A stretch of 64,000 nt of DNA. Origin: Mucilaginibacter pankratovii (GTDB lineage: Bacteria; Bacteroidota; Bacteroidia; Sphingobacteriales; Sphingobacteriaceae). This document shows positions 1-64,000 of this stretch, piece by piece (position 1 is the first letter of the stretch; each line of letters begins with the position of its first letter). The stretch lies in the NCBI RefSeq assembly GCF_014773265.1, contig NZ_JACWMY010000006.1, positions 1 through 64,000 of the forward strand, written 5' to 3'. The position numbers and the translations under genes were made by a program. The notes below the pieces were generated by a model, which was given only the letters and a program-made list of their open reading frames with translations, had not been told where the DNA came from and did no database searches.

Positions 1-354
1 TTTGGTAATAATAGCTTCTTCTGCATATGTATCAAAAGCAGTGGACGATAGAATCAGGCGTTCTATTAAACGCTTGTCCTTTGCCATTCCGCGAAAATGG
101 CCGTACACTAAATTTTCAGCGATCTTGTATAGATAGGATTTGAATGAACTTTCGGCGTTTATACTATGCCGTTTCTCCCATATTTTCAGAAAGAGGTCTT
201 GTAACAGCTCCTGGGCGATATGATCATCTTTGACCATACGCAGGATATTCCTGTAGAGCCTGTGGCTGTAAAGGTCATAAAGCTGCGTAAAAGCCAGTTG
301 GTTATCTTGCCGTAGTTGGTTGATTAAAAGCTGATGTTCATTTTCCGAAGCCAT
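1..354 (-). CDS. ECF RNA polymerase sigma factor, N-terminal part (runs off the left edge)
   Basis: The first 118 codons of a sigma-70 family ECF factor read leftward out of the window; the 3' part is missing. The start at 354 opens MASENEHQLL. The translation then gives the region 2 pattern: a helix with AFTQLYDLYSHRLYRNILRM, an acidic helix with AQELLQDLFLKIWEK, and the -10-recognition helix FKSYLYKIAENLVY. Region 4 would lie beyond position 1. In Bacteroidota such factors usually pair with an anti-sigma FecR protein and a SusCD or TonB receptor, but that partner is not visible here. Whether the gene belongs to the chromosome or to the adjacent recombinase-bearing element cannot be told from this window. 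Confidence 0.88.
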   Translation of the reverse strand, partial: MASENEHQLLINQLRQDNQLAFTQLYDLYSHRLYRNILRMVKDDHIAQELLQDLFLKIWEKRHSINAESSFKSYLYKIAENLVYGHFRGMAKDKRLIERLILSSTAFDTYAEEAIITK

Positions 355-722
355 TTCATACTCTTTTGACCAATGGCAATCAGAGTATTTACAAGTGAAT
401 TCCCCAATTGCCGAAGGTGTGAAACCAACGTATCACTTTAGGGCTTGTAGATGTGTGGGAACTCATGTTTCTGCACGAAGCAACAATTATCCAATTTTCA
501 TTAAAAAATTTCTACTCTTCTAAAGTGAGACTTCAATGCGAGTGTGTAAAAGATATGACCCGCATTATTTCAATTTCTAAATATCTATCTATCCAATTAG
601 TTCAGCGTGTTTAGATATTATATACAAGTATATAGAATAAATATCCAAAATTCCAATTATTGGGCTAATAAATTAAACAGATGTAGCTTAACTCTAAATA
701 AATGTATTGACTTTCTAAATCA
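355..722. other. AT-rich intergenic region, no gene seen
   Basis: This is the divergent gap between the sigma factor and the XRE regulator. It is AT-rich, especially 560-700, and should hold the promoters of both genes. I see no convincing TAnnTTTG box, tRNA or open frame with coding character. Confidence 0.6.
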
Positions 723-953
723 ATGACGGAATTAGGGCTATATCTAACAAAAAAGTCAGTTAACAAGGCCGAAATTTCAAGGCGAACCGGAATAAGTAAA
801 GCCAGGTTAACACAATTATCAAATAATAAATCGACAAAATTAACCGTTGATGAATTGTACAAAATTGCTTTGTCAATAAACGTTGATCCGTGTGAACTTT
901 TAAGTGCCCTTGGTAAACATATATCACTGCCAACACCATCAGGTCAGCAATAA
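723..953 (+). CDS. XRE-family helix-turn-helix regulator, small
   Basis: A 76-residue protein that is almost entirely one HTH_3/XRE DNA-binding domain. Residues about 5-60 show the Cro/CI-like four-helix layout, with the turn at AEISRRTGISKARLTQLSNN followed by LTVDELYKIALSINVDPCELL. There is no effector domain. Small XRE proteins of this kind often control excision or transfer functions of integrative elements, and a serine recombinase lies 1 kb downstream, so a regulatory role in that element is plausible but inferred. The upstream region is AT-rich and no ribosome binding site is evident, which is normal for Bacteroidota. Confidence 0.85.
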   Translation: MTELGLYLTKKSVNKAEISRRTGISKARLTQLSNNKSTKLTVDELYKIALSINVDPCELLSALGKHISLPTPSGQQ

Positions 954-1544
954 TCATCCCTATATCTGAAAGGATTTCTAACATCACCCATGTAACTATT
1001 ATGGATTAGGTGTAAATGCCATAGCAAAGGCAAATTGCTACATTGCGCCACACGCATCCGCTCCGGGCTTCATTTCGCAATTAGCCTTTGCACCCACGGC
1101 AGTAATGTTATTCGTACCTCACAACACCACTGCCTTTCCTATTGCCCTTAATTCACTTATAAGACTGTATAACTGTTATTATTTATCCGTTTGGTTTGCA
1201 TGGCATTATTTATCCATCACACCGTCACCACAAAATTAGCAACGCCGGAAAAAAGTAAAGGGTACATTAATGGCGCATTGTTAATTGTTTTCCTACGGAT
1301 GCGCCACCCTTGACATTTTTCCGGCTTTCCGCTACCAGTTGTTTAAGCGGTGCAGTGACTTGGTATGGCCTGATTTTTACCTTTACTGTAACAAACTGTA
1401 TTTAAATGCGTTTAAGAATAACAGGGCTTGATTATGCGGTATTAACAGTATAATTGATAGCCATCTTATTCGTCGGTCCGCCCTCCTGGAGTGTTTACAG
1501 GTGACCAGTGTTCCCGATCAGTTGCACCCTCTCATTTCCTCATA
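954..1544. other. Non-coding stretch containing a nested palindrome
   Basis: About 590 bp without a supported gene. The only clear structure is the nested inverted repeat at 1244-1325, listed separately. The stretch sits between the XRE regulator and the recombinase pair and could hold element functions such as an excision or transfer site; nothing in the sequence proves that. Confidence 0.55.
1244..1325. repeat. 82-nt nested inverted repeat
   Basis: Three successive complementary arms are nested: GCCGGAAAAA (1244-1253) with TTTTTCCGGC (1316-1325), AAGGGT (1258-1263) with ACCCTT (1306-1311), and GGCGCAT (1272-1278) with ATGCGCC (1299-1305). Unpaired bases separate the arms, and a 20-nt apical loop remains. 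The hairpin could act as DNA (recombinase or relaxase site) or as RNA. It is not followed by a T-tract, so it is unlikely to be a terminator. Confidence 0.7.
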
Positions 1545-1751
1545 ATGAAGGCCGCACTTTCCAACAAAAGGAGTGTCACTCCCGAACAAGCCATGAAGAT
1601 CCTAAACCAAAATGGCTATGTAGTAAATCAAAAAGAAGCTGAAATAATTTTGGATTTCTTGTATTTTTTAGGTAAATTGTCTGTAGATCACTATTTTAAG
1701 GACGTGGTTAAAGACAGTAAATCAACATCCACTAACAACTGTTTATTATGA
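1545..1751 (+). CDS. Small protein translationally coupled to the serine recombinase
   Basis: A 68-residue protein starting at ATG 1545 (MKAALSNKRS). An upstream in-frame start at 1491 would add 18 residues that do not look like coding sequence. The body contains TPEQAMKILNQNGYVVN followed by KEAEIILDFLYFLGKL, two predicted helices resembling the short conserved ORFs commonly found just before Bacteroidota recombinases; databases often label these misleadingly as PTS components. Its last codons overlap the recombinase start in an ATGA arrangement (ATG at 1748, stop at 1749-1751), indicating translational coupling. Function is unknown; a recombination directionality factor or recombinase partner is a reasonable guess only. 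Confidence 0.7.
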   Translation: MKAALSNKRSVTPEQAMKILNQNGYVVNQKEAEIILDFLYFLGKLSVDHYFKDVVKDSKSTSTNNCLL

Positions 1752-3313
1752 ATTCTGCTTATTTGTACGTGCGTGTCAGCACAGATGAACAAAAGAGAAA
1801 GGGATATTCACTTCCTGAGCAGGAAGAGCGCCTATTGCGCCACTGCGAGCAAAATAACATCGAAGTTAAAGGCATATTTCGCGAGGACTATTCCGCCAAG
1901 AATTTTAATCGGCCCGAATGGGGCAAACTGCTCAGTACGCTTAAAACACGAAAAAAGAAAGATGCCGAAAATGTCCTCTTTATCAAATGGGATCGCTTTA
2001 GCCGAAATATTGAGTATGCTTATCAAATGATTGGTATATTGAGAGGCATCGGCGTTCAGGCAATGGCCATTGATCAGCCAATTGATTTTACTATACCTGA
2101 AAGTACGGTAATGCTTGCAGTCTACCTGTCTATACCTGAAGCAGAGAACGGTAGGCGGGCACTGAATACAATGGCAGGTATGCGTAGGGCAAAGAAAGCG
2201 GGCCGATGGATTTCAACTGCACCTAAAGGCTATCAAAACCTATCTTATCCTGACGGGCGGAAATATATCGCTCCCCGTCAACCCGAAGCCAGTTTAATGC
2301 AATGGGTATTCCAAGAGTTGGCTAAAGGGTTTTACAACGCGGAACAGGTGCGCAAAATGGCATATTCACGCGGGTTGAAGTGTGAAAGAAATAACTTTTG
2401 GAAGATCATTAGAAATCCTATTTATTGCGGCGTTGTAGTTGTTCCACCTTATGAGAATGAAGAGATACAGTTTGTAAAAGCATTGCATGAGCCAATTATT
2501 TCCGAGAGCCTATTTTACGAAGTTCAGGACGTTTTAAACGGCAATAGGAAAAAAGTTGCAACAAAGGTTGTTTCTATGGATGCATTGCCTTTAAGGGGCT
2601 TTTTAGAGTGCCCTGATTGCCACCGTATGCTAACTGGCAGTGCATCAAAAGGAAGGCATGGTAACTACTACCATTATTATCACTGCTCCGATAAATGCAA
2701 ATGTCGTTTTAAGGCCAATACAGTGAATGAATACTTTGAGAAAGAACTGCTGAATTTTGAGCTTACACCTGCCGTCGGGAAGCTTTATAAAACTGTTGTG
2801 ATGGATATTTTCCAATCGCAGAATCGCACTGGATTAGATGAACGCAAGCATCTGGCCGGTAAGATAGATGAACAGGAAAAGATATTATCCAATGCCAGGA
2901 AGCGATATATGACAGATGAAATAGATGCGGATGATTTCAAAGCTATTAAGCTGGAATGCAATGAGGCGTTGAGAATCTTAGAAGCAAAACTTACTGATAT
3001 GCCGAATAAGCTTGACAGTCTAAAATCAGTGGAAGGGTTGCTGGACATCGTTATTGAAAAGTATTCCAACATACAGAAGCATTATAAAAACGCTAACATT
3101 TCCGATAAACGGAAACTAATCGGTTCGATGTACCCTCAAAATCTATGTTTTGACGGTACAGGACATCGAACCCCTTATTTGAATAATGCACTTTCGCTTA
3201 TCTTGCTGGTAAACAGCAACTTAAATGGCATAAAAAAAGGGGAAAAGTTATCTTTTAATAACCTTTCCCCTCAAGTAGCCCGTAGGGGAATCGAACCCCT
3301 GTTTCTAGAATGA
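1748..3313 (+). CDS. Large serine recombinase (site-specific integrase)
   Basis: This protein cuts and rejoins DNA during integration or excision of a mobile element. The N-terminal resolvase domain (about 1-150) has the nucleophile in YVRVSTDEQ (Ser11) and the conserved Arg-rich KWDRFSRN segment. A recombinase domain follows (about 165-270, KAGRWISTAPKGYQ onwards), then a zinc ribbon around residues 285-320 (CPDCHRML ... CSDKCKC), then a coiled coil rich in Lys/Glu (about 370-440). The length of 521 is normal for the family. The final residues VARRGIEPLFLE are encoded by the antisense of the tRNA-Glu gene at 3276-3347, so the C-terminus was set by the integration junction. It is coupled to the small ORF at 1545. 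Confidence 0.93.
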   Translation: MNSAYLYVRVSTDEQKRKGYSLPEQEERLLRHCEQNNIEVKGIFREDYSAKNFNRPEWGKLLSTLKTRKKKDAENVLFIKWDRFSRNIEYAYQMIGILRGIGVQAMAIDQPIDFTIPESTVMLAVYLSIPEAENGRRALNTMAGMRRAKKAGRWISTAPKGYQNLSYPDGRKYIAPRQPEASLMQWVFQELAKGFYNAEQVRKMAYSRGLKCERNNFWKIIRNPIYCGVVVVPPYENEEIQFVKALHEPIISESLFYEVQDVLNGNRKKVATKVVSMDALPLRGFLECPDCHRMLTGSASKGRHGNYYHYYHCSDKCKCRFKANTVNEYFEKELLNFELTPAVGKLYKTVVMDIFQSQNRTGLDERKHLAGKIDEQEKILSNARKRYMTDEIDADDFKAIKLECNEALRILEAKLTDMPNKLDSLKSVEGLLDIVIEKYSNIQKHYKNANISDKRKLIGSMYPQNLCFDGTGHRTPYLNNALSLILLVNSNLNGIKKGEKLSFNNLSPQVARRGIEPLFLE

Positions 3314-3347
3314 AAATCTAACGTCCTAACCCCTAGACGAACGGGCC
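3276..3347 (-). tRNA. tRNA-Glu (anticodon TTC)
   Basis: A complete cloverleaf reads on the minus strand. The acceptor arms are GGCCCGT and ACGGGCT (a G-U first pair) with discriminator A at 3276. The D-arm lies around GTC...GAC, the anticodon stem is TTAGA/TCTAG with loop TTTTCAT giving anticodon TTC, and the T-arm contains GGTTCGATTCC. CCA is not encoded. The 3' end faces the recombinase gene, whose last 38 nt overlap the tRNA antisense, as expected for an element integrated at a tRNA 3' end. Confidence 0.95.
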
Positions 3348-3502
3348 ATTTTTCGGTTGCGAAACCTAAGTTTTTAAATTTCGTTTCCCTTATTTTGGGA
3401 TTGCAAAGATATGCTTTCCAAAACAAAATAAAAATAAAATTTAAAAAAAATTGCTGTAAGGTTTTCGGCGCTATCGCGACTCCATTATGGAATGGATATC
3501 AT

Positions 3503-3533
3503 TTTAGTGCCGGGCAAACAAAAATTACCTTTG
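3503..3533 (+). promoter_or_regulatory. Probable Bacteroidota-type promoter of the ergothioneine operon
   Basis: A perfect -7 box TACCTTTG (TAnnTTTG) lies at 3526-3533. A TTTA at 3503-3506, 19 nt upstream, is a weak -33 element (consensus TTTG). Transcription would start near 3540, leaving a leader of about 50 nt before the DUF427 start at 3588. No other strong promoter was seen inside the operon. Confidence 0.55.
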
Positions 3534-3587
3534 GTACTTTATAATTCCAATGCTGTTGCGGTATCTTTATAAATAAATCAACCTGAT

Positions 3588-3869
3588 ATGAAAGCCATCT
3601 GGAACAACCAGGTAATTGCAGAGAGCGATAACACTATTGTTGTTGAAAACAACCACTATTTCCCTAAAGAGAGCATTAAGCAGGAATATTTTAAAGCTTG
3701 CGATACGCAAACCACTTGCCCCTGGAAGGGGCTGGCATCGTACTATACGCTCGAGGTAGACGGAAAACAAAACCCCGCCGCCGCCTGGTATTACCCCGAA
3801 CCCAAACCGGCCGCTGCCAATATTGCCAACCACGTGGCTTTTTGGAAAGGAGTGAAAGTAACCAACTGA
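3588..3869 (+). CDS. DUF427 domain protein
   Basis: A 93-residue protein that is a single DUF427 domain (PF04248, also called NTP_transf_9). Family hallmarks are KAIWNNQVIAES at the start, the conserved TTCPWKGLASYY segment near residue 43, and AAWYYPEPKP near 65-75. The biochemical function of DUF427 is not established. It is the first gene of a six-gene same-strand run: 1 nt separates it from the disulfide reductase, and EgtB and EgtD lie at the far end. Close packing suggests a role linked to ergothioneine or thiol metabolism, which is inference. The conserved Cys in the TTCPW motif could be redox-active. Confidence 0.85.
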   Translation: MKAIWNNQVIAESDNTIVVENNHYFPKESIKQEYFKACDTQTTCPWKGLASYYTLEVDGKQNPAAAWYYPEPKPAAANIANHVAFWKGVKVTN

Positions 3870-3870
3870 T

Positions 3871-5259
3871 ATGAAACACTACGACGCAATTATTATAGGA
3901 TCGGGGCAGGCAGGCTCGCCGCTTTCCAAAAAATTAGCGAACGCCGGTAAAAAAACGCTGCTTATAGAGAAGCGCTTTATTGGCGGCACCTGCGTAAACG
4001 ATGGCTGCACACCCACTAAAACCATGGTGGCCAGTGCAAAGCTTGCTTATTTGGCAGGCAAATGCAACGATATGGGCATCGCCATAAAAGGCTATACGGT
4101 AGATCTGAAACAGGTGAAAAAACGCGCACAGGGTATCGTCATGAAATCGCGGACGGGGAGCCAGGCGGCGATGGAGAAAACCAAAAACCTCGACTTGCTT
4201 TTTGGCGAAGCTACCTTTACAGGAAACAAATCCATTTCTGTAAACCCGAAAACAGGCAAGGCAAGGCAATTTACTGCCGACCAGATCTTTATTAACGCCG
4301 GCTGCAAAACCATCATTCCAAAAGATATTGAGGGCTTGGATGATATCGATTATCTCACTTCAACTACCATTCTCGAATTGGAGAAAGTTCCGGAGCATTT
4401 ATTGATCATCGGCGGCAATTACATCGGCCTGGAGTTTGGGCAGATGTTTAGGCGGTTTGGCAGTAAGGTTACTATTTTGGAAAGATCCGATAGGTTGATC
4501 TCCAGGGAGGATGAAGATATTTCGATAGAAATAACCCGCATACTGGAAGAGGAGGGTATAAAAGTGCTTGCCAATACTAAGGCTATCAAATTTAAGAATA
4601 AAGGGAAAAACAAAATCACCGCAACAGTAAAAACCGGCGATAAAGAAAGCAAAATAAAATGCAGCCATGTGCTGGTTGCCGTTGGGCGCTCACCACAAAC
4701 GGCCAGGCTCGCGCTGGATAAGACGGGTGTAAAACTTGACGACAAAGGCTACATCAAGGTAAATGAAAAACTGGAAACCAGCGAAAAGGGTATTTATGCG
4801 CTGGGCGATATAAAGGGCGGGCCGGCGTTTACGCATGTTTCTTATAACGATTACACCATCGTTTACCGTAACCTTATCGAAAAGCAGGACCTCAACATTA
4901 ACGACAGGCCCATTCCATACTGTATGTTTACCGACCCGGAACTTGGCCGCGTGGGGATTACCGAAACGGAGGCAAAAAAGCAGGGACTGAATATAAAAGT
5001 GGCCAAATTGCCGATGTCGCACGTAGCGAGAGCTTTAGAAACCGGCGATACCCGCGGGCTGATGAAAGCCGTTGTGGACGCCGATACCAAAAAAATATTG
5101 GGCGTAGCCGTTGTCGGCACAGAAGGCGGCGAAATTATGTCGGTACTGCAAATGGCCATGGAGGGCGGCATTACTTACGACAGGATCCGCTATTGCGTAT
5201 TTGCCCACCCAACGTACTCCGAATCGCTGAACAACCTTTTTATGACTCTGGAGGACTAA
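3871..5259 (+). CDS. Flavoprotein pyridine nucleotide-disulfide reductase (class I, MerA-like fold)
   Basis: A 462-residue FAD/NAD(P)H-dependent dithiol-disulfide oxidoreductase. The N-terminal GxGxxG is IIGSGQAG, the redox-active pair is Cys41/Cys46 in GGTCVNDGCTPTK, the NAD(P)-binding motif is IIGGNYIGLEFG (about 175-185), the second FAD motif ends in YALGDIKGG, and the C-terminal His-Glu catalytic dyad is in FAHPTYSES. It lacks the N-terminal HMA domain and C-terminal vicinal cysteines of true mercuric reductase, so MerA activity is unlikely. Substrates of such orphan reductases are usually small disulfides. Its place between DUF427 and an ergothioneine-type transporter with egtBD suggests reduction of an ergothioneine or related thiol disulfide; this is inference. 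Confidence 0.9.
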   Translation: MKHYDAIIIGSGQAGSPLSKKLANAGKKTLLIEKRFIGGTCVNDGCTPTKTMVASAKLAYLAGKCNDMGIAIKGYTVDLKQVKKRAQGIVMKSRTGSQAAMEKTKNLDLLFGEATFTGNKSISVNPKTGKARQFTADQIFINAGCKTIIPKDIEGLDDIDYLTSTTILELEKVPEHLLIIGGNYIGLEFGQMFRRFGSKVTILERSDRLISREDEDISIEITRILEEEGIKVLANTKAIKFKNKGKNKITATVKTGDKESKIKCSHVLVAVGRSPQTARLALDKTGVKLDDKGYIKVNEKLETSEKGIYALGDIKGGPAFTHVSYNDYTIVYRNLIEKQDLNINDRPIPYCMFTDPELGRVGITETEAKKQGLNIKVAKLPMSHVARALETGDTRGLMKAVVDADTKKILGVAVVGTEGGEIMSVLQMAMEGGITYDRIRYCVFAHPTYSESLNNLFMTLED

Positions 5260-5268
5260 CCAACCCCT

Positions 5269-6234
5269 ATGATAAAAGTTGAGCGCCTCGTAAAAACATT
5301 CTGTACAACAAAAGCTGTTGACGGTATTTCTTTTGAAGTGGCCGAAGGCGAGACGTTGGCTTTGCTGGGCACCAGTGGCTGCGGCAAAACCACTACGCTA
5401 AAAATGCTGAACCGCTTAATAGAACCCGATAGCGGCACCATCTCCATTAACAATAAAAATATTTTAGAAGCCCCCCCCGAAACCTTGCGCCGCGGCATTG
5501 GCTACGTGCTGCAAAACAACGGACTGTTTCCCCACTACACCGTTGCCGAGAATATTGCCATTGTGCCCCAACTGTTGAAATGGGATAAAGTAAAAACCGA
5601 TAAACGCGTAAGCGAATTACTGGACAAGCTGCACCTCGGTAAAGAACACCTTAAAGCTTACCCAAACGAGCTAAGCGGAGGCCAGCAACAACGCATAGGT
5701 TTGGCAAGGGCCCTGGTTGCAGATCCGCCCGTATTGCTGATGGATGAGCCTTTCGGCGCGCTGGACAACGTTACCCGCTCTAAGATCCACAGCGAGTTTA
5801 AGGCGCTGGACGAGCTGAAACGTAAAACCATTATCCTGGTAACGCACGATGTACAGGAAGCCTTTGAACTGGCCGATCGCATCGCCCTGATGGACAAAGG
5901 CAAAATAGTACAGATAGGTAGGCCGGCCGAATTGCTGTTCAAACCTGCAAATGAATTTGTAAGCGGCTTTTTAAACGAGCAGCGCCTGCAACTGGAATTT
6001 AAAGCTATTAAAATAACCGATCTGTGGGAGCACCTGCCCGAAGGTGGCCGTAAAACAAACACATCATCCCTATCTGCCGATGCGGATTTTTGGTCGGCGT
6101 TGGAGCAGTTTAAGTTTATTAAGGGTGAGAACCTCAACATCCTTAATCAGCAGAGTAAAGAAATAAAAAACATCAGTTTTGAAGCGTTGATGGCTGCTTA
6201 TTCACAATATAAACACCTGCAGCCGCATGATTGA
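5269..6234 (+). CDS. ABC transporter ATPase, quaternary-amine/ergothioneine type (EgtV/OpuCA-like)
   Basis: The cytoplasmic ATPase of an importer. Walker A is GTSGCGKTT (about 34-42), the Q-loop is VLQNNGLFPHYTV, the signature is LSGGQQQRIGLARAL, Walker B is LLMDEPFGALD, and the H-loop is ILVTHDVQEA. Its 321 residues include a C-terminal extension of about 75 residues that does not obviously form the CBS pair of ProV/OpuAA. The stop overlaps the start of the permease by 8 nt (6227-6234), so the two products are coupled. Sequence alone fits the glycine betaine/choline/carnitine family; the egtB-egtD context favours ergothioneine as substrate, as for the EgtUV transporters of Helicobacter and Streptococcus. 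Confidence 0.9.
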   Translation: MIKVERLVKTFCTTKAVDGISFEVAEGETLALLGTSGCGKTTTLKMLNRLIEPDSGTISINNKNILEAPPETLRRGIGYVLQNNGLFPHYTVAENIAIVPQLLKWDKVKTDKRVSELLDKLHLGKEHLKAYPNELSGGQQQRIGLARALVADPPVLLMDEPFGALDNVTRSKIHSEFKALDELKRKTIILVTHDVQEAFELADRIALMDKGKIVQIGRPAELLFKPANEFVSGFLNEQRLQLEFKAIKITDLWEHLPEGGRKTNTSSLSADADFWSALEQFKFIKGENLNILNQQSKEIKNISFEALMAAYSQYKHLQPHD

Positions 6235-7798
6235 GCCACAGCAAACCCTTTGGGATTTTATGGGCCAGCAGGCCGATAAGTTGGGTGTGCAAACGCTGCA
6301 GCACATTGGGCTTACATTTATTTCGCTGTTCATCGCAGTGCTCATAGGTTTGCCATTGGGCATTTACATCACCCGAAAAAAAAGCCTTTCGGGTTTGGTG
6401 CTGGGCATTGCCGGCATTCTGCAAACCATCCCCAGTATCGCCTTACTCGGTTTTATGATCCCTTTGCTGGGCATCGGTGCAAAACCCGCCATCGTCGCCC
6501 TGCTGCTTTATGCCCTGTTGCCTATCATCCGCAATACCTATACCGGCATAACCGGGGTAGATGCCACGGTGAAAGAAGCTGCTGTAGCCATGGGCATGAG
6601 CAAATGGCAGGTACTGTTTAAGGTAGAGCTTCCGCTGGCGATGCCGGTAATACTGGCGGGCATCCGTACAGCCACGGTCATCAATGTTGGGGTGGCCACG
6701 CTGGCGTCTTACATTGCTGCGGGTGGCTTAGGCGAGTTTATCTTCGGCGGCATCTCGCTCAACAATACCAATATGATATTGGCGGGCGCGATACCCGCAG
6801 CCTTGCTGGCCATTATCTTCGATTTCCTGCTCTCGCTGGTGCAAAAGCTCAACTTTAAAAAGATAAAAGGCGCGGTTAAAATTGCACCGGTTCTGTTGCT
6901 GGTGCTTTCCTGTTTGTACTTTATTCCATCAGCCTATGGCGGCAAATTAACCGCCGGTTTTACGCCCGAGTTTATGGGCCGGCAGGATGGCAACCTGGGG
7001 CTGCAAAGCAAATACGGATTGAAGATCCATACCATCGTTATCAGCGATGCGGTGATGTACAAGGCCGCGCAGGAGAAGGAACTGGATGTGATCAGCGGTT
7101 ACTCTACCGACGGGCGCCTGAAAGCCTACAACCTCATTGTTTTGGATGACGATAAAAAGATCTTCCCGCCCTACTATGCAGCACCTGTGGTACGCGAAGA
7201 TGCGTTAAGGAAATTCCCCGAACTGGAGAAAACGCTGAATTTGTTAGCCGGTTTCATCACCGATTCCATCATGACAGAGCTGAACTACAAAACCGACTAC
7301 CTGCACCAATCACCCGAGCGGGTTGCCAAAGACTTTTTGGTGGCGAAGAAATTATACCGGGCCGATAAAGGCGGCAAGGAAGGCGTGGTGCGCATCGGCT
7401 CCAAAATATTTGGCGAGCAATACATTTTAGCCAGCATGTACACCATGTTGATAAAGGGTTACACCAACTACAATGTGGCTACCAAAACCGGGCTCGGCGG
7501 CACCAAAATAGTCTTCGACGCGCTAACAAACGACCAGATAGACTTTTACCCCGAATACACCGGCACGGGCTTGCTGGCCATACTGCAGGCGGCGCCAAAA
7601 ACCGTAACGCAACTGCAAACCAGCAAGGATAGTACCTACAATTATGTTGCACGCGAGTTTGAAAAGCGTTATCAGCTGAAGTGGCTTAAGCCCATCGGGT
7701 TTAATAATGCCTATGCTTTAATGATGCGCGAAAAACAGGCAAATGAGTTACATATCAAAACAATTTCTAACCTCAAACGATATTTGGATAGCAAATAA
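6227..7798 (+). CDS. Fused ABC permease and circularly permuted substrate-binding domain (EgtU-like)
   Basis: A 523-residue fusion. Residues 1-210 are the permease, with membrane helices and the EAA loop EAAVAMGMSKWQVLFKVELP (117-136). A further hydrophobic helix (218-235) anchors an extracytoplasmic OpuAC-type binding domain. That domain is in swapped order: residues 241-375 (GFTPEFMGRQDG, GYSTDGRLKAYNL, IFPPYYAAPV, LNYKTDY, VAKDFL) match the second half of OpuCC. Residues 387-523 (VRIGSKIFGEQYIL, GLGGTKIVFDAL, IDFYPEYTGTGLL, IGFNNAYALMM, KTISNLKRYL) match its first half. Aromatic residues in YPEYTGT and GYSTDG are candidates for the trimethylammonium cage. Five nt separate it from egtB. The predicted cargo is ergothioneine; betaine or choline remains possible. 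Confidence 0.9.
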   Translation: MIEPQQTLWDFMGQQADKLGVQTLQHIGLTFISLFIAVLIGLPLGIYITRKKSLSGLVLGIAGILQTIPSIALLGFMIPLLGIGAKPAIVALLLYALLPIIRNTYTGITGVDATVKEAAVAMGMSKWQVLFKVELPLAMPVILAGIRTATVINVGVATLASYIAAGGLGEFIFGGISLNNTNMILAGAIPAALLAIIFDFLLSLVQKLNFKKIKGAVKIAPVLLLVLSCLYFIPSAYGGKLTAGFTPEFMGRQDGNLGLQSKYGLKIHTIVISDAVMYKAAQEKELDVISGYSTDGRLKAYNLIVLDDDKKIFPPYYAAPVVREDALRKFPELEKTLNLLAGFITDSIMTELNYKTDYLHQSPERVAKDFLVAKKLYRADKGGKEGVVRIGSKIFGEQYILASMYTMLIKGYTNYNVATKTGLGGTKIVFDALTNDQIDFYPEYTGTGLLAILQAAPKTVTQLQTSKDSTYNYVAREFEKRYQLKWLKPIGFNNAYALMMREKQANELHIKTISNLKRYLDSK

Positions 7799-7803
7799 TA
7801 CCA

Positions 7804-8958
7804 ATGGATTTAGCAGAAGTATATAAAAAAGTACGCGCACGGACCGAAGCTATATGTGCCCCGCTGCAAACCGAAGATTACGTGGTGCAGCCCGTGGTGG
7901 ATGTTAGTCCACCTAAATGGCACATTGGGCACACCACCTGGTTCTTCGAAACTTTTATCCTGAAGCCTTATTTTATGGGCTACCAGGAGTACGACCCCAA
8001 TTACAATTACGTTTTCAATAGCTATTACGAAACCGTTGGCAACCGCGTTATCCGTACGGATAGGGGTAATTTGAGCCGGCCCACCGTTATCGATATCCAG
8101 CTGTACCGCAAATATGTGGATGATGCCATGCAAAACTTTATTGCCGCGGACGAATTAAGCGCGGAAGTAAAAGAACTGCTGATATTGGGTTTTAACCACG
8201 AGGAGCAGCACCAGGAACTTTTGCTGACGGATATCAAATTTATCTTAGGCAATAACCCGCTGTTCCCGGCTTACTCGCATGAATATGTAAAGCCAAAGTT
8301 AGAAGGAGCTGTAGGTACAGAATTCATTAAACTTAATGAAGGCGTTTACGAAGTTGGTTTTGCAGGCGAAGGCTTTGCTTTTGATAATGAATTGAACCGC
8401 CACAAAGTTTATTTGAATACTTTTGAGATAAGTCCTGTGCTGGTTACCAATGCCGAATATTTGGAATTTATAGATGCCGGCGGCTACCACGATTTTCGCC
8501 ACTGGCATGCTGCGGGCTGGGATTGGGTAAACACCAACAAGGTAGAAGCGCCCATGTACTGGCACCAGATAGATGGCGAATGGCATTACTATACCTATCA
8601 CGGTTTGGAGCCGCTAAACCTGCACGAAACGCTGTGCCATATCAGCTATTACGAAGCTTACGCCTATGCCTCCTGGAAAGGCATGCGCCTGCCAACTGAA
8701 TTTGAATGGGAGGCTGCAGCCACGCAATTTAAATGGGGCAGCCGCTGGGAGTGGACCGAAAGCTCGTACCTGCCATACCCCGGCTTTGCCAAAGCGCCGG
8801 GTGCCATTGGCGAGTACAATGGCAAATTTATGGTGGGGCAAAAGGTTTTGAGGGGAGCTTCGGAGGTTACTTCTCCCGGCCATAGCCGCATTACTTACCG
8901 CAACTTTTTTCAGCCGGAATTACGCTGGCAATTTACAGGCATCCGCCTGGCAAAATAA
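7804..8958 (+). CDS. egtB: Ergothioneine sulfoxide synthase EgtB
   Basis: An iron(II)-dependent sulfoxide synthase that joins a thiol donor (gamma-Glu-Cys or Cys) to N-alpha-trimethylhistidine with O2. The N-terminal DinB-like domain (about 8-150) carries the likely iron ligands: His43 in WHIGHTTWF plus His132 and His136 in NHEEQHQEL. The C-terminal formylglycine-generating-enzyme-like domain (about 165-384) contains WDWVNTNK, CHISYYEAYAYASWKGMRLP, RWEWTESSYLPYPG and the closing WQFTGIRLAK. The length of 384 matches compact EgtB forms. It lies 21 nt before egtD. No egtC or egtE is adjacent, so the thiol donor and the C-S lyase step are not defined here. Confidence 0.93.
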   Translation: MDLAEVYKKVRARTEAICAPLQTEDYVVQPVVDVSPPKWHIGHTTWFFETFILKPYFMGYQEYDPNYNYVFNSYYETVGNRVIRTDRGNLSRPTVIDIQLYRKYVDDAMQNFIAADELSAEVKELLILGFNHEEQHQELLLTDIKFILGNNPLFPAYSHEYVKPKLEGAVGTEFIKLNEGVYEVGFAGEGFAFDNELNRHKVYLNTFEISPVLVTNAEYLEFIDAGGYHDFRHWHAAGWDWVNTNKVEAPMYWHQIDGEWHYYTYHGLEPLNLHETLCHISYYEAYAYASWKGMRLPTEFEWEAAATQFKWGSRWEWTESSYLPYPGFAKAPGAIGEYNGKFMVGQKVLRGASEVTSPGHSRITYRNFFQPELRWQFTGIRLAK

Positions 8959-8979
8959 TACGTACCTGTACAAACACCA

Positions 8980-9966
8980 ATGGAAAATACCAATACTATA
9001 GCAATGCCGCAGCCATCTGTAATAAGCGACACGCAATTCTATAAAGACGTTGTAAAGGGCTTAAGCGGCACACCTAAGCGCCTCGACTCCAAATATTTTT
9101 ATGATGCTCAGGGCGATAAGATCTTCCAGGAGCTGATGAATTGTGAAGAATATTATCCCACCAATTGCGAGTTGGAGATCTTTACACAAAAAACCGCTGA
9201 ATTGGCAAGATCCATCATTGCAGATGGTGACGCCTTCGACCTGATAGAACTGGGTGCGGGGGATGCCACTAAATCGTCGCATCTGTTAAAATACCTCATT
9301 GATGAGAAAGCCGATTTTACTTATCTGCCGATAGATATCTCCGAAAATGTAATATCCTACCTCAACATCACGCTTCCGGTTACTTTGCCGGGGATTAAGA
9401 TTACCGGCCTGCAAGGCGAATATTTTAATATGCTGAAAAAAGCCGCGGCCATATCTGATAAACGTAAGGTGGTGATGTTCCTGGGCTCCAATATCGGCAA
9501 CATGCAGGTGAAGGACGCCGAAGCGTTTTGCAAAGTGCTGCGCGATCACCTTTCGCCCGGCGATATGGTGCTGATAGGGATCGACCTGAAGAAGAATCCG
9601 CACACCGTTTTAGCCGCTTATAACGATAAAAGGGGCATCACCAAGCGCTTTAATCTCAATCTGCTGGAACGCATCAACCGCGAACTGAACGGCAGCTTTA
9701 GCATTCCCCAATTCGACCACTATGCCACCTATGACCCGGAGAGCGGTGCCTGCCGCAGCTATTTGGTTAGCTTGCAGGAGCAACAGGTGAATATTAACGG
9801 CCAGCTGGTAAGTTTTGCTAAGAATGAATACATCTATATGGAGATCTCGCAGAAGTTTACAGTAGAGCAGGTAAACAGCATGGCAAAATCAACGGGATTT
9901 AAGCCATTGCACCAGTTTTTTGATAGCAAGGGTTGGTTTGTGGATGCGATTTGGCTGGCGGAATAG
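8980..9966 (+). CDS. egtD: Histidine N-alpha-methyltransferase EgtD
   Basis: A SAM-dependent enzyme that trimethylates the alpha-amino group of histidine to hercynine, the first step of ergothioneine synthesis. Its 328 residues match the family. Hallmarks are RLDSKYFYDAQGDKIFQEL near residue 35, the SAM motif ELGAGDATKSSHLL near 85, MFLGSNIGNM near 168, and YMEISQKF near 290, the Glu-x-Ser that binds the histidine imidazole and amine in characterised EgtD. It is the last gene of the operon and is convergent with a small minus-strand hypothetical gene; no clear intrinsic terminator lies between them. Confidence 0.95.
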   Translation: MENTNTIAMPQPSVISDTQFYKDVVKGLSGTPKRLDSKYFYDAQGDKIFQELMNCEEYYPTNCELEIFTQKTAELARSIIADGDAFDLIELGAGDATKSSHLLKYLIDEKADFTYLPIDISENVISYLNITLPVTLPGIKITGLQGEYFNMLKKAAAISDKRKVVMFLGSNIGNMQVKDAEAFCKVLRDHLSPGDMVLIGIDLKKNPHTVLAAYNDKRGITKRFNLNLLERINRELNGSFSIPQFDHYATYDPESGACRSYLVSLQEQQVNINGQLVSFAKNEYIYMEISQKFTVEQVNSMAKSTGFKPLHQFFDSKGWFVDAIWLAE

Positions 9967-10016
9967 ATACTTGGGGTTAATCTAAAATCAGAAAAGCATC
10001 TATGTTCAGAGGTTGT

Positions 10017-10415
10017 TTAATCAACTTCCTCTAAATTGAGATCGAATTCTTTTATAACGGAGTCTACATTGAATGGGAAATCTTTGGGGATATTGACCGT
10101 TAAAAAGCAGCCAAAATCAACTTGCCAAAATCCTCCGCGGGCGTCAAGTTCATCTCCTAACATTAAATAATCTGCAATTCGATAGTTAGGCGGCAGGATA
10201 AATCTACGGGTGATAAACGAAGACCGTGTCAAAATCCGCCTTACTTCATGTTGACTACCTTTATTGATTTTGGTCTCGAATTCCGTTCCTTTTGTAAGTG
10301 TACAGTTAGCAAGATCGTTTTCGATCATCTGAAATGTGTTTTCGGCAAGTTGTTTCACTGTTATAATAGAGCTAACCCTTTCCCTTTTATTATATAATTC
10401 AATTCGTGTTTCCAT
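10017..10415 (-). CDS. Hypothetical protein, 132 residues
   Basis: I do not recognise a family. The protein is soluble, with no signal peptide or membrane segment, and has a mixed composition with a charged, helical-looking N-terminal half and an acidic tail (EFDLNLEEVD). The segment RILTRSSFITRRFILPPNYRIADYLML could be a beta-hairpin region. It stands alone between the ergothioneine operon and the SPFH gene, convergent to the former and divergent from the latter. Short lone proteins of this kind are often immunity or accessory proteins, but nothing here supports a specific role. Confidence 0.6.
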   Translation of the reverse strand: METRIELYNKRERVSSIITVKQLAENTFQMIENDLANCTLTKGTEFETKINKGSQHEVRRILTRSSFITRRFILPPNYRIADYLMLGDELDARGGFWQVDFGCFLTVNIPKDFPFNVDSVIKEFDLNLEEVD

Positions 10416-10553
10416 AACGCCTAATAACTTATTACTAAGTTACATTTATAAGTCACTATTTATATGACGGGTAACATCTATTATCCATAAGATTCTACCG
10501 ACCGCTTGCGCCTCAAATAAATAAGCCTATATTTATTTCAAATTATAACCCTT

Positions 10554-11495
10554 ATGCCAACCTCTTCAATTATAGCTTACCTGCTTGTATTTTTTGCAGT
10601 CATCGTTGTTTTTTCGTCGTTTGTAACGGTTAAGCAAGGTACAATTGCCGTAATTACCATCTTCGGCAAGTACCGCCGCATATTAACGCCGGGGCTAAAT
10701 TTTAAGATCCCGTTGATAGAGAGCATCTATTCCAAGATCTCGATCCAAAACCGCTCGGTAGAGCTGGAGTTCCAGGCCGTAACCTTCGATCAGGCGAATG
10801 TTTATTTTAAAGCAATGCTGCTGTATTCGGTGCTGGATCAATCGGAAGAGGCGATAAAAAACGTAGCTTTTAAATTTGTGGACGAGCGCAACCTGATGCA
10901 GGCGCTTATCCGCACCGTAGAGGGCTCTATCCGCGCCTTTGTAGCTACCAAACGCCAAAGCGAGGTGTTGATATTACGCCGCGATATTGTGGAGCACGTA
11001 AAAGAGCAACTGGATACCGTATTGGAGGGCTGGGGTTACCACCTGCAGGATCTGCAGCTGAACGATATCACCTTTGATGATGTCATCATGAAATCGATGA
11101 GCCAGGTAGTGGCCTCAAATAACTTGAAAGCCGCTGCCGAAAACGAGGGCCAGGCGCTATTGATCACTAAAACAAAAGCTGCCGAAGCTGACGGTAATGC
11201 CATCAAAATTTCTGCCGAGGCCGAGCGCCAGGCGGCCCAGCTACGCGGGCAGGGTATCGCATTGTTCCGCGAGGAGGTGGCCAAGGGTATGACCATGGCC
11301 GCCAAAGAAATGCAGGGCGCTAATATGGATACTTCGGTGATCCTGTTTACCATGTGGACGGAATCTATCAAACACTTCGCCGAAAACTCTAAGGGCAACG
11401 TTATCTTCCTTGATGGCTCTACCGCCGGAATGGAGCATACCATGAAAGAAATGATGGCATTAAACCTTTTGCAGCCCGATAAAGTCAAAAAGTAA
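10554..11495 (+). CDS. SPFH/band 7 (prohibitin-like) membrane protein
   Basis: A 313-residue member of the stomatin/prohibitin/flotillin/HflK superfamily. One N-terminal membrane helix (about 5-25, IIAYLLVFFAVIVVFSSFV) is followed by the SPFH domain opening VKQGTIAVITIFGKYRRIL and running to about residue 200. An Ala/Glu-rich helical oligomerisation region follows (AAAENEGQALLITKTKAAEADG). Such proteins form ring-like membrane scaffolds affecting protease or lipid microdomain function. There is no NfeD-type partner next door. The gene seems to be first of a same-strand run with DUF922 (23 nt gap). Confidence 0.9.
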   Translation: MPTSSIIAYLLVFFAVIVVFSSFVTVKQGTIAVITIFGKYRRILTPGLNFKIPLIESIYSKISIQNRSVELEFQAVTFDQANVYFKAMLLYSVLDQSEEAIKNVAFKFVDERNLMQALIRTVEGSIRAFVATKRQSEVLILRRDIVEHVKEQLDTVLEGWGYHLQDLQLNDITFDDVIMKSMSQVVASNNLKAAAENEGQALLITKTKAAEADGNAIKISAEAERQAAQLRGQGIALFREEVAKGMTMAAKEMQGANMDTSVILFTMWTESIKHFAENSKGNVIFLDGSTAGMEHTMKEMMALNLLQPDKVKK

Positions 11496-11518
11496 AAATT
11501 ACTTTTAATGGCTTCTTA

Positions 11519-12079
11519 ATGATATTTAAACTATTACGTGCAGGCACTGTATCTGTGTTGTTGCTGCTTGCTTCTACTTCCCTGTTTGCCCAGCCCTTCA
11601 GGCAACTAACGGCGGGCGATTTCCAGGGAACCCCGCGCTTCAATAACCGAGGTGTGGTGGCTTACACTAATTGCACCATCAATTTCCGTTTCCAGGCATC
11701 AAACCGCGATGGCGAATACATTCTCCATTTTACCGTACGGCTGGATCTGAACAGCAGCCGGTCGTGGATAGATCGCTCCAAAATAAAGTCGCAATTGGTT
11801 TTTGCAGAGATCTTAAAGCACGAGCAGGGGCATTATAACATAGCCTATATGGAGCAGCAGGAAGTGCTGAGAGAGGTGAATCGTACGCGCTTTTCGGCTA
11901 ATTATCAAAACGAGGCCATGGCTATTTTTAACCGGATAGATGCCAAATACAAACAGCTGAATATTGATTACGATGACGACACCGAACATAGTACCAATAA
12001 GCAACAGCAGCACAGCTGGGACGTTTACTTTGCCAAGCGAATAGAGAACATGCCGCCGGTGAATGCGGGGGCCTACTAA
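11519..12079 (+). CDS. Secreted DUF922 protein, putative Zn metalloprotease
   Basis: A 186-residue exported protein. The signal peptide occupies residues 1-24 (hydrophobic VSVLLLLASTSLFA then cleavage near AQ). The DUF922 domain follows, with the metal-binding HEQGH at residues 101-105, which matches the HExxH zinc-protease signature. The third ligand is not certain. Charged residues and a Gln/His-rich patch (EHSTNKQQQHSWD) precede the C-terminus. The substrate is unknown; a periplasmic or cell-surface protease is the usual prediction for the family. It follows the SPFH gene closely and precedes lpxH, which has its own promoter. Confidence 0.85.
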   Translation: MIFKLLRAGTVSVLLLLASTSLFAQPFRQLTAGDFQGTPRFNNRGVVAYTNCTINFRFQASNRDGEYILHFTVRLDLNSSRSWIDRSKIKSQLVFAEILKHEQGHYNIAYMEQQEVLREVNRTRFSANYQNEAMAIFNRIDAKYKQLNIDYDDDTEHSTNKQQQHSWDVYFAKRIENMPPVNAGAY

Positions 12080-12086
12080 AATCGTA

Positions 12087-12117
12087 TTTGTTGCTTTAGA
12101 TTATTGCCGTATTTTTG
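12087..12117 (+). promoter_or_regulatory. Promoter of lpxH (TTTG-N19-TATTTTTG)
   Basis: TTTG at 12087-12090 and TATTTTTG at 12110-12117 are 19 nt apart, a full match to the Bacteroidota housekeeping promoter. The start codon at 12125 is only 7 nt downstream of the -7 box, so the transcript should have almost no leader. This also argues for ATG 12125 over the TTG at 12104, which would lie upstream of the transcription start. Confidence 0.75.
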
Positions 12118-12124
12118 GTGTTGT

Positions 12125-12901
12125 ATGCCAACCGGTAAAAATCTTTATTTCGCATCAGATATCCATTTAGGCGCGGGCGGGCACGCCTCCTCACGCCAAC
12201 GCGAGGATCGCTTCATCCGCTGGCTGGATATGATCAAAGATGATGTTGCCGAGCTGTTCCTGATGGGGGATGTTTTCGATTTTTGGTTCGAATACAAAAC
12301 GGTTGTGCCAAAAGGGTATGTGCGTTTTTTGGGCAAGCTGGCCCAGTTAACCGATGCCGGCGTAAAGCTGTACCTGTTTAAAGGCAACCACGATATGTGG
12401 ATGTTTGAATACTTTGTAACCGAATTTAACGCCACTATTATCTCCAACGAACTGGTGATAGAGCGCAATGGTAAAAAGTTTTACCTGCACCACGGGGATG
12501 GCCTGGGCCCCGGCGATAACAAATACAAATTCCTCAAAAAGATCTTCCGCAGCAAGCTGTGCCAATGGCTTTTTGCCAGGCTGCATCCCAATTTAGGGAT
12601 TGGCATTGCCAATGCCTGGTCGCATAACAGTAAGTTGGTTAACGCCAAAATAGGTGAAGAAAAACTACACCCAAAGGAGTGGATAGAGATCTATTCTAAC
12701 GAAGTTTTACAAACCCAATACTTTGATTATATGGTGTATGGGCACCGGCATAAGCCAATGGATATACAGCTAACCGGCAAAAGCAGATACGTAAACCTGG
12801 GCGATTGGGTAAGTTATTTTACCTATGCCGTTTTTGACGAGGATGCCCTGCAACTGAAGTATTATAAGGAGCCGGATGCAGAAGTTCCACCCAAACAGTA
12901 A
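12125..12901 (+). CDS. lpxH: UDP-2,3-diacylglucosamine diphosphatase
   Basis: A calcineurin-like phosphoesterase that hydrolyses UDP-2,3-diacylglucosamine to lipid X in lipid A synthesis, at the inner face of the membrane. The metal-binding motifs appear in order: ASDIHLGAGG (Asp/His), GDVFDFWFE, FKGNHDMW, LHHGDGLGPGD, and YGHRHKP near the C-terminus. The length of 258 residues from ATG 12125 is typical. An in-frame TTG at 12104 is rejected because the promoter box overlaps it. Bacteroidota lipid A genes are often scattered, and a lipid A deacylase gene lies 2 kb downstream. Confidence 0.93.
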   Translation: MPTGKNLYFASDIHLGAGGHASSRQREDRFIRWLDMIKDDVAELFLMGDVFDFWFEYKTVVPKGYVRFLGKLAQLTDAGVKLYLFKGNHDMWMFEYFVTEFNATIISNELVIERNGKKFYLHHGDGLGPGDNKYKFLKKIFRSKLCQWLFARLHPNLGIGIANAWSHNSKLVNAKIGEEKLHPKEWIEIYSNEVLQTQYFDYMVYGHRHKPMDIQLTGKSRYVNLGDWVSYFTYAVFDEDALQLKYYKEPDAEVPPKQ

Positions 12902-13395
12902 TTCTTCATCAATGGGTTTTGTCACCAAGGTTCTTTATTAAATGGCTACACGTTTTAAGATCAGGTTATAGGCAAAAAGGTACCGGTAAAAGAGCGCATA
13001 TGGCGTTAACCTTGCTAAAATATAAATAGTTGATTATTAGTCATTTAAAAAGTTAACATGTGAAAATGTGTAAACTTTTTTAGCGCTGAATGCGGGTGCG
13101 CATGCATCGAAAACGGGTGAATAGTGATCTTTCCCGGTGGGATACAATTACCTTTCTTGTTCATAAAACGACGGCTTTTATATAGTATTGAGGGCTCCAA
13201 ATCTATTTACAATCGGCTGAATAAATTATATCCCTTAATTTCTGTATTTTTGCATGTTTTTTGCACTACACTGCGTAAACTAAACCCGATTGGCATGGAA
13301 AGCCTTTGGGTGGGTGCGGGAAAGGGCAAAAAGGCTTGTAATAAAAAGCGGGGCTGGTATAACCAATTAGCGCTGCACTTGATTTTCGAAATAAG
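12902..13395. other. Intergenic region before prfA
   Basis: Almost 500 bp without a convincing gene. A TATTTTTG box at 13245-13252 is the best promoter candidate for prfA, though no good -33 element precedes it; the leader would be about 140 nt. A 92-codon frame at 13124-13402 has no recognisable features. The stretch 13020-13090 is AT-rich. Confidence 0.55.
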
Positions 13396-14469
13396 ATGTT
13401 AGAGAAATTAGAATTAATATTTCAACGCTGGAAAGCGGTAGAAGCAGAGCTAAGCAGCCCGGATGCAATGAGCGATATGAAGCGTTTTGCCCAGCTGAAC
13501 AAAGAATATAAAGACCTTGCAAAAATTGTTGATCAGTACAATGTTTACAAAAACATTATGAGCAACATAGATACCAATAAAGAAATTTTGGCTACCGAGA
13601 AGGACGAAGAGTTCCGCGAGATGGCTAAGATGGAGCTGGACGAACTGTTGACCAAACAGGATGAAATGGAAGAAGTTATCCGTTTGATGCTGATACCAAA
13701 AGATCCTGAGGATTCTAAGAATGCTATTATTGAGATCCGTGGCGGTACGGGCGGTGACGAGGCCGCATTGTTTGCAGGCGATATGTACCGTATGTATATG
13801 CGTTATTGTGAGCGCCGCGGCTGGAAAACCGAACTGGTTGACTATACCGAAGGTACTGCTGGTGGTTATAAAGAGATCGTTTTCAACGTAAACGCCGAGG
13901 ATGCTTACGGCAACTTTAAATACGAAAGCGGCGTGCACCGTGTACAACGTGTGCCCGATACCGAAACACAAGGCCGCGTGCATACTTCAGCTGCTTCGGT
14001 AGTGGTATTGCCCGAGGTGGATGAGTTTGATATCGATTTGCAGGTGAGCGATATCCGTAAGGATCTGTTCTGCGCCTCTGGTCCGGGTGGCCAGTCGGTA
14101 AATACTACCTACTCTGCGGTGCGTTTAACCCACATCCCAACCGGTATTGTGGCGCAGTGCCAGGATCAGAAATCTCAGTTAAAGAATTACGATAAGGCGC
14201 TGGGTGTACTTCGCTCGCGTGTATACGAAATGGAGCTGCAAAAACACCTCGAGGAAACCTCTAAAAGGCGTAAAACGATGGTTGCTACCGGCGACAGAAG
14301 CGCCAAAGTACGTACCTATAACTACCCGCAAGGGCGCTTAACCGAACACCGTATAGGCTTAACCATCTATAACCTTACCGGCGTAATGAACGGCGACCTG
14401 CAGGAAATAATGGAAGCTTTGCAATTTGCAGAGAACGCCGAAAGATTAAAAGAAGGCACCGCCGCTTAA
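13396..14469 (+). CDS. prfA: Peptide chain release factor 1
   Basis: This factor recognises UAA and UAG stop codons on the ribosome and triggers peptide release. At 357 residues it has the normal RF1 length. The N-terminal coiled coil (about 1-100) is followed by IEIRGGTGGDEAALFAGD, the decoding tripeptide region RVPDTETQGRVHTS (PxT in RF1), the catalytic GPGGQSVNTTYSAVRLTH (GGQ loop), and the C-terminal YNYPQGRLTEHRIG. Its stop codon overlaps that of the oppositely oriented deacylase gene through the shared TTAA at 14466-14469. Confidence 0.97.
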   Translation: MLEKLELIFQRWKAVEAELSSPDAMSDMKRFAQLNKEYKDLAKIVDQYNVYKNIMSNIDTNKEILATEKDEEFREMAKMELDELLTKQDEMEEVIRLMLIPKDPEDSKNAIIEIRGGTGGDEAALFAGDMYRMYMRYCERRGWKTELVDYTEGTAGGYKEIVFNVNAEDAYGNFKYESGVHRVQRVPDTETQGRVHTSAASVVVLPEVDEFDIDLQVSDIRKDLFCASGPGGQSVNTTYSAVRLTHIPTGIVAQCQDQKSQLKNYDKALGVLRSRVYEMELQKHLEETSKRRKTMVATGDRSAKVRTYNYPQGRLTEHRIGLTIYNLTGVMNGDLQEIMEALQFAENAERLKEGTAA

Positions 14470-15578
14470 TGCGCACGGAAAATTAAGCCGCCACCCAGGT
14501 AATCGCAATCGCTGTTGTGGATGTAAGCCTTTACTTGCAGGGCCATCCACGGCAGCATGTAATATTTTACGCCCGGTGTCCAGTATTTATTAATTTCGGT
14601 TGTGCTTTTGTAGTGCAGGTAATAGCCATAATTGGCCATGATAGCCAGGCGGCCCAGCCATAGGTCGGCACCAACGCTAAGGCCATAGCGCCACCTGTCG
14701 AACGAAGTGCCATGGTATTGATAAGAAGGCTCCAGGTTTGTTTTGGGGTCGTTATCGGGATGGTAAATCGTATAATAATACACAGCATCGCCGCCGGCTT
14801 TTAAGCTTAATACGGGGCTTAGCCGGTAATTGTAAGCTGCCGAAAATCCTGTTTTATACAACCCCCCTTCGGCTTTTTGCACGCCCCTGCGGCCCACATC
14901 AAAGCCTATCTCAAACGAGTGCTTATAGAATGTGCTGAAGGCTTTGCTGCTGGTTTGCGGCCCCGGTGCATTTAGAGTTTTAATAAGCCCTAATGATGTT
15001 TCCACCGTGTTTATCCCATTATTGGGTACCCGTACAGCACCGTTGGAGTAATGAAAAATATCTATCCCTCCTTTTAGTGTTATTGTTTGGCTTAAAGGCG
15101 TAGTAATAAACAAGCCCGCCTGTGTAGCTAAGTTGATGTGGCTGCCAATAAGGGGATTACCATTGGTGAAATAGGTACCCGTGGCGTACGCAAAACCAAG
15201 CGCGGGCGCAAATACCACGCGGGTGCCACCAGCCTTGATGATAGGGAATTCTAATCGCCCTAATAAAGAGTAAACACGGCCTATAGGCTGGGTTACCACA
15301 TTATTGCTATCTATTACGCTTACATTATTAAAACTGCGGAAGCCGGCAACCACGTCAATAGCCTGTACATTTAATAAGCGGATGTAGGGGGCCTTATTAT
15401 TTCCCATATCAAAATGATAGGCTGCTTCGGCGCCGGCGAGGTGCCCCGGGGTTTTATAAAATTCCGCCGTGAAAGTGCTTAACCCATACAAGCCACTAAG
15501 CTCTAATTTATTATTGCTTTGGGCCATCAAGCCAGTAAAAGAAAATAGTAACGTAACTATCAGTGCTAGTTTTTTCAT
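14466..15578 (-). CDS. PagL-like lipid A 3-O-deacylase (acyloxyacyl hydrolase family)
   Basis: A 370-residue outer-membrane beta-barrel enzyme predicted to remove an acyl chain from lipid A. The signal peptide is residues 1-19 (LALIVTLLFSFTGLMAQ). The PagL hallmark is FHYSNGAVRVPNNGIN, giving candidate catalytic His176 and Ser178, with Glu193 downstream as the possible third member. Alternating hydrophobic strands fill the rest, and the protein ends in an aromatic-containing strand. It is longer than Pseudomonas PagL (about 170 residues), as is usual for the Bacteroidota version. It is convergent with prfA with a 4-nt stop overlap. Confidence 0.85.
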   Translation of the reverse strand: MKKLALIVTLLFSFTGLMAQSNNKLELSGLYGLSTFTAEFYKTPGHLAGAEAAYHFDMGNNKAPYIRLLNVQAIDVVAGFRSFNNVSVIDSNNVVTQPIGRVYSLLGRLEFPIIKAGGTRVVFAPALGFAYATGTYFTNGNPLIGSHINLATQAGLFITTPLSQTITLKGGIDIFHYSNGAVRVPNNGINTVETSLGLIKTLNAPGPQTSSKAFSTFYKHSFEIGFDVGRRGVQKAEGGLYKTGFSAAYNYRLSPVLSLKAGGDAVYYYTIYHPDNDPKTNLEPSYQYHGTSFDRWRYGLSVGADLWLGRLAIMANYGYYLHYKSTTEINKYWTPGVKYYMLPWMALQVKAYIHNSDCDYLGGGLIFRAH

Positions 15579-15804
15579 GAAATGATGGTGCGCGGTAGCG
15601 AGCTGCGTTAATGTTTAAGTTGATTAGGATATATTACATATATTGAAATATTTATATATATGCAACCCGCAAAATAATAATTTAATATCAAATAATGGCC
15701 TTTTCATCTCAATTTCATAATGCCCGGTTAATTTAGCAGTGTTAAGTTCTGCGCTTGCAATAATTTGCGGTTGCTGTAACTTATTTTAACTGTACGTAAT
15801 CTTG

Positions 15805-16737
15805 ATGCATATGCTGGCAGTAAAAAATTTAACAGGTACAAATTCGGTTTTTGCACGCGAAGTGCGCTTAATGGGCAACAGGTTTGGGATAAGTTTAGTG
15901 GCTAATGATGCCGCCTGGGCCGACGAGCGCATAAGCGACGCGGTAAACGAGATCAATCGCGTTGAAAAACTGTTGAGTACTTTTACTGACGAAAGCAAAC
16001 TGAACGAGATAAACCGCAATGCAGGCATTAGGCCCGTACACGTTGATGCCGAAATTTTTAAATTGGTTGACAGGGCGCTGCAGATATCAGACCTTACCCA
16101 CGGTACCTTTGATATCACCTACCCCGCAACCCAAATTGTTGATGCCGATACCAAAGCCGCTAAACGCAAAATAAGCCTTACCAACTATAAAAATGTTTTA
16201 CTGGATGCTGCAAAGCAAACCGTGTTTTTAAAGAACAAAGGGATGCGCATTGGCCTGGGTGCCATTAGCCGTGGCTACGCTGCCGACAGGGCAAAATATA
16301 TTTTACAAATGCAGGGCGTAAGCAGCGGTGTTATCAATGCCGGCGGCGATCTGCTAAGCTGGGGCCTGCAGCCCGATAATACTCCATGGACCATCGGCAC
16401 TGCCGACCCGTCACAGGCAACCCAGCCTTTTGCAGATGTAAACATCAGTAATATGGCTATTGCTACTTCTTTTAATTCAGAAAAAATGCCTGCTATAACC
16501 AGTGCTAAACCTGCCGGGATTATCGACCCGGAGAGCGGTTTCCCGGTTAGCAAAATTAAGAGCGTAAGCATCATAACCCCCGGCGCAGAACTGGCCGATG
16601 CTATGGCAACGCCAATTATAGCAATGGGCATAAACGCAGGTTTGTATCTGATAAACAAGCTAAACCAAATGGCCTGCATTATTATTGACGACCATGCCCG
16701 CGTTTACACATCAAAAGATATCAAATTAACCGTATAA
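15805..16737 (+). CDS. ApbE family FAD:protein FMN transferase
   Basis: This enzyme attaches FMN covalently to a Thr of target flavoproteins, such as Na+-NQR or RNF subunits, using FAD. Its 311 residues include the family patterns LMGNRFGISLV, NRVEKLLSTF and THGTFDITYPA, the glycine-rich GLGAISRGYAADRA, GVINAGGDLLSWG, and the metal site around ELADAMATPIIAMG. Start candidates are TTG 15802, ATG 15805 and ATG 15811; 15805 was chosen as the first ATG. No signal peptide is evident, unlike many ApbE proteins. The target flavoprotein is not in the window. Confidence 0.9.
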   Translation: MHMLAVKNLTGTNSVFAREVRLMGNRFGISLVANDAAWADERISDAVNEINRVEKLLSTFTDESKLNEINRNAGIRPVHVDAEIFKLVDRALQISDLTHGTFDITYPATQIVDADTKAAKRKISLTNYKNVLLDAAKQTVFLKNKGMRIGLGAISRGYAADRAKYILQMQGVSSGVINAGGDLLSWGLQPDNTPWTIGTADPSQATQPFADVNISNMAIATSFNSEKMPAITSAKPAGIIDPESGFPVSKIKSVSIITPGAELADAMATPIIAMGINAGLYLINKLNQMACIIIDDHARVYTSKDIKLTV

Positions 16738-16887
16738 GCACTTTGCTGCTTATATGGCTATTTATATATTTACCAATATTACAACCAAGCCTTTATAAGA
16801 AAATTTTTACCCCAAACGGTTACTATGCATGCATTGCCTTATAGCTTTTGTTGTGTATAGTAATAAAGCTTTTGTTTGCCTCCTGAA

Positions 16888-17232
16888 ATGATAAAGTGGT
16901 TTTTGTATATTGTACTCTTAATGATATGCGCACCACGCCTTTTATCTGCAAGCACCAACACTGTTAATCATAAAACTTTTACCGGCTACACTATACGTAT
17001 GGGTATTGCCCCTGCGTTACAAAAGGATACAACCGCCAAGGCCAGGCAGCGCCAGCAGGAGGAGGATAAAAAGAAAATTAAAGAAGTAGCTAAGGCAAAA
17101 AAACAACCCAAGCCCGAAAAGGTGGAGGAGATAGACCCGGCAACGGGTAAGCCCAAAGCTAAACCTAAACGGCAGCGCCGGCCAGATGGTATGGAGCGGC
17201 CGCCTGAGATACCAAGAAGAAATAATAATTAG
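16888..17232 (+). CDS. Small exported basic Pro/Lys-rich protein
   Basis: A 115-residue protein from ATG 16888; a TTG at 16876 would add four residues ahead of the signal sequence. Residues 1-22 (MIKWFLYIVLLMICAPRLLS) form a signal peptide or membrane anchor. The remainder is low complexity: a Gln/Lys/Glu-rich charged helix (about 45-75), then a Pro/Lys-rich tail ending RPPEIPRRNNN. No family is recognised. It lies 24 nt ahead of the beta-barrel gene and may be co-transcribed with it. A periplasmic linker or cell-wall-associated role is only a guess. Confidence 0.6.
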   Translation: MIKWFLYIVLLMICAPRLLSASTNTVNHKTFTGYTIRMGIAPALQKDTTAKARQRQQEEDKKKIKEVAKAKKQPKPEKVEEIDPATGKPKAKPKRQRRPDGMERPPEIPRRNNN

Positions 17233-17256
17233 TGTTAAGTTTACGGCATATTATTA

Positions 17257-18165
17257 ATGAGATACTTCGGCATATTGGTTTTTTTAGTGAGTTGTAACGC
17301 ATTGAGCGCTGCAGTGGCAAAACCTTTGCTTTTTACAGCCCTGCAACCGCGTTTGGCTGCCGACACAGATACGGTTTTAAAGGCACCAGCCGATACCACT
17401 AAACCGGTAAAGAAGAACTCGCTTTCGGCAGGCATCAACTACGGCAGCGATGCGCTTTTTTTTGGTCGTACCGGCCCAACCAAATACCCCTTTATGGCTG
17501 CGGATGTGGTGATCAATTATCAATCCGGGTTTTTTGTGTATGGCTCTGCATTAAAGGTGCTTGGCTATAACCATGCAGTAGACGAGATTGATGTGGGCGG
17601 CGGATATTATTACCGGCTATCCAAAAAGTTTACGGGTACAATAAGTTACACCCGGTTTATTTTTAATAAGGAATCGGAGATCATCAAATCGGCATCATCC
17701 AACGATATCAACTTTAAAAACTCCTACGATTGGGGACCGTTTAAAACCAGTATTATAGGCGATTACTTGTTTGGGAAATCGTATGATATATTCGCAACGG
17801 TAAGCAATTCTAAATATTGGGAAAGCAGCTGGAGTATTTTTGACGATCAGGATTACCTCTCTATAAACCCCTCTATCAACTTTATTGTGGGTACGCAGAA
17901 TTTTGTACAGCGTTATTCCATCGACCACAAATACCGGCTGGAGGCCAATAATATTTATATCAGGAACGAGAACGGGCTGGGTGCCAGGGCCAACGCAAAG
18001 TTTAACATGTTGAACTATAGTTTTAAGATGCCGATATCCTACAACAGGCCGCATTATACTTTGGAGTTCTCTTACCGTTATTCAATCCCAGTGAATGTGG
18101 AGGGCGCACTGCTTAACCGGCGCGAATCTTTTTATAACTTAACATTTTATTACGTTTTTTATTGA
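17257..18165 (+). CDS. Predicted outer-membrane beta-barrel protein
   Basis: A 302-residue exported protein of unknown function. The signal peptide is residues 1-21 (GILVFLVSCNALSAAVA), followed by a Thr/Pro/Lys-rich spacer. About ten amphipathic strands begin at NSLSAGINYGSDALFFGR. The protein ends with YNLTFYYVFY, an aromatic C-terminal strand typical of Bam-dependent outer-membrane proteins. Its stop lies 6 nt before the response regulator gene, so it is probably co-transcribed with the two-component system and might be its target or sensor input. No named family was recognised. Confidence 0.7.
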   Translation: MRYFGILVFLVSCNALSAAVAKPLLFTALQPRLAADTDTVLKAPADTTKPVKKNSLSAGINYGSDALFFGRTGPTKYPFMAADVVINYQSGFFVYGSALKVLGYNHAVDEIDVGGGYYYRLSKKFTGTISYTRFIFNKESEIIKSASSNDINFKNSYDWGPFKTSIIGDYLFGKSYDIFATVSNSKYWESSWSIFDDQDYLSINPSINFIVGTQNFVQRYSIDHKYRLEANNIYIRNENGLGARANAKFNMLNYSFKMPISYNRPHYTLEFSYRYSIPVNVEGALLNRRESFYNLTFYYVFY

Positions 18166-18171
18166 TGCCTG

Positions 18172-18855
18172 ATGAATGTTTTAATTATTGAAGATGAAAA
18201 GGCGCTTGCCTACGAACTGGAACTGTTTTTATCAAAAAACAACTACATCTGCGAGGTATGCTTCAACGGCACTTCCGCATCCGAAAAGATAGCGGTAAAC
18301 CTTTACGATTTTATCCTGATAGATCTTGGCTTGCCCGATTATGAAGGGCTCGACCTGTTGAGCGAGGCCAAAAAAAGCCGCCCCGAGGCTGCCTGTATCA
18401 TCCTCACCGCCCGCGCGGAGGTTACCGACCGCATAAAAGGGCTGGACCTTGGTGCCGACGATTACCTGGCAAAACCATTCTCCTTACTGGAGCTGCAAAG
18501 CCGGATGCAAGCCATCACCCGCCGCAAATTTGGGCTGGTAAACCAAACGGTAGACCTGGATGGCTTCCTGGTAAACCTTACCGACCGTACCATAACCTAT
18601 CTAAGCAACACGGTGAGTACCATAACAAAAAAAGAGTTCGACCTGATAGCATACCTCATTTTGCATAAAAACCGAACCTTAACCCGGGCGCAATTAAGCG
18701 AGCATATTTGGGGGAGTGTGGTGAATGATGATTACGACTCGAACTTTATTGATGCCCACATCAAAAACATACGCAAAAAGTTAAGTGTTTTTGCCGGCAC
18801 CGACTGGCTGGAAACCGTGAGGGGGCTGGGCTACCGGATAAAAACAAACGTTTAA
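18172..18855 (+). CDS. OmpR/PhoB-family response regulator
   Basis: A 227-residue cytoplasmic regulator. The receiver domain (1-115) has the acidic pair in IIEDEKALAYEL, the phosphoacceptor Asp in FILIDLGLPDYEG (about residue 50), Thr in CIILTARAEV, and Lys in YLAKPFSLLE. The winged-helix output domain (about 125-225) contains ITKKEFDLIAYLI and SNFIDAHIKNIRKKL. It is followed 4 nt later by a histidine kinase gene starting with TTG, a standard cognate pair. The regulated genes are unknown; the beta-barrel gene upstream is a candidate. Confidence 0.95.
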   Translation: MNVLIIEDEKALAYELELFLSKNNYICEVCFNGTSASEKIAVNLYDFILIDLGLPDYEGLDLLSEAKKSRPEAACIILTARAEVTDRIKGLDLGADDYLAKPFSLLELQSRMQAITRRKFGLVNQTVDLDGFLVNLTDRTITYLSNTVSTITKKEFDLIAYLILHKNRTLTRAQLSEHIWGSVVNDDYDSNFIDAHIKNIRKKLSVFAGTDWLETVRGLGYRIKTNV

Positions 18856-18859
18856 GTAT

Positions 18860-20188
18860 TTGAAACTTAAAACCAAACTTACGCTGTTTAATGCCATCTC
18901 AAAATTGGTTATTGTAACCCTTTTTGTGTTGTTGCTGCCATCCATCATTGAAAGTATAAACCGTAACTATACCGACGAGCGCCTCATCAAACAGAAGGAT
19001 AAGCTGCTACAGATTGTAAAAGAGAAAGGGATACAAACCTATATAGAAGACGGGCAAAGTTATGGTAGCTACCTTCCGCTTAAGGAAGAGTATATTGGTT
19101 TGGATGAGGTAGAACCCGACTACTACGCCGATACCATCCAAAACGAAAAGCGGTCTGTTGAGCGCGACACCATAGATTACCGCATCCTGAGCCACACCTT
19201 TAAGGTAGGGAAGAAGAACTATCTGCTGGAGATAGGTAAAAGCACCGAAACCATTGATGATACCACCGGCCCTTTGCAGAATATCGCCTTCCTGATATTG
19301 TTGGGGATGATATTGCTAACCATTATTGCCGACCAGGTGTATTCCAACTATATCCTTGCACCCCTAAGTCGCATCATCCGTACAAAACTGGTGGGCACCA
19401 AGTTCCCGAGTTTTACGTCTTATGCGCAGGTTAAAACCAGCACATCAGATTTTCAGCATCTCGATTTGAGCATCCACAGGATGATAGAGACCATCGAACA
19501 CGCTTTTCAAAAGGAGCGGGAGTTTATCTCCAACGCGTCGCACGAGCTGATGACGCCGATATCTATCCTGCAATCGAAGATAGAGAACATGTTTGAGCAG
19601 GAAGATATTGCCGATGAAATGAAGGTGCGAATGCTGGAGATGCAGAAGATCCTCAACCGGCTAAAAAGTATTACCAAAACATTACTGCTTATATCGCAGA
19701 TAGAGAATGAGCAGTTTTTAAAGGAAGATGAGATCTCGCTGACTGATATGCTGCAGGACCTGTACGAAGAGATCTCCATCCGCCTGCAGGAAAAGAACAT
19801 CGGTTATGCGCTGGCGCTCTCGCAGGATGTAACACTCATCAATGTAAACAAGTTTTTGCTGTTCAACCTGCTATTTAACCTGGTGAACAATGCCATTAAA
19901 TACAATAAACCCGATGGCTCTATCATCGTTACTGGCGAGCAGATGAAAAATTATTATGTCATCAATATAAATGATACCGGCATTGGCATCGCTGCCGACG
20001 AGCTGCCGTATATTTTTAACCGGTTTAAAAAAATAAAGCAATCGCTTAAGCAGGATAGCTTTGGTTTAGGGTTACCTATTGTAAAATCGATAGCCGCTTT
20101 TCACGATATCGAACTACAGGTACGCTCCGAGCAGAATGTGGGCAGCACTTTCACCCTTATTGTCCCTGCAAAGTTGGTGAAGCAATAA
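18860..20188 (+). CDS. Membrane sensor histidine kinase
   Basis: A 442-residue kinase paired with the regulator just upstream. The first membrane helix is about residues 10-30 (LVIVTLFVLLLPSI), then a periplasmic sensor of about 100 residues rich in charged residues, then the second helix (about 140-162, IAFLILLGMILLTIIA). The HisKA domain has the phosphorylated His in SNASHELMTPISIL, and the ATP-binding domain shows NAIKYNKPDGS (N box), DTGIGIAADE (G1) and GLGLPIVKSIA (G2). The start is TTG at 18860 (reads MKLKTKL); no better ATG precedes the first helix. Confidence 0.93.
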   Translation: MKLKTKLTLFNAISKLVIVTLFVLLLPSIIESINRNYTDERLIKQKDKLLQIVKEKGIQTYIEDGQSYGSYLPLKEEYIGLDEVEPDYYADTIQNEKRSVERDTIDYRILSHTFKVGKKNYLLEIGKSTETIDDTTGPLQNIAFLILLGMILLTIIADQVYSNYILAPLSRIIRTKLVGTKFPSFTSYAQVKTSTSDFQHLDLSIHRMIETIEHAFQKEREFISNASHELMTPISILQSKIENMFEQEDIADEMKVRMLEMQKILNRLKSITKTLLLISQIENEQFLKEDEISLTDMLQDLYEEISIRLQEKNIGYALALSQDVTLINVNKFLLFNLLFNLVNNAIKYNKPDGSIIVTGEQMKNYYVININDTGIGIAADELPYIFNRFKKIKQSLKQDSFGLGLPIVKSIAAFHDIELQVRSEQNVGSTFTLIVPAKLVKQ

Positions 20189-20406
20189 TTATTGCGCCAA
20201 TAATTGTACTAAAATGCAGTCAGCCAAAAAATACGTCAGTCTCTGTGTCTGCCAATCTTTCACATTTGTTTTCCTAAATATTAAAAAAATGTTGTTACAC
20301 TATTATTTTTTAAGACTGCCGCCGATTATCCGTTATTACATAACATCTGTCTTATTTGGCACCCACTTTGCAATTACTTCCGTATAAAACATATCAACTA
20401 AATAAC

Positions 20407-21084
20407 ATGAAGACTTTAAAATTAAAGATAGCTACGTTCGGTATTGCATTAGCTACATTAGGCGTTTTAGGCGCAGGCTGTAATTCACTTACTAAAACAC
20501 AAAAAGGCGCGGCTATTGGCGCAGGTGCCGGTGGTACTATAGGGGCTATAATTGGTAAAGCAGCAGGTAATACCGCATTGGGCGCTATTATAGGTGGTGC
20601 CGTTGGTGGTACTGCAGGTGCTTTTATTGGCCGTAATATGGATAGGCAAGCTGCCGAAATTAAGCAAACCGTACCGGGTGCTACCGTTATCCGCGAAGGC
20701 GAAGGTATTTTGGTGAAATTCGATTCGGGTATTTTATTTGATACTGATAAATCGGCGCTTAAGACTGCTGCGCGTACCAACTTGCAAAACCTTGCTGCAT
20801 CATTGGTAAACAACCCGCAAACAAATATTTTAATTGTAGGCCATACCGATAACACCGGTTCTGACGCACACAATATGGATCTTTCTATCCGCAGGGCAGA
20901 AGCTGTGAAATCATTCATAGCAGCTGGAAATGTTGCCAACTCAAGGTTATCCACATCTGGTAAAGGCGAAACCGAACCAATTGCCGATAATACTACAGTT
21001 GACGGTCGCTCACAAAACCGCCGTGTAGAAATTGTAATTGTTGCGAACGAGCAGATGAAAAACCAGGCCCGCAGCGCACAATAA
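20407..21084 (+). CDS. OmpA-family lipoprotein with glycine zipper
   Basis: A 225-residue outer-membrane lipoprotein. The lipobox is LGVLGAGC at about residue 22, so the mature protein starts at that Cys. Next comes a glycine-zipper region (GAAIGAGAGGTIGAIIG), which may insert in the membrane, then an OmpA peptidoglycan-binding domain (about 110-215) with IVGHTDNTGSDAHNMDLS and the typical end SQNRRVEI. Start ATG 20407 is preferred over an in-frame start at 20356, which would put 17 residues before the signal. It probably tethers the outer membrane to peptidoglycan. An intrinsic terminator follows at 21119. Confidence 0.93.
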   Translation: MKTLKLKIATFGIALATLGVLGAGCNSLTKTQKGAAIGAGAGGTIGAIIGKAAGNTALGAIIGGAVGGTAGAFIGRNMDRQAAEIKQTVPGATVIREGEGILVKFDSGILFDTDKSALKTAARTNLQNLAASLVNNPQTNILIVGHTDNTGSDAHNMDLSIRRAEAVKSFIAAGNVANSRLSTSGKGETEPIADNTTVDGRSQNRRVEIVIVANEQMKNQARSAQ

Positions 21085-21118
21085 GTATAAAATAACAGAG
21101 ATCAGTTAATAGTTTCCA

Positions 21119-21154
21119 AAGCCCTCCCGATTATTCGGGAGGGCTTTGTTGTTT
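21119..21154 (+). terminator. Intrinsic terminator after the OmpA lipoprotein gene
   Basis: A 12-bp stem (AAGCCCTCCCGA with TCGGGAGGGCTT) with a short loop is followed by TTGTTGTTTT. It lies 35 nt after the OmpA-family stop. Confidence 0.85.
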
Positions 21155-21237
21155 TAAGCGATTCCCATTTTGAAATTGAGACTTATTTTGAAACTCATTG
21201 TTTGGCCGCGTAGCTAAATAACTTTGCAGATTCCTCA

Positions 21238-21390
21238 ATGCGCCGTAGGCGCTACCTGCTTGTAGAAGAATGGAAAACAGGAAATTTTGCGCCGTAGGTG
21301 CTACCCCCGACTTGAATAGTTATGGGTAGCACCTACGGCGCACAAAATGGGAACTATTGGGATCTACAAACAGGTAGCCCCTAACGGGGC
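21238..21390. repeat. Cluster of related GCGCCGTAGG-GCTACC repeats
   Basis: Four related units occupy the gap before hisS. TGCGCCGTAGGTGCTACCC at 21288-21306 has an exact inverted copy at 21324-21342 (19-bp arms, 17-nt loop). A direct variant lies at 21239-21266 and contains GGCGCTACCTGCTTGTAG. A reverse-oriented variant at 21361-21390 carries CTACAAACAGGTAGC. The set looks like a dispersed palindromic repeat family that has duplicated locally. Confidence 0.8.
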
Positions 21391-21451
21391 AAGGATGCTA
21401 ACTTAGGGGAATAACCAATAGCAGGCGGGTTTACGTGAAGTTTGTTTTTTG

Positions 21452-21459
21452 TACCTTTG
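21452..21459 (+). promoter_or_regulatory. -7 promoter box of hisS abutting the start codon
   Basis: TACCTTTG matches TAnnTTTG and ends only 4 nt before ATG 21464. A weak TTTA at 21430-21433 stands 18 nt upstream as the -33 element. Transcription would begin at or next to the start codon, giving a leaderless or near-leaderless mRNA. This also excludes the TTG at 21449 as the start. Confidence 0.6.
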
Positions 21460-21463
21460 CGGC

Positions 21464-22837
21464 ATGGCATCCATCAAACCATCTGTACCCAAGGGCACCC
21501 GCGATTTTTCTCCGGCCGAAATGGCAAAACGTAATTTTATTTTCGATACCATTAAAGGCGTATTCCGCAAATATGGCTATCAGCAAATAGAAACGCCTAC
21601 GATGGAGAACCTAAGCACCCTTACCGGGAAATATGGCGATGAAGGGGATAAACTAATATTTAAGGTGCTGAATAGTGGCGATTATTTGGCCAAGGCCGAT
21701 AATAAGCAAATTGATGAACGCAACTCCAATCTGCTAACCAGCTCCATCTCCGAAAAAGCCCTCCGCTACGATCTCACCGTGCCATTCGCCCGGTACGTAG
21801 TGCAGCACCAAAACGAAATCACCTTTCCGTTCAAACGCTTCCAGGTGCAGCCGGTTTGGCGTGCCGACAGGCCGCAGAAGGGCCGCTATCGCGAGTTTTA
21901 CCAGTGCGATGCGGATGTGGTAGGCTCTGCTTCTTTATTGAACGAGGCCGAATTTGTGATGATATATGACGAAGCCTTAAGCCTTTTAGGATTAAAGGAT
22001 TTCACTATAAAAATTAATAATAGAAAAATCCTATCAGGAATAGCGCAAGTTATAGATAAATACGATAGTATTATTGACCTCACTGTAGCTATTGATAAGC
22101 TTGACAAAATAGGGCTGGATGGTGTTATAAAAGAGCTTTTGGAACGCGGTTTTACCGATGCGGATATTGATAAACTAAAGCCCGTTATCTTGCTGGAAGG
22201 CAGCAACGAAGAGAAATTACAAAAACTCCGCGAAGCTTTAAAAACTTCTGAGATCGGCCTGCAGGGTTGCGAAGAATTGGAAACGGTATTTAACTATTTA
22301 AAATACACCCCGCTTAAAAAGGCAGTATTGGAATTAGATATCACCCTTGCCCGTGGGCTTAATTATTATACCGGCGCCATTTTCGAGGTGAAGACCAACG
22401 AGGTTGCGATGGGCAGCATCGGCGGCGGCGGCCGGTACGATGACCTTACCGGTATGTTCGGTTTAAAGGGTTTAACCGGCGCAGGCATCTCTTTCGGGGC
22501 CGACCGGATCTACGATGTACTGGAAGAACTTAACCTTTTCCCGGCATCTGCCGAGCAAAGTACCCAGGTGCTTATTATAGCCTTTGATACCCAGGCCGAA
22601 ATTTACGCGTTGCCATTGCTGCAAAAGCTGCGCAATAGCAGTGTGAATGCCGAGTTGTATCCGGCAGGTGCCAAAATCAAAAAGCAAATGGATTACGCCA
22701 ATAGTAAGCAGATCCCCTATACCGTACTAATAGGCAGCGACGAAATGCAAAGCGGCTTACTTGCTTTTAAAAATATGGAAAGCGGTGTGCAGGAAAAATT
22801 ATCTGCCGGGGATATAGTAAGCAGGCTGATTAGTTAA
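21464..22837 (+). CDS. hisS: Histidyl-tRNA synthetase
   Basis: This class II synthetase charges tRNA-His. It has 457 residues from ATG 21464 (MASIKPSVPKGTRDF). Motif 1 lies around FRKYGYQQIETPTMENL and motif 2 at FQVQPVWRADRPQKGRYREFYQCD. The HisA-like signature ARGLNYYTGAIFEV follows, then motif 3 at GGGGRYDDL ... GAGISFGADRIYDVL, and an anticodon-binding domain from about residue 365 (VLIIAFDTQAEIYALPLL). A shortly upstream promoter box means translation likely starts without a leader. Confidence 0.96.
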   Translation: MASIKPSVPKGTRDFSPAEMAKRNFIFDTIKGVFRKYGYQQIETPTMENLSTLTGKYGDEGDKLIFKVLNSGDYLAKADNKQIDERNSNLLTSSISEKALRYDLTVPFARYVVQHQNEITFPFKRFQVQPVWRADRPQKGRYREFYQCDADVVGSASLLNEAEFVMIYDEALSLLGLKDFTIKINNRKILSGIAQVIDKYDSIIDLTVAIDKLDKIGLDGVIKELLERGFTDADIDKLKPVILLEGSNEEKLQKLREALKTSEIGLQGCEELETVFNYLKYTPLKKAVLELDITLARGLNYYTGAIFEVKTNEVAMGSIGGGGRYDDLTGMFGLKGLTGAGISFGADRIYDVLEELNLFPASAEQSTQVLIIAFDTQAEIYALPLLQKLRNSSVNAELYPAGAKIKKQMDYANSKQIPYTVLIGSDEMQSGLLAFKNMESGVQEKLSAGDIVSRLIS

Positions 22838-22838
22838 G

Positions 22839-24692
22839 TTAAGCCAGGTATACTTTAAAGGTTGTTCCTTTACCCAATTCGCTGCTTACCTCTATTTTTC
22901 CGCCGAAGGATTCTACCTGGTTTTTGGTGATGAACAGCCCCATACCTTTGGCGTCGCGGTTGCCATGGAAGGTTTTGTACATGCCAAACAATTCTTCGCC
23001 ATGTTTCTTAAGGTCGATGCCGATACCATTATCAGCAACAATAAAACCATGTCCTCCATTTTGCTCCTCAAAATACTCAATGGTTATTCTTGGGGCACTG
23101 GTTAACGACCGGTATTTAATGCCATTGCTGAGTAAGTTAAGCATAATGCTTTCCAGATAAGCCGGGCTATAAATAAGCGTGCGATCTTTGGGAATACGAT
23201 TATTTATTTCTACGTTCCATATAGCAATATCATTGCTTAGCAATTCTATTGCCTTCTCCACATAACTATGTAAGTTCAGCTCTATCGTGTGAATATCTAT
23301 ATTGGTTTGGATAGAAACTACCTCGTTTAAATTGGTGATAGTATCGTTTAGCTGTTGTGATACATTTATCAAATGGCCAGACAGCTCTGCCTTTTCTTCA
23401 TCGTTTGTTTGCGGGTCGCTCAACACATCCATTATCATTTTAAAATTGCTGGCGTGTGTGCGCAGGTTGTGTGATACGATGTAAGCGAAATTAAGCAGCC
23501 GGTTATTTTGGCCGCTAACCATATCCAGGGACTCGCGCAGCTGTTCTTCTTTGTTTTTTTGCTCGGTGATATCGGTGTGGGTGCCTATAACGCGTAAAGG
23601 CTTGTCGTTTTCGTCATACTCCATTATCTTACCGCGGTCGAGTATCCACTTGTAGGTGTTGTCCTTACATAAAACCCGGTGCTGGTTTGTATAGATCTCG
23701 GTTTCGCCCCTTAGGTGTTTTTTAAGGTCGGCAAGGTATTTTCCCTTATCAGCGGGATGTACCCTGCTGGTCCAATCGCCCAGTACCGCGCCAAAATTAT
23801 CGTTCTCCATACCTATCATGCGCAGGCATTGCTCCGAATGGAATATGGTCCTGTTTTTTATATCCCAATCCCAAAGGCCCCCGCCCGAGCCTTCGGATGC
23901 GAATGCCCAGCGGCGCTCACTTTCGCGCAACGCTTCCTCTGCTTTTTTACGTTCGGTAATATCCTTTATCTGCGATACAAAATACAGCGGCTCCTCCTCC
24001 TCGTCCCGTACCAGTGATACATTCAAAACTATCCAGATAACTTTCCCGCTTTTGGTAAAATAGCGTTTTTCCATCTGGTAATTTTTTATCTCTTTGTTCA
24101 GCGTTTTTTGCAGCAGGCTGAGGTCGGCTTCCAGGTCGTCGGGGTGGGTTATTTCCTGGAATGTTTTGGTTATCAGTTCTTCCGCCGTATAACCCAGCAT
24201 AGCGCAGATGCTTTTATTTACTTTAAGGAATTTCCCTTCGGTAGATACCAGCACCATGCCGATAGATGAATGCTCAAAGGCGTTCCTGAAAGTTTCTTCG
24301 CTAATTTCAAGGCTCAGTTCGGTCTTCTTTTTTTTGCTGATGTCTAAATGGCAGCCCACCATGCGCACGGGTTCGTCGCCATCCCATTCTATTACCCGGC
24401 CGGTGGTATTTACCCAAACTATCGATCCATTTTTGTGCTTGTACCTAACATCAATATTGTATGGCTTTAAGCCATGGCTTAAATAATGTTCGGTTACACA
24501 TTTATCCATACGCGGGCGGTCCTCTTCTACAATGAGTTTAGCCCAGGTATCTGTTGAATTGGCCAGCTCATGGTCCTGGTAGCCAAATATGGCCTTAAAC
24601 GCCGGGCTTAGCACTACCGTATTTTCTTTAACCTGGTAATCCCAATATCCGGCAAGGGTTTCTTCAAGAATAATTTTGTAGATATTCTCCAT
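22839..24692 (-). CDS. Cytoplasmic multi-PAS sensor histidine kinase
   Basis: A 617-residue soluble kinase without membrane helices. Three PAS/PAC units occupy about 1-120 (VLSPAFKAIFGYQDHEL), 125-250 (EHSSIGMVLVSTEGKFLKVN) and 258-385 (SEGSGGGLWDWDIKNRT). The dimerisation helix has the phosphoacceptor His in NFAYIVSHNLRTHASNF, and the ATPase domain shows LNLLSNGIKYRS, IVADNGIGIDL and GKGMGL-like AKGMGLFITKNQVE. PAS domains could sense redox, light or ligands; no cofactor can be inferred. No response regulator is adjacent. It converges on hisS with a 1-nt gap. Confidence 0.92.
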   Translation of the reverse strand: MENIYKIILEETLAGYWDYQVKENTVVLSPAFKAIFGYQDHELANSTDTWAKLIVEEDRPRMDKCVTEHYLSHGLKPYNIDVRYKHKNGSIVWVNTTGRVIEWDGDEPVRMVGCHLDISKKKKTELSLEISEETFRNAFEHSSIGMVLVSTEGKFLKVNKSICAMLGYTAEELITKTFQEITHPDDLEADLSLLQKTLNKEIKNYQMEKRYFTKSGKVIWIVLNVSLVRDEEEEPLYFVSQIKDITERKKAEEALRESERRWAFASEGSGGGLWDWDIKNRTIFHSEQCLRMIGMENDNFGAVLGDWTSRVHPADKGKYLADLKKHLRGETEIYTNQHRVLCKDNTYKWILDRGKIMEYDENDKPLRVIGTHTDITEQKNKEEQLRESLDMVSGQNNRLLNFAYIVSHNLRTHASNFKMIMDVLSDPQTNDEEKAELSGHLINVSQQLNDTITNLNEVVSIQTNIDIHTIELNLHSYVEKAIELLSNDIAIWNVEINNRIPKDRTLIYSPAYLESIMLNLLSNGIKYRSLTSAPRITIEYFEEQNGGHGFIVADNGIGIDLKKHGEELFGMYKTFHGNRDAKGMGLFITKNQVESFGGKIEVSSELGKGTTFKVYLA

Positions 24693-24848
24693 CAGTTCGC
24701 AAGGGCTCGTAGCGGCAATTTAATTCTATGTAAAATACAACAATACCGTTAATTAATGAAAAGTACTTACAGGAATGGTGTTTTTGTGCAAAGAAGTCCC
24801 TTTAAGGGGAGTAAACGACAAGTGGACTTAAATGTTCGCCTGTGTGGC

Positions 24849-26048
24849 TTATATAAAATTCAAGCCGGCGAAATTCTTGTTGAGTACCTGGCTGTTGTTT
24901 ACGTTAAGCCATTTATCAAGCAGGGTGGCGTAAACGTCCCTAAAATCTATCTCGTATTTCAGGTCGCCATTATCCAATTTGGCAAGGTTTGGCGCATTAT
25001 TATAAATGCCCTGCTTTTTTAGATTGCCGCCAAAGATCATTACGTTGTTAGCGGTGCCATGATCGGTACCGTTGCTGGCGTTTTGCTCTACACGGCGGCC
25101 AAATTCCGAGAACGTCATCACCAGCGTGTCATCCAGTTTATTGGCTTGCTTCAGGTCTTTTACAAAGGCAGCAACTGCATCACCATAAATTTTCAACTGC
25201 CGGCCCTGCTGGTTTTGTTGGCCGGTGTGGGTATCAAACCCACTTAACGATACATAATACACCCGTGTTTTTAAACCGGAGTTGATAAACTTGGCAACAC
25301 TTTTAAGCTGGTTGGCGAATGCAGTTTGCGGATAGGGGGCAGTGGTGTTATATGTTTTTGATGTTTGCTGAATATAATCTGCTGATGAATAGGTTTCTAT
25401 CATGGTTTTATACAGATAGCCTAAGTTGTCCTCATTAAGGTTAGCGCTATCATGCTGATGTACCAATTGTTTAAAGAAGGGGTCGCGCGTGGCCTGGTAT
25501 AATTTGGCCGGATTTTCCACAGCAATGCCTTTCATTTTAGTGCCTTTCATAGCTAATGAGAGGGTGTCGTCCACCTCAATAGCCGTGTAGGGGTCTTTAC
25601 AAGTGCTGCAGGTCGAATCGAGATAACGGCCTATCCAGCCGGTGGTTAAAAACTGGTTGGCATCGCTGCCTGTTTGCCATATATCCATCGAACGAAAATG
25701 CGACCTATCCGGGTTTGGGTACCCTACCGAATTGATAACGCCCATCCAGCCCTGGTCGTAAATTTCTTTTAGCGCCGATAGGTTGGGATTAAGCCCCTGC
25801 ATATCTGTAAGCTTTATAATGTCGGGCTGTTGCATGGCGATGGTTTTGCGTTTTTGATAGTAGATATCATTACCATAAGGCACAATTGTATTGAGACCGT
25901 CGTTTCCGCCGGACAGCTGTATAATAACCATGTTTTTATAGCCAGACATATCGCCCATGGCCATTGCTTCCAATGGTTTCAAAAACGAGGGGATCAAAAA
26001 TGCCCCCGATGCCAGTGCCGAACTCCTTAAAAAATCTCTGCGTTTCAT
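24849..26048 (-). CDS. DUF1501 family exported protein
   Basis: A 399-residue protein of the DUF1501 (PF07394) family, related to sulfatase/alkaline-phosphatase-like folds. The N-terminus MKRRDFLRSSALASGAFLIP is a Tat-like twin-arginine signal. Family patterns include IQLSGGNDGLNTIVPYG, FRSMDIWQTGSD, TGWIGRYLD, and the C-terminal FGRRVEQNASNGTDHGTANN with HGTA. It follows the DUF1800 gene on the same strand. This gene pair recurs across Bacteroidota and Planctomycetota, so the two products probably act together. The biochemical function is unknown. Confidence 0.9.
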   Translation of the reverse strand: MKRRDFLRSSALASGAFLIPSFLKPLEAMAMGDMSGYKNMVIIQLSGGNDGLNTIVPYGNDIYYQKRKTIAMQQPDIIKLTDMQGLNPNLSALKEIYDQGWMGVINSVGYPNPDRSHFRSMDIWQTGSDANQFLTTGWIGRYLDSTCSTCKDPYTAIEVDDTLSLAMKGTKMKGIAVENPAKLYQATRDPFFKQLVHQHDSANLNEDNLGYLYKTMIETYSSADYIQQTSKTYNTTAPYPQTAFANQLKSVAKFINSGLKTRVYYVSLSGFDTHTGQQNQQGRQLKIYGDAVAAFVKDLKQANKLDDTLVMTFSEFGRRVEQNASNGTDHGTANNVMIFGGNLKKQGIYNNAPNLAKLDNGDLKYEIDFRDVYATLLDKWLNVNNSQVLNKNFAGLNFI

Positions 26049-26065
26049 AGTAATGTTTTAATTTT

Positions 26066-26133
26066 GAATGAGTGAATGAGCGAATGTCGGATGTAACATT
26101 CATTGCTTCAATCATTCGCTCCTTCACTCATTC
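26066..26133. repeat. Long inverted repeat between DUF1800 and DUF1501 genes
   Basis: Left arm 26066-26086 and right arm 26113-26133 are 21 nt each and complementary at 20 of 21 positions, with a 26-nt loop. Each arm is built of iterated GAATGAGTGAATG-like words. It sits in the 102-bp gap of the DUF1800-DUF1501 pair and could attenuate or stabilise the transcript. There is no T-tract on either side. Confidence 0.8.
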
Positions 26134-26150
26134 GTTCCCTCACTCATTGC

Positions 26151-27533
26151 TCAGCACAGTTGATACTCAGGCGTTGATACCAGTTCTATTACCAATGCTT
26201 TTGTATCATTGGTTTTATTTATGATCTCCGTAACGCTGCTTGTTAGCGCAGGCGCCAGTATCGTTTGCGCAATGGTTGTTTTGCTTGCGCTTTTAGGGAT
26301 GCTTTTAAAAAATCTGTCCCAATCCACTTCTGCTTGTACTTTTGTGGTTACCGCTTGTTTTTGATTGCGCGTGGTGGCTATAAACGCCTCGTCTTCGGGG
26401 TCAACCTTGCCACTAAACTCAATTACGCCGCCGTTTAACACGGTTGACGGGATCTTGATGCGATACATCAGCGATGAGCTGTCTATCCAATTTTTGCCGC
26501 CAGGCCAGCCAGCTACGTTTGGCGGATAAAATAGTACCTGGCCTAATGCCCGCTCAAATTGTAAAACCACATCGGGATTTTGATAGGTGATATAAAACTG
26601 CCTGTTAAGCCCCACAATGAATTCAACGGGGGCTTTTATCAGGTTGCCGGTATTTTTATCGGCATAAAACCAATCGGCGGTAAAAACAAACTCCAACAGT
26701 GGCTTTATCTCATAATTGTTGCTGTAAAACACATCGGCCATTGCGTTTATATGCAAAGCATCCGGCACTTCGTTTACAAAGTATTTGTACAATTTAGTGC
26801 AAATGAAACGGGCCGTCTCTTTCTTAGTTAGCAATATGTTGATGATATCCTCGCCGCCGAAATTGCCGGTATTGCCTAAAAAGGTTTTTTGCCCGGTATC
26901 GTGCAAAGCAGGCCGGGCAACAAAGCTGCCTTCCTTATTAAAGCCCCAGCCCGTAAAGGCCCTTGCCGATTCTTTTACATCTTGTTCGGTATAATTGCCG
27001 CGGCCAATAGTAAAAAGCTCCATCAGCTCGCGCGCGAAATTTTCGTTAGGGTGGTTTTTCTGGTTTTGCTGGTTATTTAAAAACTGTAGCATAGCCGGGG
27101 CTTTGGATACCCCCATCAGCAGCGTTTTAAAATTGCCAATAGCATTACTGCGCTGAATATTATTCAGCTGCTGTGCATACCAGGCATTTGGAGTACGGCA
27201 AGCAAAATGGTTATGCCAAAATAACGTCATCTTCTCCCTGAGCTGGGCATCGCTGGTACTCATCTTGTTTACCCAATCGATATTGAGGGCTTTTTCCTGC
27301 TGCCGCTGCTCCTGTAAAAACATCTTTTTGGTGCCTTCGTTTGCCAGCAGGAAATTCTTATAGCTAATGTTTCCTGCTATAATATTGGCGGGGCTGATAT
27401 CTTCGGATGCCTTAAACAAACCGGCTACGGCCTCCTTAACAGATAAGTTTTCTGCCTGCTTCAACTCCTCAAAACGAATGCCGAAACTCGCCCGGGCGTA
27501 TAAATGCCGGATATGCTTTATATTGCTTACCAT
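26151..27533 (-). CDS. DUF1800 family protein
   Basis: A 460-residue DUF1800 (PF08811) protein. Typical segments are HLYARASFGIRFEEL near the start, LREKMTLFWHNHFACR, NFARELMELFTIGRGNYTEQDVKESARAFTGW (given here in parts: ARELMELFTIGRG and EQDVKESARAFTGW), and FYPPNVAGWPGGKNWIDSSS. No clear signal peptide is present. It is the first gene of a two-gene minus-strand unit with the DUF1501 gene, 102 nt apart. Function is unknown; the conserved pairing suggests a surface or periplasmic complex. Confidence 0.9.
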   Translation of the reverse strand: MVSNIKHIRHLYARASFGIRFEELKQAENLSVKEAVAGLFKASEDISPANIIAGNISYKNFLLANEGTKKMFLQEQRQQEKALNIDWVNKMSTSDAQLREKMTLFWHNHFACRTPNAWYAQQLNNIQRSNAIGNFKTLLMGVSKAPAMLQFLNNQQNQKNHPNENFARELMELFTIGRGNYTEQDVKESARAFTGWGFNKEGSFVARPALHDTGQKTFLGNTGNFGGEDIINILLTKKETARFICTKLYKYFVNEVPDALHINAMADVFYSNNYEIKPLLEFVFTADWFYADKNTGNLIKAPVEFIVGLNRQFYITYQNPDVVLQFERALGQVLFYPPNVAGWPGGKNWIDSSSLMYRIKIPSTVLNGGVIEFSGKVDPEDEAFIATTRNQKQAVTTKVQAEVDWDRFFKSIPKSASKTTIAQTILAPALTSSVTEIINKTNDTKALVIELVSTPEYQLC

Positions 27534-27650
27534 GTACTTATGACAAGTGGGGGCCGATAGGGTTTAATTTATTTTAATTAAAAAACGTTCGAGCTGTAAA
27601 AGTATCAAAAGCGCGTGTTATATTCGTGTGGCCTAATCCTAATTAGCTAT

Positions 27651-29570
27651 ATGATCAAAACCTTTACCCTCATTCTGGCTTGTGCAATTACCTTTACTGT
27701 TAAAGCGCAAACCACCCCGGCAACCCAACCTTTCGGCAAAATTGATAAAGCCGACCTCGAACTAAAATCATGTGATTTTGAGAAGGACGCAAACGCGATG
27801 ATCCTTTTCAATAAAGCCGAGGTTTATTATGACCAGCAAGCCAACATTGTATCTAACCGGCACAGGCGCACAAAAATATTTAATACCAACGCAAAAGATG
27901 AAGGCAACGTCCGCATAGAATACTATAGCGCAAACCGCATGCAATACATTACCGGTTTGCAGGCCCAAACCATCAACCTGAATAACGGAAATATAGAGAT
28001 TATAAAAGTTGATAAAAAGCAAATATTTACCGAAGTGGTCGACAAAAACCATTCGGCGCTTGTTTTTTCCTTCCCTAACGTACAGCCCGGCTCGGTACTG
28101 GAGTATAAATATACCGTTACCGATCAAAGATTCTGGAACTTTCCGGATTGGTATTTTCAAGGCGATCTGCCTAACCGCTACAGTGAGCTAAAAACTAACA
28201 TACACGAGTTGCTCTATTTTAAAAACCTCGAAAACAGAGTGCAGCCCTACGCGGTAGATAAAACCGATGGCAGCAACACCAGGACCCGGGCCATTGCCAA
28301 TATACCGTCTATCCCTGATGAACCTTTTATGACTACAAAGGCTGATAACGCGCAACGGTTACTTTTTCAACTGCTTAGTATAAAAGGAGGATTTTCGCAA
28401 AACTTTTCGGATACCTGGGCTAAAGTAGGCGCCGATATGATGGATGATGAGGAGCTCGGGGGCCAACTGGGTAAAAAATTAACCGGCGAAGAAGTTATTA
28501 TAGCCAAGGCTAAGGCCATGAAAACCGATGACGAAAAGATAGCCTACATATTTGCTGAAGTAAAAAACACCATGAAGTGGAACGAGCGCTATGAAAAGTA
28601 CGCCGAAGATGGTGTAAGTAAAGCATGGGAAAAGAAAACCGGTTCATCGGGCGAGATGAATATGATGGTTTGCCATTTGCTGAAAAAAGCGGGCGTTAAG
28701 GTGTACCCCATGTTAACCAGTACACGAAGCAACGGGAAGGTAAACCCGGGCTATCCAAACAGTTACCAATTCAATAATGTTGTAGCATACATCCCGGTTG
28801 ATAGCACAAAACAATATGTGCTGGATGCCAGCAATAAATACAATTTATATAACCAGGTGCCCGCTAACCTGCTCAATACTTTCGGGCTGGCAATGAATAA
28901 GGATGCCAACAGTTACGAGATGATCTTTCTGCAAAATGAAAACCCAATAAAGCAGTTTGTTTTGGTTAATGCGGAGATAAAACCCGATAGTAAGGTAACC
29001 GGTACTGCCAGCCTTGTTAACTATGGCTATAAAAAAGTAAATGCTGTAGAAAAGTATAAAACCGCCGGAGAAAAAAAATATATAGACTATTTAAGGGATG
29101 ATAACAACAGCCTGAAAATATCAAATATCAAGATGGAAGATATGGATATTGATACGCTGCCGTTGAAACAATCCATGGATTTTAACCTGGATCTTACCGG
29201 GTCTGACGATAACTACATTTACTTAAACCCCAATGTGTTGGGTGCCGCCAAAACCAGTCCCTTTTTAAGTACAAACCGCTTTACCGATATCGACTTTGGT
29301 TATCGCAATGGTTTTACGCTGGTTGGCAGATATAAAATACCTGCCGGATACAAGGTAGAATCGCTGCCAAAAAGTGCCAGCATGGCTATGCCCGATGCCA
29401 GCATAACTTTTAGGCGGATAATTGCAGAACAAGATGGCACGATAGCGGTACGTTACGTGATAGATAGCAAAAAATCGATTTTTTTTAAGGAAGACTATCC
29501 CGATTTTCATGAGTTTTATAAGCGCATGTACGAAATGATGAATGAACAGATCGTTTTAAAAAAATCTTAA
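27651..29570 (+). CDS. DUF3857/transglutaminase-fold exported protein lacking catalytic residues
   Basis: A 639-residue exported protein from ATG 27651 (signal MIKTFTLILACAITFTVKA); an upstream in-frame start at 27615 adds 12 unlikely residues. The DUF3857 domain (about 40-200) contains RHRRTKIFN and FSFPNVQPGSVLEYKYTV. A transglutaminase-like domain (about 275-390) follows. The position that is GDC in the neighbouring paralogue reads KTGSSGEMNMMV, and the paralogue's FNHEI reads FNNVVAY; only the Asp of YVLDASN remains. It is therefore probably a non-enzymatic member. The paralogous gene follows after 2 nt, a duplicated pair in one transcript. Confidence 0.88.
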   Translation: MIKTFTLILACAITFTVKAQTTPATQPFGKIDKADLELKSCDFEKDANAMILFNKAEVYYDQQANIVSNRHRRTKIFNTNAKDEGNVRIEYYSANRMQYITGLQAQTINLNNGNIEIIKVDKKQIFTEVVDKNHSALVFSFPNVQPGSVLEYKYTVTDQRFWNFPDWYFQGDLPNRYSELKTNIHELLYFKNLENRVQPYAVDKTDGSNTRTRAIANIPSIPDEPFMTTKADNAQRLLFQLLSIKGGFSQNFSDTWAKVGADMMDDEELGGQLGKKLTGEEVIIAKAKAMKTDDEKIAYIFAEVKNTMKWNERYEKYAEDGVSKAWEKKTGSSGEMNMMVCHLLKKAGVKVYPMLTSTRSNGKVNPGYPNSYQFNNVVAYIPVDSTKQYVLDASNKYNLYNQVPANLLNTFGLAMNKDANSYEMIFLQNENPIKQFVLVNAEIKPDSKVTGTASLVNYGYKKVNAVEKYKTAGEKKYIDYLRDDNNSLKISNIKMEDMDIDTLPLKQSMDFNLDLTGSDDNYIYLNPNVLGAAKTSPFLSTNRFTDIDFGYRNGFTLVGRYKIPAGYKVESLPKSASMAMPDASITFRRIIAEQDGTIAVRYVIDSKKSIFFKEDYPDFHEFYKRMYEMMNEQIVLKKS

Positions 29571-29572
29571 AC

Positions 29573-31504
29573 ATGAAGATCTTTAAACATTTGTTGGCCC
29601 TGCTGGTATTGGGGTTTGGCTTTAATGGTTTTGCCATAGCGCAGGATAAAAAGATCCCGGCAGAACTGTATGTTGCTTCCACCATTCCCGATTCGTTAAA
29701 GGAAGACGCCAATTCGGTAGTGCGGTATTATATGGAAGAAATGATTGTGAAAGGCCCCGGCAAGGCTACCATGCAGGTGCACTCCATCATCACTATATTG
29801 AACGAAAAGGCTAATAACGAAGCAGAGGAAGTACTATCGTACAATAAAAAGTTCAGCTCGGTTGGGTCGTTCGAAATGAAGGTTTACAACGCGGCTGGCG
29901 TGATGATAAAGAAGTACAAAAAAAGCGAGATGTACGATCATTCCGCGGTTTCCGGCGAAACAATTGTAAGCGATGACCGCTTGCTCGTTATGTCGCACAC
30001 GGTGGCATCCTACCCCACAACGGTAGAGTTTATTTATGATGAGGATTATAAAAGCCTGATGGACCTTGGCCAGTGGACCATTCAGCACGACGAGCAATCC
30101 GTACAAAATTCATACTACCGGGTATCCATTGCCAATAACGCCGGTTTTAGGTATCTAACTAAAAATACCACCATTAAACCCGTTAAAACCTCGGCAGGCG
30201 TTACCGATAGCTACTTGTGGCAGGCATCCAACCTAAAGGCGATCAAATTAGAAGATGGGGCCGAGAGCTGGCAGGTATTACCCGCCATCTCCTTCGCTAC
30301 AAGTGATTTTGAGTATTACGGCATGCCGGGAAATATCAGCACCTGGCAAAACTTCGGCAAATGGATCCAGGCCCTTTATGCCGACGTAAGCACGCTGAGC
30401 CCGGCGCGGGTTGCCGAAATACAAAAAATGACCGAAGGCCTGAAAACAGATAAGGAAAAAGCAAAGTTTTTGTACGAGTATATGCAGCGCAATATGCGTT
30501 ATGTAAGCATCCAACTGGGTATTGGAGGTTTAAAGCCATTCCCGGCTGCTTTTGTAGATGAAAAAAAGTATGGCGATTGCAAGGCGCTCTCCAACTATAT
30601 GTACACGCTGCTAAAGGCGGTTAACATACAGTCCTATCATGCCATTATCAAAGGAGGCGAAAATGAGCAACCTGCAGATGTATCTTTCCCCGTAAACCAG
30701 TTTAACCACGAGATCCTCTGCATACCATTTAAGGGCGATACCACCTGGCTGGAGTGCACAAGCAGCACCGCCCCTTTTGGCAAGCTGGGCCCTTTTACCG
30801 AAAACCGCAACGCCCTGCTCGTTACCGAAGAGGGCGGTAAACTTGTAAATACACCTAAAAGTACAGGCGCCGATCACCAGTTTAAAAGCGAGGTGCATAT
30901 TGTGCTAAATGCCGATGGCGGTGCCAAAGCAAAACTAAAGCTTTTTAACACCGGTGAATACCGCTCGCAGTACATAGGCATTGCCGCCATGAAACTTGAT
31001 GACCAGAAGGAATACCTGATCCGTTTGCTCAATATGAAGCAGCCGTCTGCTTTGGAATTGGTACCTGCCGATGATAAGGACGGCGTAAAGGAAGTTGATA
31101 TAGAGCTTGTCTACGAGAAGTTTTGCGACATAGCCGCGGGGAACAAAAATTTCTACCGCCCGCGGGTGTTCGATCTTTGGCGCCTTACCGTGCCCGTTTT
31201 AGAGAAACGCAAAACTGATTTCTATTTTGATCATCCTTTGCAAAAATCCTGCGTTACCACGATAGACCTGCCCGCTGGTTTTGAGGTAGAAACCCTGCCA
31301 ACTAATCAATCATTAAAATTCAGCTACGGCAATTACGAGGTGAATTATGTTTACGATGCTGCAAAGAACCAGGTGGTAAGCACCGCGAAGTTTAATTTAA
31401 CCAGCCAGGTAGTGCCCGCGGCCAAGTACAACGAAATGCAGGTTTATATGGATGCCGTAGCCAAGGCGCAAAATAAAAAGCTGGTAATACGCAAGAAGGC
31501 ATAA
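29573..31504 (+). CDS. DUF3857/transglutaminase-domain exported protein
   Basis: A 643-residue paralogue of the preceding gene. The signal peptide is residues 1-23 (HLLALLVLGFGFNGFAIA). The DUF3857 domain is about 45-220 and a transglutaminase-like core lies around 290-410. The likely catalytic Cys is in KKYGDCKALSNYM, the His in FNHEILCIPF, and the third residue in TWLECTS (Glu in place of the usual Asp). A C-terminal beta-rich domain follows. Proteins of this type may cross-link or cleave peptides in the periplasm; the substrate is unknown. Its TAA stop (31502-31504) forms part of the -7 box of the next gene. Confidence 0.9.
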   Translation: MKIFKHLLALLVLGFGFNGFAIAQDKKIPAELYVASTIPDSLKEDANSVVRYYMEEMIVKGPGKATMQVHSIITILNEKANNEAEEVLSYNKKFSSVGSFEMKVYNAAGVMIKKYKKSEMYDHSAVSGETIVSDDRLLVMSHTVASYPTTVEFIYDEDYKSLMDLGQWTIQHDEQSVQNSYYRVSIANNAGFRYLTKNTTIKPVKTSAGVTDSYLWQASNLKAIKLEDGAESWQVLPAISFATSDFEYYGMPGNISTWQNFGKWIQALYADVSTLSPARVAEIQKMTEGLKTDKEKAKFLYEYMQRNMRYVSIQLGIGGLKPFPAAFVDEKKYGDCKALSNYMYTLLKAVNIQSYHAIIKGGENEQPADVSFPVNQFNHEILCIPFKGDTTWLECTSSTAPFGKLGPFTENRNALLVTEEGGKLVNTPKSTGADHQFKSEVHIVLNADGGAKAKLKLFNTGEYRSQYIGIAAMKLDDQKEYLIRLLNMKQPSALELVPADDKDGVKEVDIELVYEKFCDIAAGNKNFYRPRVFDLWRLTVPVLEKRKTDFYFDHPLQKSCVTTIDLPAGFEVETLPTNQSLKFSYGNYEVNYVYDAAKNQVVSTAKFNLTSQVVPAAKYNEMQVYMDAVAKAQNKKLVIRKKA

Positions 31505-31509
31505 ATTTG
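31502..31509 (+). promoter_or_regulatory. -7 box upstream of aat overlapping a stop codon
   Basis: TAAATTTG matches TAnnTTTG, ends 5 nt before ATG 31515, and contains the TAA stop of the preceding DUF3857 gene. No clear -33 TTTG was found 19-20 nt upstream, so support is moderate. Confidence 0.45.
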
Positions 31510-31514
31510 CCGCA

Positions 31515-32153
31515 ATGATTTTCAGGCTTGATGAGCGCATACTATTTCCCGACCCTGCACTTGCCGAAGAGGATGGCCTGCTGGCTGTAGGTGGCGACCT
31601 TTCTACCGAACGATTATTGCAAGCTTATGCCAATGGTATATTTCCCTGGTATAGTGAGGATGAACCCATTCTGTGGTTTTCGCCGCACCAGCGCTTTGTG
31701 CTTTTCCCCGATAGGTTAAAGATCTCCAAATCTATGCGCAAGGTGCTGAATGCCGGAACGTTTACCGTTACCACTAATAAATGCTTTGCTGATGTGATAG
31801 CCGCATGTTCGTCAGCCAGCCGCGAGGGGCAGGACGGTACCTGGATAACCGCCGATATGAAAGCCGCTTACATAAAACTGCACCGGCAGGGGTATGCCCA
31901 CTCGGTAGAAGTTTGGCAGGGCGGAGAACTGGTTGGCGGCCTCTATGGCATCAAAGCAGGTAATGTGTTCTGCGGCGAAAGCATGTTTAGCCGGGTAAGC
32001 AATGCCTCAAAAACAGCGCTCATCTGGTTGTGCCAAACAGGAAAATACAAGCTGATAGACTGCCAGGTTTATACAGAACACCTCGAAAGCATGGGCGCCG
32101 CCATGATAAGCCGCGAAGAATATATCAGCATGCTGCATAAATCCATTGCCTAA
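31515..32153 (+). CDS. aat: Leucyl/phenylalanyl-tRNA--protein transferase
   Basis: This enzyme transfers Leu or Phe from aminoacyl-tRNA to N-terminal Arg or Lys of proteins, marking them for ClpS/ClpAP degradation (N-degron pathway). It has 212 residues, normal for the family. Conserved segments are FPDPALAEEDGLLAVGGDLS, YANGIFPWYSEDEPILWFSP, DGTWITADMKAAYIKLH, GYAHSVEVW, GGLYGIKAGNVFCGESMFS and DCQVYTEHLESMGA. It sits between a DUF3857 gene (10 nt) and ruvC (20 nt), with its own apparent promoter box. Confidence 0.96.
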   Translation: MIFRLDERILFPDPALAEEDGLLAVGGDLSTERLLQAYANGIFPWYSEDEPILWFSPHQRFVLFPDRLKISKSMRKVLNAGTFTVTTNKCFADVIAACSSASREGQDGTWITADMKAAYIKLHRQGYAHSVEVWQGGELVGGLYGIKAGNVFCGESMFSRVSNASKTALIWLCQTGKYKLIDCQVYTEHLESMGAAMISREEYISMLHKSIA

Positions 32154-32157
32154 AGCT

Positions 32158-32165
32158 TAGTTTTG
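32158..32165 (+). promoter_or_regulatory. -7 box upstream of ruvC
   Basis: TAGTTTTG matches TAnnTTTG and ends 8 nt before the ruvC ATG at 32174. No good -33 element is visible, so it may only supplement transcription from upstream. Confidence 0.4.
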
Positions 32166-32173
32166 TAGCGCAG

Positions 32174-32758
32174 ATGGATGAACCTAACAACAAGGAACGT
32201 ATAATTTTAGGGATAGACCCGGGCACCGCCGTAATGGGTTACGGGCTGGTGCTGGAGAAAGGCCCCAAAATAGAACTGATAAGCCTTGGCGTGGTGAAGA
32301 TGGAAAAGATAGACGACCACATGCTGAAGCTGCAGCGCATCTTCGAGAAAACAGTGGCGCTTATAGATAATTACAAACCCGACTGCCTGGCCATCGAAGC
32401 GCCCTTTTACGGGAAAAACATCCAGGTGATGCTTAAGCTGGGCCGCGCCCAGGGAATGGCCATAGCTGCGGCGCTCTCCCGTAACATCGTAATTACCGAA
32501 TACGCACCCCGTAAAATAAAACAATCAATCACCGGCAACGGTAACGCTACCAAAGAGCAGGTTGCCGCCATGCTGCAAACCCTGCTGAAGTTTAAAGAAA
32601 CTCCCGATTTTTTAGATGCAACGGATGGTTTGGCCGTAGCCGTGTGCCACTCCTTTCAGCGCGTACCCATATCGGGCGGTAAAAGCAAAAAATCTTATTC
32701 GGGCTGGGATACCTTTGTGAAGGATAATGCCTCACGGGTAAAAAGTTCGTCCAAATAA
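32174..32758 (+). CDS. ruvC: Holliday junction endodeoxyribonuclease RuvC
   Basis: A dimeric nuclease that cuts Holliday junctions during recombinational repair. Its 194 residues carry the acidic active-site positions in ILGIDPGTAVMGYGLV (Asp near residue 13), LAIEAPFYGKN (Glu near 75), and the C-terminal DFLDATDGLAVAVCH (two Asp near 150). The tail is short and basic. ruvA and ruvB are not in this window, as is common in Bacteroidota, where ruvC is often separate. Confidence 0.96.
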   Translation: MDEPNNKERIILGIDPGTAVMGYGLVLEKGPKIELISLGVVKMEKIDDHMLKLQRIFEKTVALIDNYKPDCLAIEAPFYGKNIQVMLKLGRAQGMAIAAALSRNIVITEYAPRKIKQSITGNGNATKEQVAAMLQTLLKFKETPDFLDATDGLAVAVCHSFQRVPISGGKSKKSYSGWDTFVKDNASRVKSSSK

Positions 32759-32765
32759 CCCCATT

Positions 32766-32790
32766 ATTATTTATAATTATTCTAAATAAT
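32766..32790. promoter_or_regulatory. Fur-box-like palindrome 1 (iron-responsive operator candidate)
   Basis: A 12-1-12 inverted repeat with arms ATTATTTATAAT and ATTCTAAATAAT matches at 11 of 12 pairs. It overlaps the -33 element of the receptor promoter. The form TATTTAnAA...TTCTAAATA resembles Fur operators. Placement in front of a TonB siderophore receptor supports iron control by inference. Confidence 0.65.
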
Positions 32791-32821
32791 TTGGAACTAC
32801 AGTCAGCATGGTGTACTTTTG
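32790..32821 (+). promoter_or_regulatory. Promoter of the TonB receptor gene (TTTG-N20-TACTTTTG)
   Basis: TTTG at 32790-32793 and TACTTTTG at 32814-32821 are 20 nt apart, a good Bacteroidota promoter. Transcription would start near 32828, inside palindrome 2. A repressor bound to the two palindromes would cover both the -33 box and the start site. Confidence 0.7.
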
Positions 32822-32825
32822 ACGC

Positions 32826-32850
32826 ATTATTTATAATTAGTCTTAATAAA
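32826..32850. promoter_or_regulatory. Fur-box-like site 2, half-conserved
   Basis: It begins with the same 14 bp, ATTATTTATAATTA, as site 1, but the right arm (AGTCTTAATAAA) is degenerate. It ends directly at ATG 32851 and covers the predicted transcription start. Confidence 0.5.
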
Positions 32851-35328
32851 ATGATGCAATCCCGACCTATCTATTTTAAACTTTTCATAGCCATAGCTCT
32901 CATAGCAGCTTTAATAAATCCTCTAAATACATCGGCTCAGCAAGCACGCCGCGGCAGCGTTACAGGCAAAGTGTTAACCTCAAAAGGCGATTTGGCCGAA
33001 AACGTATCTGTAGGTTTAATAGGCACGGGCTTTGGTGGCACCACCAACAATGCAGGCGAGTTTTCTTTTAAAGCCGCGGCAGGTACCTATACCTTAATTA
33101 TTTCTTACGTGGGCGTTCAGCGCATAGAGGTGCCGGTTACCGTTGTGGCAGGCCAAACAACTACCGTTCCGCAAATAACTATCAATGCCAGCCTTTCGCA
33201 ATTGAGCGAGGTGAACGTTATTGCAAACCGCGCTAACCGTTTTACCCGTAAAATAAGCGTGGATGCTGCAAAGATCCCGCTGGCCAACTTAGAGAATGCA
33301 CAAAGCTACAGCACCATCACCAGCGAATTGCTTAAAGAGCAGCAGGTTTACAACGTAGAGGATGCTTTGCGTAATGTATCGGGCATACAAAAAATGTGGG
33401 ATGCTACCAACCGCGCAGGCGATGGCGGCGGCTACTTTACCTTACGTGGCTTTGTTACCCAAACCCGTTTGCGCAACGGTATTGCCGGTTTGGTAACCAG
33501 CGGTATAGATGCCATTAACATCGAAAAACTGGAAGTAATAAAGGGCCCTTCTGCTACTTTATTTGGCAGTGTAGTATCTTCATACGGCGGTTTAATAAAC
33601 AGGGTAACTAAAAAACCTTACGAAAGCTTTGGCTTAGAAATTGGCCACACGGTAGGTAACTATGATCTTAGCCGTACCTCTATTGATTTGAACACGCCGC
33701 TCGGCTCAAACGTTTCTTTCCGTTTAAATACCGCTTATAATTACGAAGGCAGCTTTCAAAACTATGGTAAAAGCCGCTCTTTTGCTGCTATGCCAAGCCT
33801 GGCCATTAAAGCAAACGATAAATTATCTTTCTTATTAGAGGCAGAAGTGTATGCCGGCCGTAACTCTGCCAAACCTTTCTTCTTCTTTTATAATACCCCG
33901 AAGGATATGGGCATAACCGATGTTAGTCAGCTCAATATCGATTACAAGAACGCATACTCAAACGATAACATCACATCTTACTCCCGCAGCTCAAACTACT
34001 ATGCGGAAGCTAAGTACAAGTTCTCTGATAAGCTTACGTCACAAACTGTTTTTTCAAATACCCACAGTTTTTCTAACGGCCCAAGCCCTTATTATTACCT
34101 AATTACAGATGAAACAGCTGTTGCGCTTGATCCGTCTAAACCAAATTTGCCGGGTAACAATAACTACATTTTCCGTAACGACCAGTCTACCGCCGACAGT
34201 AAATTCGCGGCTACCGAGATCCAGGAAAATATCAACGGCGACTTTAACATTGGCGGTATGCGCCACCGTTTTGTGGTTGGTTTAGATTTCCAGCGCCAAA
34301 ACTCACGCCAGATCTATTACGGCAACCAATACGGTATAGCGCCGATTAACGACCCGTCGTTTGATTACGGCGCGTTTAACAAACAATTGGTTGATGCTAC
34401 TGTAGCGGCTAACCCGCTTACCAATGCAAATACCTATCCCTACATCTACCGTACTAATACTTACAGTGCCTACGCATCAGATGTTATCAATCTAACCGAA
34501 ACCTTGATCGCTTCGATAGGTGCCCGTGTAGATAACTACCAAAATAAAGGTTCTTACCTGCTGGATGGTACGCAATCATCAAAGCCGTTTAATCAAACAG
34601 CATTTTCGCCAAAATTCGGCCTGATATTTCAGCCGGTTAAAGACCAGGTATCGTTGTTTGCCAACTACCAAAACGGTTTCTCTAACCCGGGTTTATTCAC
34701 CAACGCTAGCAACGAATCCGTAATAGCAAAGCTGCAAAACGCCAACCAGGCAGAAGGTGGTGTTAAACTTTCTTTGTTTGACGGTAAATTGAACAGTACG
34801 CTGAGCTACTACCGCATAAAGGTTACCAACACCCTACGTTCTATAGCGGGCTTACCGTACTTTGCCCAGGTGCAGGATGGTACCCAGGTGAGCAAAGGCT
34901 TCGAGGCTGAAGTAATTGCTAATCCTATCCTCTCTGTGAACATCGTAGCCGGTTTTGCTTACAACGATTCTAAGTACACAGGCGGCGACGCTTCTATCAT
35001 CGGCTACCGTCCAAATACGGCAGGTTCGCCTTACATGGCTAACTTTTACGTGAGCTACCGCCTGCCCGAGAGCGCCATTAAAGGTTTGGGTATCGGTTTC
35101 GGTGGCAATTATGTAAGCAAAAACAAGATCATCAACAGCGCTGCAGAAGGTACTTTCTCGTTGCCTGCCTACACTATCCTCAACAGCAACCTGTTTTACG
35201 ATAAAGCAAAATACCGCTTTGGCTTAGCCGTAAATAACCTGGCCAACAAACGTTACTATACAGGTTATACCACTATTAACCCACAGCGTTTACGCCAGGT
35301 GGTTTTAAGCGCCAATTACAAATTTTAA
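32851..35328 (+). CDS. TonB-dependent siderophore receptor
   Basis: A 826-residue outer-membrane receptor from ATG 32851; an in-frame TTG at 32791 is rejected because it would overlap the promoter. The signal peptide is about residues 1-30 (FIAIALIAALINPLNTSAQ). A carboxypeptidase-regulatory-like domain (about 35-115, GSVTGKVLTSKGDLAENV) precedes the plug domain (about 125-240, VEDALRNVSGIQKMWDATNR, IEKLEVIKGPSATLFGS). The 22-strand barrel ends RLRQVVLSANYKF. A ferrichrome/coprogen-type ferric siderophore is the usual cargo for this subgroup. It is followed 4 nt later by a PepSY membrane protein, and two Fur-like sites lie upstream, consistent with iron regulation. Confidence 0.93.
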   Translation: MMQSRPIYFKLFIAIALIAALINPLNTSAQQARRGSVTGKVLTSKGDLAENVSVGLIGTGFGGTTNNAGEFSFKAAAGTYTLIISYVGVQRIEVPVTVVAGQTTTVPQITINASLSQLSEVNVIANRANRFTRKISVDAAKIPLANLENAQSYSTITSELLKEQQVYNVEDALRNVSGIQKMWDATNRAGDGGGYFTLRGFVTQTRLRNGIAGLVTSGIDAINIEKLEVIKGPSATLFGSVVSSYGGLINRVTKKPYESFGLEIGHTVGNYDLSRTSIDLNTPLGSNVSFRLNTAYNYEGSFQNYGKSRSFAAMPSLAIKANDKLSFLLEAEVYAGRNSAKPFFFFYNTPKDMGITDVSQLNIDYKNAYSNDNITSYSRSSNYYAEAKYKFSDKLTSQTVFSNTHSFSNGPSPYYYLITDETAVALDPSKPNLPGNNNYIFRNDQSTADSKFAATEIQENINGDFNIGGMRHRFVVGLDFQRQNSRQIYYGNQYGIAPINDPSFDYGAFNKQLVDATVAANPLTNANTYPYIYRTNTYSAYASDVINLTETLIASIGARVDNYQNKGSYLLDGTQSSKPFNQTAFSPKFGLIFQPVKDQVSLFANYQNGFSNPGLFTNASNESVIAKLQNANQAEGGVKLSLFDGKLNSTLSYYRIKVTNTLRSIAGLPYFAQVQDGTQVSKGFEAEVIANPILSVNIVAGFAYNDSKYTGGDASIIGYRPNTAGSPYMANFYVSYRLPESAIKGLGIGFGGNYVSKNKIINSAAEGTFSLPAYTILNSNLFYDKAKYRFGLAVNNLANKRYYTGYTTINPQRLRQVVLSANYKF

Positions 35329-35331
35329 AGC

Positions 35332-36504
35332 ATGACAAAATTCAAAAAGGTCATACTTTTTTGCCACCGCTGGCTCGGATTCATCTCCGGGCTTGTGGTG
35401 TTTATAGTGAGTATCACCGGCTGTGTCTTTTGCTTTCAGGATGAGATTCAAGATGCCATGCACAGCTACCGCACCGTGCAAAACACAGGGAAGCCTTATG
35501 TACAGCCATCGCAGCTGGTGGCAACAGTAAAAAAGGCATTCCCCATGGCAAGCCCCGATTACATTTATTATTTCGGTACCGAAAGGCCTGCCGGGGTATT
35601 GGCTAATACGGGTAAAGACGGCTTTGAGTACGTTTTCCTGAACCCGTACACCGGTAAGATTACTTATCACGAAAAACCGCAGACCAACTTCTTTATTATT
35701 GTAGAATATATTCACCTGTACCTGCTGCTGCCGCCGGCTATTGGCAAGTGGGTGGTGGGCGTATCGGTTATCATTTTTATGGTGATCATGGTCACGGGAC
35801 TCATCCTCTGGTGGCCAAAACGTAAAAGCGACCGCAAACGTAGCTTTACCATTAAATGGGGCGGCCGCTGGCGCAGGGTTAATTACGATCTGCATAACGT
35901 GCTGGGCTTTTATGCTACTTCTATCGCCATCATCTTATCCATCACTGGCCTGGCCATAGCCTTCGAACCGGTGAGCAAGGCCATCTACAACACCGCCAAC
36001 CTGGGTAAAGATATAACCTATCAGCAGGAAGTAACCGAGCCTAAGTCCGATTCGCTAAAACGCTCGGGCCTGGCCAAACAGCCGGTAATAGACCAGGCCT
36101 TTGCCTATGCACGGAAACAGGCCCCGCAAGCCGAAATGTTCCTCATCCACAACGACCCCGCAGTTTCGGGTGCTATTGGCGTTGGCGCTTATGCCAAATC
36201 GATGCATTATTCGCATGCTACAGGTTTCGAGTTTGATAAATACAATGGCAAATTGCTGAAGAGCTATATTTACGATAAAAAGAGCCCCGGCTTAAAACTG
36301 ATAGAGATGAACTATGATATCCACGTAGGGCAGATCTTCGGGTTTACGACAAAAATCATCGCGTTTTTGGCCAGTTTAATTTGCGCCAGTTTGCCGGTTA
36401 CCGGATTCATTATTTGGTTGGGAAAACGCAAAAAAAACAAGCCGAAAAAGGAACGATTGGTGACCCACCGGAGGGCGCAAAAACACCAACTGCATCAGAT
36501 TTAG
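35332..36504 (+). CDS. PepSY-TM membrane protein, probable siderophore-iron reductase
   Basis: A 390-residue inner-membrane protein of the PepSY-associated TM family. Helices lie at about 15-35 (WLGFISGLVVFIVSITGCVF), 140-165 (VVGVSVIIFMVIMVTGLILWW), 190-210 (GFYATSIAIILSITGLAIAF) and 340-365 (IIAFLASLICASLPVTGFIIWL). Conserved His residues flank the helices (LFCHRWLG, YIHLYLLLP, DLHNVLG, DIHVGQIFG) and could bind haem. Such proteins accompany TonB receptors and are thought to reduce ferric siderophores. It is co-transcribed with the receptor (4 nt gap), and an intrinsic terminator follows. Confidence 0.9.
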   Translation: MTKFKKVILFCHRWLGFISGLVVFIVSITGCVFCFQDEIQDAMHSYRTVQNTGKPYVQPSQLVATVKKAFPMASPDYIYYFGTERPAGVLANTGKDGFEYVFLNPYTGKITYHEKPQTNFFIIVEYIHLYLLLPPAIGKWVVGVSVIIFMVIMVTGLILWWPKRKSDRKRSFTIKWGGRWRRVNYDLHNVLGFYATSIAIILSITGLAIAFEPVSKAIYNTANLGKDITYQQEVTEPKSDSLKRSGLAKQPVIDQAFAYARKQAPQAEMFLIHNDPAVSGAIGVGAYAKSMHYSHATGFEFDKYNGKLLKSYIYDKKSPGLKLIEMNYDIHVGQIFGFTTKIIAFLASLICASLPVTGFIIWLGKRKKNKPKKERLVTHRRAQKHQLHQI

Positions 36505-36555
36505 CCAAAATTATTTGCTAAAATCTCCGTGGATCTGCTAATTTTTCGGTTTTTT

Positions 36556-36579
36556 AGGGCAGTTTTACTGCCCTTTTTG
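36556..36579 (+). terminator. Intrinsic terminator after the iron-uptake pair
   Basis: Stem AGGGCAG/CTGCCCT with loop TTTTA is followed by a TTTTT tract at 36574-36578. It lies 52 nt downstream of the PepSY gene stop. Confidence 0.85.
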
Positions 36580-36634
36580 CGTTAATTTCTGCTCGGTTTT
36601 TGGCTTTTGGAAAACACGGAACAAAAATCTTAAT

Positions 36635-37414
36635 TCAGGGAAAAGTGATCTCCACCCCATCGGTGATGGCGTGGCCGGTGCAGGTGAGGATACGGCCATC
36701 GGTAAGGTCGGCATCGGTGAGCACCTCGTTTTTTGTCATCTCCACTTTGCCATATTTGCAATTGGCAATGCAGGCCGAGCAAATGCCATGGCGGCAACTG
36801 TACGGCAGCGGGATATTGTTTTGCAAAGCCGCTTGCAGGATGGATTGATTCTCTCCAACCTGAATATCGTGCCATTCGCCGCCAAAGTTGATGCGGATAT
36901 TTTGCGGCGGGTATGTTTTAAGCGTGCCCGTAACCGGTACGGTCTCCAGCACAAAGTTTTCCTTATGGATCTGCCTGGCTTCTATCCCCATATACAAAAG
37001 GGTTAGGCTGATCATCCGCATGTAAGCAAACGGACCGCAAAGGTAGAATTCGGCCCTTGCGGCGCTGAACTGCAGTTGCTGCTTTACCAACTGCTCAACC
37101 TTATAATTATTCAGCCGGTTGGCCTCGCTGCTGAGCAGGTTGGTGATATTTAACCTATCGGGGTATTTCGTAACAAGCTCATTCAGTTCGTTATAAAACA
37201 AAATGGAGTGCTGATCGCGATTGCTGTAGAGTAGGTGTAATTTGCTCTTGCCCTGCCTGTTGAGAATGTATTTGAGATGCGACAGTACAGGTGTAATACC
37301 ACTCCCGGCGGCGAAATAGACAAGATCTTTTTCTGCTCCGTAATTGCCAACTGTGAATACACCCGCCGGATTAACTGCCGTAAGGACATCGCCCACTTTT
37401 ATTTTGCTGAGCAA
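36635..37414 (-). pseudogene. 5'-truncated ferredoxin-NAD(P)H reductase (PaaE-like), FAD domain missing
   Basis: The 259-residue frame holds only the NAD(P)-binding half (YFAAGSGITPVLSHLKYIL; YLCGPFAYM) and the C-terminal plant-type 2Fe-2S domain with ligands in SCRHGICSACIANC and LTCTG. The roughly 90-residue N-terminal FAD-binding barrel with its RxYS motif is absent. No proper start exists: the frame opens at a TTG (37414) inside the upstream quinone reductase gene. In this frame HGEISRFLLSKIKVG can be read across the junction, which resembles the end of the lost FAD domain. The best reading is a deletion joining the two genes. A functional short protein cannot be excluded. Confidence 0.7.
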
Positions 37415-38424
37415 AAAGCGGGAGATCTCCCCGTGGTTACAACCAGCTTGCCAAACTGCGCCGATGCGCCCATTTTAGCAAATGCTTTCTTTGCATCTAC
37501 CAGCGGGAAAACCTCATCTATCACCGGCACTATCTTATGCTCGTCTACAAAGGCAAGCATAGCTTTAAACTCTTCCTGCGTGCCCATGGTAGTACCCAGT
37601 ACCTGCAATTGCTTCCAGAAGATGGGGCGGGCATTCATTTCGGGGATATTACCGGCGGTACCTCCAAAGAATACAATACGCCCTCCCGGGTTACACAGGT
37701 CGGGGATCTTATTAAAATCAGGACCAAGGGCGCTGTCCACCACAATATCAAAGCCACCACCCGAAAAATGCTTCAATTCTTCGGCCCAGTCCTGCGCTTT
37801 GTAGTTTACGCCGGCTGCGGCACCTAACTGTTTGGCCCGCTGGATTTTCTCGCCACTGCCCGATGTTACAAACACCTGCGCACCGGCGGCAACCGCCCAT
37901 TGCAGCAGGAATGTGCCTGTACCCGCGCCAACGCCTACTATCAACACCTTATCGCCTTTTTTAAGATGGGCTTTGGTGAATAGCGCCCGGTAAGCTGTCA
38001 AACCCGCTAAAGGTATCGCTGCCGCCTGCTCAAATGTTAAGTGGGCTGGTTTGGGGTAGAGGTATTCGGCTTTTACCTTTACGTATTCGGCTAAAGTACC
38101 ATCCTCTGGCAGCCCCAGTATTTTAAATTCTTTAGATTGAAATTCCGGGTGTTCGCCCCAGTTGTGTGATGGATTGATGATCACCGGCTTATTCAGCCAT
38201 TCCTCTGCGCCGTCACCGGCTTCAGCTACAATACCTGCACCATCGGCACCCAAAATGGTTGGATATTTTAACCCGGCGTATTTGCCAATGGTGATCCAGT
38301 AGTCGCGGCGGTTTAGCGCTGCTGCTTTTATCTGCACCAGCACTTCGCCCGGCCCGGCGGTTGGCTTTTCCAAATCTTTGTATGCGATGGGGTTTTCTGC
38401 GGATTCGAGGACGATGGCTTTCAT
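37399..38424 (-). CDS. Zinc-type/quinone oxidoreductase (MDR family) with altered C-terminus
   Basis: A 341-residue medium-chain dehydrogenase/reductase. The GroES-like domain runs from residue 1 (AALNRRDYWITIGKYAG, ILGADGAGIVAEAG). The nucleotide-binding motif is VLIVGVGAGTGTFLLQWA, and the NADPH-preferring loop has TSGSGEKIQRAKQLGA. The usual catalytic-zinc His-Glu is not obvious, so a quinone/enone reductase is likelier than an alcohol dehydrogenase. The expected end FGKLVV is followed by TTGRSPAFCSAK, which comes from the fused downstream reductase DNA. The native stop was probably lost in the same deletion that truncated that gene. Confidence 0.85.
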   Translation of the reverse strand: MKAIVLESAENPIAYKDLEKPTAGPGEVLVQIKAAALNRRDYWITIGKYAGLKYPTILGADGAGIVAEAGDGAEEWLNKPVIINPSHNWGEHPEFQSKEFKILGLPEDGTLAEYVKVKAEYLYPKPAHLTFEQAAAIPLAGLTAYRALFTKAHLKKGDKVLIVGVGAGTGTFLLQWAVAAGAQVFVTSGSGEKIQRAKQLGAAAGVNYKAQDWAEELKHFSGGGFDIVVDSALGPDFNKIPDLCNPGGRIVFFGGTAGNIPEMNARPIFWKQLQVLGTTMGTQEEFKAMLAFVDEHKIVPVIDEVFPLVDAKKAFAKMGASAQFGKLVVTTGRSPAFCSAK

Positions 38425-38439
38425 AGGGTGTTAAACAAT

Positions 38440-38541
38440 CGTCATTGCGAGGAGGTACGACGAAGCAATCCTCGGTAAGCAAAGCGGATTTGCAGAGCCG
38501 CTTTGCTTACCGATGGTTGCCGCGCTTCGCTCGCAATGACG
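38440..38541. repeat. Palindromic repeat with GTCATTGCGAG ends
   Basis: Outer arms CGTCATTGCGAG (38440-38451) and CTCGCAATGACG (38530-38541) are exact complements. Inside, CGGTAAGCAAAGCGG (38473-38487) pairs exactly with CCGCTTTGCTTACCG (38498-38512). The inner word GAAGCAATC recurs in inverted form. This is the GTCATTGCGAGGxACGAAGCAATC type of dispersed repeat found in many bacteria, lying upstream of the quinone reductase gene. Confidence 0.85.
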
Positions 38542-38586
38542 TGGTGGTTAATGCCGCGTTCATCAACGACGCGGCGGTTTCATATT

Positions 38587-38626
38587 AAATAAAAGAGCGG
38601 CACAATTGTTTCTAATGCTGCCGCTC
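38587..38626 (-). terminator. Terminator downstream of sodA
   Basis: Read on the minus strand, GAGCGGCA and TGCCGCTC form an 8-bp stem with a 16-nt loop, followed by TTTTATTT. A second hairpin, CCCTCCCC/GGGGAGGG at 38639-38658, lies between it and the sodA stop. Confidence 0.75.
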
Positions 38627-38669
38627 AATATTATCAAGCCCTCCCCTTCAGGGGAGGGTTGGGTGGGGT

Positions 38670-39281
38670 TTAAGCTATCGCTTTGGTGTATAACTCAGAC
38701 ACATGCGCCCAGTTAATTACATTCCAAATTGCCGCCAAATAATCAGGGCGGCGGTTTTGGTATTTTAAGTAATAAGCGTGCTCCCAAACATCGATACCCA
38801 AAACTGGTGTGCCTTTTACTTCGGCAATGTCCATTAATGGGTTATCCTGGTTAGGGGTTGAGGTTACCGCCAGTTTTTTATCGGCAGTAACAATTAACCA
38901 TGCCCAGCCCGAACCAAAACGGGTTGCACCGGCTTCCTGTACTTTTGTTTTAAAATCGGCAAATGAACCGAAAGTACTGGTGATAGCTGCTGCTAATGCA
39001 CCTGTTGGCTCGCCGCCGCCGCTTGGCGATAATAGTGTCCAGAACAGGCTGTGGTTGTAGTGGCCGCCACCGTTGTTACGTACAGCAGGCGCGAACTTGG
39101 AGATATTTTTAATGATGTCTTCAATTTTAGCATCAGCCTCTGGTTTACCTTCCAAAGCTTTGTTTAAGTTGGTAACATAAGCCTGGTGGTGCTTGCCATG
39201 GTGAATTTCCATAGTAGCTTTATCAATATGCGGTTCCAGTGCATCGGTAGCGTAAGATAACGCCGGTAGTGTAAATGCCAT
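38670..39281 (-). CDS. sodA: Superoxide dismutase, Fe/Mn type
   Basis: This enzyme converts superoxide to peroxide and oxygen in the cytoplasm (no signal peptide). It has 203 residues, standard length. Metal ligands lie in [13 protein letters not shown], in [11 protein letters not shown], and in the C-terminal [19 protein letters not shown] (Asp and His). The residues around GSGWAWLIV fit the family, but Fe and Mn preference cannot be separated by eye. It is monocistronic, followed by a hairpin terminator. Iterated GTTCATGG-like repeats occupy its upstream gap. Confidence 0.95.
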
Positions 39282-39363
39282 AATATTCAGTTTTTAAGTT
39301 TTACAAGTTGTGATGAGCAAATATAAGCTTGGAATTGGCTTTTTGTTCTAAATGAATGTCATT

Positions 39364-39488
39364 TATTGGTAGTTCATAGGTGATGGTTCATAGTTCATGG
39401 CCAATGGTACATGGTAGCAGCCGTTAAGTCTATCAACCATCAACATCAATATTTTCTGCAATAATCCATTAACTATTACCCATGAACC
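39364..39488. repeat. Iterated GTTCATAG-type words in inverted arrangement
   Basis: The left part (39364-39415) repeats GGTTCATAGTTCATGG-like words; the right part (39464-39488) carries the complementary CCATTA...CCCATGAACC. The block fills the gap between sodA and tadA. Confidence 0.6.
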
Positions 39489-39494
39489 AAAAAA

Positions 39495-39962
39495 CTATCT
39501 CTTCCTTTTAAAAAAATCCTTCACCAGCTGCGCGCATTCATTTTCGAAGATGCCTCCGGTGATCACCGTTTTAGGGTGGGTGATGGTTTGGTTGAGCCTG
39601 CCGAAACCGCGTTTAGCATCGTATGCCCCAAAAACAACTCTCCCCACCTGGAACCAATAAGATGCACCGGCGCACATTACACAAGGCTCTAACGTAACGT
39701 ACAGCGTACATTCGGGCAGGTATTTGCCGCCCATATAGTTTGTTGCTGCGGTTAACGCCTGCATTTCGGCATGGGCCGATACATCGTTCAGCCGCTCGGT
39801 AAGGTTATGGCCGCGACCAATGATCTGCCCTTTGCACACCACCACCGCGCCAATGGGGATCTCATCCTCCTTTAGGGCTAAACGCGCCTCTTTCAGGGCT
39901 TCGTTCATAAAAAACTCGTCGGGCGATATGGCTGGCTCGTCGCCAAAAGTAAAATATTTCAT
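39495..39962 (-). CDS. tadA: Nucleoside deaminase, probable tRNA adenosine deaminase TadA
   Basis: A 155-residue zinc deaminase expected to convert the wobble adenosine of tRNA-Arg(ACG) to inosine. The zinc ligands and catalytic Glu are in VSAHAEMQAL (HAE) and LEPCVMCAGA (PCxxC). The core starts DEFFMNEALKEARLALKEDEIPIG (given in part), typical of TadA rather than cytosine deaminase. The tail is FGRLNQTI ... KDFFKRKR. It is 1 nt downstream of the CsaA-type gene, so the two form an operon. Other deaminases, such as guanine deaminase, have similar motifs, so the symbol is likely rather than certain. Confidence 0.88.
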   Translation of the reverse strand: MKYFTFGDEPAISPDEFFMNEALKEARLALKEDEIPIGAVVVCKGQIIGRGHNLTERLNDVSAHAEMQALTAATNYMGGKYLPECTLYVTLEPCVMCAGASYWFQVGRVVFGAYDAKRGFGRLNQTITHPKTVITGGIFENECAQLVKDFFKRKR

Positions 39963-40298
39963 TTATACCAGTTTACTGCCGTTAGGCACGGGTTTATCTA
40001 TAGCGGCCAAAACAATATCACCGTTATCATCGGCAAAGCCGGTAACCAAAAATTCCGACATGAATTTGCCGATCTGCTTCTTTGGAAAATTCACTACCCC
40101 CATGATCTGCCTGCCCGGCAATTCCTCTTTGGTGTAATGTTTGGTGATCTGTGCGCTTGATTGTTTGATGCCCAGCGGCCCAAAATCAACCTTAAGCTTA
40201 TACGCCGGTTTGCGTGCTTCCGGGAAATCAAATACCTCGAGGATAGTACCTGCACGCAATTCTACCTTTTCAAAATCGTTCCAGTTGATGGTCTCCAT
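39963..40298 (-). CDS. CsaA/tRNA-binding domain protein
   Basis: A 111-residue OB-fold protein of the tRNA-binding-domain family. The start is set at 40298 (METINWNDF), because the six extra residues from 40316 derive from the upstream repeat. Signature segments are [51 protein letters not shown] and the final VPNGSKLV. B. subtilis CsaA has export-chaperone activity, and related domains bind tRNA; the role here is not known. It heads a two-gene unit with tadA. Confidence 0.92.
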
Positions 40299-40302
40299 AA
40301 GT

Positions 40303-40372
40303 GACACGAATTTCACGAATTAAGGCGAATTAATGGGTACGAATTTCACGAATTAGGCGAATTTCACGAATA
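40303..40372. repeat. Iterated ACGAATTTCACGAATTA words
   Basis: The words ACGAATTTCACGAATTA and GGCGAATT occur two to three times each between 40303 and 40372. They form the 5' region of the CsaA-type gene. Confidence 0.7.
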
Positions 40373-40405
40373 CGTGTGGCTCGCATGCAAGGTAGTCGCC
40401 AAGCA

Positions 40406-40441
40406 ACTAACCTCTAATCTCCAACCTCTAACCTCTAATTA
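40406..40441. repeat. AACCTCTAA direct repeats
   Basis: Three tandem, slightly varied copies of AACCTCTAA occur with CTCC spacers and run into the 3' end of the FAD oxidoreductase gene. The repeat may have contributed its last codons. Confidence 0.65.
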
Positions 40442-42261
40442 ATGATCTTCCCAGCCAGATCTACCTTCCTTGAAAACGGGTTCAGGTACTTGTTGGCCAG
40501 CACCACAAACTCGCGGCGTGTAACCGGGCGGCGGGTATCAAAGGCCACGGTAAAGTTGTACTTGGTTTTCCAGTTGGCACGCATGATGCGCTCGAGTGTT
40601 TCCGGGTCGGTAAGCGACATTTCGCTGATGTAGGATAACAGGTTACCCACCGTAAAATTATCACCCGGCTGGGTTTTGTTAAACCACAAGAACGAGCGTG
40701 CAAAGGTCTCGTTGAGATAGGGTTTCACCTCGTCGGTATACACCGTTGTATCGGGCTTAAAAAGCATTTGGGCAGTTGTTCCGTTAACCGAGCGGAAACC
40801 GTTGAGCATACCGGTTGCACCAACTTGCTGTACCGCGCGATAGGCGGGGTCGGATTTTGGGATATCGTTAAAAGGCATGATGGCACCACCGTAGATCAGT
40901 ATCTCATCCTGTATATGGCGGACATCCAGTTCACGGGTGGTTTTGCCATAGAACGCGCACCATGCTGCCGAAGCGCCAACGCCCTGCCCAAGCGCCATTT
41001 GCACAGCCGGGTTGGTAATGCTGCCATTAACCAAATGCGTTACCGACATGGCCTTCTCTGTTACAAACAAATTAACGGCATCTTTAACAACAATGCTACC
41101 CAGTGGGACAGAATAGGGCGGAAACGGCGGGTACTTTATTTTTGGCGCGCCGGGGATAATGTAATGCTGGCCGGGTATGGCATCGCCAATACCGATGGCT
41201 GTACGGTACAACCTCGACCCGCGGGTATAGGGTGTATAAATATCATCCAGTACCATCCGCACTTCGCCATAAGCGCGCTTGTTCTCGCGTACGTAAGGTA
41301 TCAGCGGCAGTTTATCTTTGGTGGGGAATTCATCGGCAAGGCCTATGTTTTTGTAACCCAATTCGGTTTGCAGGTAGTAGATAAGCCCCAGGGTATGCAG
41401 CCGCGCTTTGCGAAAGGTTTCGGCGCGGTTTTCGGGCGAGAGATCGTCTGACGTTACAGAATACTGGTTGGCGCAATCGTTCCAGTTCATCATGTATTTA
41501 TCATTGATGAGTGCGCCGGCCTTCAGCATTTTTTTTATATCGATCCGCTTAAGGCAGGCATATTGGCCGGGCTCGTAATTGTCAGGCCGGGCAATGGTTT
41601 TGTCCGCCGTTCGGCCATAATCTTTCAGTATCGCCACCCAGCTAATATCCTGGATCTGGTTGGTGGGGTCATTGGGTGCCTGGGCCTCCCCGGTTTCTTT
41701 TTTGCTATCGAAACCGGTATTAAATATAGCGCCGGCCTTAGTGGCCACGTCGGCATATTCGGTTGCATCAACCACAGCCTTGGCTTTTATCACATCCGTT
41801 TTGCCGTTCACGGTGATGCTCACCTCCCAGCCGGTGCCGTCTTTTTTGATAGTTGTAAAAGGGGTATTCAGTTTTACAGTGAGGTTTTTTACCGTGTCTG
41901 TTAGTTTTTTAAGGATGGATGCACCAACCGAAGGCTCGAAGTTAAGTACGGCGTTAAAGGTAGTATCGTAGCCCAGCCTTACTTTGTAAAAGTTTTTAAT
42001 GCGCTCTCTAAACTCGCCGTAAAAACCGTTGGGCAGATTGCGGTTAGCTTCTAAAATACAAACGCCGCCCGCCGTCATGGCGCCACCGAGCCAGGGTCCC
42101 TGCTCTATCAGCATCGTTTTTACGTTACTGCGGGCGCTTTGTATGGCTGCTGCAACTCCGCTTGCGCCGCCGCCAACTACCAGTACATCGGTTTTAATGG
42201 TATCGGCATAAGCTGCCGCGGAAAGGAGTACGAACAGTAGCGTTAATAATTTTTTTATCAT
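40435..42261 (-). CDS. Exported FAD-dependent oxidoreductase (FAD_oxidored family)
   Basis: A 608-residue protein from ATG 42261 (MIKKLLTLLFVLLSAAAYA signal peptide); an upstream start at 42282 adds seven residues before the signal. The FAD-binding dinucleotide motif is VLVVGGGASGVAAAIQSARS (residues 28-47), followed by LIEQGPWLGGAMTAGGVC and the matching KAKAVVDATEYADVATKAGA. The C-terminal half has GDAIPGQHYIIPG. Proteins of this family (PF12831) often act on sugars or polyols in the periplasm. The substrate cannot be told, and no transporter or glycoside gene adjoins it. Confidence 0.87.
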   Translation of the reverse strand: MIKKLLTLLFVLLSAAAYADTIKTDVLVVGGGASGVAAAIQSARSNVKTMLIEQGPWLGGAMTAGGVCILEANRNLPNGFYGEFRERIKNFYKVRLGYDTTFNAVLNFEPSVGASILKKLTDTVKNLTVKLNTPFTTIKKDGTGWEVSITVNGKTDVIKAKAVVDATEYADVATKAGAIFNTGFDSKKETGEAQAPNDPTNQIQDISWVAILKDYGRTADKTIARPDNYEPGQYACLKRIDIKKMLKAGALINDKYMMNWNDCANQYSVTSDDLSPENRAETFRKARLHTLGLIYYLQTELGYKNIGLADEFPTKDKLPLIPYVRENKRAYGEVRMVLDDIYTPYTRGSRLYRTAIGIGDAIPGQHYIIPGAPKIKYPPFPPYSVPLGSIVVKDAVNLFVTEKAMSVTHLVNGSITNPAVQMALGQGVGASAAWCAFYGKTTRELDVRHIQDEILIYGGAIMPFNDIPKSDPAYRAVQQVGATGMLNGFRSVNGTTAQMLFKPDTTVYTDEVKPYLNETFARSFLWFNKTQPGDNFTVGNLLSYISEMSLTDPETLERIMRANWKTKYNFTVAFDTRRPVTRREFVVLANKYLNPFSRKVDLAGKIIN

Positions 42262-42347
42262 CAGTTTACAAAACAAGTACAAAACGCTAATTTAGGGCAA
42301 ATCCTTATGGATACATCAAAATATATTCGCCAGATAAACTAAGAGCC

Positions 42348-42872
42348 ATGACAGACGAGCAGATGCGTTACCCTATCGGGAATTTTGTTGCCCCGGTATC
42401 CTACATCATTGAAGATAAACGTAAATGGATAAGCGAACTGCGTAACCTGCCCGGCAAAGTTAGGAACGCTATTATGCCGCTAACCGATCAGCAGCTCGAC
42501 ACCCAATACCGCACCGGCGGCTGGACCTTAAGGCAGGTGGTGCACCACCTGGCCGATAGCCACATGAATTTGCTGCTGCGTTTTAAGCTGGCACTTACCG
42601 AAGATAACCCCACCATAAAACCATACGAAGAAGCCGACTGGGCACTGCTGCCGGACTACCGCTTACCCGTAGAACCATCTCTTAGGATGCTGGAGGGGAT
42701 TCACATCCACATAGTTGCCCTCTTAGAAAGCTTCACCGAAGACCAATGGGATAAAACTTTTTACCACCCCGGGTCGGGCGATACGGTTACCTTGAAAAAA
42801 GCGCTGGCCTTGTACGCCTGGCATGGCAGGCACCATTTGGCGCATTTAACAGAAACGATAAAGAAGTTTTAG
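42348..42872 (+). CDS. DinB/YfiT-like putative bacillithiol transferase (BstA family)
   Basis: A 174-residue metal-binding four-helix protein of the DinB_2 family. The metal His residues are in VHHLADSHMNLL and in the closing WHGRHHLAHL, spaced as in BstA/YfiT. The sequence PIGNFVAPVS at the start and GGWTLRQVVHHL are family hallmarks. BstA adds bacillithiol to electrophiles, and many Bacteroidota make bacillithiol. A TATATTCG box 18 nt before the start may be its -7 element. Repeats follow at 42872. Confidence 0.87.
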   Translation: MTDEQMRYPIGNFVAPVSYIIEDKRKWISELRNLPGKVRNAIMPLTDQQLDTQYRTGGWTLRQVVHHLADSHMNLLLRFKLALTEDNPTIKPYEEADWALLPDYRLPVEPSLRMLEGIHIHIVALLESFTEDQWDKTFYHPGSGDTVTLKKALALYAWHGRHHLAHLTETIKKF

Positions 42873-42962
42873 GGCGTTCCCGCTTATCAGCGGGCCAGGC
42901 TTTCTGCTCATACGCGCACAAGGCGTTAGGCTCAGGGCCGGTATCCGCGCCAATCCTTAACG
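42872..42962. repeat. Interspersed repeat, GGGCGTTCCCGC type, copy 1
   Basis: The head (42872-42901) matches the unit at 60278-60307 at 28 of 30 positions, with hairpin CCCGCT-TATC-AGCGGG. The tail GGTATCCGCGCC...ATCCTTAACG resembles the second copy's GGTTTCCACTACTATCCT. It lies directly after the DinB gene. Confidence 0.8.
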
Positions 42963-42979
42963 CAGCAAAATTTTAAAAA

Positions 42980-43228
42980 CATAGCAATGGGTTTTAAACT
43001 GCTCGAAACCCTTATAATTCGCTTCTTATCGCTCGCATATTTGACTCACCCCGGGTACGCTGTCGCTGCCCGACCCTCTCTTTCTGTGAAAAAGAGGGTG
43101 AGGAAAAATAAATAGCCCCAATTTCTCCCCTTCTTTGCGCAGCAGAGAGGGGGCGGGGGGTGAGTTAACTCGCGATGCGGACACGGTCGCCATGTTTCGA
43201 CCACTCAATTTTCCAACCCATCGCTATG
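42980..43228. repeat. Long fold-back element (about 250 bp)
   Basis: The outer arms CATAGCAATGGGTT (42980-42993) and AACCCATCGCTATG (43215-43228) pair with one mismatch. The middle arms ACTCACCCC (43044-43052) and GGGGTGAGT (43157-43165) pair exactly. An inner hairpin is formed by ACCCTCTCTTT and AAAGAGGGT at 43073-43099. No coding sequence is present. It may be a small non-autonomous element. Confidence 0.65.
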
Positions 43229-43237
43229 ATAGAGAAC

Positions 43238-44650
43238 CTACATATCCATCCTCTTATCCATCTTATGTTTCCCGCCCATCTTCATCAACGCCGGTGTTAC
43301 CCTTAAATAAACCTGGAAGCCAATTGGTGTGCTGCCGTACAAAGACTTGAGCGCCGCTGGAGAGAAATTTGCCGTAGCCTGCAGGCCGGCGGTTAAGTTG
43401 GTTTGCTTAAAATTGGCGAATATGCGGTTATACCCCAGTGTGAATGCGTTGATGTTGAAGCGCGGGTCGGTAGGGTATTGGGCTTCCAGATCCAGTTCGT
43501 GGGCATCTTTTTGTACATATTCGTACCTGCCATACAAAGCATTTTTGCTGAACTGGTAGGCGTGTTCCAGCAGAATAGCGGGTTCGTTTGCGCCGCTGCT
43601 GTTATGGTGATTCTGCCCGAATACCAGCGTAGTTGCCACATAACTGTCGTCGCCCAGCATTTTGGTATGAATGGCCGAGGCTGTGAAGCGCCGGATATTT
43701 TCCAGGGGTTCGGCTTCCTCGGGGCTTTTCAGCCAGCCGTTAGAAACCTGCAGTGCCCATTCTTTTGATGGATTAACAGATAGCCGAACGGAGTACGAAT
43801 CGAATTTCGCTTTATCAAAATCATAACGGTGCTCGTCCGGCTCGCGCCCCGTAAATACTGATCCCTCCAGCTTTACATTTTTATAACGAACACCCAGGGT
43901 AGCCGTACCAAAGGTGATATGTGTGGCATCGGCATAGTGGTGACTCAACGGAGCATCCGGGTTGTTCATAGCTGACAGGCGGTGCATAAACACAGGCGGG
44001 CCCAATGCAGGTTCGCCGGGATAGCCAACGGAGAGCGATACGTCGGTGTTTTTTGCAACCCGTTGCGTGTAGGTAATGCTCAGTTCCGCAAAAAGATCAT
44101 GCGGGTGCTGGCGGTCTACCAGTTTATTGCCCTTGTACGATTCGCCCGTTTGGTAAAGCAGCGGGTAACCGCCGGCACCAACGGTAAAGGGATCGAGCGA
44201 AAACATGGTGTTGATGGCAAACAGCCCGTTTTTGCCAACCTTACGTTGCGCCATATACATCAGCCAGTTTGGCGCATCAAACTGTTTGTCGCCACGACTG
44301 CCTTGGTTAAACACGTCCTGCTTGTTGTAGCGTAAAAACACGCTGCCGTGTACCATGTGCATCCATTTTTTACCATGGATCATATACATATACATCGGTG
44401 TTTCATCCGGCACCCAGGAGGTACCCGAGCCGTCGCGGTTCATGGGCAGGTCGAGTGAGAACTGGCTGGTCATCACACCCATTTTGTGCGTGGTATCATG
44501 TTGCATGTTTTTCATCATGGCGGCATGATCATGTTTCATGGGTTTTTTGGCGGCGGTATCTTTTTGCATATGCTGCATATGGCCTATATCCTGGGCATGT
44601 GTTGCCAGCGCCGCAAAAAGCATTGCTATTATTAAAATATATTTTTTCAT
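43238..44650 (-). CDS. Outer-membrane protein with His/Met-rich N-terminus, metal-associated
   Basis: A 470-residue protein with signal peptide 1-19 (ILIIAMLFAALATHA). The His/Met-rich segment that follows (about 20-60) has HMQHMQKD, KPMKHDHAAMMKNM and similar, suited to Cu(I)/Cu(II) or other soft-metal binding. The remainder is a predicted beta-barrel, with a second His/Met cluster at YMYMIHGKKWMHMVHG. The last residues KMGGKHKMDKRMDM are again metal-like. It ends a four-gene minus-strand run with another beta-barrel, an HMA protein and a HYC_CC_PP protein. Function in copper or heavy-metal handling is inferred from composition and neighbours. Confidence 0.8.
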   Translation of the reverse strand: MKKYILIIAMLFAALATHAQDIGHMQHMQKDTAAKKPMKHDHAAMMKNMQHDTTHKMGVMTSQFSLDLPMNRDGSGTSWVPDETPMYMYMIHGKKWMHMVHGSVFLRYNKQDVFNQGSRGDKQFDAPNWLMYMAQRKVGKNGLFAINTMFSLDPFTVGAGGYPLLYQTGESYKGNKLVDRQHPHDLFAELSITYTQRVAKNTDVSLSVGYPGEPALGPPVFMHRLSAMNNPDAPLSHHYADATHITFGTATLGVRYKNVKLEGSVFTGREPDEHRYDFDKAKFDSYSVRLSVNPSKEWALQVSNGWLKSPEEAEPLENIRRFTASAIHTKMLGDDSYVATTLVFGQNHHNSSGANEPAILLEHAYQFSKNALYGRYEYVQKDAHELDLEAQYPTDPRFNINAFTLGYNRIFANFKQTNLTAGLQATANFSPAALKSLYGSTPIGFQVYLRVTPALMKMGGKHKMDKRMDM

Positions 44651-44666
44651 GGTAGAAACTCTTTTA

Positions 44667-44690
44667 TAAGGCGCGATACTTCGCGCCTTA
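44667..44690. repeat. Intercistronic hairpin between two outer-membrane protein genes
   Basis: TAAGGCGCGA and TCGCGCCTTA form a perfect 10-bp stem with loop TACT, in the 44-nt gap between 44650 and 44695. Neither side has a good T-tract, so mRNA processing or stability is likelier than termination. Confidence 0.65.
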
Positions 44691-44694
44691 ATTA

Positions 44695-45492
44695 TTATAA
44701 ATTGAAGAAGTTATACTCGAAGCGAACCAGGTACATGTTCTTGCTGAAACGCTCCATCGAATTAAAAAGAGGAGCACGGTAGGAAAAGTCCAGCCGGCAA
44801 ACGCTGTTGAAAATGAATTGCACAGCAGGGGCCACATCCAGGTAGCTTTGTGCATAACCGGGGTTGCTTTTGCCAAGCAGTTCGGCGTATACGTTTACGT
44901 TAACCTGGTTGTAATTGCTGTAACGCTTTGGCAGCAGCAGGTAACCGGCAGACAGGCTGTAAGCCACTGCATTTTTCGCACCCATGATGGGCGGGGCGGT
45001 TCCGCTGTTATCAAATGCCCGCAGATAACTTGCCGAACCCGATAAGGCCAGCTTATGGATAAGCTTGGTGAAGATAACGCCGCCCTGCAAGCCACTGTTA
45101 TCGCCCTCCAAAGCAATTTCCTGCGTATTGAATGGGTTGCTGCTGATAGATGCCTTGCCAAACACCGCCCCACGAAAGTGCGCTTGAACGGTATCAACGG
45201 ATAAAAACCGGTACTTGGCGTAAACGCTGCCGCCTTCAAGGTGCTGGCTTTGCCGGTAAAAATCGGATACGTAGGCCGAGCCGTGCACCATCAGTTTGCC
45301 GGTGGCACCATACATCATTTCCAGCGTGCTGCGGTTTTTAAACTCCGGCGAAGTGAAGCCCTGGTTCTCTAAACGGATGCCTAAGGAGTGGGCCGCCATA
45401 TTGCTGGCCGGTTCGGTATTTACGTATAATTCCTGGCCAAATGCGGTGCACGCAAATGCCATAAGGCAAAACGCCAATAAAATAGCTTTCAT
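44695..45492 (-). CDS. Predicted outer-membrane beta-barrel protein
   Basis: A 265-residue exported protein with signal peptide 1-19 (ILLAFCLMAFACTAFG). The rest is made of alternating amphipathic strands, such as HSLGIRLENQGF, KLMVHGSAYVSDF and AVAYSLSAGYLLLPKRY, ending NMYLVRFEYNFFNL with a terminal aromatic strand. No named family is recognised. It lies between the HMA protein gene and the His/Met-rich outer-membrane protein on the same strand, so a role in metal transport or sensing is plausible. The His/Met content is ordinary. Confidence 0.7.
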   Translation of the reverse strand: MKAILLAFCLMAFACTAFGQELYVNTEPASNMAAHSLGIRLENQGFTSPEFKNRSTLEMMYGATGKLMVHGSAYVSDFYRQSQHLEGGSVYAKYRFLSVDTVQAHFRGAVFGKASISSNPFNTQEIALEGDNSGLQGGVIFTKLIHKLALSGSASYLRAFDNSGTAPPIMGAKNAVAYSLSAGYLLLPKRYSNYNQVNVNVYAELLGKSNPGYAQSYLDVAPAVQFIFNSVCRLDFSYRAPLFNSMERFSKNMYLVRFEYNFFNL

Positions 45493-45517
45493 AAATAATG
45501 AATTTTTAGAAAGCCCC

Positions 45518-46015
45518 TTAAATTGCTACGTGATAAGTTTTGCCTGATGCCGCAGGCGCCTCCGGGGTTTTGCCCAGGTACTTTTTAGATACCGAATTTG
45601 GCGCGAAGCCCTTATCTACAATGGTTAAAGATACCTCGCCGCTTAGCGGTTTATCGGCATTTAACAGTTTGTAGGTATCGCCGCCGTAAGTAAAGGCATT
45701 TTCAGCAACGGTGGTATTGGCGAAATTGTAGGTGGTTTTAAAGTAGTTCACAAAAAAACCAGCGCTTTTTATTTTCTTGCTGATCTGCTCAAAATCTACC
45801 GGTACGCCTTCTTTAAAGGTGATATTGTAGATGTTGCGGATCAGGTCGGGTTTAATTTCGCTTACAAAGGGTAATGCTTTGATCGCTTTCTCGGTAGATT
45901 TTGCACAAAGGGAGCAAGTGAGGCCGCTAACCTGCAGTTCGGCTTTGGTAAATTGGGCTTTTGCAACGGTTACGGTTGCTATAAAAAGGATGATATATAT
46001 TTTTAACGTTTTCAT
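45518..46015 (-). CDS. Exported heavy-metal-associated (HMA) domain protein
   Basis: A 165-residue protein with signal peptide 1-20 (IYIILFIATVTVAKA). The HMA domain (about 23-95) has the metal-binding CxxC in VSGLTCSLCAKSTEKAI, and FVSEIKPDLIRNIYNITF matches the ferredoxin-like fold. A beta-rich C-terminal segment follows. Periplasmic HMA proteins bind Cu(I) or Zn(II). It is the second gene of a four-gene run after HYC_CC_PP, 62 nt apart. No P-type ATPase is adjacent. Confidence 0.88.
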   Translation of the reverse strand: MKTLKIYIILFIATVTVAKAQFTKAELQVSGLTCSLCAKSTEKAIKALPFVSEIKPDLIRNIYNITFKEGVPVDFEQISKKIKSAGFFVNYFKTTYNFANTTVAENAFTYGGDTYKLLNADKPLSGEVSLTIVDKGFAPNSVSKKYLGKTPEAPAASGKTYHVAI

Positions 46016-46077
46016 GTGTTTTAAAAATTGAATTTTGAATGGATAACTTTAATAATACGGTGATTAAATAGAGGTTA

Positions 46078-46467
46078 TCAAATTCTGAAAATACAATTTT
46101 TAAGGAAAACGGCGATCCCCTCAGATGGAACATCCGGCGGGCCGCGGTCGAAAAGTTTTTCTAATACAGATTGTTGCGCTGATAACAGGAAATCAGCCAG
46201 CGGGAATTTCGGCAACTCAAAGGCAAATAATCGGGAGAAAAACGAGGTGGACTCTTTCTGATGATCATCTTTCACCTTTACATCCAGCTTGCTATCCTTG
46301 CAGCAATTCATTTTGCTTTTTGCCATGGGAGTTGTGCAGGATTTTGCCGGGGCATTTATCTGTACATCTGCAACATGGCTGCCGCAGTAATGCAGGTTCA
46401 GCGCAAAGCCGGCTACTGTAACGGTGTACAGTAACGCTAATAGCAATGCTCCCTGCTTTTTTATCAT
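46078..46467 (-). CDS. HYC_CC_PP family exported protein
   Basis: A 129-residue small exported protein. The signal or anchor helix (1-22, ALLLALLYTVTVAGFAL) runs into NLHYCGSHVADV, then a CC pair (MNCCKDSKLD) and a PP pair (DRGPPDVPSE), the three landmarks that name the family. Bacteroidota members usually sit beside metal-efflux or copper genes. Here it starts the minus-strand run with the HMA protein and two outer-membrane proteins. Cys and His residues suggest metal binding; the exact role is unknown. Confidence 0.82.
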   Translation of the reverse strand: MIKKQGALLLALLYTVTVAGFALNLHYCGSHVADVQINAPAKSCTTPMAKSKMNCCKDSKLDVKVKDDHQKESTSFFSRLFAFELPKFPLADFLLSAQQSVLEKLFDRGPPDVPSEGIAVFLKNCIFRI

Positions 46468-46555
46468 ATTACAAAAGTAGTGTTTAACTAACTGATTACA
46501 AATACAAATTTTTGCAAATAAGTATTGAAATTTTCAAATCTATATCCGTTCTTTG

Positions 46556-46576
46556 TATTTAGATTAAATCTAAATA
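46556..46576. promoter_or_regulatory. Perfect Fur-like palindrome before the DUF6607 gene
   Basis: A 10-1-10 palindrome with arms TATTTAGATT and AATCTAAATA ends 4 nt before ATG 46581. It matches the core of the site upstream of the TonB receptor (32768-32788) at 17 of 21 positions. It probably binds the same regulator. Confidence 0.65.
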
Positions 46577-46580
46577 GACG

Positions 46581-47495
46581 ATGAAAAAACTGATCCTATC
46601 CCTAACTATTTGCTTAATTACTTTAGCTGCGTTTTCGCAAACCAAACTCGAGCAAGACAGGCAAGCCATTAAATCGTTGGCAGGCTATTACAAAGTAACC
46701 TTCAATTATGCCGAAACCTTCGCAACAGATACCGCTTATAAATTCCATCCCCGTTACCATTCGTGGGGTTACGAATGGGCTGTTGTGGTAGAAGATTCTC
46801 CAAAGAAAATTGTAATTCAGCACTTGCTGGCTGTTGACGATACCACAGTTATTAAACACTGGCGCGAAGACTGGGTTTACGAGCAGCCCTCTATTTTGGC
46901 TTACGATAAAGATAACGCCTGGAAAAAGGTTGCCCTTTCGCCAGCCGAAACAAAAGGCAGATGGGTGCAGAAAGTATTGCAGGTTGATGATAGTCCTCGT
47001 TACGAAAGCATCGGCACCTGGGTGCATGTGGATGGGCGCCACCAGTGGTATGGTGAAACCGATTCGCCGCTGCCACGCAGAGAGTATACCAAACGTAACG
47101 ACTATAATGTACTGCGCCGCGGTAACCGTATCTACTTAACACCTGAGGGCTGGATGTTTGAGCAGGACAATAAGAAAATAGTGCGCTCGGCCGAAGGCGA
47201 TAAACTGGTTGCCCAGGAAAAAGGCTATGAGGAGTTCACCAAAGCAGATGAAAGCAAATTTGCTTACGCCAAAACCTGGTGGGCCAGCCAGCAAGCTTAC
47301 TGGACGGATGTTCGCGCGGTATGGGATAACGTTTTCGCTAAGAACAGCTCCATTAAACTGGCAGACAAAAAAGACGGTAAACGACTGTACCAACGGTTAT
47401 TCGACCTTGGCGATCAATCTGTAAAAGAAAAATGGAGCTCTGCCAAAAACAAGGAAGAAGCTAATAAAATTATCGCGGTATATATTGGCGCATAA
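46581..47495 (+). CDS. DUF6607 family exported protein
   Basis: A 304-residue protein with signal peptide 1-19 (LILSLTICLITLAAFS). The mature part is rich in Trp and Tyr and beta-strand-like, with WAVVVEDSPKKIVIQHLL, HWREDWVYEQP, YESIGTWVHVDGRHQWYGE and RIYLTPEGWMFEQDN, as I remember for DUF6607. The function is unknown. A perfect Fur-like palindrome just upstream, shared with the siderophore receptor, suggests iron-dependent control. It is divergent from the metal module and is followed by a strong hairpin terminator. Confidence 0.82.
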   Translation: MKKLILSLTICLITLAAFSQTKLEQDRQAIKSLAGYYKVTFNYAETFATDTAYKFHPRYHSWGYEWAVVVEDSPKKIVIQHLLAVDDTTVIKHWREDWVYEQPSILAYDKDNAWKKVALSPAETKGRWVQKVLQVDDSPRYESIGTWVHVDGRHQWYGETDSPLPRREYTKRNDYNVLRRGNRIYLTPEGWMFEQDNKKIVRSAEGDKLVAQEKGYEEFTKADESKFAYAKTWWASQQAYWTDVRAVWDNVFAKNSSIKLADKKDGKRLYQRLFDLGDQSVKEKWSSAKNKEEANKIIAVYIGA

Positions 47496-47510
47496 TTTCC
47501 AAAAGTATTT

Positions 47511-47549
47511 AAAGCAGAAAAGCCTCCAAAATGGAGGCTTTTCTGCTTT
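47511..47549. terminator. Strong bidirectional terminator
   Basis: An 18-bp perfect stem (AAAGCAGAAAAGCCTCCA with its complement) around a 3-nt loop, with A/T-rich ends on both sides. It separates the convergent DUF6607 and DUF3347 genes and probably serves both. Confidence 0.85.
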
Positions 47550-47558
47550 AATATGAGT

Positions 47559-47590
47559 TCATCTTTGCAAGCGAAGCGCGGCAATCCTCT
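47559..47590. repeat. Degenerate copy of the GTCATTGCGAG repeat
   Basis: TTGCAAGCGAAGCGCGGCAA closely matches the complement of the right end of the repeat at 38440-38541 (TTGCGAGCGAAGCGCGGCAA), with one difference. The rest of the unit has decayed. Confidence 0.65.
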
Positions 47591-47635
47591 ATAGGACAGT
47601 CCGATAAGCAAGACAGAATCTCCTGTCGAGGGTTG

Positions 47636-48133
47636 CTATTTGGCAGCCACCTTCAGTGTAGCTGTTACCTTACCGCATTCCAGCATATCCTCACCGTAGT
47701 ACGGGTTGCGGATCTCGGTAGATTCGCTTAACCAATAGGCCTTTTTCATGGGGCAATATTGTTGGTAAAGCGGCGAATTGTTTGCATTTAAGCCGGATAA
47801 CAGGGCGAACATATTTTTAGACAGGCTTTGGAAATGCTCGCGCTGGTGATCAATAACAGTGGTCTCGCTGATATGGCGGCTATCGTATTTTAACTTATTT
47901 AGGTAAGCAGCATATGTTTTTTGTTGCTTTGGCTGCAATGTTTTTACCGGGAAAGCGGTTAAGGCCCCAAGCAATTCCTTCGAGCGGCTTTTTGTTAATT
48001 CGGCATTGCTGCTTACTAAAGCATCTTTTACACCAATGTATGATGCCGTTAGTTTATCAACGCTGTTTATCTGCTGTGCATTAGTGCTTACGATGCTCAG
48101 CGCGAGGATGATGGTTAAAAAAAGTGTTTTCAT
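47636..48133 (-). CDS. DUF3347 domain exported protein
   Basis: A 165-residue protein with signal peptide 1-19 (LFLTIILALSIVSTNA). The DUF3347 domain shows YIGVKDALVSSNAELTKSRS, a helical middle, then YQQYCPMKKAYWLSES and the end NPYYGEDMLECGKVT. The Cys-Pro-Met and Met-x-x-Cys-Gly pieces are candidate metal sites; DUF3347 often accompanies Cus-type copper efflux genes in Bacteroidota. Its closeness to the metal module 1.5 kb away is suggestive. It is followed by the low-molecular-weight phosphatase gene on the same strand. Confidence 0.87.
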   Translation of the reverse strand: MKTLFLTIILALSIVSTNAQQINSVDKLTASYIGVKDALVSSNAELTKSRSKELLGALTAFPVKTLQPKQQKTYAAYLNKLKYDSRHISETTVIDHQREHFQSLSKNMFALLSGLNANNSPLYQQYCPMKKAYWLSESTEIRNPYYGEDMLECGKVTATLKVAAK

Positions 48134-48144
48134 ATATTGATTAG

Positions 48145-48585
48145 TTACTTGCTTTTATATTCCCTGATGATTTCTTTACAACCCGCTTCGATCAGTTTAA
48201 ATGCCGGGGCGAATTGCATGTCGTCATAGTAAGGGTCGGGCACTATTTTATCGCCCAGTAGCATCTTAACTTTATTTCTATCCTGGTTATTGCGTGCCTT
48301 GGCTAAAATGTCGTTCAGGTTACTTTTATCCATCACCAATATCAGGTCGAACTCGTCAAAATCGCTCACGCGGAATAAACGGCATACCTGCCTGCTGATA
48401 TCTACGCCTTCATCCGCAGCGGCACGGATGGAGCGCCTGTCGGGCGGGGAGCCGACATGCCAGTTGCCCGTACCTGCCGAATCTATTTCCCAATCCAAGC
48501 CTTCCTTATCAGCCAGGTGCTGCATTATCCCCTCCGCCAGCGGCGAACGGCAAATATTGCCCAGGCATACCATTAGTATCTTCAT
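48145..48585 (-). CDS. Low-molecular-weight protein-tyrosine phosphatase
   Basis: A 146-residue phosphatase. The catalytic loop is VCLGNICRSPLAEG (Cys and Arg of CX5R at residues 7-13), and the general acid Asp is in VPDPYYDDMQF. The segment DSAGTGNWHVGSPPDRRS is family-typical. Such enzymes dephosphorylate tyrosine kinases of capsule synthesis or arsenate, but no kinase or arsenic gene is nearby. The upstream gap consists of AAGGTAAAAGCT tandem repeats. Confidence 0.93.
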   Translation of the reverse strand: MKILMVCLGNICRSPLAEGIMQHLADKEGLDWEIDSAGTGNWHVGSPPDRRSIRAAADEGVDISRQVCRLFRVSDFDEFDLILVMDKSNLNDILAKARNNQDRNKVKMLLGDKIVPDPYYDDMQFAPAFKLIEAGCKEIIREYKSK

Positions 48586-48599
48586 TTTTAGAGGTTAAA

Positions 48600-48695
48600 G
48601 CTAAAAGGTAAAAGCTAAAAGGTAAAAGCTAAAAGGTAAAAGGATAAAGGTTAGGAGTTGTTCGGCTTTTACCTTGGTCCTTTTGCCTTTCACCT
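48600..48695. repeat. Tandem 14-bp repeat with inverted distal part
   Basis: GCTAAAAGGTAAAA repeats three times exactly at 48600-48613, 48614-48627 and 48628-48641, and continues as GGATAAAGGTTAGG. GCTTTTACC...TTTTGCCTTTCACCT at 48665-48694 is the loosely complementary arm. It fills the gap between the phosphatase and S1/P1 nuclease genes. Confidence 0.85.
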
Positions 48696-48697
48696 CA

Positions 48698-49498
48698 TTA
48701 TCCAAATATCTCATTCAAAACCCCGGCCAGCCTTACACCACCTTTTAGCATTTGGCTGTTCAAGGTATCAATAAATTTAAAATTGTAGTTGTAGCCGCTT
48801 ACTTTATCCTTGCCTGCAGCGTCAGCATAAATTTTGTCTGCCAACTGGTTCGATTCGAACAGCCACTGGCTTATTGGTGCCTTTTGCAAGGCTGTACGCT
48901 GGGCTGCCGTAGTATGATTAATGGCGGCAGCATATTCGGTATAGCTTAATTGCTGCATATCTATCAGTTGCGAATCCCAGATAGAGTGCAGGTTGGTAGG
49001 CACCGGGTTATTGTTCCAGGTGATCTTAACGTCGTTACCGCCTTTATCTGTTAGGTGGCCGGTATGCATCGGCTGGTGCACATCCTCTACCACATGTATC
49101 AGTACGCGCAGGTAAAGCAGTTTGCTCGCCTTTGGCAGTTTTTTGTTTTTTAGCTGGCCAATTAAAAAATTTATTTTGGTGTAAGCATCGGTAGCTGTAT
49201 CTGCCTTTAAATAAGCCTGCATTTCGGGGTACGTAAGTGTTTTATCAAAATTGATAAAATGCCAGTTGTACAGATAGCCGTAGGCCGGGTCGGATTTAAT
49301 AAAATCGGCCCAGTTACTGGCCATGGCTATCGATTCATCGCCAAGGATAGCTTTGATAGCTGCCCGTGCTTTGGCATTGAGGTAGCTATCGGCTATCTGG
49401 CCAACAATGCGGTGCCCGTTGGTGCCCCATGCCATAGATTGCGTTGGGAAGTAAAATAAGGCTGCTGCTATTAGCAGCTTTTTGAATAAGTTTTTCAT
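48698..49498 (-). CDS. S1/P1 nuclease
   Basis: A 266-residue exported zinc nuclease acting on single-stranded DNA or RNA. The signal peptide is 1-23 (LLIAAALFYFPTQSMA), so mature Trp24 starts WGTNGHRIVGQIA with the zinc-binding N-terminal Trp and His. Other ligands are in LRVLIHVVEDVHQPMHTG and GGNDVKITWN, with HSIWDSQLI near residue 175. The length and motif order are normal. It may salvage phosphate or nucleotides from extracellular nucleic acid. Confidence 0.93.
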   Translation of the reverse strand: MKNLFKKLLIAAALFYFPTQSMAWGTNGHRIVGQIADSYLNAKARAAIKAILGDESIAMASNWADFIKSDPAYGYLYNWHFINFDKTLTYPEMQAYLKADTATDAYTKINFLIGQLKNKKLPKASKLLYLRVLIHVVEDVHQPMHTGHLTDKGGNDVKITWNNNPVPTNLHSIWDSQLIDMQQLSYTEYAAAINHTTAAQRTALQKAPISQWLFESNQLADKIYADAAGKDKVSGYNYNFKFIDTLNSQMLKGGVRLAGVLNEIFG

Positions 49499-49499
49499 A

Positions 49500-50006
49500 T
49501 TATAATGGTTTGGGGATGCAGGTACTTCGTTTAATTAAGCGCGCATCGAACGGGATAACGCTTGATGTTGGAAAAAATTGAATAACAGAATCGGCTTTTT
49601 TTACGAGTTTAAAGGTCTCCTCGTACTTGCCTGATCGAAAACAGCCGCCCTCTACCTTGTAGGTAAGATCGGCATTAGTAAACAGGCCTTTTAAACGCAG
49701 GGTATCGTGTTTTTGGTCGTAAACGCCTTTGGCATATTCGCTCCATTGCCCGTTTTGCACGCAGCTATCCGGGTAGCCGCCGTTGGCTTTGCTGAAGGAC
49801 TTTACGCTCACGAAGAACGAATCGCAACTGAACTTAAAATGGTAAAGCGAATAGTTAACCAGCTTTTTTTGCAAAGCCGCGGTATCCTGCTGCCATTCGC
49901 CCTGCAAAGCAGCTTCGCCGGATCCTTGCATATCGGGATTAAAGCGGCAGCTTGACGCCAGTATAAAGACGAAGGACAAAAGATAAAGGATGTGGCTTTT
50001 CCGCAT
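49500..50006 (-). CDS. Lipoprotein of unknown function
   Basis: A 168-residue lipoprotein with lipobox FILASSC at residue 20. The mature protein has several Cys (SCDSFF, SCVQNG, GGCF, STC) that may form disulfides, and the sequence GEWQQDTAALQKKLVNYSLYHF suggests a lipocalin-like or beta-sandwich fold. It follows fumC on the same strand, separated by a terminator. Related Bacteroidota lipoproteins are sometimes mislabelled as fumarate hydratase because of this adjacency. No function can be assigned. Confidence 0.7.
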   Translation of the reverse strand: MRKSHILYLLSFVFILASSCRFNPDMQGSGEAALQGEWQQDTAALQKKLVNYSLYHFKFSCDSFFVSVKSFSKANGGYPDSCVQNGQWSEYAKGVYDQKHDTLRLKGLFTNADLTYKVEGGCFRSGKYEETFKLVKKADSVIQFFPTSSVIPFDARLIKRSTCIPKPL

Positions 50007-50011
50007 AAAAC

Positions 50012-50041
50012 ATTAAAAAGCCCCTCTCCATTGGAGAGGGG
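50012..50041 (-). terminator. Terminator downstream of fumC
   Basis: Read on the minus strand, CCCCTCTCC-AAT-GGAGAGGGG is followed by CTTTTTAAT. It lies 15 nt after the fumC stop and just before the lipoprotein start. Confidence 0.8.
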
Positions 50042-50056
50042 TTGGGGTGAGGCTTA

Positions 50057-51454
50057 CTATTTTAATCCGCCTATCATATCTTCGGGGCGTACCCATTGGT
50101 CGAATTGCTCGTTGGTAAGGTAACCCAGACCAACGGCGGTTTCGCGAAGTGATTTGTTTTCCTTCAGCGCGGTTTTGGCAATTTTTGCCGCTGCATCGTA
50201 ACCGATGTGCGGGTTAAGCGCGGTTACCAGCATCAGCGAATTTTCGAGGTGTTTTTTTATGCCTTCGTAATTTGGCTCGATGCCAACGGCGCAGTGGTCG
50301 TTAAACGATACGCAGGCATCGCCAATTAAGCGGGCCGACTGTAAAAAGTTAGCCGCCATAACCGGTTTAAATACATTCAATTCATAATGCCCGTTGCTGC
50401 CGCCTATAGAGATGGCAACATCATTACCCATTACCTGTGCCGCTACCATGGTAACTGCCTCGTTTTGGGTTGGGTTAACCTTGCCCGGCATAATAGACGA
50501 ACCCGGTTCGTTATCCGGGATATGGATCTCGCCGATACCCGAGCGTGGGCCCGATGCCAGCATGCGGATATCGTTTGCTATTTTCATTAACGATACCGCG
50601 ATCTGTTTTAAGGCACCGTGGCTTTCTACAATAGCATCGTGTGCGGCCAGCGCTTCAAACTTATTTTCGGCAGTGATGAATGGCAGGTTGGTGAACTGGG
50701 CAATGTATTCGGCAACTTTTACATCATAACCCTTTGGGGTGTTGATGCCCGTGCCTACCGCGGTACCGCCAAGGGCCAGTTCGCTCAGGTGCTCAAAGGT
50801 GTTTCTCAAAGCCTTCAGGCCATGGTTCAACTGCGATACATAGCCCGAAAACTCCTGGCCCAAAGTAAGCGGGGTGGCATCCATCAGGTGGGTGCGGCCT
50901 ATCTTTACAACGGCTTTAAAAGCTTCGCTTTTTGCCTGCAGGGTATCGCGCAGTTTTTCTATCCCGGGGATAGTAACGTCTATCAATATCTTGTAAGCAG
51001 CAATATGCATTGCCGTAGGGTAGGTATCGTTTGATGATTGCGACTTGTTTACATCATCATTTGGGTGGATAAAGGTTTTGCCTTCGCCTAAAACATTGCC
51101 CTGTAACACGTGGCTGCGGTTAGCTACCACCTCGTTCACGTTCATGTTGGATTGCGTGCCCGAACCTGTTTGCCAGATCACCAGCGGGAACTCGCCATCC
51201 AGTTTGCCAGCTAAGATCTCATCGCAAACGGCGGCTATCATGTCGCGTTTTTCGGCAGGGAGTACACCGCAATCGGTATTGGTGTAGGCGGCAGCTTTCT
51301 TTAAATAAGCAAAGGCCTCTATTATTTCCTTCGGCATGGATGCCTCGGGGCCAATTTTAAAATTGTTACGGCTGCGTTCGGTTTGCGCGCCCCAGTATTT
51401 ATCGGCCGGTACCTGTACCGCGCCCATGGTATCATATTCGGTTCTGAAACTCAT
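50057..51454 (-). CDS. fumC: Fumarate hydratase, class II
   Basis: This TCA-cycle enzyme interconverts fumarate and malate in the cytoplasm and is iron-independent. It has 465 residues. Signatures are [54 protein letters not shown], the catalytic loop [15 protein letters not shown], and [12 protein letters not shown] near the end. An intrinsic terminator follows. No neighbouring TCA genes are present. Confidence 0.97.
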
Positions 51455-51547
51455 ATCGATATATATGTTTTGCGGGGCAAATTTAGGGTTTTAAATGGAG
51501 TATGCCGAAGAGATGAAGTAATCTTTTTGGTACAGGGGAGGGGTGAG

Positions 51548-51859
51548 TTAATCTCTGATTTTGCTTGTATAAGAAATCCGCCCGTTAAAGGTCGGTTCGC
51601 GTTCGTTTATTATTAAACCCAGTATCAATAGCGCGAAACAACTGATGGCCGCGTATTTACAAAAAGTTATACCGTGCAGAATATAAAGCTGATGCGCATC
51701 TAATCCAAACGATGCTTCTTTACCTGCTTGCTGAAAATCCTGCACTTCATACTTGTAACTTACCATGCTATTAACATAGCCATATGCAAACAACAGCGTC
51801 AGGATAGCAAGTGCTACCAATGAAATTGAAATCGCCCTTTCGCTTATGCGTATCCTCAT
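51548..51859 (-). CDS. Small membrane protein, unknown
   Basis: A 103-residue protein with two membrane helices (about 9-30, ISISLVALAILTLLFAYGYV; and 65-84, CKYAAISCFALLILGLII), and an N-terminal basic patch RIRISERA. The loop between the helices faces one compartment. No family is recognised. It overlaps the TPR gene by one nucleotide (51859), so it is co-translated with it and probably works with the tandem TPR lipid-envelope or secretory proteins. Confidence 0.65.
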   Translation of the reverse strand: MRIRISERAISISLVALAILTLLFAYGYVNSMVSYKYEVQDFQQAGKEASFGLDAHQLYILHGITFCKYAAISCFALLILGLIINEREPTFNGRISYTSKIRD

Positions 51860-52875
51860 TATAAAAATTTAGGTTTATGCGTAGCCATCCAACTTTGCAG
51901 CGCGCTTAGTTTATCGGGGTTGTTTTTCAACCATTTCACACTTTCCGGCTTAGCGCGTTGGCTAATGTAACGGGCAAAGGCGGGCATGTTATCCGTTGAT
52001 GCCAGCGCTTTAAAATAAGTAGCCGATGATTGCCAAAACGCATATTTTTCAACAGGGATATCACCAATTGAATTGAAGATCGCTTTAAGTTGAGCTGCCA
52101 TCAGATCAGCCGGCGTAGCATATTTTCGGTTCGCCAAACCTGCAAGTGCCTTTGTTAATATTTTATTACCGGGGTCTGCGGAACTGACTAAACGTGATGC
52201 ACGATAACCCGGCTCGGGTTTTAAAACACCGCCCTCCAAAATATTCTGTAAGTTGCCATAAGCTTCGGCGCTACGGGTAGTAGCGGGCTCCAGCATTAAG
52301 AAGCGGCAAAAGCCAAAGGTTGCTTCGGCCCGCTTATTTTGATGGAAGGCGGATAGCGCGTACATTCGGGTACTGCCGGCATCGCTGCTATCCAGCGCCA
52401 TGGCATTGGCAAATGTATATTCGGCCTCGCCATATTGCTTCGCTTTAAAATAGGCAATCCCCAAATTGTAATAGATGCGCTGGTTGCCTGGGTCGGCCTT
52501 AATAGCGTTTTGATAAGCGGCAACCGCGTTCGGCAATTGCCCCGTCCCCTGGTAAATGCTACCCATCAGGCTGTAAGCCGCCGCCGTAAATTTGGCGTTG
52601 GTGCCCGTGGTTGCTTTCTCTATAAATGGCAGGGCTTCCGTGTTTTTACCGGCAGAAAAAAGCGTGAACGCCATCTGGTAGTTAGCCTGTACGTTTTCTG
52701 GCTCAAGGGTCAAAGCCGCTTTGTAGCTGTCAGCTGCTTCCGTGTATTTCTTTTGATTGTTTAACTCTACGCCTTGTTTGATGAGGCCGGCCACGCTATT
52801 ATCGCTTTGGGCCAGCGCATCAAAGCCGGGGCCCAAAGCACAAATAAAAAGGATGATCTTAAAGTAAAACCGCAT
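51859..52875 (-). CDS. Exported TPR protein 2
   Basis: A 338-residue exported protein with signal peptide 1-22 (IILFICALGPGFDALA). Tetratricopeptide repeats span about 30-200: YTEAADSYKAALTLEPENV, PNAVAAYQNAIKADPGNQ, YGEAEYTFANAMALDS. A helical C-terminal domain without recognised motifs ends WMATHKPKFL. It is a paralogue of the next gene upstream (52879), 3 nt apart, giving a tandem pair. TPR proteins are scaffolds, and no partner is visible apart from the small membrane protein. Confidence 0.83.
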   Translation of the reverse strand: MRFYFKIILFICALGPGFDALAQSDNSVAGLIKQGVELNNQKKYTEAADSYKAALTLEPENVQANYQMAFTLFSAGKNTEALPFIEKATTGTNAKFTAAAYSLMGSIYQGTGQLPNAVAAYQNAIKADPGNQRIYYNLGIAYFKAKQYGEAEYTFANAMALDSSDAGSTRMYALSAFHQNKRAEATFGFCRFLMLEPATTRSAEAYGNLQNILEGGVLKPEPGYRASRLVSSADPGNKILTKALAGLANRKYATPADLMAAQLKAIFNSIGDIPVEKYAFWQSSATYFKALASTDNMPAFARYISQRAKPESVKWLKNNPDKLSALQSWMATHKPKFL

Positions 52876-52878
52876 GTT

Positions 52879-53901
52879 TTAAAATTCCCGTTTGGTTGCC
52901 TTCAACCAGGCATCAAATTCGTTTAATTCCTTGTCGTGTTCTTTAAACCAGGCAAGGTTTTCGTCCTTGTAGGCGCTTAAGGTTATATAACGTGTAAATG
53001 CGGCCATATTGCCTGATTTTGCAAGCTTCTCAAAAAAATCCGAGTAATAGGAGGCAACGAAGGGGTTGTCTTTATCGCCGGTAATAACATGTGCAATTTC
53101 AAAAAGCGCGGTGAGTTGTAAAGTTAGTGAGTCGGTTGCACTGAGATTTTTTTTGTCGGATGTGGCATTGGTAACCGTCAATGGCATCAGCAAGTTGGAT
53201 GAACTAAGGTCTTTTTCATTGATGGTTATGGTTACACTTTTTTCTCCGGTTTTCTTCACCCCATTATTAATGATGGCTTTAACATAGGCGATGGCTTCTG
53301 GCGAACGTTTTGTTTGCGGCTCTATCAATAAGAAATTGCACCAGCCTAATAACGATTGGCCCAATTTATTTTGGCGGTTAGCAGCCATGGCAAATACGCG
53401 TTGGCTGCTTGCATGTTTAGGGTCAAGCTTAATAGCTGTTATGGCATTAGCTTCGGCATCGGCATATTGCTTTTGGCCATAATAAGTAATAGCGATATTA
53501 AAGTACAGGCGCTGGTAGTCGGGCGCGGCGGCTATTCCACTTTTATAGTATTCCAGTGCCTTATCGGGTTGTTTATTGTCATCGTAAATATTGCCTATCA
53601 TGTTATAGGCGTCGCCGCTTTCGGGCTTAAGTTTAATGGCGCTCTCCAGGTAAGGGATGGCATCAAGCGGTTTACCCTGCGCTTGCAGGGTGTACGCCGT
53701 TTCGTAAACGGCGTTGTAAAAGTTGGGGTCTATTTTTAAAGCTTCCCGGTATTTGGCAAGGGCATCGTCATATTTACCCTCATCATTTAAGGTAACACCT
53801 TGCTTTACCAATTCTTTTAACTTGTCGGTACCCTGGCTATAAGCCGTCCCCGAAGTGGTAATAAAAGCAAGCAGTAGTAAGGTTTTGTAAAGAGGTTTCA
53901 T
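52879..53901 (-). CDS. Exported TPR protein 1
   Basis: A 340-residue exported protein with signal peptide 1-22 (TLLLLAFITTSGTAYS). At least four TPRs occupy about 28-190: YDDALAKYREALKIDPNFY, PLDAIPYLESAIKLKPESG, PDKALEYYKSGIAAAPDYQ, YADAEANAITAIKLDPKHA. A C-terminal domain of about 130 residues follows, similar in layout to the paralogue downstream. It is probably the first gene of a three-gene minus-strand operon. A 20-bp perfect palindrome lies 14 nt before its start. Confidence 0.85.
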   Translation of the reverse strand: MKPLYKTLLLLAFITTSGTAYSQGTDKLKELVKQGVTLNDEGKYDDALAKYREALKIDPNFYNAVYETAYTLQAQGKPLDAIPYLESAIKLKPESGDAYNMIGNIYDDNKQPDKALEYYKSGIAAAPDYQRLYFNIAITYYGQKQYADAEANAITAIKLDPKHASSQRVFAMAANRQNKLGQSLLGWCNFLLIEPQTKRSPEAIAYVKAIINNGVKKTGEKSVTITINEKDLSSSNLLMPLTVTNATSDKKNLSATDSLTLQLTALFEIAHVITGDKDNPFVASYYSDFFEKLAKSGNMAAFTRYITLSAYKDENLAWFKEHDKELNEFDAWLKATKREF

Positions 53902-53914
53902 TGTGTAAGGTTTA

Positions 53915-53934
53915 TATTGTTAATATTAACAATA
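53915..53934. promoter_or_regulatory. Perfect 20-bp palindrome upstream of the TPR operon
   Basis: TATTGTTAATATTAACAATA is its own complement over 20 bp. It lies 14-33 nt upstream of the TPR gene start, a position suited to an operator. The binding protein is unknown. Confidence 0.6.
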
Positions 53935-54031
53935 AGATGCCAGAAGGGAGGCAATTCCACAAACTTTTTTTTAAATAAAGCACAAGGGAAAATGGATGTC
54001 CGTGCGGATAATTTAACCCGTTTTTAATTAT

Positions 54032-54050
54032 GTTGAAACATTATTTCAAC
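54032..54050. promoter_or_regulatory. Inverted repeat before the serine hydrolase gene
   Basis: GTTGAAA and TTTCAAC (7-bp arms, 5-nt spacer) lie 66-84 nt upstream of the start at 54116. It is a possible operator. Confidence 0.4.
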
Positions 54051-54115
54051 TTTTATCTTATACCTTCTATATAATTTCTCATTTTCGCTTTCGTTTAAAG
54101 AAGAATTTTTTACCT

Positions 54116-55321
54116 ATGAATTTTGTGCTCAAAGCTGCCTGTGCGGCTTCCTTGTTCTTATTTTCCGCCTGTTCGTCTGGCCCGACCGATAAAAAAAACG
54201 CCGCTGCCGACCCCATGAAGCCCTTTGATCCTACCGGATTACTAAAATATAACCCCAAAGACGCCGATAAAAAAATTGATGAATTTATGCAGCACCTGCA
54301 TAAGGTTAGCGGTTTTAACGGCAATATACTGGTTGCCAAAAAAGGTAAAATAATTTACGAGAACGCGCTGGGCTGGGCTAATCACCTTACCCGCGACAGC
54401 CTGAAAATTGGTTCGCAATTTGAACTGGCATCGGTAACCAAAACCATGACCGGTACCGCCATTATGCAGCTTTGGGAACGCGGCAAACTCAAGCTCGACC
54501 AGAACGTTAAAGAATTTTTTCCTGATTTTCCCTACGAAGGAATTACCATCCGCCTGCTGCTTACGCACCGTTCGGGCATGATGAACTACGTGTATTTTGT
54601 AGATGGCATTTACCGCGCCGAGCACCGCGACCAAAAGAAAGGGTTAACCAACGCCGGCGCTATGGCCATGATAGCCCAGTATAAACCCGCGCGCTATATA
54701 GCTCCCGATAAAAAATTCCACTACAACAACTCCAACTTTATGGTGCTTGGTGCCATCATAGAAAAAATTACCGGTAAAAGTTATGCCGATTATATGATGG
54801 AGAATATTTTCAAGCCTGCCGGGATGACGCATACCGCAGTATATTCTAAAGCGGTTTATGATAAAATACCCGTTGATGTAGTAGGGCACGATCGTAACAG
54901 CTGGCGGTACTCAGTAGCGCAGAATTTTTTAGATGGTCCGGTTGGCGATAAAGGTATTTACAGCACCGTTGGCGATCTGTACATTTTCGACCAGGCGCTT
55001 AGGGCCGGGCGTTTGATAAAACCCGCCACTCAGGATTCGGCCTACACACCGCGCAACCCAATGGTGCGTGGCCATTTTAGTTATGGCTACGGCTGGCGTA
55101 TATTTGAAGCGCCGGGGCAGGATGTGGTTTACCATACCGGATGGTGGCACGGTTTCCGCCATATTTATTTGCGCGATTTGAAAAACGATGTAACCATTGT
55201 TTTGTTAGGGAATATGGTAAATGGCAGCCTGCTGCACCTGGACGATCTGTATAAAATGACCGGTATGCCCGTAGTGCGCAAAGGTGCCTACAATGGTGCC
55301 GGTGATACGGAGGAGGACTAA
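54116..55321 (+). CDS. Serine hydrolase lipoprotein, class C beta-lactamase/PBP fold
   Basis: A 401-residue lipoprotein with lipobox FLFSAC at about residue 19. The catalytic SxxK is ASVTKTMTG, the YxN motif is KFHYNNSNFMVLG, and the KTG-equivalent is YHTGWWHGF. The fold is that of AmpC, DD-peptidases and esterases; the substrate cannot be told from sequence. The gene is monocistronic on the plus strand and divergent from the TPR operon. An inverted repeat lies upstream. Confidence 0.9.
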   Translation: MNFVLKAACAASLFLFSACSSGPTDKKNAAADPMKPFDPTGLLKYNPKDADKKIDEFMQHLHKVSGFNGNILVAKKGKIIYENALGWANHLTRDSLKIGSQFELASVTKTMTGTAIMQLWERGKLKLDQNVKEFFPDFPYEGITIRLLLTHRSGMMNYVYFVDGIYRAEHRDQKKGLTNAGAMAMIAQYKPARYIAPDKKFHYNNSNFMVLGAIIEKITGKSYADYMMENIFKPAGMTHTAVYSKAVYDKIPVDVVGHDRNSWRYSVAQNFLDGPVGDKGIYSTVGDLYIFDQALRAGRLIKPATQDSAYTPRNPMVRGHFSYGYGWRIFEAPGQDVVYHTGWWHGFRHIYLRDLKNDVTIVLLGNMVNGSLLHLDDLYKMTGMPVVRKGAYNGAGDTEED

Positions 55322-55323
55322 TG

Positions 55324-55465
55324 GATGTGCAGATTTCAGGTGTGCAGATATGCAAATGAGGAATTTCAAATAGGAAATACAAAAATAATAACAGATAAGT
55401 TTAATTGGATGCCGATTTCAGATTTGCAATTCATCTGCACATCTGAAATCTGAAATCCGCACATC
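55324..55465. repeat. Inverted TGTGCAGATTTCAG repeats
   Basis: GATGTGCAGATTTCAG (55324-55339) pairs at 15 of 16 positions with CTGAAATCCGCACATC (55450-55465). An inner hairpin, GATTTCAGAT/ATCTGAAATC (55414-55423 and 55441-55450), is perfect. The block covers the gap before the YbaB gene. Confidence 0.8.
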
Positions 55466-55473
55466 AAAAACAT

Positions 55474-55779
55474 ATGTTCGATAAACTAATGGAAGCCCAG
55501 CAAAAGGCTGGTGAAGTAAAGCAAAGGCTGGACGCGATCAGTGTAACCGGCACTGCCGAAGGTGGTAAAATAACCGTGCAGGCTAATGGTAATAAGGTGG
55601 TTCAATCGGTGACTATTGATGAGGCTTTTTTGAAGGAAGCTGATAAAGAGGAACTGGAGGAGCTGTTGGTTATTGCCATCAACAAAGCCATGGAGCAGGC
55701 CGACAACGTAAGCCAAAGTGAAATGGCTGCCATGACCAGCGCTATGTTTGGCGGCATGGGAGGCTTATTTGGCAAATAG
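55474..55779 (+). CDS. YbaB/EbfC family nucleoid-associated protein
   Basis: A 101-residue DNA-binding protein forming a dimer that coats DNA. The core has MFDKLMEAQQKAGEVKQRLD, GGKITVQANGNKVVQSVTID, and ELEELLVIAINKAMEQADN, followed by a Met/Gly-rich tail AMFGGMGGLFGK. The length matches the family. In other phyla it accompanies dnaX-recR; here it stands alone after a repeat block. Confidence 0.92.
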   Translation: MFDKLMEAQQKAGEVKQRLDAISVTGTAEGGKITVQANGNKVVQSVTIDEAFLKEADKEELEELLVIAINKAMEQADNVSQSEMAAMTSAMFGGMGGLFGK

Positions 55780-55871
55780 TATTGCGGGTATGTAATATTA
55801 CCGTTAAATAGGTTGCACGTTTAAACATCTACCCGGTTATTTTGTAATTTGAGCACTTAATTTGATCGCTT

Positions 55872-56552
55872 ATGAAAGTTACCTATTTAGGCCAGTCGAC
55901 CATTGAGCTGGAGGCTGCCGGAAAAAAATTATTATTCGATCCGTTTATCACCTATAACGATCTGGCCAAAGGCATTGTTGATGTTGCAAGCCTTAAACCC
56001 GATTACATCCTGGTATCGCACGGGCACGGCGACCATGTTGCCGACCTGGTACAGGTGCAAAAACAAAGCGGTGCAAAAGTTATTTGCATTGCCGAAATTG
56101 CTGGCTGGCTTGGTAAGCAGGATATTGATAATGTACACGGCATGAACATCGGCGGCGGCTTCAACTTCGAGTTTGGCCGGGTGAAGATGGTGAACGCGGT
56201 ACACTCCAGCGCTTTGCCTGATGGCAGCAACGGCGGAAACCCCGCAGGGTTTCTGATATCCTCGGAAGGAAAGAAGATCTACTTCGCCGGCGATACCGCG
56301 CTTACCTACGATATGAAACTGCTGGAGGATGAAAACCTCGACTGGGCGTTTTTACCTATTGGCGATAACTACACCATGGGTGCGGATGATGCCATAAAAG
56401 CAGCAGCATTCATCAACTGTAAAAACATTATCGGCATCCATTACGATTCGTTCCCGGTTATTAAGATAGATAAGGAAGAAGTTAAAGAGAAATTTATTAA
56501 AGCAGGGCTTAACCTTAAGTTGCCTGCCATAGGCGAAAGCTTAGATCTGTAA
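55872..56552 (+). CDS. UPF0173 metal-dependent hydrolase (metallo-beta-lactamase fold)
   Basis: A 226-residue hydrolase of unknown substrate. Metal ligands are in VSHGHGDHVADL (HxHxDH), NAVHSSALPDG, YFAGDTALTYDM (Asp) and IGIHYDSFPVI (His). It starts MKVTYLGQSTIEL, which is family-typical. No signal peptide is present. A bidirectional terminator follows, separating it from the convergent glgC. Confidence 0.93.
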   Translation: MKVTYLGQSTIELEAAGKKLLFDPFITYNDLAKGIVDVASLKPDYILVSHGHGDHVADLVQVQKQSGAKVICIAEIAGWLGKQDIDNVHGMNIGGGFNFEFGRVKMVNAVHSSALPDGSNGGNPAGFLISSEGKKIYFAGDTALTYDMKLLEDENLDWAFLPIGDNYTMGADDAIKAAAFINCKNIIGIHYDSFPVIKIDKEEVKEKFIKAGLNLKLPAIGESLDL

Positions 56553-56558
56553 AACCAA

Positions 56559-56590
56559 AACGGCCCCGAAATTTTCGGGGCCGTTCTTTT
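56559..56590. terminator. Bidirectional terminator between the UPF0173 gene and glgC
   Basis: AACGGCCCCGAA and TTCGGGGCCGTT form a 12-bp stem around ATT, followed by CTTTTAT on the plus strand and preceded by a short A-tract that serves the minus strand. Confidence 0.83.
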
Positions 56591-56604
56591 ATCATACTGT
56601 TTGC

Positions 56605-57867
56605 TTAGATCACTGTTCCGGCCGGGATAATCGCGCGTTTCTTCACGATAACAATACCATCAACAACGGTATAGGTTGGGAAATCTCCATCAGGTAAATT
56701 GCCCCCGCAGTTGATCTTCACATCATCGCCGATGTAGGTATTCTTATCTATGATCGCGTTTCGCAGGGTACACCTGTCGCCTATACCCATAATTGGTTCG
56801 CCGTTTGCTTTGGCGGCGGCTATTTCATCCAGTGTTTGGTAATTATCGCTACCCATAATGTAGCAGCTATCTATGGTGGTGTAAAGCCCGATACGGGTAC
56901 GGATACCAACGATAGAACGAGTTATTAAGCTCGCGTTGATGATACAGCCATCAGCAATGATCGATCTATCCAAATGGGTGCCCGATATTTTGGTAGGCGG
57001 CAACATGCGCGCACGGGTGTAGATGTGGTTTTTATCGAACAGGTTAAACTGCGGGATATCATCTGTAAGGCCCAAGTTGGCGTCGAAGAAAGATGGGATG
57101 GTACCAATATCTGTCCAGTACCCTTCGTACTGATAGCTTACTACCTTATGGCCCTCTATCGATTGCGGGATAATTTCTTTACCAAAATCGGTATGGTCGT
57201 TACCTTCTAAAAGGTCGTATAAAAGTTTACGGTTGAAGATGTAAATGCCCATTGAAGCGAGGTAAATCCTGCCCTGGGCTTTCATCTCGGGGCTAACTTC
57301 CGATACCCAGTTCTCGAAACCTGTTTTTGGTTTTTCTATGAACGAGGTGATCAGGTTCTCGTCATCCGTTTTCAGGATGCCGAAACCGGGAACATCATTC
57401 ACATGCACCGGGATGGTAGCGATAGAGATATCCGCCTTTTTCTCGATGTGCTGTTTTATCATTTCATCAAAATCCATCTGATACAGCTGATCGCCCGAGA
57501 GGATAAGCACGTACTCAAAATCGTGTACGCCCAAATGATGCAGGCTTTGCCTAACCGCATCTGCTGTCCCCTGGAACCAACCGGCGCTGGTAGGGGTTTG
57601 CTCGGCAGCCAAAATATCCACAAAAGCGGTACTGAACGTACTGAAGTGGTAGGTGTTTTTGATGTGCTTGTTTAACGATGCCGAGTTAAACTGTGTTAAC
57701 ACGAATATCCTGTCGATACCCGAGTGTAAACAGTTGGAGATGGGGATGTCAACCAATCGGTATTTGCCAGCAATAGGCACTGCCGGTTTCGAACGTGTTT
57801 GGGTTAGCGGTGCTAAACGGCTACCCTGGCCGCCGCCAAGTACAATGCTGATTACTTTTGATGTCAT
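56605..57867 (-). CDS. glgC: Glucose-1-phosphate adenylyltransferase
   Basis: This enzyme makes ADP-glucose from glucose-1-phosphate and ATP for glycogen synthesis and is usually the regulated step. It has 420 residues. The nucleotide-binding loop is VLGGGQGSRLAPLT, followed by RSKPAVPIAGKYRLVDIPIS, the FxxGTADA-like GWFQGTADAVRQ and the catalytic LSGDQLYQMDF. A C-terminal left-handed beta-helix (about 300-420) follows. It overlaps glgA by 4 nt (57864-57867), so the two are coupled, glgA first. Confidence 0.96.
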   Translation of the reverse strand: MTSKVISIVLGGGQGSRLAPLTQTRSKPAVPIAGKYRLVDIPISNCLHSGIDRIFVLTQFNSASLNKHIKNTYHFSTFSTAFVDILAAEQTPTSAGWFQGTADAVRQSLHHLGVHDFEYVLILSGDQLYQMDFDEMIKQHIEKKADISIATIPVHVNDVPGFGILKTDDENLITSFIEKPKTGFENWVSEVSPEMKAQGRIYLASMGIYIFNRKLLYDLLEGNDHTDFGKEIIPQSIEGHKVVSYQYEGYWTDIGTIPSFFDANLGLTDDIPQFNLFDKNHIYTRARMLPPTKISGTHLDRSIIADGCIINASLITRSIVGIRTRIGLYTTIDSCYIMGSDNYQTLDEIAAAKANGEPIMGIGDRCTLRNAIIDKNTYIGDDVKINCGGNLPDGDFPTYTVVDGIVIVKKRAIIPAGTVI

Positions 57868-59288
57868 ATCGTAGGAGTTAAACTTTCGTAAAGGTCAATA
57901 TATTCTTTTGCCGACCGGTACCACGAAAAATCGAGGCCCATCATGCGCTTACGCAGTAAAAGCATTTTTTTAGCGTCGCTGTATAATTCAACAGCGCGGG
58001 TTATCGAATTGCTGATATCATCCACACTAACATTATTAAATCGGATGCCGTAGCCATCTTCATCGCCAAAATCAATTACAGTATCGGCCAGGCCACCCGT
58101 GGTACGTACCACCGGGATAGTACCGTAACGGATGGCATACAATTGGTTTAAGCCGCAAGGCTCCACGCGCGATGGCATCAGCAGGAAATCTGCCCCGGCG
58201 TATATCAAATGCGCCAGCGATTCATCGTACCCGATAAATACGTTACAGTTTTGCGGGTAAAGATCTTTCAGCTTTTGCAGGGCCATTTCGGTTACGGTAT
58301 CGCCGGTGCCCAGTATCAAAAAGTTAACATTATCGCCATGCCGCTGTATGCTGCGCTCGATGGCTGCGGGCAGTACATCGGCACCTTTTTCTACAACTAA
58401 ACGGCCAATGAACACAATAAGCGGTTTATCAGCCGAAAGATGGAATCGTGTACACAGTAATTCTTTATTCTTTTGCTTGCCCTTATTTACCGTGGCAGCG
58501 GTGAATTTGTTAGGCACCATCGGATCGGCATTGGCATCCCAAACCTCGGTATCTATGCCATTGATGATGCCGTAGCCTTTATGTCTCTCTACATAGAAAA
58601 GGTACTCCAGCCCGTTGGAGTTGATGGATAACTCTCTTAAGTAATTGGGCGATACCGTGGTAAACCGCCAGCAGCATTTTACAGCCGATGCAAGCGGGTT
58701 GATGCCGCCGTTCCAGTCCAGCAGGCCGGTTTTATAAAAGTCAATTTCGGGTAACAGGTTTAACCGTTCCCAGCCAAAAGCACCGTGGTATTGCCCGTTG
58801 TGGATAGTAAATATGGTGGGGATGTGTGCCAGCCGGGTATATAAAGCCGAGTGGTACATCATAAATGGCACCAAGCCCGAGTGATGATCGTGGCAATGTA
58901 CCAGGTCGGGTGTTTGGCCGCTCCAGTTTATCCAATCCAAAAAGCAGATCTGGAAGGCCATGAACTGGTCCTGCTCATCGGGGTAACTGTAAATGTTTTC
59001 CCTATCCAGCAAGCCCGGTATCTTTATTAAAAAAAGCTCGAAGCCCAGCTTATCGGTGGTTTCTTTTAGTACCTCAAAATAGATCCGGCGGGTGCCCAAT
59101 AGCGTGGTGCCCTGGAAAACCATGTCAAAAGTGTTTTCGTGAACAAACTTTCGGTTGTAAAAGGGCATTACTACAGCTGCGTTTTGCCCTGCCTGGTTTT
59201 GATACTTAGGCAATGCACCAACAACATCTGCAAGCCCGCCAACTTTGGCAACAGGATAGCATTCGGCACTCAGGTGGAAGATTCTCAT
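57864..59288 (-). CDS. glgA: Glycogen synthase (ADP-glucose)
   Basis: A GT5 glycosyltransferase that elongates alpha-1,4-glucan from ADP-glucose. It has 474 residues. The N-terminal KVGGLADVVGALP (ADP-glucose binding), HDHHSGLVPF, TIHNGQYHGAF, the second-domain FIGRLVVEKGADVL, and MPSRVEPCGLNQLYAIRYGTIPVV (Glu-x7-Glu-like retaining GT-B site) are present. It precedes glgC on the minus strand with a 4-nt overlap. No branching or debranching enzyme is in the window. Confidence 0.95.
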   Translation of the reverse strand: MRIFHLSAECYPVAKVGGLADVVGALPKYQNQAGQNAAVVMPFYNRKFVHENTFDMVFQGTTLLGTRRIYFEVLKETTDKLGFELFLIKIPGLLDRENIYSYPDEQDQFMAFQICFLDWINWSGQTPDLVHCHDHHSGLVPFMMYHSALYTRLAHIPTIFTIHNGQYHGAFGWERLNLLPEIDFYKTGLLDWNGGINPLASAVKCCWRFTTVSPNYLRELSINSNGLEYLFYVERHKGYGIINGIDTEVWDANADPMVPNKFTAATVNKGKQKNKELLCTRFHLSADKPLIVFIGRLVVEKGADVLPAAIERSIQRHGDNVNFLILGTGDTVTEMALQKLKDLYPQNCNVFIGYDESLAHLIYAGADFLLMPSRVEPCGLNQLYAIRYGTIPVVRTTGGLADTVIDFGDEDGYGIRFNNVSVDDISNSITRAVELYSDAKKMLLLRKRMMGLDFSWYRSAKEYIDLYESLTPTI

Positions 59289-59494
59289 TCGGGATTATGT
59301 TTGGTTAAGGTACTAAACATTTCCTCAAAAGAACAAACATATAATTTGAAAAATGTGTTTGAAATGGTGTTATTATTTAATTAAAACACGCTGTTGATTA
59401 CCATTTCGGTATTTATCTGAAATAGACGAACGCCTTTGTTGCGATTTTGATAATGAAGCTATATTGGGGGGATGGCGTTTTTAAAAATGCCTGC

Positions 59495-60046
59495 TTAAAA
59501 AGAAATATCGCAGGCAAGCAGCGCCGATTTTAGTACGCCGGTTTGCTCGTAAGTTTGCTGGTAAACGCCGGATGCATCAAGCGTAAGCAGGGTTGTGTTT
59601 TTGTTTTCAGGGTCTATCATGAAGTATTCCTTAACCCCTGCTTTCTCGTATAAGGCACGCTTGCGTTTGGTGTCGTATGCGCGATTCGAAGAAAGGATTG
59701 CGATGATCAGCGCGGGCGCACCATGAACACCATTTGTTTGCATGATTTCCTTTTCATCATTTAAAACCACGAACAGATCAGGCTGAACCACAGATTGCTG
59801 CTCTCCGATATAAACATCAAAAGGCGCACTTAATAACGTTCCAACCGGGTTATCCTGCAAAAACTGAAATAGCAAAGAAGTAAGTTTAATTACAAGAAGC
59901 TGATGTTCCCGGGATGGTGCTGGCGACATAATCAATTCGTTAAAAATCACTTCACAGCGCGTACCTTCCGGCAACATGCGGTAAATATCTACCGCTGTAC
60001 GCGGTATCTCTGGTATTACCTGTTGATATTTATGCTTTTCATCCAT
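59495..60046 (-). CDS. Uma2 family PD-(D/E)XK protein with altered catalytic Glu
   Basis: A 183-residue Uma2 (DUF820) restriction-endonuclease-like protein. The pattern VVQPDLFVVLND supplies the Asp and AYDTKRKRALYEKAGVKEYFMIDP is the distal part with Lys. The usual catalytic Glu (LVIEILS) reads ALIIAILSS here, so the Glu is replaced by Ala by a single-base difference (GCA for GAA). If correct, nuclease activity should be lost. A short antitoxin-like ORF lies upstream on the same strand. Confidence 0.82.
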   Translation of the reverse strand: MDEKHKYQQVIPEIPRTAVDIYRMLPEGTRCEVIFNELIMSPAPSREHQLLVIKLTSLLFQFLQDNPVGTLLSAPFDVYIGEQQSVVQPDLFVVLNDEKEIMQTNGVHGAPALIIAILSSNRAYDTKRKRALYEKAGVKEYFMIDPENKNTTLLTLDASGVYQQTYEQTGVLKSALLACDISF

Positions 60047-60110
60047 AACCTTTTAACAAAGCGCTTTACACAAATATAACGATTGCAATAATTAAACCAT
60101 TATGGGGGAA

Positions 60111-60266
60111 TTATTTTAATCCCCACTTTTCGAAAATTTTCACAACCTCAGCGTGCAGAAATACCTCGCCTCTGTCCGCTTCGGCAATTCCCTCCAAAAT
60201 ATCTTGTTGTTGCAATTCGCTTAATTCGTCAAACCAATCTGAATTATTGCTTGCTATTTCTTCCAT
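60111..60266 (-). CDS. Small antitoxin-like protein
   Basis: A 51-residue protein on the minus strand (MEEIASNNSDWFDELSELQ...). The segment LSELQQQDILEGIAEADRGEVFLHAEVV followed by KWG (in parts: QQDILEGIAEADRGE and HAEVVKIFEKWG) resembles the C-terminal part of RelB/ParD-like antitoxins that pair with RelE/ParE toxins in Bacteroidota. No toxin gene follows; the next ORF on the strand is Uma2. It may be an orphan antitoxin. A dispersed repeat lies immediately upstream. Confidence 0.6.
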   Translation of the reverse strand: MEEIASNNSDWFDELSELQQQDILEGIAEADRGEVFLHAEVVKIFEKWGLK

Positions 60267-60277
60267 GGGTTTACTTT

Positions 60278-60380
60278 GGGCGTTCCCGCTTACCAGCGGG
60301 CCGGGCTATATCTGTTACAACTCCTTATTTCGCGCCGCTGATAGAAGCGGCGCTTCATTCCGGGGTTTCCACTACTATCC
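60278..60380. repeat. Interspersed repeat, GGGCGTTCCCGC type, copy 2
   Basis: The head matches copy 1 (42872-42901) at 28 of 30 positions and folds CCCGCT-TACC-AGCGGG. A second perfect hairpin, GCGCCGCT-GATAGA-AGCGGCGC, lies in the middle, and GGTTTCCACTACTATCC closes the unit. It sits between the polA stop and the small antitoxin-like ORF, close to the polA 3' end. Confidence 0.8.
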
Positions 60381-60397
60381 TAAAGCAAATTATCCTA

Positions 60398-63208
60398 TCA
60401 ATGCGCTTCCAGCCAATTCACCCCCGTGCCAATTTCTACCATAATAGGTACTTCGGTTTTAATGGCGTTCTTCATGTTCTCTAAAATGATGGGCTTCACA
60501 ATTTCCACTTCGTAATGCGGTACATCAAAAACCAACTCATCATGCACCTGCATGGTCATGCGGGCATCCAGCTTTAGGGCCTTAAACTCTCGGTGAATGT
60601 TGATCATGGCTATTTTGATCATATCCGCAGCCGAACCCTGGATAGGGGCGTTAATGGCATTTCGTTCGGCAAAGCCGCGTACGGTTTGGTTGGCAGAGTT
60701 GATATCGCGCAGGTAACGGCGGCGGCCCATCAGGGTGGTTACGTAGCCATTTTCGCGGGCGAAGTTCATGGTATCGGCCATGTATTGCTTGATGCCCGGG
60801 TATTGGGCAAAGTAGTTTTCGATGATCTCGGCAGCTTCCTTCCTCGGGATGCCTAAATTCTGCGAAAGCCCAAATGCCGATTGGCCGTAAATAATACCAA
60901 AATTCACCGCCTTGGCATTGCGGCGCTGGGTGCTGTCTACCTCATCCAAACCGATACCATACACTTTGGCTGCCGTGGCCGTGTGGATATCAATATTATC
61001 AACAAAGGCCTGGCGCATGTTAGGGTCTTTGCTGATCTCGGCGATAATGCGCAGTTCTATCTGCGAATAATCCGCAGATACAATTACGTGATTCTCATCG
61101 CGCGGGATAAAGGCTTTCCTTACCTCCCTGCCCCGCTCGGTGCGGATAGGGATATTTTGCAGGTTGGGGTTGTTGGAGCTTAAACGCCCGGTTGCTGCCA
61201 CCGCCTGGTTATAGCTGGTATGGATACGCCCGGTTTTGGCATTCACCATGGTTGGTAAAGCATCTACATAGGTAGACTTCAACTTTTGCAGCTGGCGGAA
61301 ATCCAGGATATCCCTAACAATATCGCTTTTGGCAGCAAGGGATAACAGCACATCCTCGCCGGTTTGGTATTGGCCGGTTTTTGTTTTTTTGGCTTTAGGG
61401 TCAAGCAGGAGTTTTTCAAAAAGCACCTCGCCCAGTTGTTTTGGCGATGCGATGTTAAACCTTACGCCGGCTTTTTCAAAAACTACTTTCTCCAGCTTGG
61501 CAATATCAACTTCCAGTTCTTTACTGAATTCCTTCAGGGTTTCATGGTCTATTCGTACGCCTTCATGCTCCACATCAGCCAGTACATATATCAGCGGATT
61601 CTCTATCTGGTGCAGCAGGTTTTCGGCACCTACTTCTTTTATCTTCGGCTCGAAGATGGTTTTCAGCTGTAGCGTAACATCGGCATCTTCGGCGGCGTAA
61701 TCTTTTATTTTTTCTATCTCCACATCGCGCATATTGCCCTGGTTTTTACCCTTGGGGCCGATGAGCTCGGTAATGGATACCGGTTTGTAATTCAGGTAAT
61801 TTTCCGACAGGATATCCATCCCGTGGCGGGTATCCGGGTCTATCACGTAATGGGCCATCATGGTATCAAAAAGGTCGCCCTTCATCTCCACGTTGTACCA
61901 CTTCAGCATCAGGATATCAAACTTCAGGTTCTGCCCTGTTTTGCCAATTTTCTCATCCTCAAAAACCGGCTTAAATTCAGCTACTATTTTCATGATTTCC
62001 TGCTCATCTGCAGGTACCGGCACATACCAGCCATGGTTGTGTTTTATCGCGAAGGACAGTCCCACCAGTTCGCACTGGTTAGCATCGGTGCCGGTGGTTT
62101 CGGTATCAAAACAAAAAGTTTTTTGTTCGCTCAGGATCCTGATCAGTTCGGCACGTTTTTCGAGGGTGTCGGCCAGGATATACTCGTGGGGTACGGTGTT
62201 AATGTTTTTTACCTCTGGCTGGTTAGGCGCTTCGTAAATATCTTGCGTCTCTACGGTTAGCGTGGTGCGGGCACCGGCGACCGGCTCGCCAAACAGGTCG
62301 GTTTGTACCGATACGGCGCGGGTTTCGGTAATGCTGAAGTCATCGCCAAAAACGCGACGACCAAGGGTACGGAACTCCAGTTCGGCAAAAAGCGGTTCTA
62401 ATAAGTCTTTGCTTGGGGCGCACATTTCCAGTCCGGCCTCGTCCAGTTCAACAGGAGAGTTCAGGTTGATGGTAGCCAAACGTTTCGACATCAGTCCCTG
62501 CTCTGCAAACGCTTCCACATTCTCGCGCAGCTTGCCTTTCAGTTCGTGACTGTGGGCTATGATCTCTTCAACTGAGCCGTATTGTTTGATAAGTGTCTTT
62601 GCGGTTTTTTCGCCAACGCCCGGGATGCCGGGAATGCCGTCTACCGCATCGCCCCAGAGGCCAAGTATATCTATCACTTGTTCGGGGCGCTCTATTTCCC
62701 ATTTGGCGAGCACTTCCTTTACGCCCAATATCTCCATGTCGTTACCCATACGGGCCGGTTTGTAGATGCGGATATTTTCTGATACCAGCTGCGCGAAATC
62801 TTTATCGGGTGTCATACAGTAAACCTGGAAGCCCTTCTGCTCGGCTTTTTTGGCGAGAGTACCTATGATATCATCTGCTTCGTAACCATCAGATGTGATG
62901 AGCGGGATGTTGAATCCAAGTACTACCTTAAATATATAGGGAAGGGCCTTGCTCAGGTCCTCGGGCATGCTTTCGCGGTGGGCCTTGTATTTTTCATATT
63001 CTACGTGGCGTTCGGTTGGGGCATCGGTATCAAAAACCACGGCCATATGGGTGGGTTTTTCCTTCTTCAATACATCCAGCAGGGTATTGGTAAAGCCCAT
63101 TACGGCAGAGGTATTTAAGCCGCCCGACGTAAAGCGCGGCGATTTACTTAATGCAAAATGCGCCCGGTAAATAAGGGCCATGCCATCCAATAGAAAAAGC
63201 TTCTTCAT
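60398..63208 (-). CDS. polA: DNA polymerase I
   Basis: A 936-residue repair and lagging-strand polymerase. The 5'-exonuclease domain (about 1-300) has DGMALIYRAHFAL, EADDIIGTLAKKA and GVGEKTAKTLIKQYGS. The 3'-5' exonuclease keeps its metal motif (CFDTETTGTDA, near residue 370). The polymerase domain has RLSSNNPNLQNIP, VSADYSQIELRIIA (motif A), RRNAKAVNFGIIYGQSAFGLS (motif B, in parts RRNAKAVNFGIIYG) and VHDELVFDVP (motif C). Proofreading should be active, unlike in Taq. The upstream gap is made of GATTACACCGATT repeats. Confidence 0.97.
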   Translation of the reverse strand: MKKLFLLDGMALIYRAHFALSKSPRFTSGGLNTSAVMGFTNTLLDVLKKEKPTHMAVVFDTDAPTERHVEYEKYKAHRESMPEDLSKALPYIFKVVLGFNIPLITSDGYEADDIIGTLAKKAEQKGFQVYCMTPDKDFAQLVSENIRIYKPARMGNDMEILGVKEVLAKWEIERPEQVIDILGLWGDAVDGIPGIPGVGEKTAKTLIKQYGSVEEIIAHSHELKGKLRENVEAFAEQGLMSKRLATINLNSPVELDEAGLEMCAPSKDLLEPLFAELEFRTLGRRVFGDDFSITETRAVSVQTDLFGEPVAGARTTLTVETQDIYEAPNQPEVKNINTVPHEYILADTLEKRAELIRILSEQKTFCFDTETTGTDANQCELVGLSFAIKHNHGWYVPVPADEQEIMKIVAEFKPVFEDEKIGKTGQNLKFDILMLKWYNVEMKGDLFDTMMAHYVIDPDTRHGMDILSENYLNYKPVSITELIGPKGKNQGNMRDVEIEKIKDYAAEDADVTLQLKTIFEPKIKEVGAENLLHQIENPLIYVLADVEHEGVRIDHETLKEFSKELEVDIAKLEKVVFEKAGVRFNIASPKQLGEVLFEKLLLDPKAKKTKTGQYQTGEDVLLSLAAKSDIVRDILDFRQLQKLKSTYVDALPTMVNAKTGRIHTSYNQAVAATGRLSSNNPNLQNIPIRTERGREVRKAFIPRDENHVIVSADYSQIELRIIAEISKDPNMRQAFVDNIDIHTATAAKVYGIGLDEVDSTQRRNAKAVNFGIIYGQSAFGLSQNLGIPRKEAAEIIENYFAQYPGIKQYMADTMNFARENGYVTTLMGRRRYLRDINSANQTVRGFAERNAINAPIQGSAADMIKIAMINIHREFKALKLDARMTMQVHDELVFDVPHYEVEIVKPIILENMKNAIKTEVPIMVEIGTGVNWLEAH

Positions 63209-63215
63209 AATATTT

Positions 63216-63393
63216 GATTACACCGATTATTGATTGTGATTACACTGATTAAAAATGATTTCACAGATTGGTTGCCGATGTGTGTTTTCAAAAATACAAT
63301 TAATGTTTCCCTCCAGCCAAAATCTAAACAATCATTTTTTAATCGGTGTAATCCTCCTCCAATCGATGTAATCCCATAATAATCGGTGTAATC
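63216..63393. repeat. Inverted GATTACACCGATTA repeats
   Basis: The left block (63216-63269) has GATTACACCGATTA and variants twice. The right block (63330-63393) has AATCGGTGTAATC and variants three times in the opposite orientation. The block fills the gap between polA and tag. Confidence 0.8.
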
Positions 63394-63949
63394 ATCTAAA
63401 ACTACATTCCATCGTATGATCGTTCACCATGCCGGTGGCTTGCATGTGCGCGTAGCAAATTGTGCTGCCAAAAAAGTTAAAGCCGCGTTTTTTCATGTCC
63501 TTGCTTATTGCGTCAGATTCGGGCGAGGTGGCTTGCGGGCCGTTTTTAAGATGGTTGTCGATAGGCTTTCCATCCGGCATAAAACTGTACAGGTAATTAT
63601 TAAACGAGCCGAACTCCTTTTGCACATCTATAAAAAGCTGCGCGTTGCGGATAGCAGCGGTTATTTTTAGCTTGTTGCGGATGATACCTGCATCGTTCAT
63701 CAGGCGTTCTTTATCAGCAACGGTAAAAGCCGCTACTTTGTGCACATCAAAATCTGCGAAGGCCTTGCGGTAATTCTCGCGCCTGCGCAAAATAGTTATC
63801 CAGCTTAAACCGGCCTGGGCCGCTTCGAGGGTGAGGAATTCGAAGAGTATCTTGTCATCGTGTGTGGTTTTTCCCCATTCTTTATCGTGGTATTCCATGT
63901 AAAGAGGGTCGGTTCCGCACCAGCTGCAGCGGTGTAAGTCGATTGTCAT
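63392..63949 (-). CDS. tag: DNA-3-methyladenine glycosylase I
   Basis: A base-excision repair enzyme that removes 3-methyladenine. It has 185 residues. The zinc-binding N-terminus RCSWCGTDPLYMEYHDKEWG (Cys/Cys/His) is typical, followed by LFEFLTLEAAQAGLSW, which carries the catalytic Glu, then FNFFGSTICYAHMQATGMVNDH with the further zinc-coordinating residues. It is monocistronic at the window edge. Confidence 0.95.
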   Translation of the reverse strand: MTIDLHRCSWCGTDPLYMEYHDKEWGKTTHDDKILFEFLTLEAAQAGLSWITILRRRENYRKAFADFDVHKVAAFTVADKERLMNDAGIIRNKLKITAAIRNAQLFIDVQKEFGSFNNYLYSFMPDGKPIDNHLKNGPQATSPESDAISKDMKKRGFNFFGSTICYAHMQATGMVNDHTMECSFR

Positions 63950-64000
63950 GTAGCGTATTAAAGTTTTAGTTCATCATTATGGGAGGATGTGTCTCGGACT

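Follow-up and report, generated by a model that had tools for sequence, protein, structure and literature searches.

The closest described relatives of the protein analysed here are the EgtU-type importers of the antioxidant ergothioneine and the betaine-binding proteins of the OpuCC, AfProX and OpuAC kinds. In EgtUC, the substrate-binding domain (SBD) of Streptococcus pneumoniae EgtU, lobe D1 comprises residues 233-331 and 445-506 and lobe D2 residues 341-432 (PMC9732360). G244 and the F293/Y337 pair contribute significantly to ergothioneine affinity, other quaternary amines may be the cargo of relatives that lack G244 and the F/Y switch, and Helicobacter pylori relatives take up ergothioneine with lower affinity (Zhang et al., PMC9732360); a structure of H. 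pylori EgtU with ergothioneine, 8dp7, was returned by our structure search. Circular permutation, for its part, has been reported previously among glycine-betaine-binding proteins, including 2b4l, 1r9l and 1sw1 (PMC2395249).

The window, a stretch of 64,000 nucleotides from Mucilaginibacter pankratovii (contig NZ_JACWMY010000006.1), carries a run of six plus-strand genes at 3588-9966 with gaps of -8 to +21 bases, namely a DUF427 gene, an FAD disulfide reductase gene, an ATPase gene, a permease/SBD fusion, egtB and egtD (Table 1). The fusion begins 8 bases before the ATPase frame ends, contains zero internal stops and is the sole OpuAC-family protein that a whole-genome search for this family found. 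It shares with EgtU both the joining of permease to SBD and the ProV-type ATPase partner, and departs from the normal order of the SBD halves (n-c) in that the permease is followed by the second half and only then by the first, an arrangement referred to below as permease-c-n.

Table 1. Features of the six-gene run and segments of the fusion, with positions in the window.
Feature	Positions	Strand	Basis
Small DUF427 protein at the head of the run	3588..3869	+	PF04248 E 4.1e-34; in the loci of 26/69 relatives
FAD/NAD(P) disulfide oxidoreductase with CVNDGC redox motif	3871..5259	+	Pfam Pyr_redox_2 E 9.7e-61
ABC ATPase of betaine/proline/choline (ProV) type, partner of the fusion	5269..6234	+	TIGR01186 E 1e-87, below its cut-off
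Permease/substrate-binding fusion, 523 aa	6227..7798	+	single ORF; Pfam BPD_transp_1 and OpuAC, the latter in swapped order
ABC permease core (BPD_transp_1), residues 41-213	6347..6865	+	Pfam E 2.3e-26
Last membrane helix/anchor, residues 210-236	6854..6934	+	helix in AlphaFold model of the fusion; hydrophobic sequence
SBD second half, placed first, residues 240-376 (about SpEgtUC 368-503)	6944..7354	+	phmmer i-E 1.6e-35; Pfam OpuAC profile 114-255
Linker between old C- and N-termini, residues 377-386	7355..7384	+	length near-constant, sequence variable across members
SBD first half, placed last, residues 387-523 (about SpEgtUC 236-366)	7385..7795	+	phmmer i-E 1.4e-19; Pfam OpuAC profile 3-113
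egtB, ergothioneine biosynthesis sulfoxide synthase	7804..8958	+	TIGR03440 equivalog, 528 bits (cut-off 360)
egtD, histidine N-alpha-methyltransferase	8980..9966	+	TIGR03438 equivalog, 291.0 bits (cut-off 290.9); PF10017 E 1.8e-97

The circular permutation of the binding domain is confirmed by several comparisons. Pfam OpuAC (PF04069) recognizes the fusion with 190.8 bits against a gathering cut-off of 21.2, through both halves and in two swapped stretches: profile positions 114-255 fall on residues 240-371 and positions 3-113 lie downstream, and the family search of the whole genome likewise placed profile 114-255 at 6944-7339 and then profile 3-113 at 7388-7789. In a phmmer search of solved structures, residues 241-376 (SBD query 2-137) matched positions 139-274 of the S. 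pneumoniae EgtUC chain (i-E 1.6e-35) and residues 386-518 (query 147-279) matched positions 7-134 (i-E 1.4e-19), both matches being far beyond chance. A profile built from 41 permuted SBDs gave two-stretch matches to EgtUC, OpuCC, OpuBC, AfProX, OsmF and others, its first half falling on the C-terminal half of the matched chains. The preliminary description, made from the sequence, had put the swapped halves at residues 241-375 and 387-523 with a linker at 376-386, and Pfam and phmmer bear these boundaries out to within 1-2 residues; the alignment against EgtUC and OpuCC for which it called is not collinear but runs in two swapped stretches. Its further statements, that a short linker bridges the old termini and that the new N-terminus follows directly after the membrane helix, also hold: 16 residues separate the flanking motifs in 15/18 aligned members, and the anchor helix (residues 210-236) runs straight into the binding domain. 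Only a trivial slip in one motif, read as YSTDGRI and in fact YSTDGRL, needs correction.

A swap of this kind might be a mere look-alike produced by assembly, a frameshift or annotation, and one relative does show a broken frame near the permease start, although nothing of the sort was found for the window, where the fusion is a single open frame. Full-length, stop-free, single-ORF orthologues with 74-91% identity occur in 22/24 other genomes of the same genus, a 23rd holds orthologue fragments on a short contig, and all of the best 80 named relatives from a scan of GTDB contigs are permease-c-n (80/80). Since the congeneric orthologues and the named relatives share the order, the swap is not an assembly error; the confident predicted fold of the SBD also speaks against an artefact, which is exceedingly improbable and which we rejected on the strength of the orthologues across the genus and the 80/80 relatives. 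Two of the relatives are themselves defective and may represent sequencing errors or pseudogenes: in one (L065, G119:C1, 7229-8797) the frame is broken near the permease start, and in the other (L024/L030, G015:C147) fragments with a stop lie on a short contig.

AlphaFold2 modelled the SBD, with 41 sequences, at a pLDDT of 93.5 and a pTM of 0.89. Foldseek placed Bacillus subtilis OpuAC first for this model and over the whole domain, with EgtUC matched over 133-140 columns only, and VIA-align superposed model residues 1-280 on OpuAC chain residues 12-272 (Z 20.3, rmsd 3.4, 242 aligned), the next rows being unrelated binding proteins with Z of about 10. The domain is therefore collinear over its whole length with the chain topology of the B. 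subtilis OpuAC-type permuted binding protein; the absence of EgtUC among the whole-domain VIA matches is expected from an order-dependent aligner and is uninformative on the fold. This collinearity would equally be seen if the permutation had been inherited from the B. subtilis OpuAC lineage, so that the protein would be of OpuAC type and not an independently permuted member of the EgtU/OpuCC type. Such a descent is very improbable, given that the SBD shows 46-48% identity in the matching EgtUC half against about 15% to OpuAC (Foldseek comparison), that the 41-SBD profile ranks EgtUC first (1.7e-76) and has no match to B. subtilis OpuAC up to E 10, and that the pocket holds a Tyr cage instead of the Trp cage of OpuAC; OpuAC-branch membership was rejected on sequence despite the agreeing topology. 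Hence OpuAC sets the precedent for the permuted topology, the sequence itself falling in the EgtU/OpuCC/AfProX branch, and the permutation, having OpuAC-like ends on a sequence of another branch, looks independent of that of OpuAC.

Mapped onto EgtUC, the permuted chain starts near residue 368 and ends near residue 366, both within D2. Attachment to the last membrane helix would thus shift from D1, through which EgtU is tethered, to D2, with D1 predicted to become contiguous in the middle of the chain. The preliminary description had proposed that the permutation alters how the domain hangs from the transporter: the lobe that carries the tether does change, and from this docking may be altered as well. 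The structure prediction that it had recommended is confident for the SBD and moderate for the full-length fusion (pTM 0.63, best full-length Foldseek match Lactococcus lactis OpuA), which informs the fold of the domain and not the geometry of its docking.

The permuted order is common in Bacteroidota and no local oddity. The genera of the permuted relatives are Mucilaginibacter, Pedobacter, Chryseobacterium, Epilithonimonas, Chitinophaga, Niastella, Segetibacter, Dyadobacter, Sphingobacterium, Spirosoma, Larkinella, Pontibacter, Hymenobacter and others; in a phylum sample of 395 genomes, 22 gave one collinear match (permuted) and 31 gave two swapped matches (normal order), with none of the 395 carrying both architectures. 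The binding domain precedes the permease in the 20 normal-order Bacteroidota loci that were fetched (n-c-permease), and it follows that the phylum uses two fused architectures, permease-c-n and n-c-permease. No permuted member was seen outside Bacteroidota in the plasmid collection searched, which is a thin sample: its 40 best matches were all split in two pieces, as expected for normal order, the plasmid-borne relatives that were fetched from Firmicutes, Fusobacteriota, one archaeon and one gemmatimonad all have the normal half order, and so do the loci retrieved from Niallia, Ligilactobacillus, Cetobacterium, Enterococcus and others.

In a tree of the re-ordered SBD concatenated with the permease, limited to near relatives and with long rows dropped, the permuted proteins form one clade (98/97); its sister group consists of normal-order permease-n-c fusions and related proteins (87/82), and the n-c-permease proteins stand apart (100/100). 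In quick single-domain trees one long archaeal branch had fallen within the permuted rows, and a single clade was recovered after removal of long rows and concatenation. The permutation appears to have happened once and then spread widely, and the tree agrees with one conversion event, from permease-n-c to permease-c-n, which would have taken place in an ancestor within or near Bacteroidota. The SBD was probably duplicated in tandem first, its outer halves being lost afterwards; among the phylum-sample matches, no open frame had a length near that of a permease with two SBDs. By computation, then, the swap is conserved, of single origin and set in a confident two-lobe fold with OpuAC topology.

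As regards function, egtB and egtD reach the NCBIfam equivalog cut-offs, marking the run as an ergothioneine biosynthesis operon. Among the 80 relatives, the ATPase adjoins the fusion in 78, once on the other strand, the 2 without a match lying on short contigs; egtB is found within about 7 kb in 61/80 and both egtB and egtD in 59/80, and the median gap to a downstream egtB is 11 bases. No egt genes lie within 7 kb of the fusion in the members from Spirosoma, Hymenobacter, Larkinella and Pontibacter. In the phylum sample, every genome with the permuted form encodes EgtD (22/22), as do 30/31 of those with the normal order, compared with 76/342 of those with neither (Fisher p 2.7e-28, relatedness being ignored; 11 permuted and 20 normal-order genera). 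Synthesis apparently does not depend on the transporter, since 76 sampled genomes encode EgtD and no similar OpuAC-type transporter. Normal-order SBD-permease fusions also adjoin egtB/egtD in other Bacteroidota (L084, L085, L086, L087, L088), and because no sampled genome holds both architectures while each occurs beside egt genes, the one apparently replaces the other functionally. The FAD oxidoreductase is a candidate ergothioneine-disulfide reductase. Such an enzyme is encoded beside the permuted transporter in 43/69 well-flanked relatives, and in Ligilactobacillus (L184) and Latilactobacillus (L192) normal-order transporters of the EgtU type likewise have annotated NAD(P)/FAD oxidoreductases as neighbours.

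The ligand pocket is conserved in part. The ergothioneine-contact positions listed by Zhang et al. (PMC9732360) are occupied by K393, T426, Y444, T447, N494, Y496, E248, R252, Y292 and Y316, and the SpEgtUC contacts K242, T275, T296, N339, Y341, E375, R379, Y419 and Y443 have identical residues in the fusion. The conserved set comprises the aromatic cage (N494, Y496, Y292 and Y316, Y444 taking the place of F293) as well as the residues that contact the carboxylate (K393, T447, R252) and the imidazole (E248, T426). The marks of ergothioneine specificity are absent: G244 is replaced by F395 and F293/Y337 by Y444/F492, a Y/F pair that matches the glycine-betaine-binding AfProX and is present in 54/54 permuted members, in which position 244 is F in 50/54 and Q in 4.

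An AfProX-like pocket (F395, Y444, F492) is what one would expect of a general compatible-solute importer for glycine betaine, proline betaine or choline whose association with egt genes is incidental, the permutation itself being real, and the proposal that relatives lacking G244 and the F/Y switch may carry other quaternary amines (Zhang et al., PMC9732360), together with the clades in which egt genes are not adjacent, points the same way. We nonetheless regard this as rather unlikely, inasmuch as EgtD occurs in 52/53 transporter genomes against 76/342 others, the start of egtB usually lies no more than tens of bases from the fusion, and no sampled genome combines the two architectures and yet each tracks EgtD; moreover, the lower-affinity uptake in H. 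pylori (PMC9732360) and structure 8dp7 imply that the missing marks need not exclude ergothioneine. The operon, the near-perfect co-occurrence with EgtD and the partial conservation of the pocket make ergothioneine or its precursor hercynine, taken up or taken back by producers, the most likely physiological ligand. With the two specificity marks gone and the H. pylori relatives being of lower affinity, the protein is most likely an EgtU-like betaine importer with predicted ligand ergothioneine or hercynine, that is, no proven EgtU, and its ligand is given as uncertain.

Taken as a whole, the data are in our judgement probably best explained by the membrane subunit of an importer of the EgtU/OpuCC/AfProX branch that was permuted once and whose ligand is ergothioneine or hercynine. 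The ORF product would serve as membrane subunit in a type I ABC importer of quaternary-amine betaines; in it the old SBD termini, both in lobe D1, may be joined by the short linker and the new N-terminus in D2 suspended from the last membrane helix. The domain would still close on its ligand, with both halves contributing residues to the aromatic cage, and would dock on a homodimeric permease with transport driven by the neighbouring ATPase, so that a histidine betaine could be recovered or acquired by cells that also make it. More tentatively, and as a close call on which we lean slightly to the negative side, this may be a second independent permutation in the betaine family, with OpuAC-like ends but in a permease-fused importer and with the tether on the other lobe, fixed across ergothioneine-making Bacteroidota as a dedicated system of ergothioneine/hercynine recovery or homeostasis with a pocket unlike that of Firmicute EgtU.

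The permuted topology of OpuAC and the EgtU/OpuCC family are known already, and no earlier description of their combination was found in the library of openly available papers that was searched, which also returned no report of permuted EgtU homologues or of ergothioneine transport in Bacteroidota. The preliminary description had allowed that the order might prove common among EgtU homologues and already described: it is common, across Bacteroidota, and no publication describing it was found. EgtU-like transporters, hitherto described nearly exclusively in non-producing Firmicutes, are thereby extended to ergothioneine-making Bacteroidota, which offers a genomic handle on why a producer of ergothioneine would need an importer. 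Because a collinear alignment covers only half of a permuted protein, similarity-based annotation can mis-name these importers.

Compared with the known systems, the fusion is closest to S. pneumoniae EgtU (EgtUBC/EgtUC, PMC9732360), likewise a permease with a fused C-terminal binding domain and a separate ATPase, with SBD identity of 38% in the first half and 48% in the second and most ligand-contact residues conserved. It differs in the swapped halves, in the tether on D2 instead of D1, in G244F and in the F293Y/Y337F reversal, and its gene belongs to an egtB-egtD operon in organisms that produce ergothioneine; EgtU, by contrast, was described from non-producing Firmicutes. AfProX, OpuBC, OpuCC and H. 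pylori EgtU have the Pfam family in common with the fusion, AfProX also agreeing in the Y/F pair of the switch and in the F that stands in for G244, but all have their halves in normal order. B. subtilis OpuAC (2b4l/2b4m), reported earlier to be circularly permuted with respect to the ProX proteins (PMC2395249), has the same chain topology, yet it is a free, lipid-anchored, unfused protein with a Trp-based glycine/proline betaine pocket and about 15% identity to the fusion SBD. L. lactis OpuA (OpuABC, 7ahd) is also a permease-SBD fusion and betaine importer, but it shows 17% identity and is a glycine betaine transporter with a Trp-type pocket, and its SBD appears to be of normal order, judging from a weak profile match (E 0.02). 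Finally, the n-c-permease fusions of Bacteroidota share the phylum, the pocket residues at nearly all contact sites and the association with EgtD, some lying beside egtB/egtD, and differ in their N-terminal binding domain, normal half order and separate clade. The two architectures form a natural pair of fused importers of one family and apparently one function that differ in the tethered lobe, so that the contribution of the tether to docking can be tested directly.
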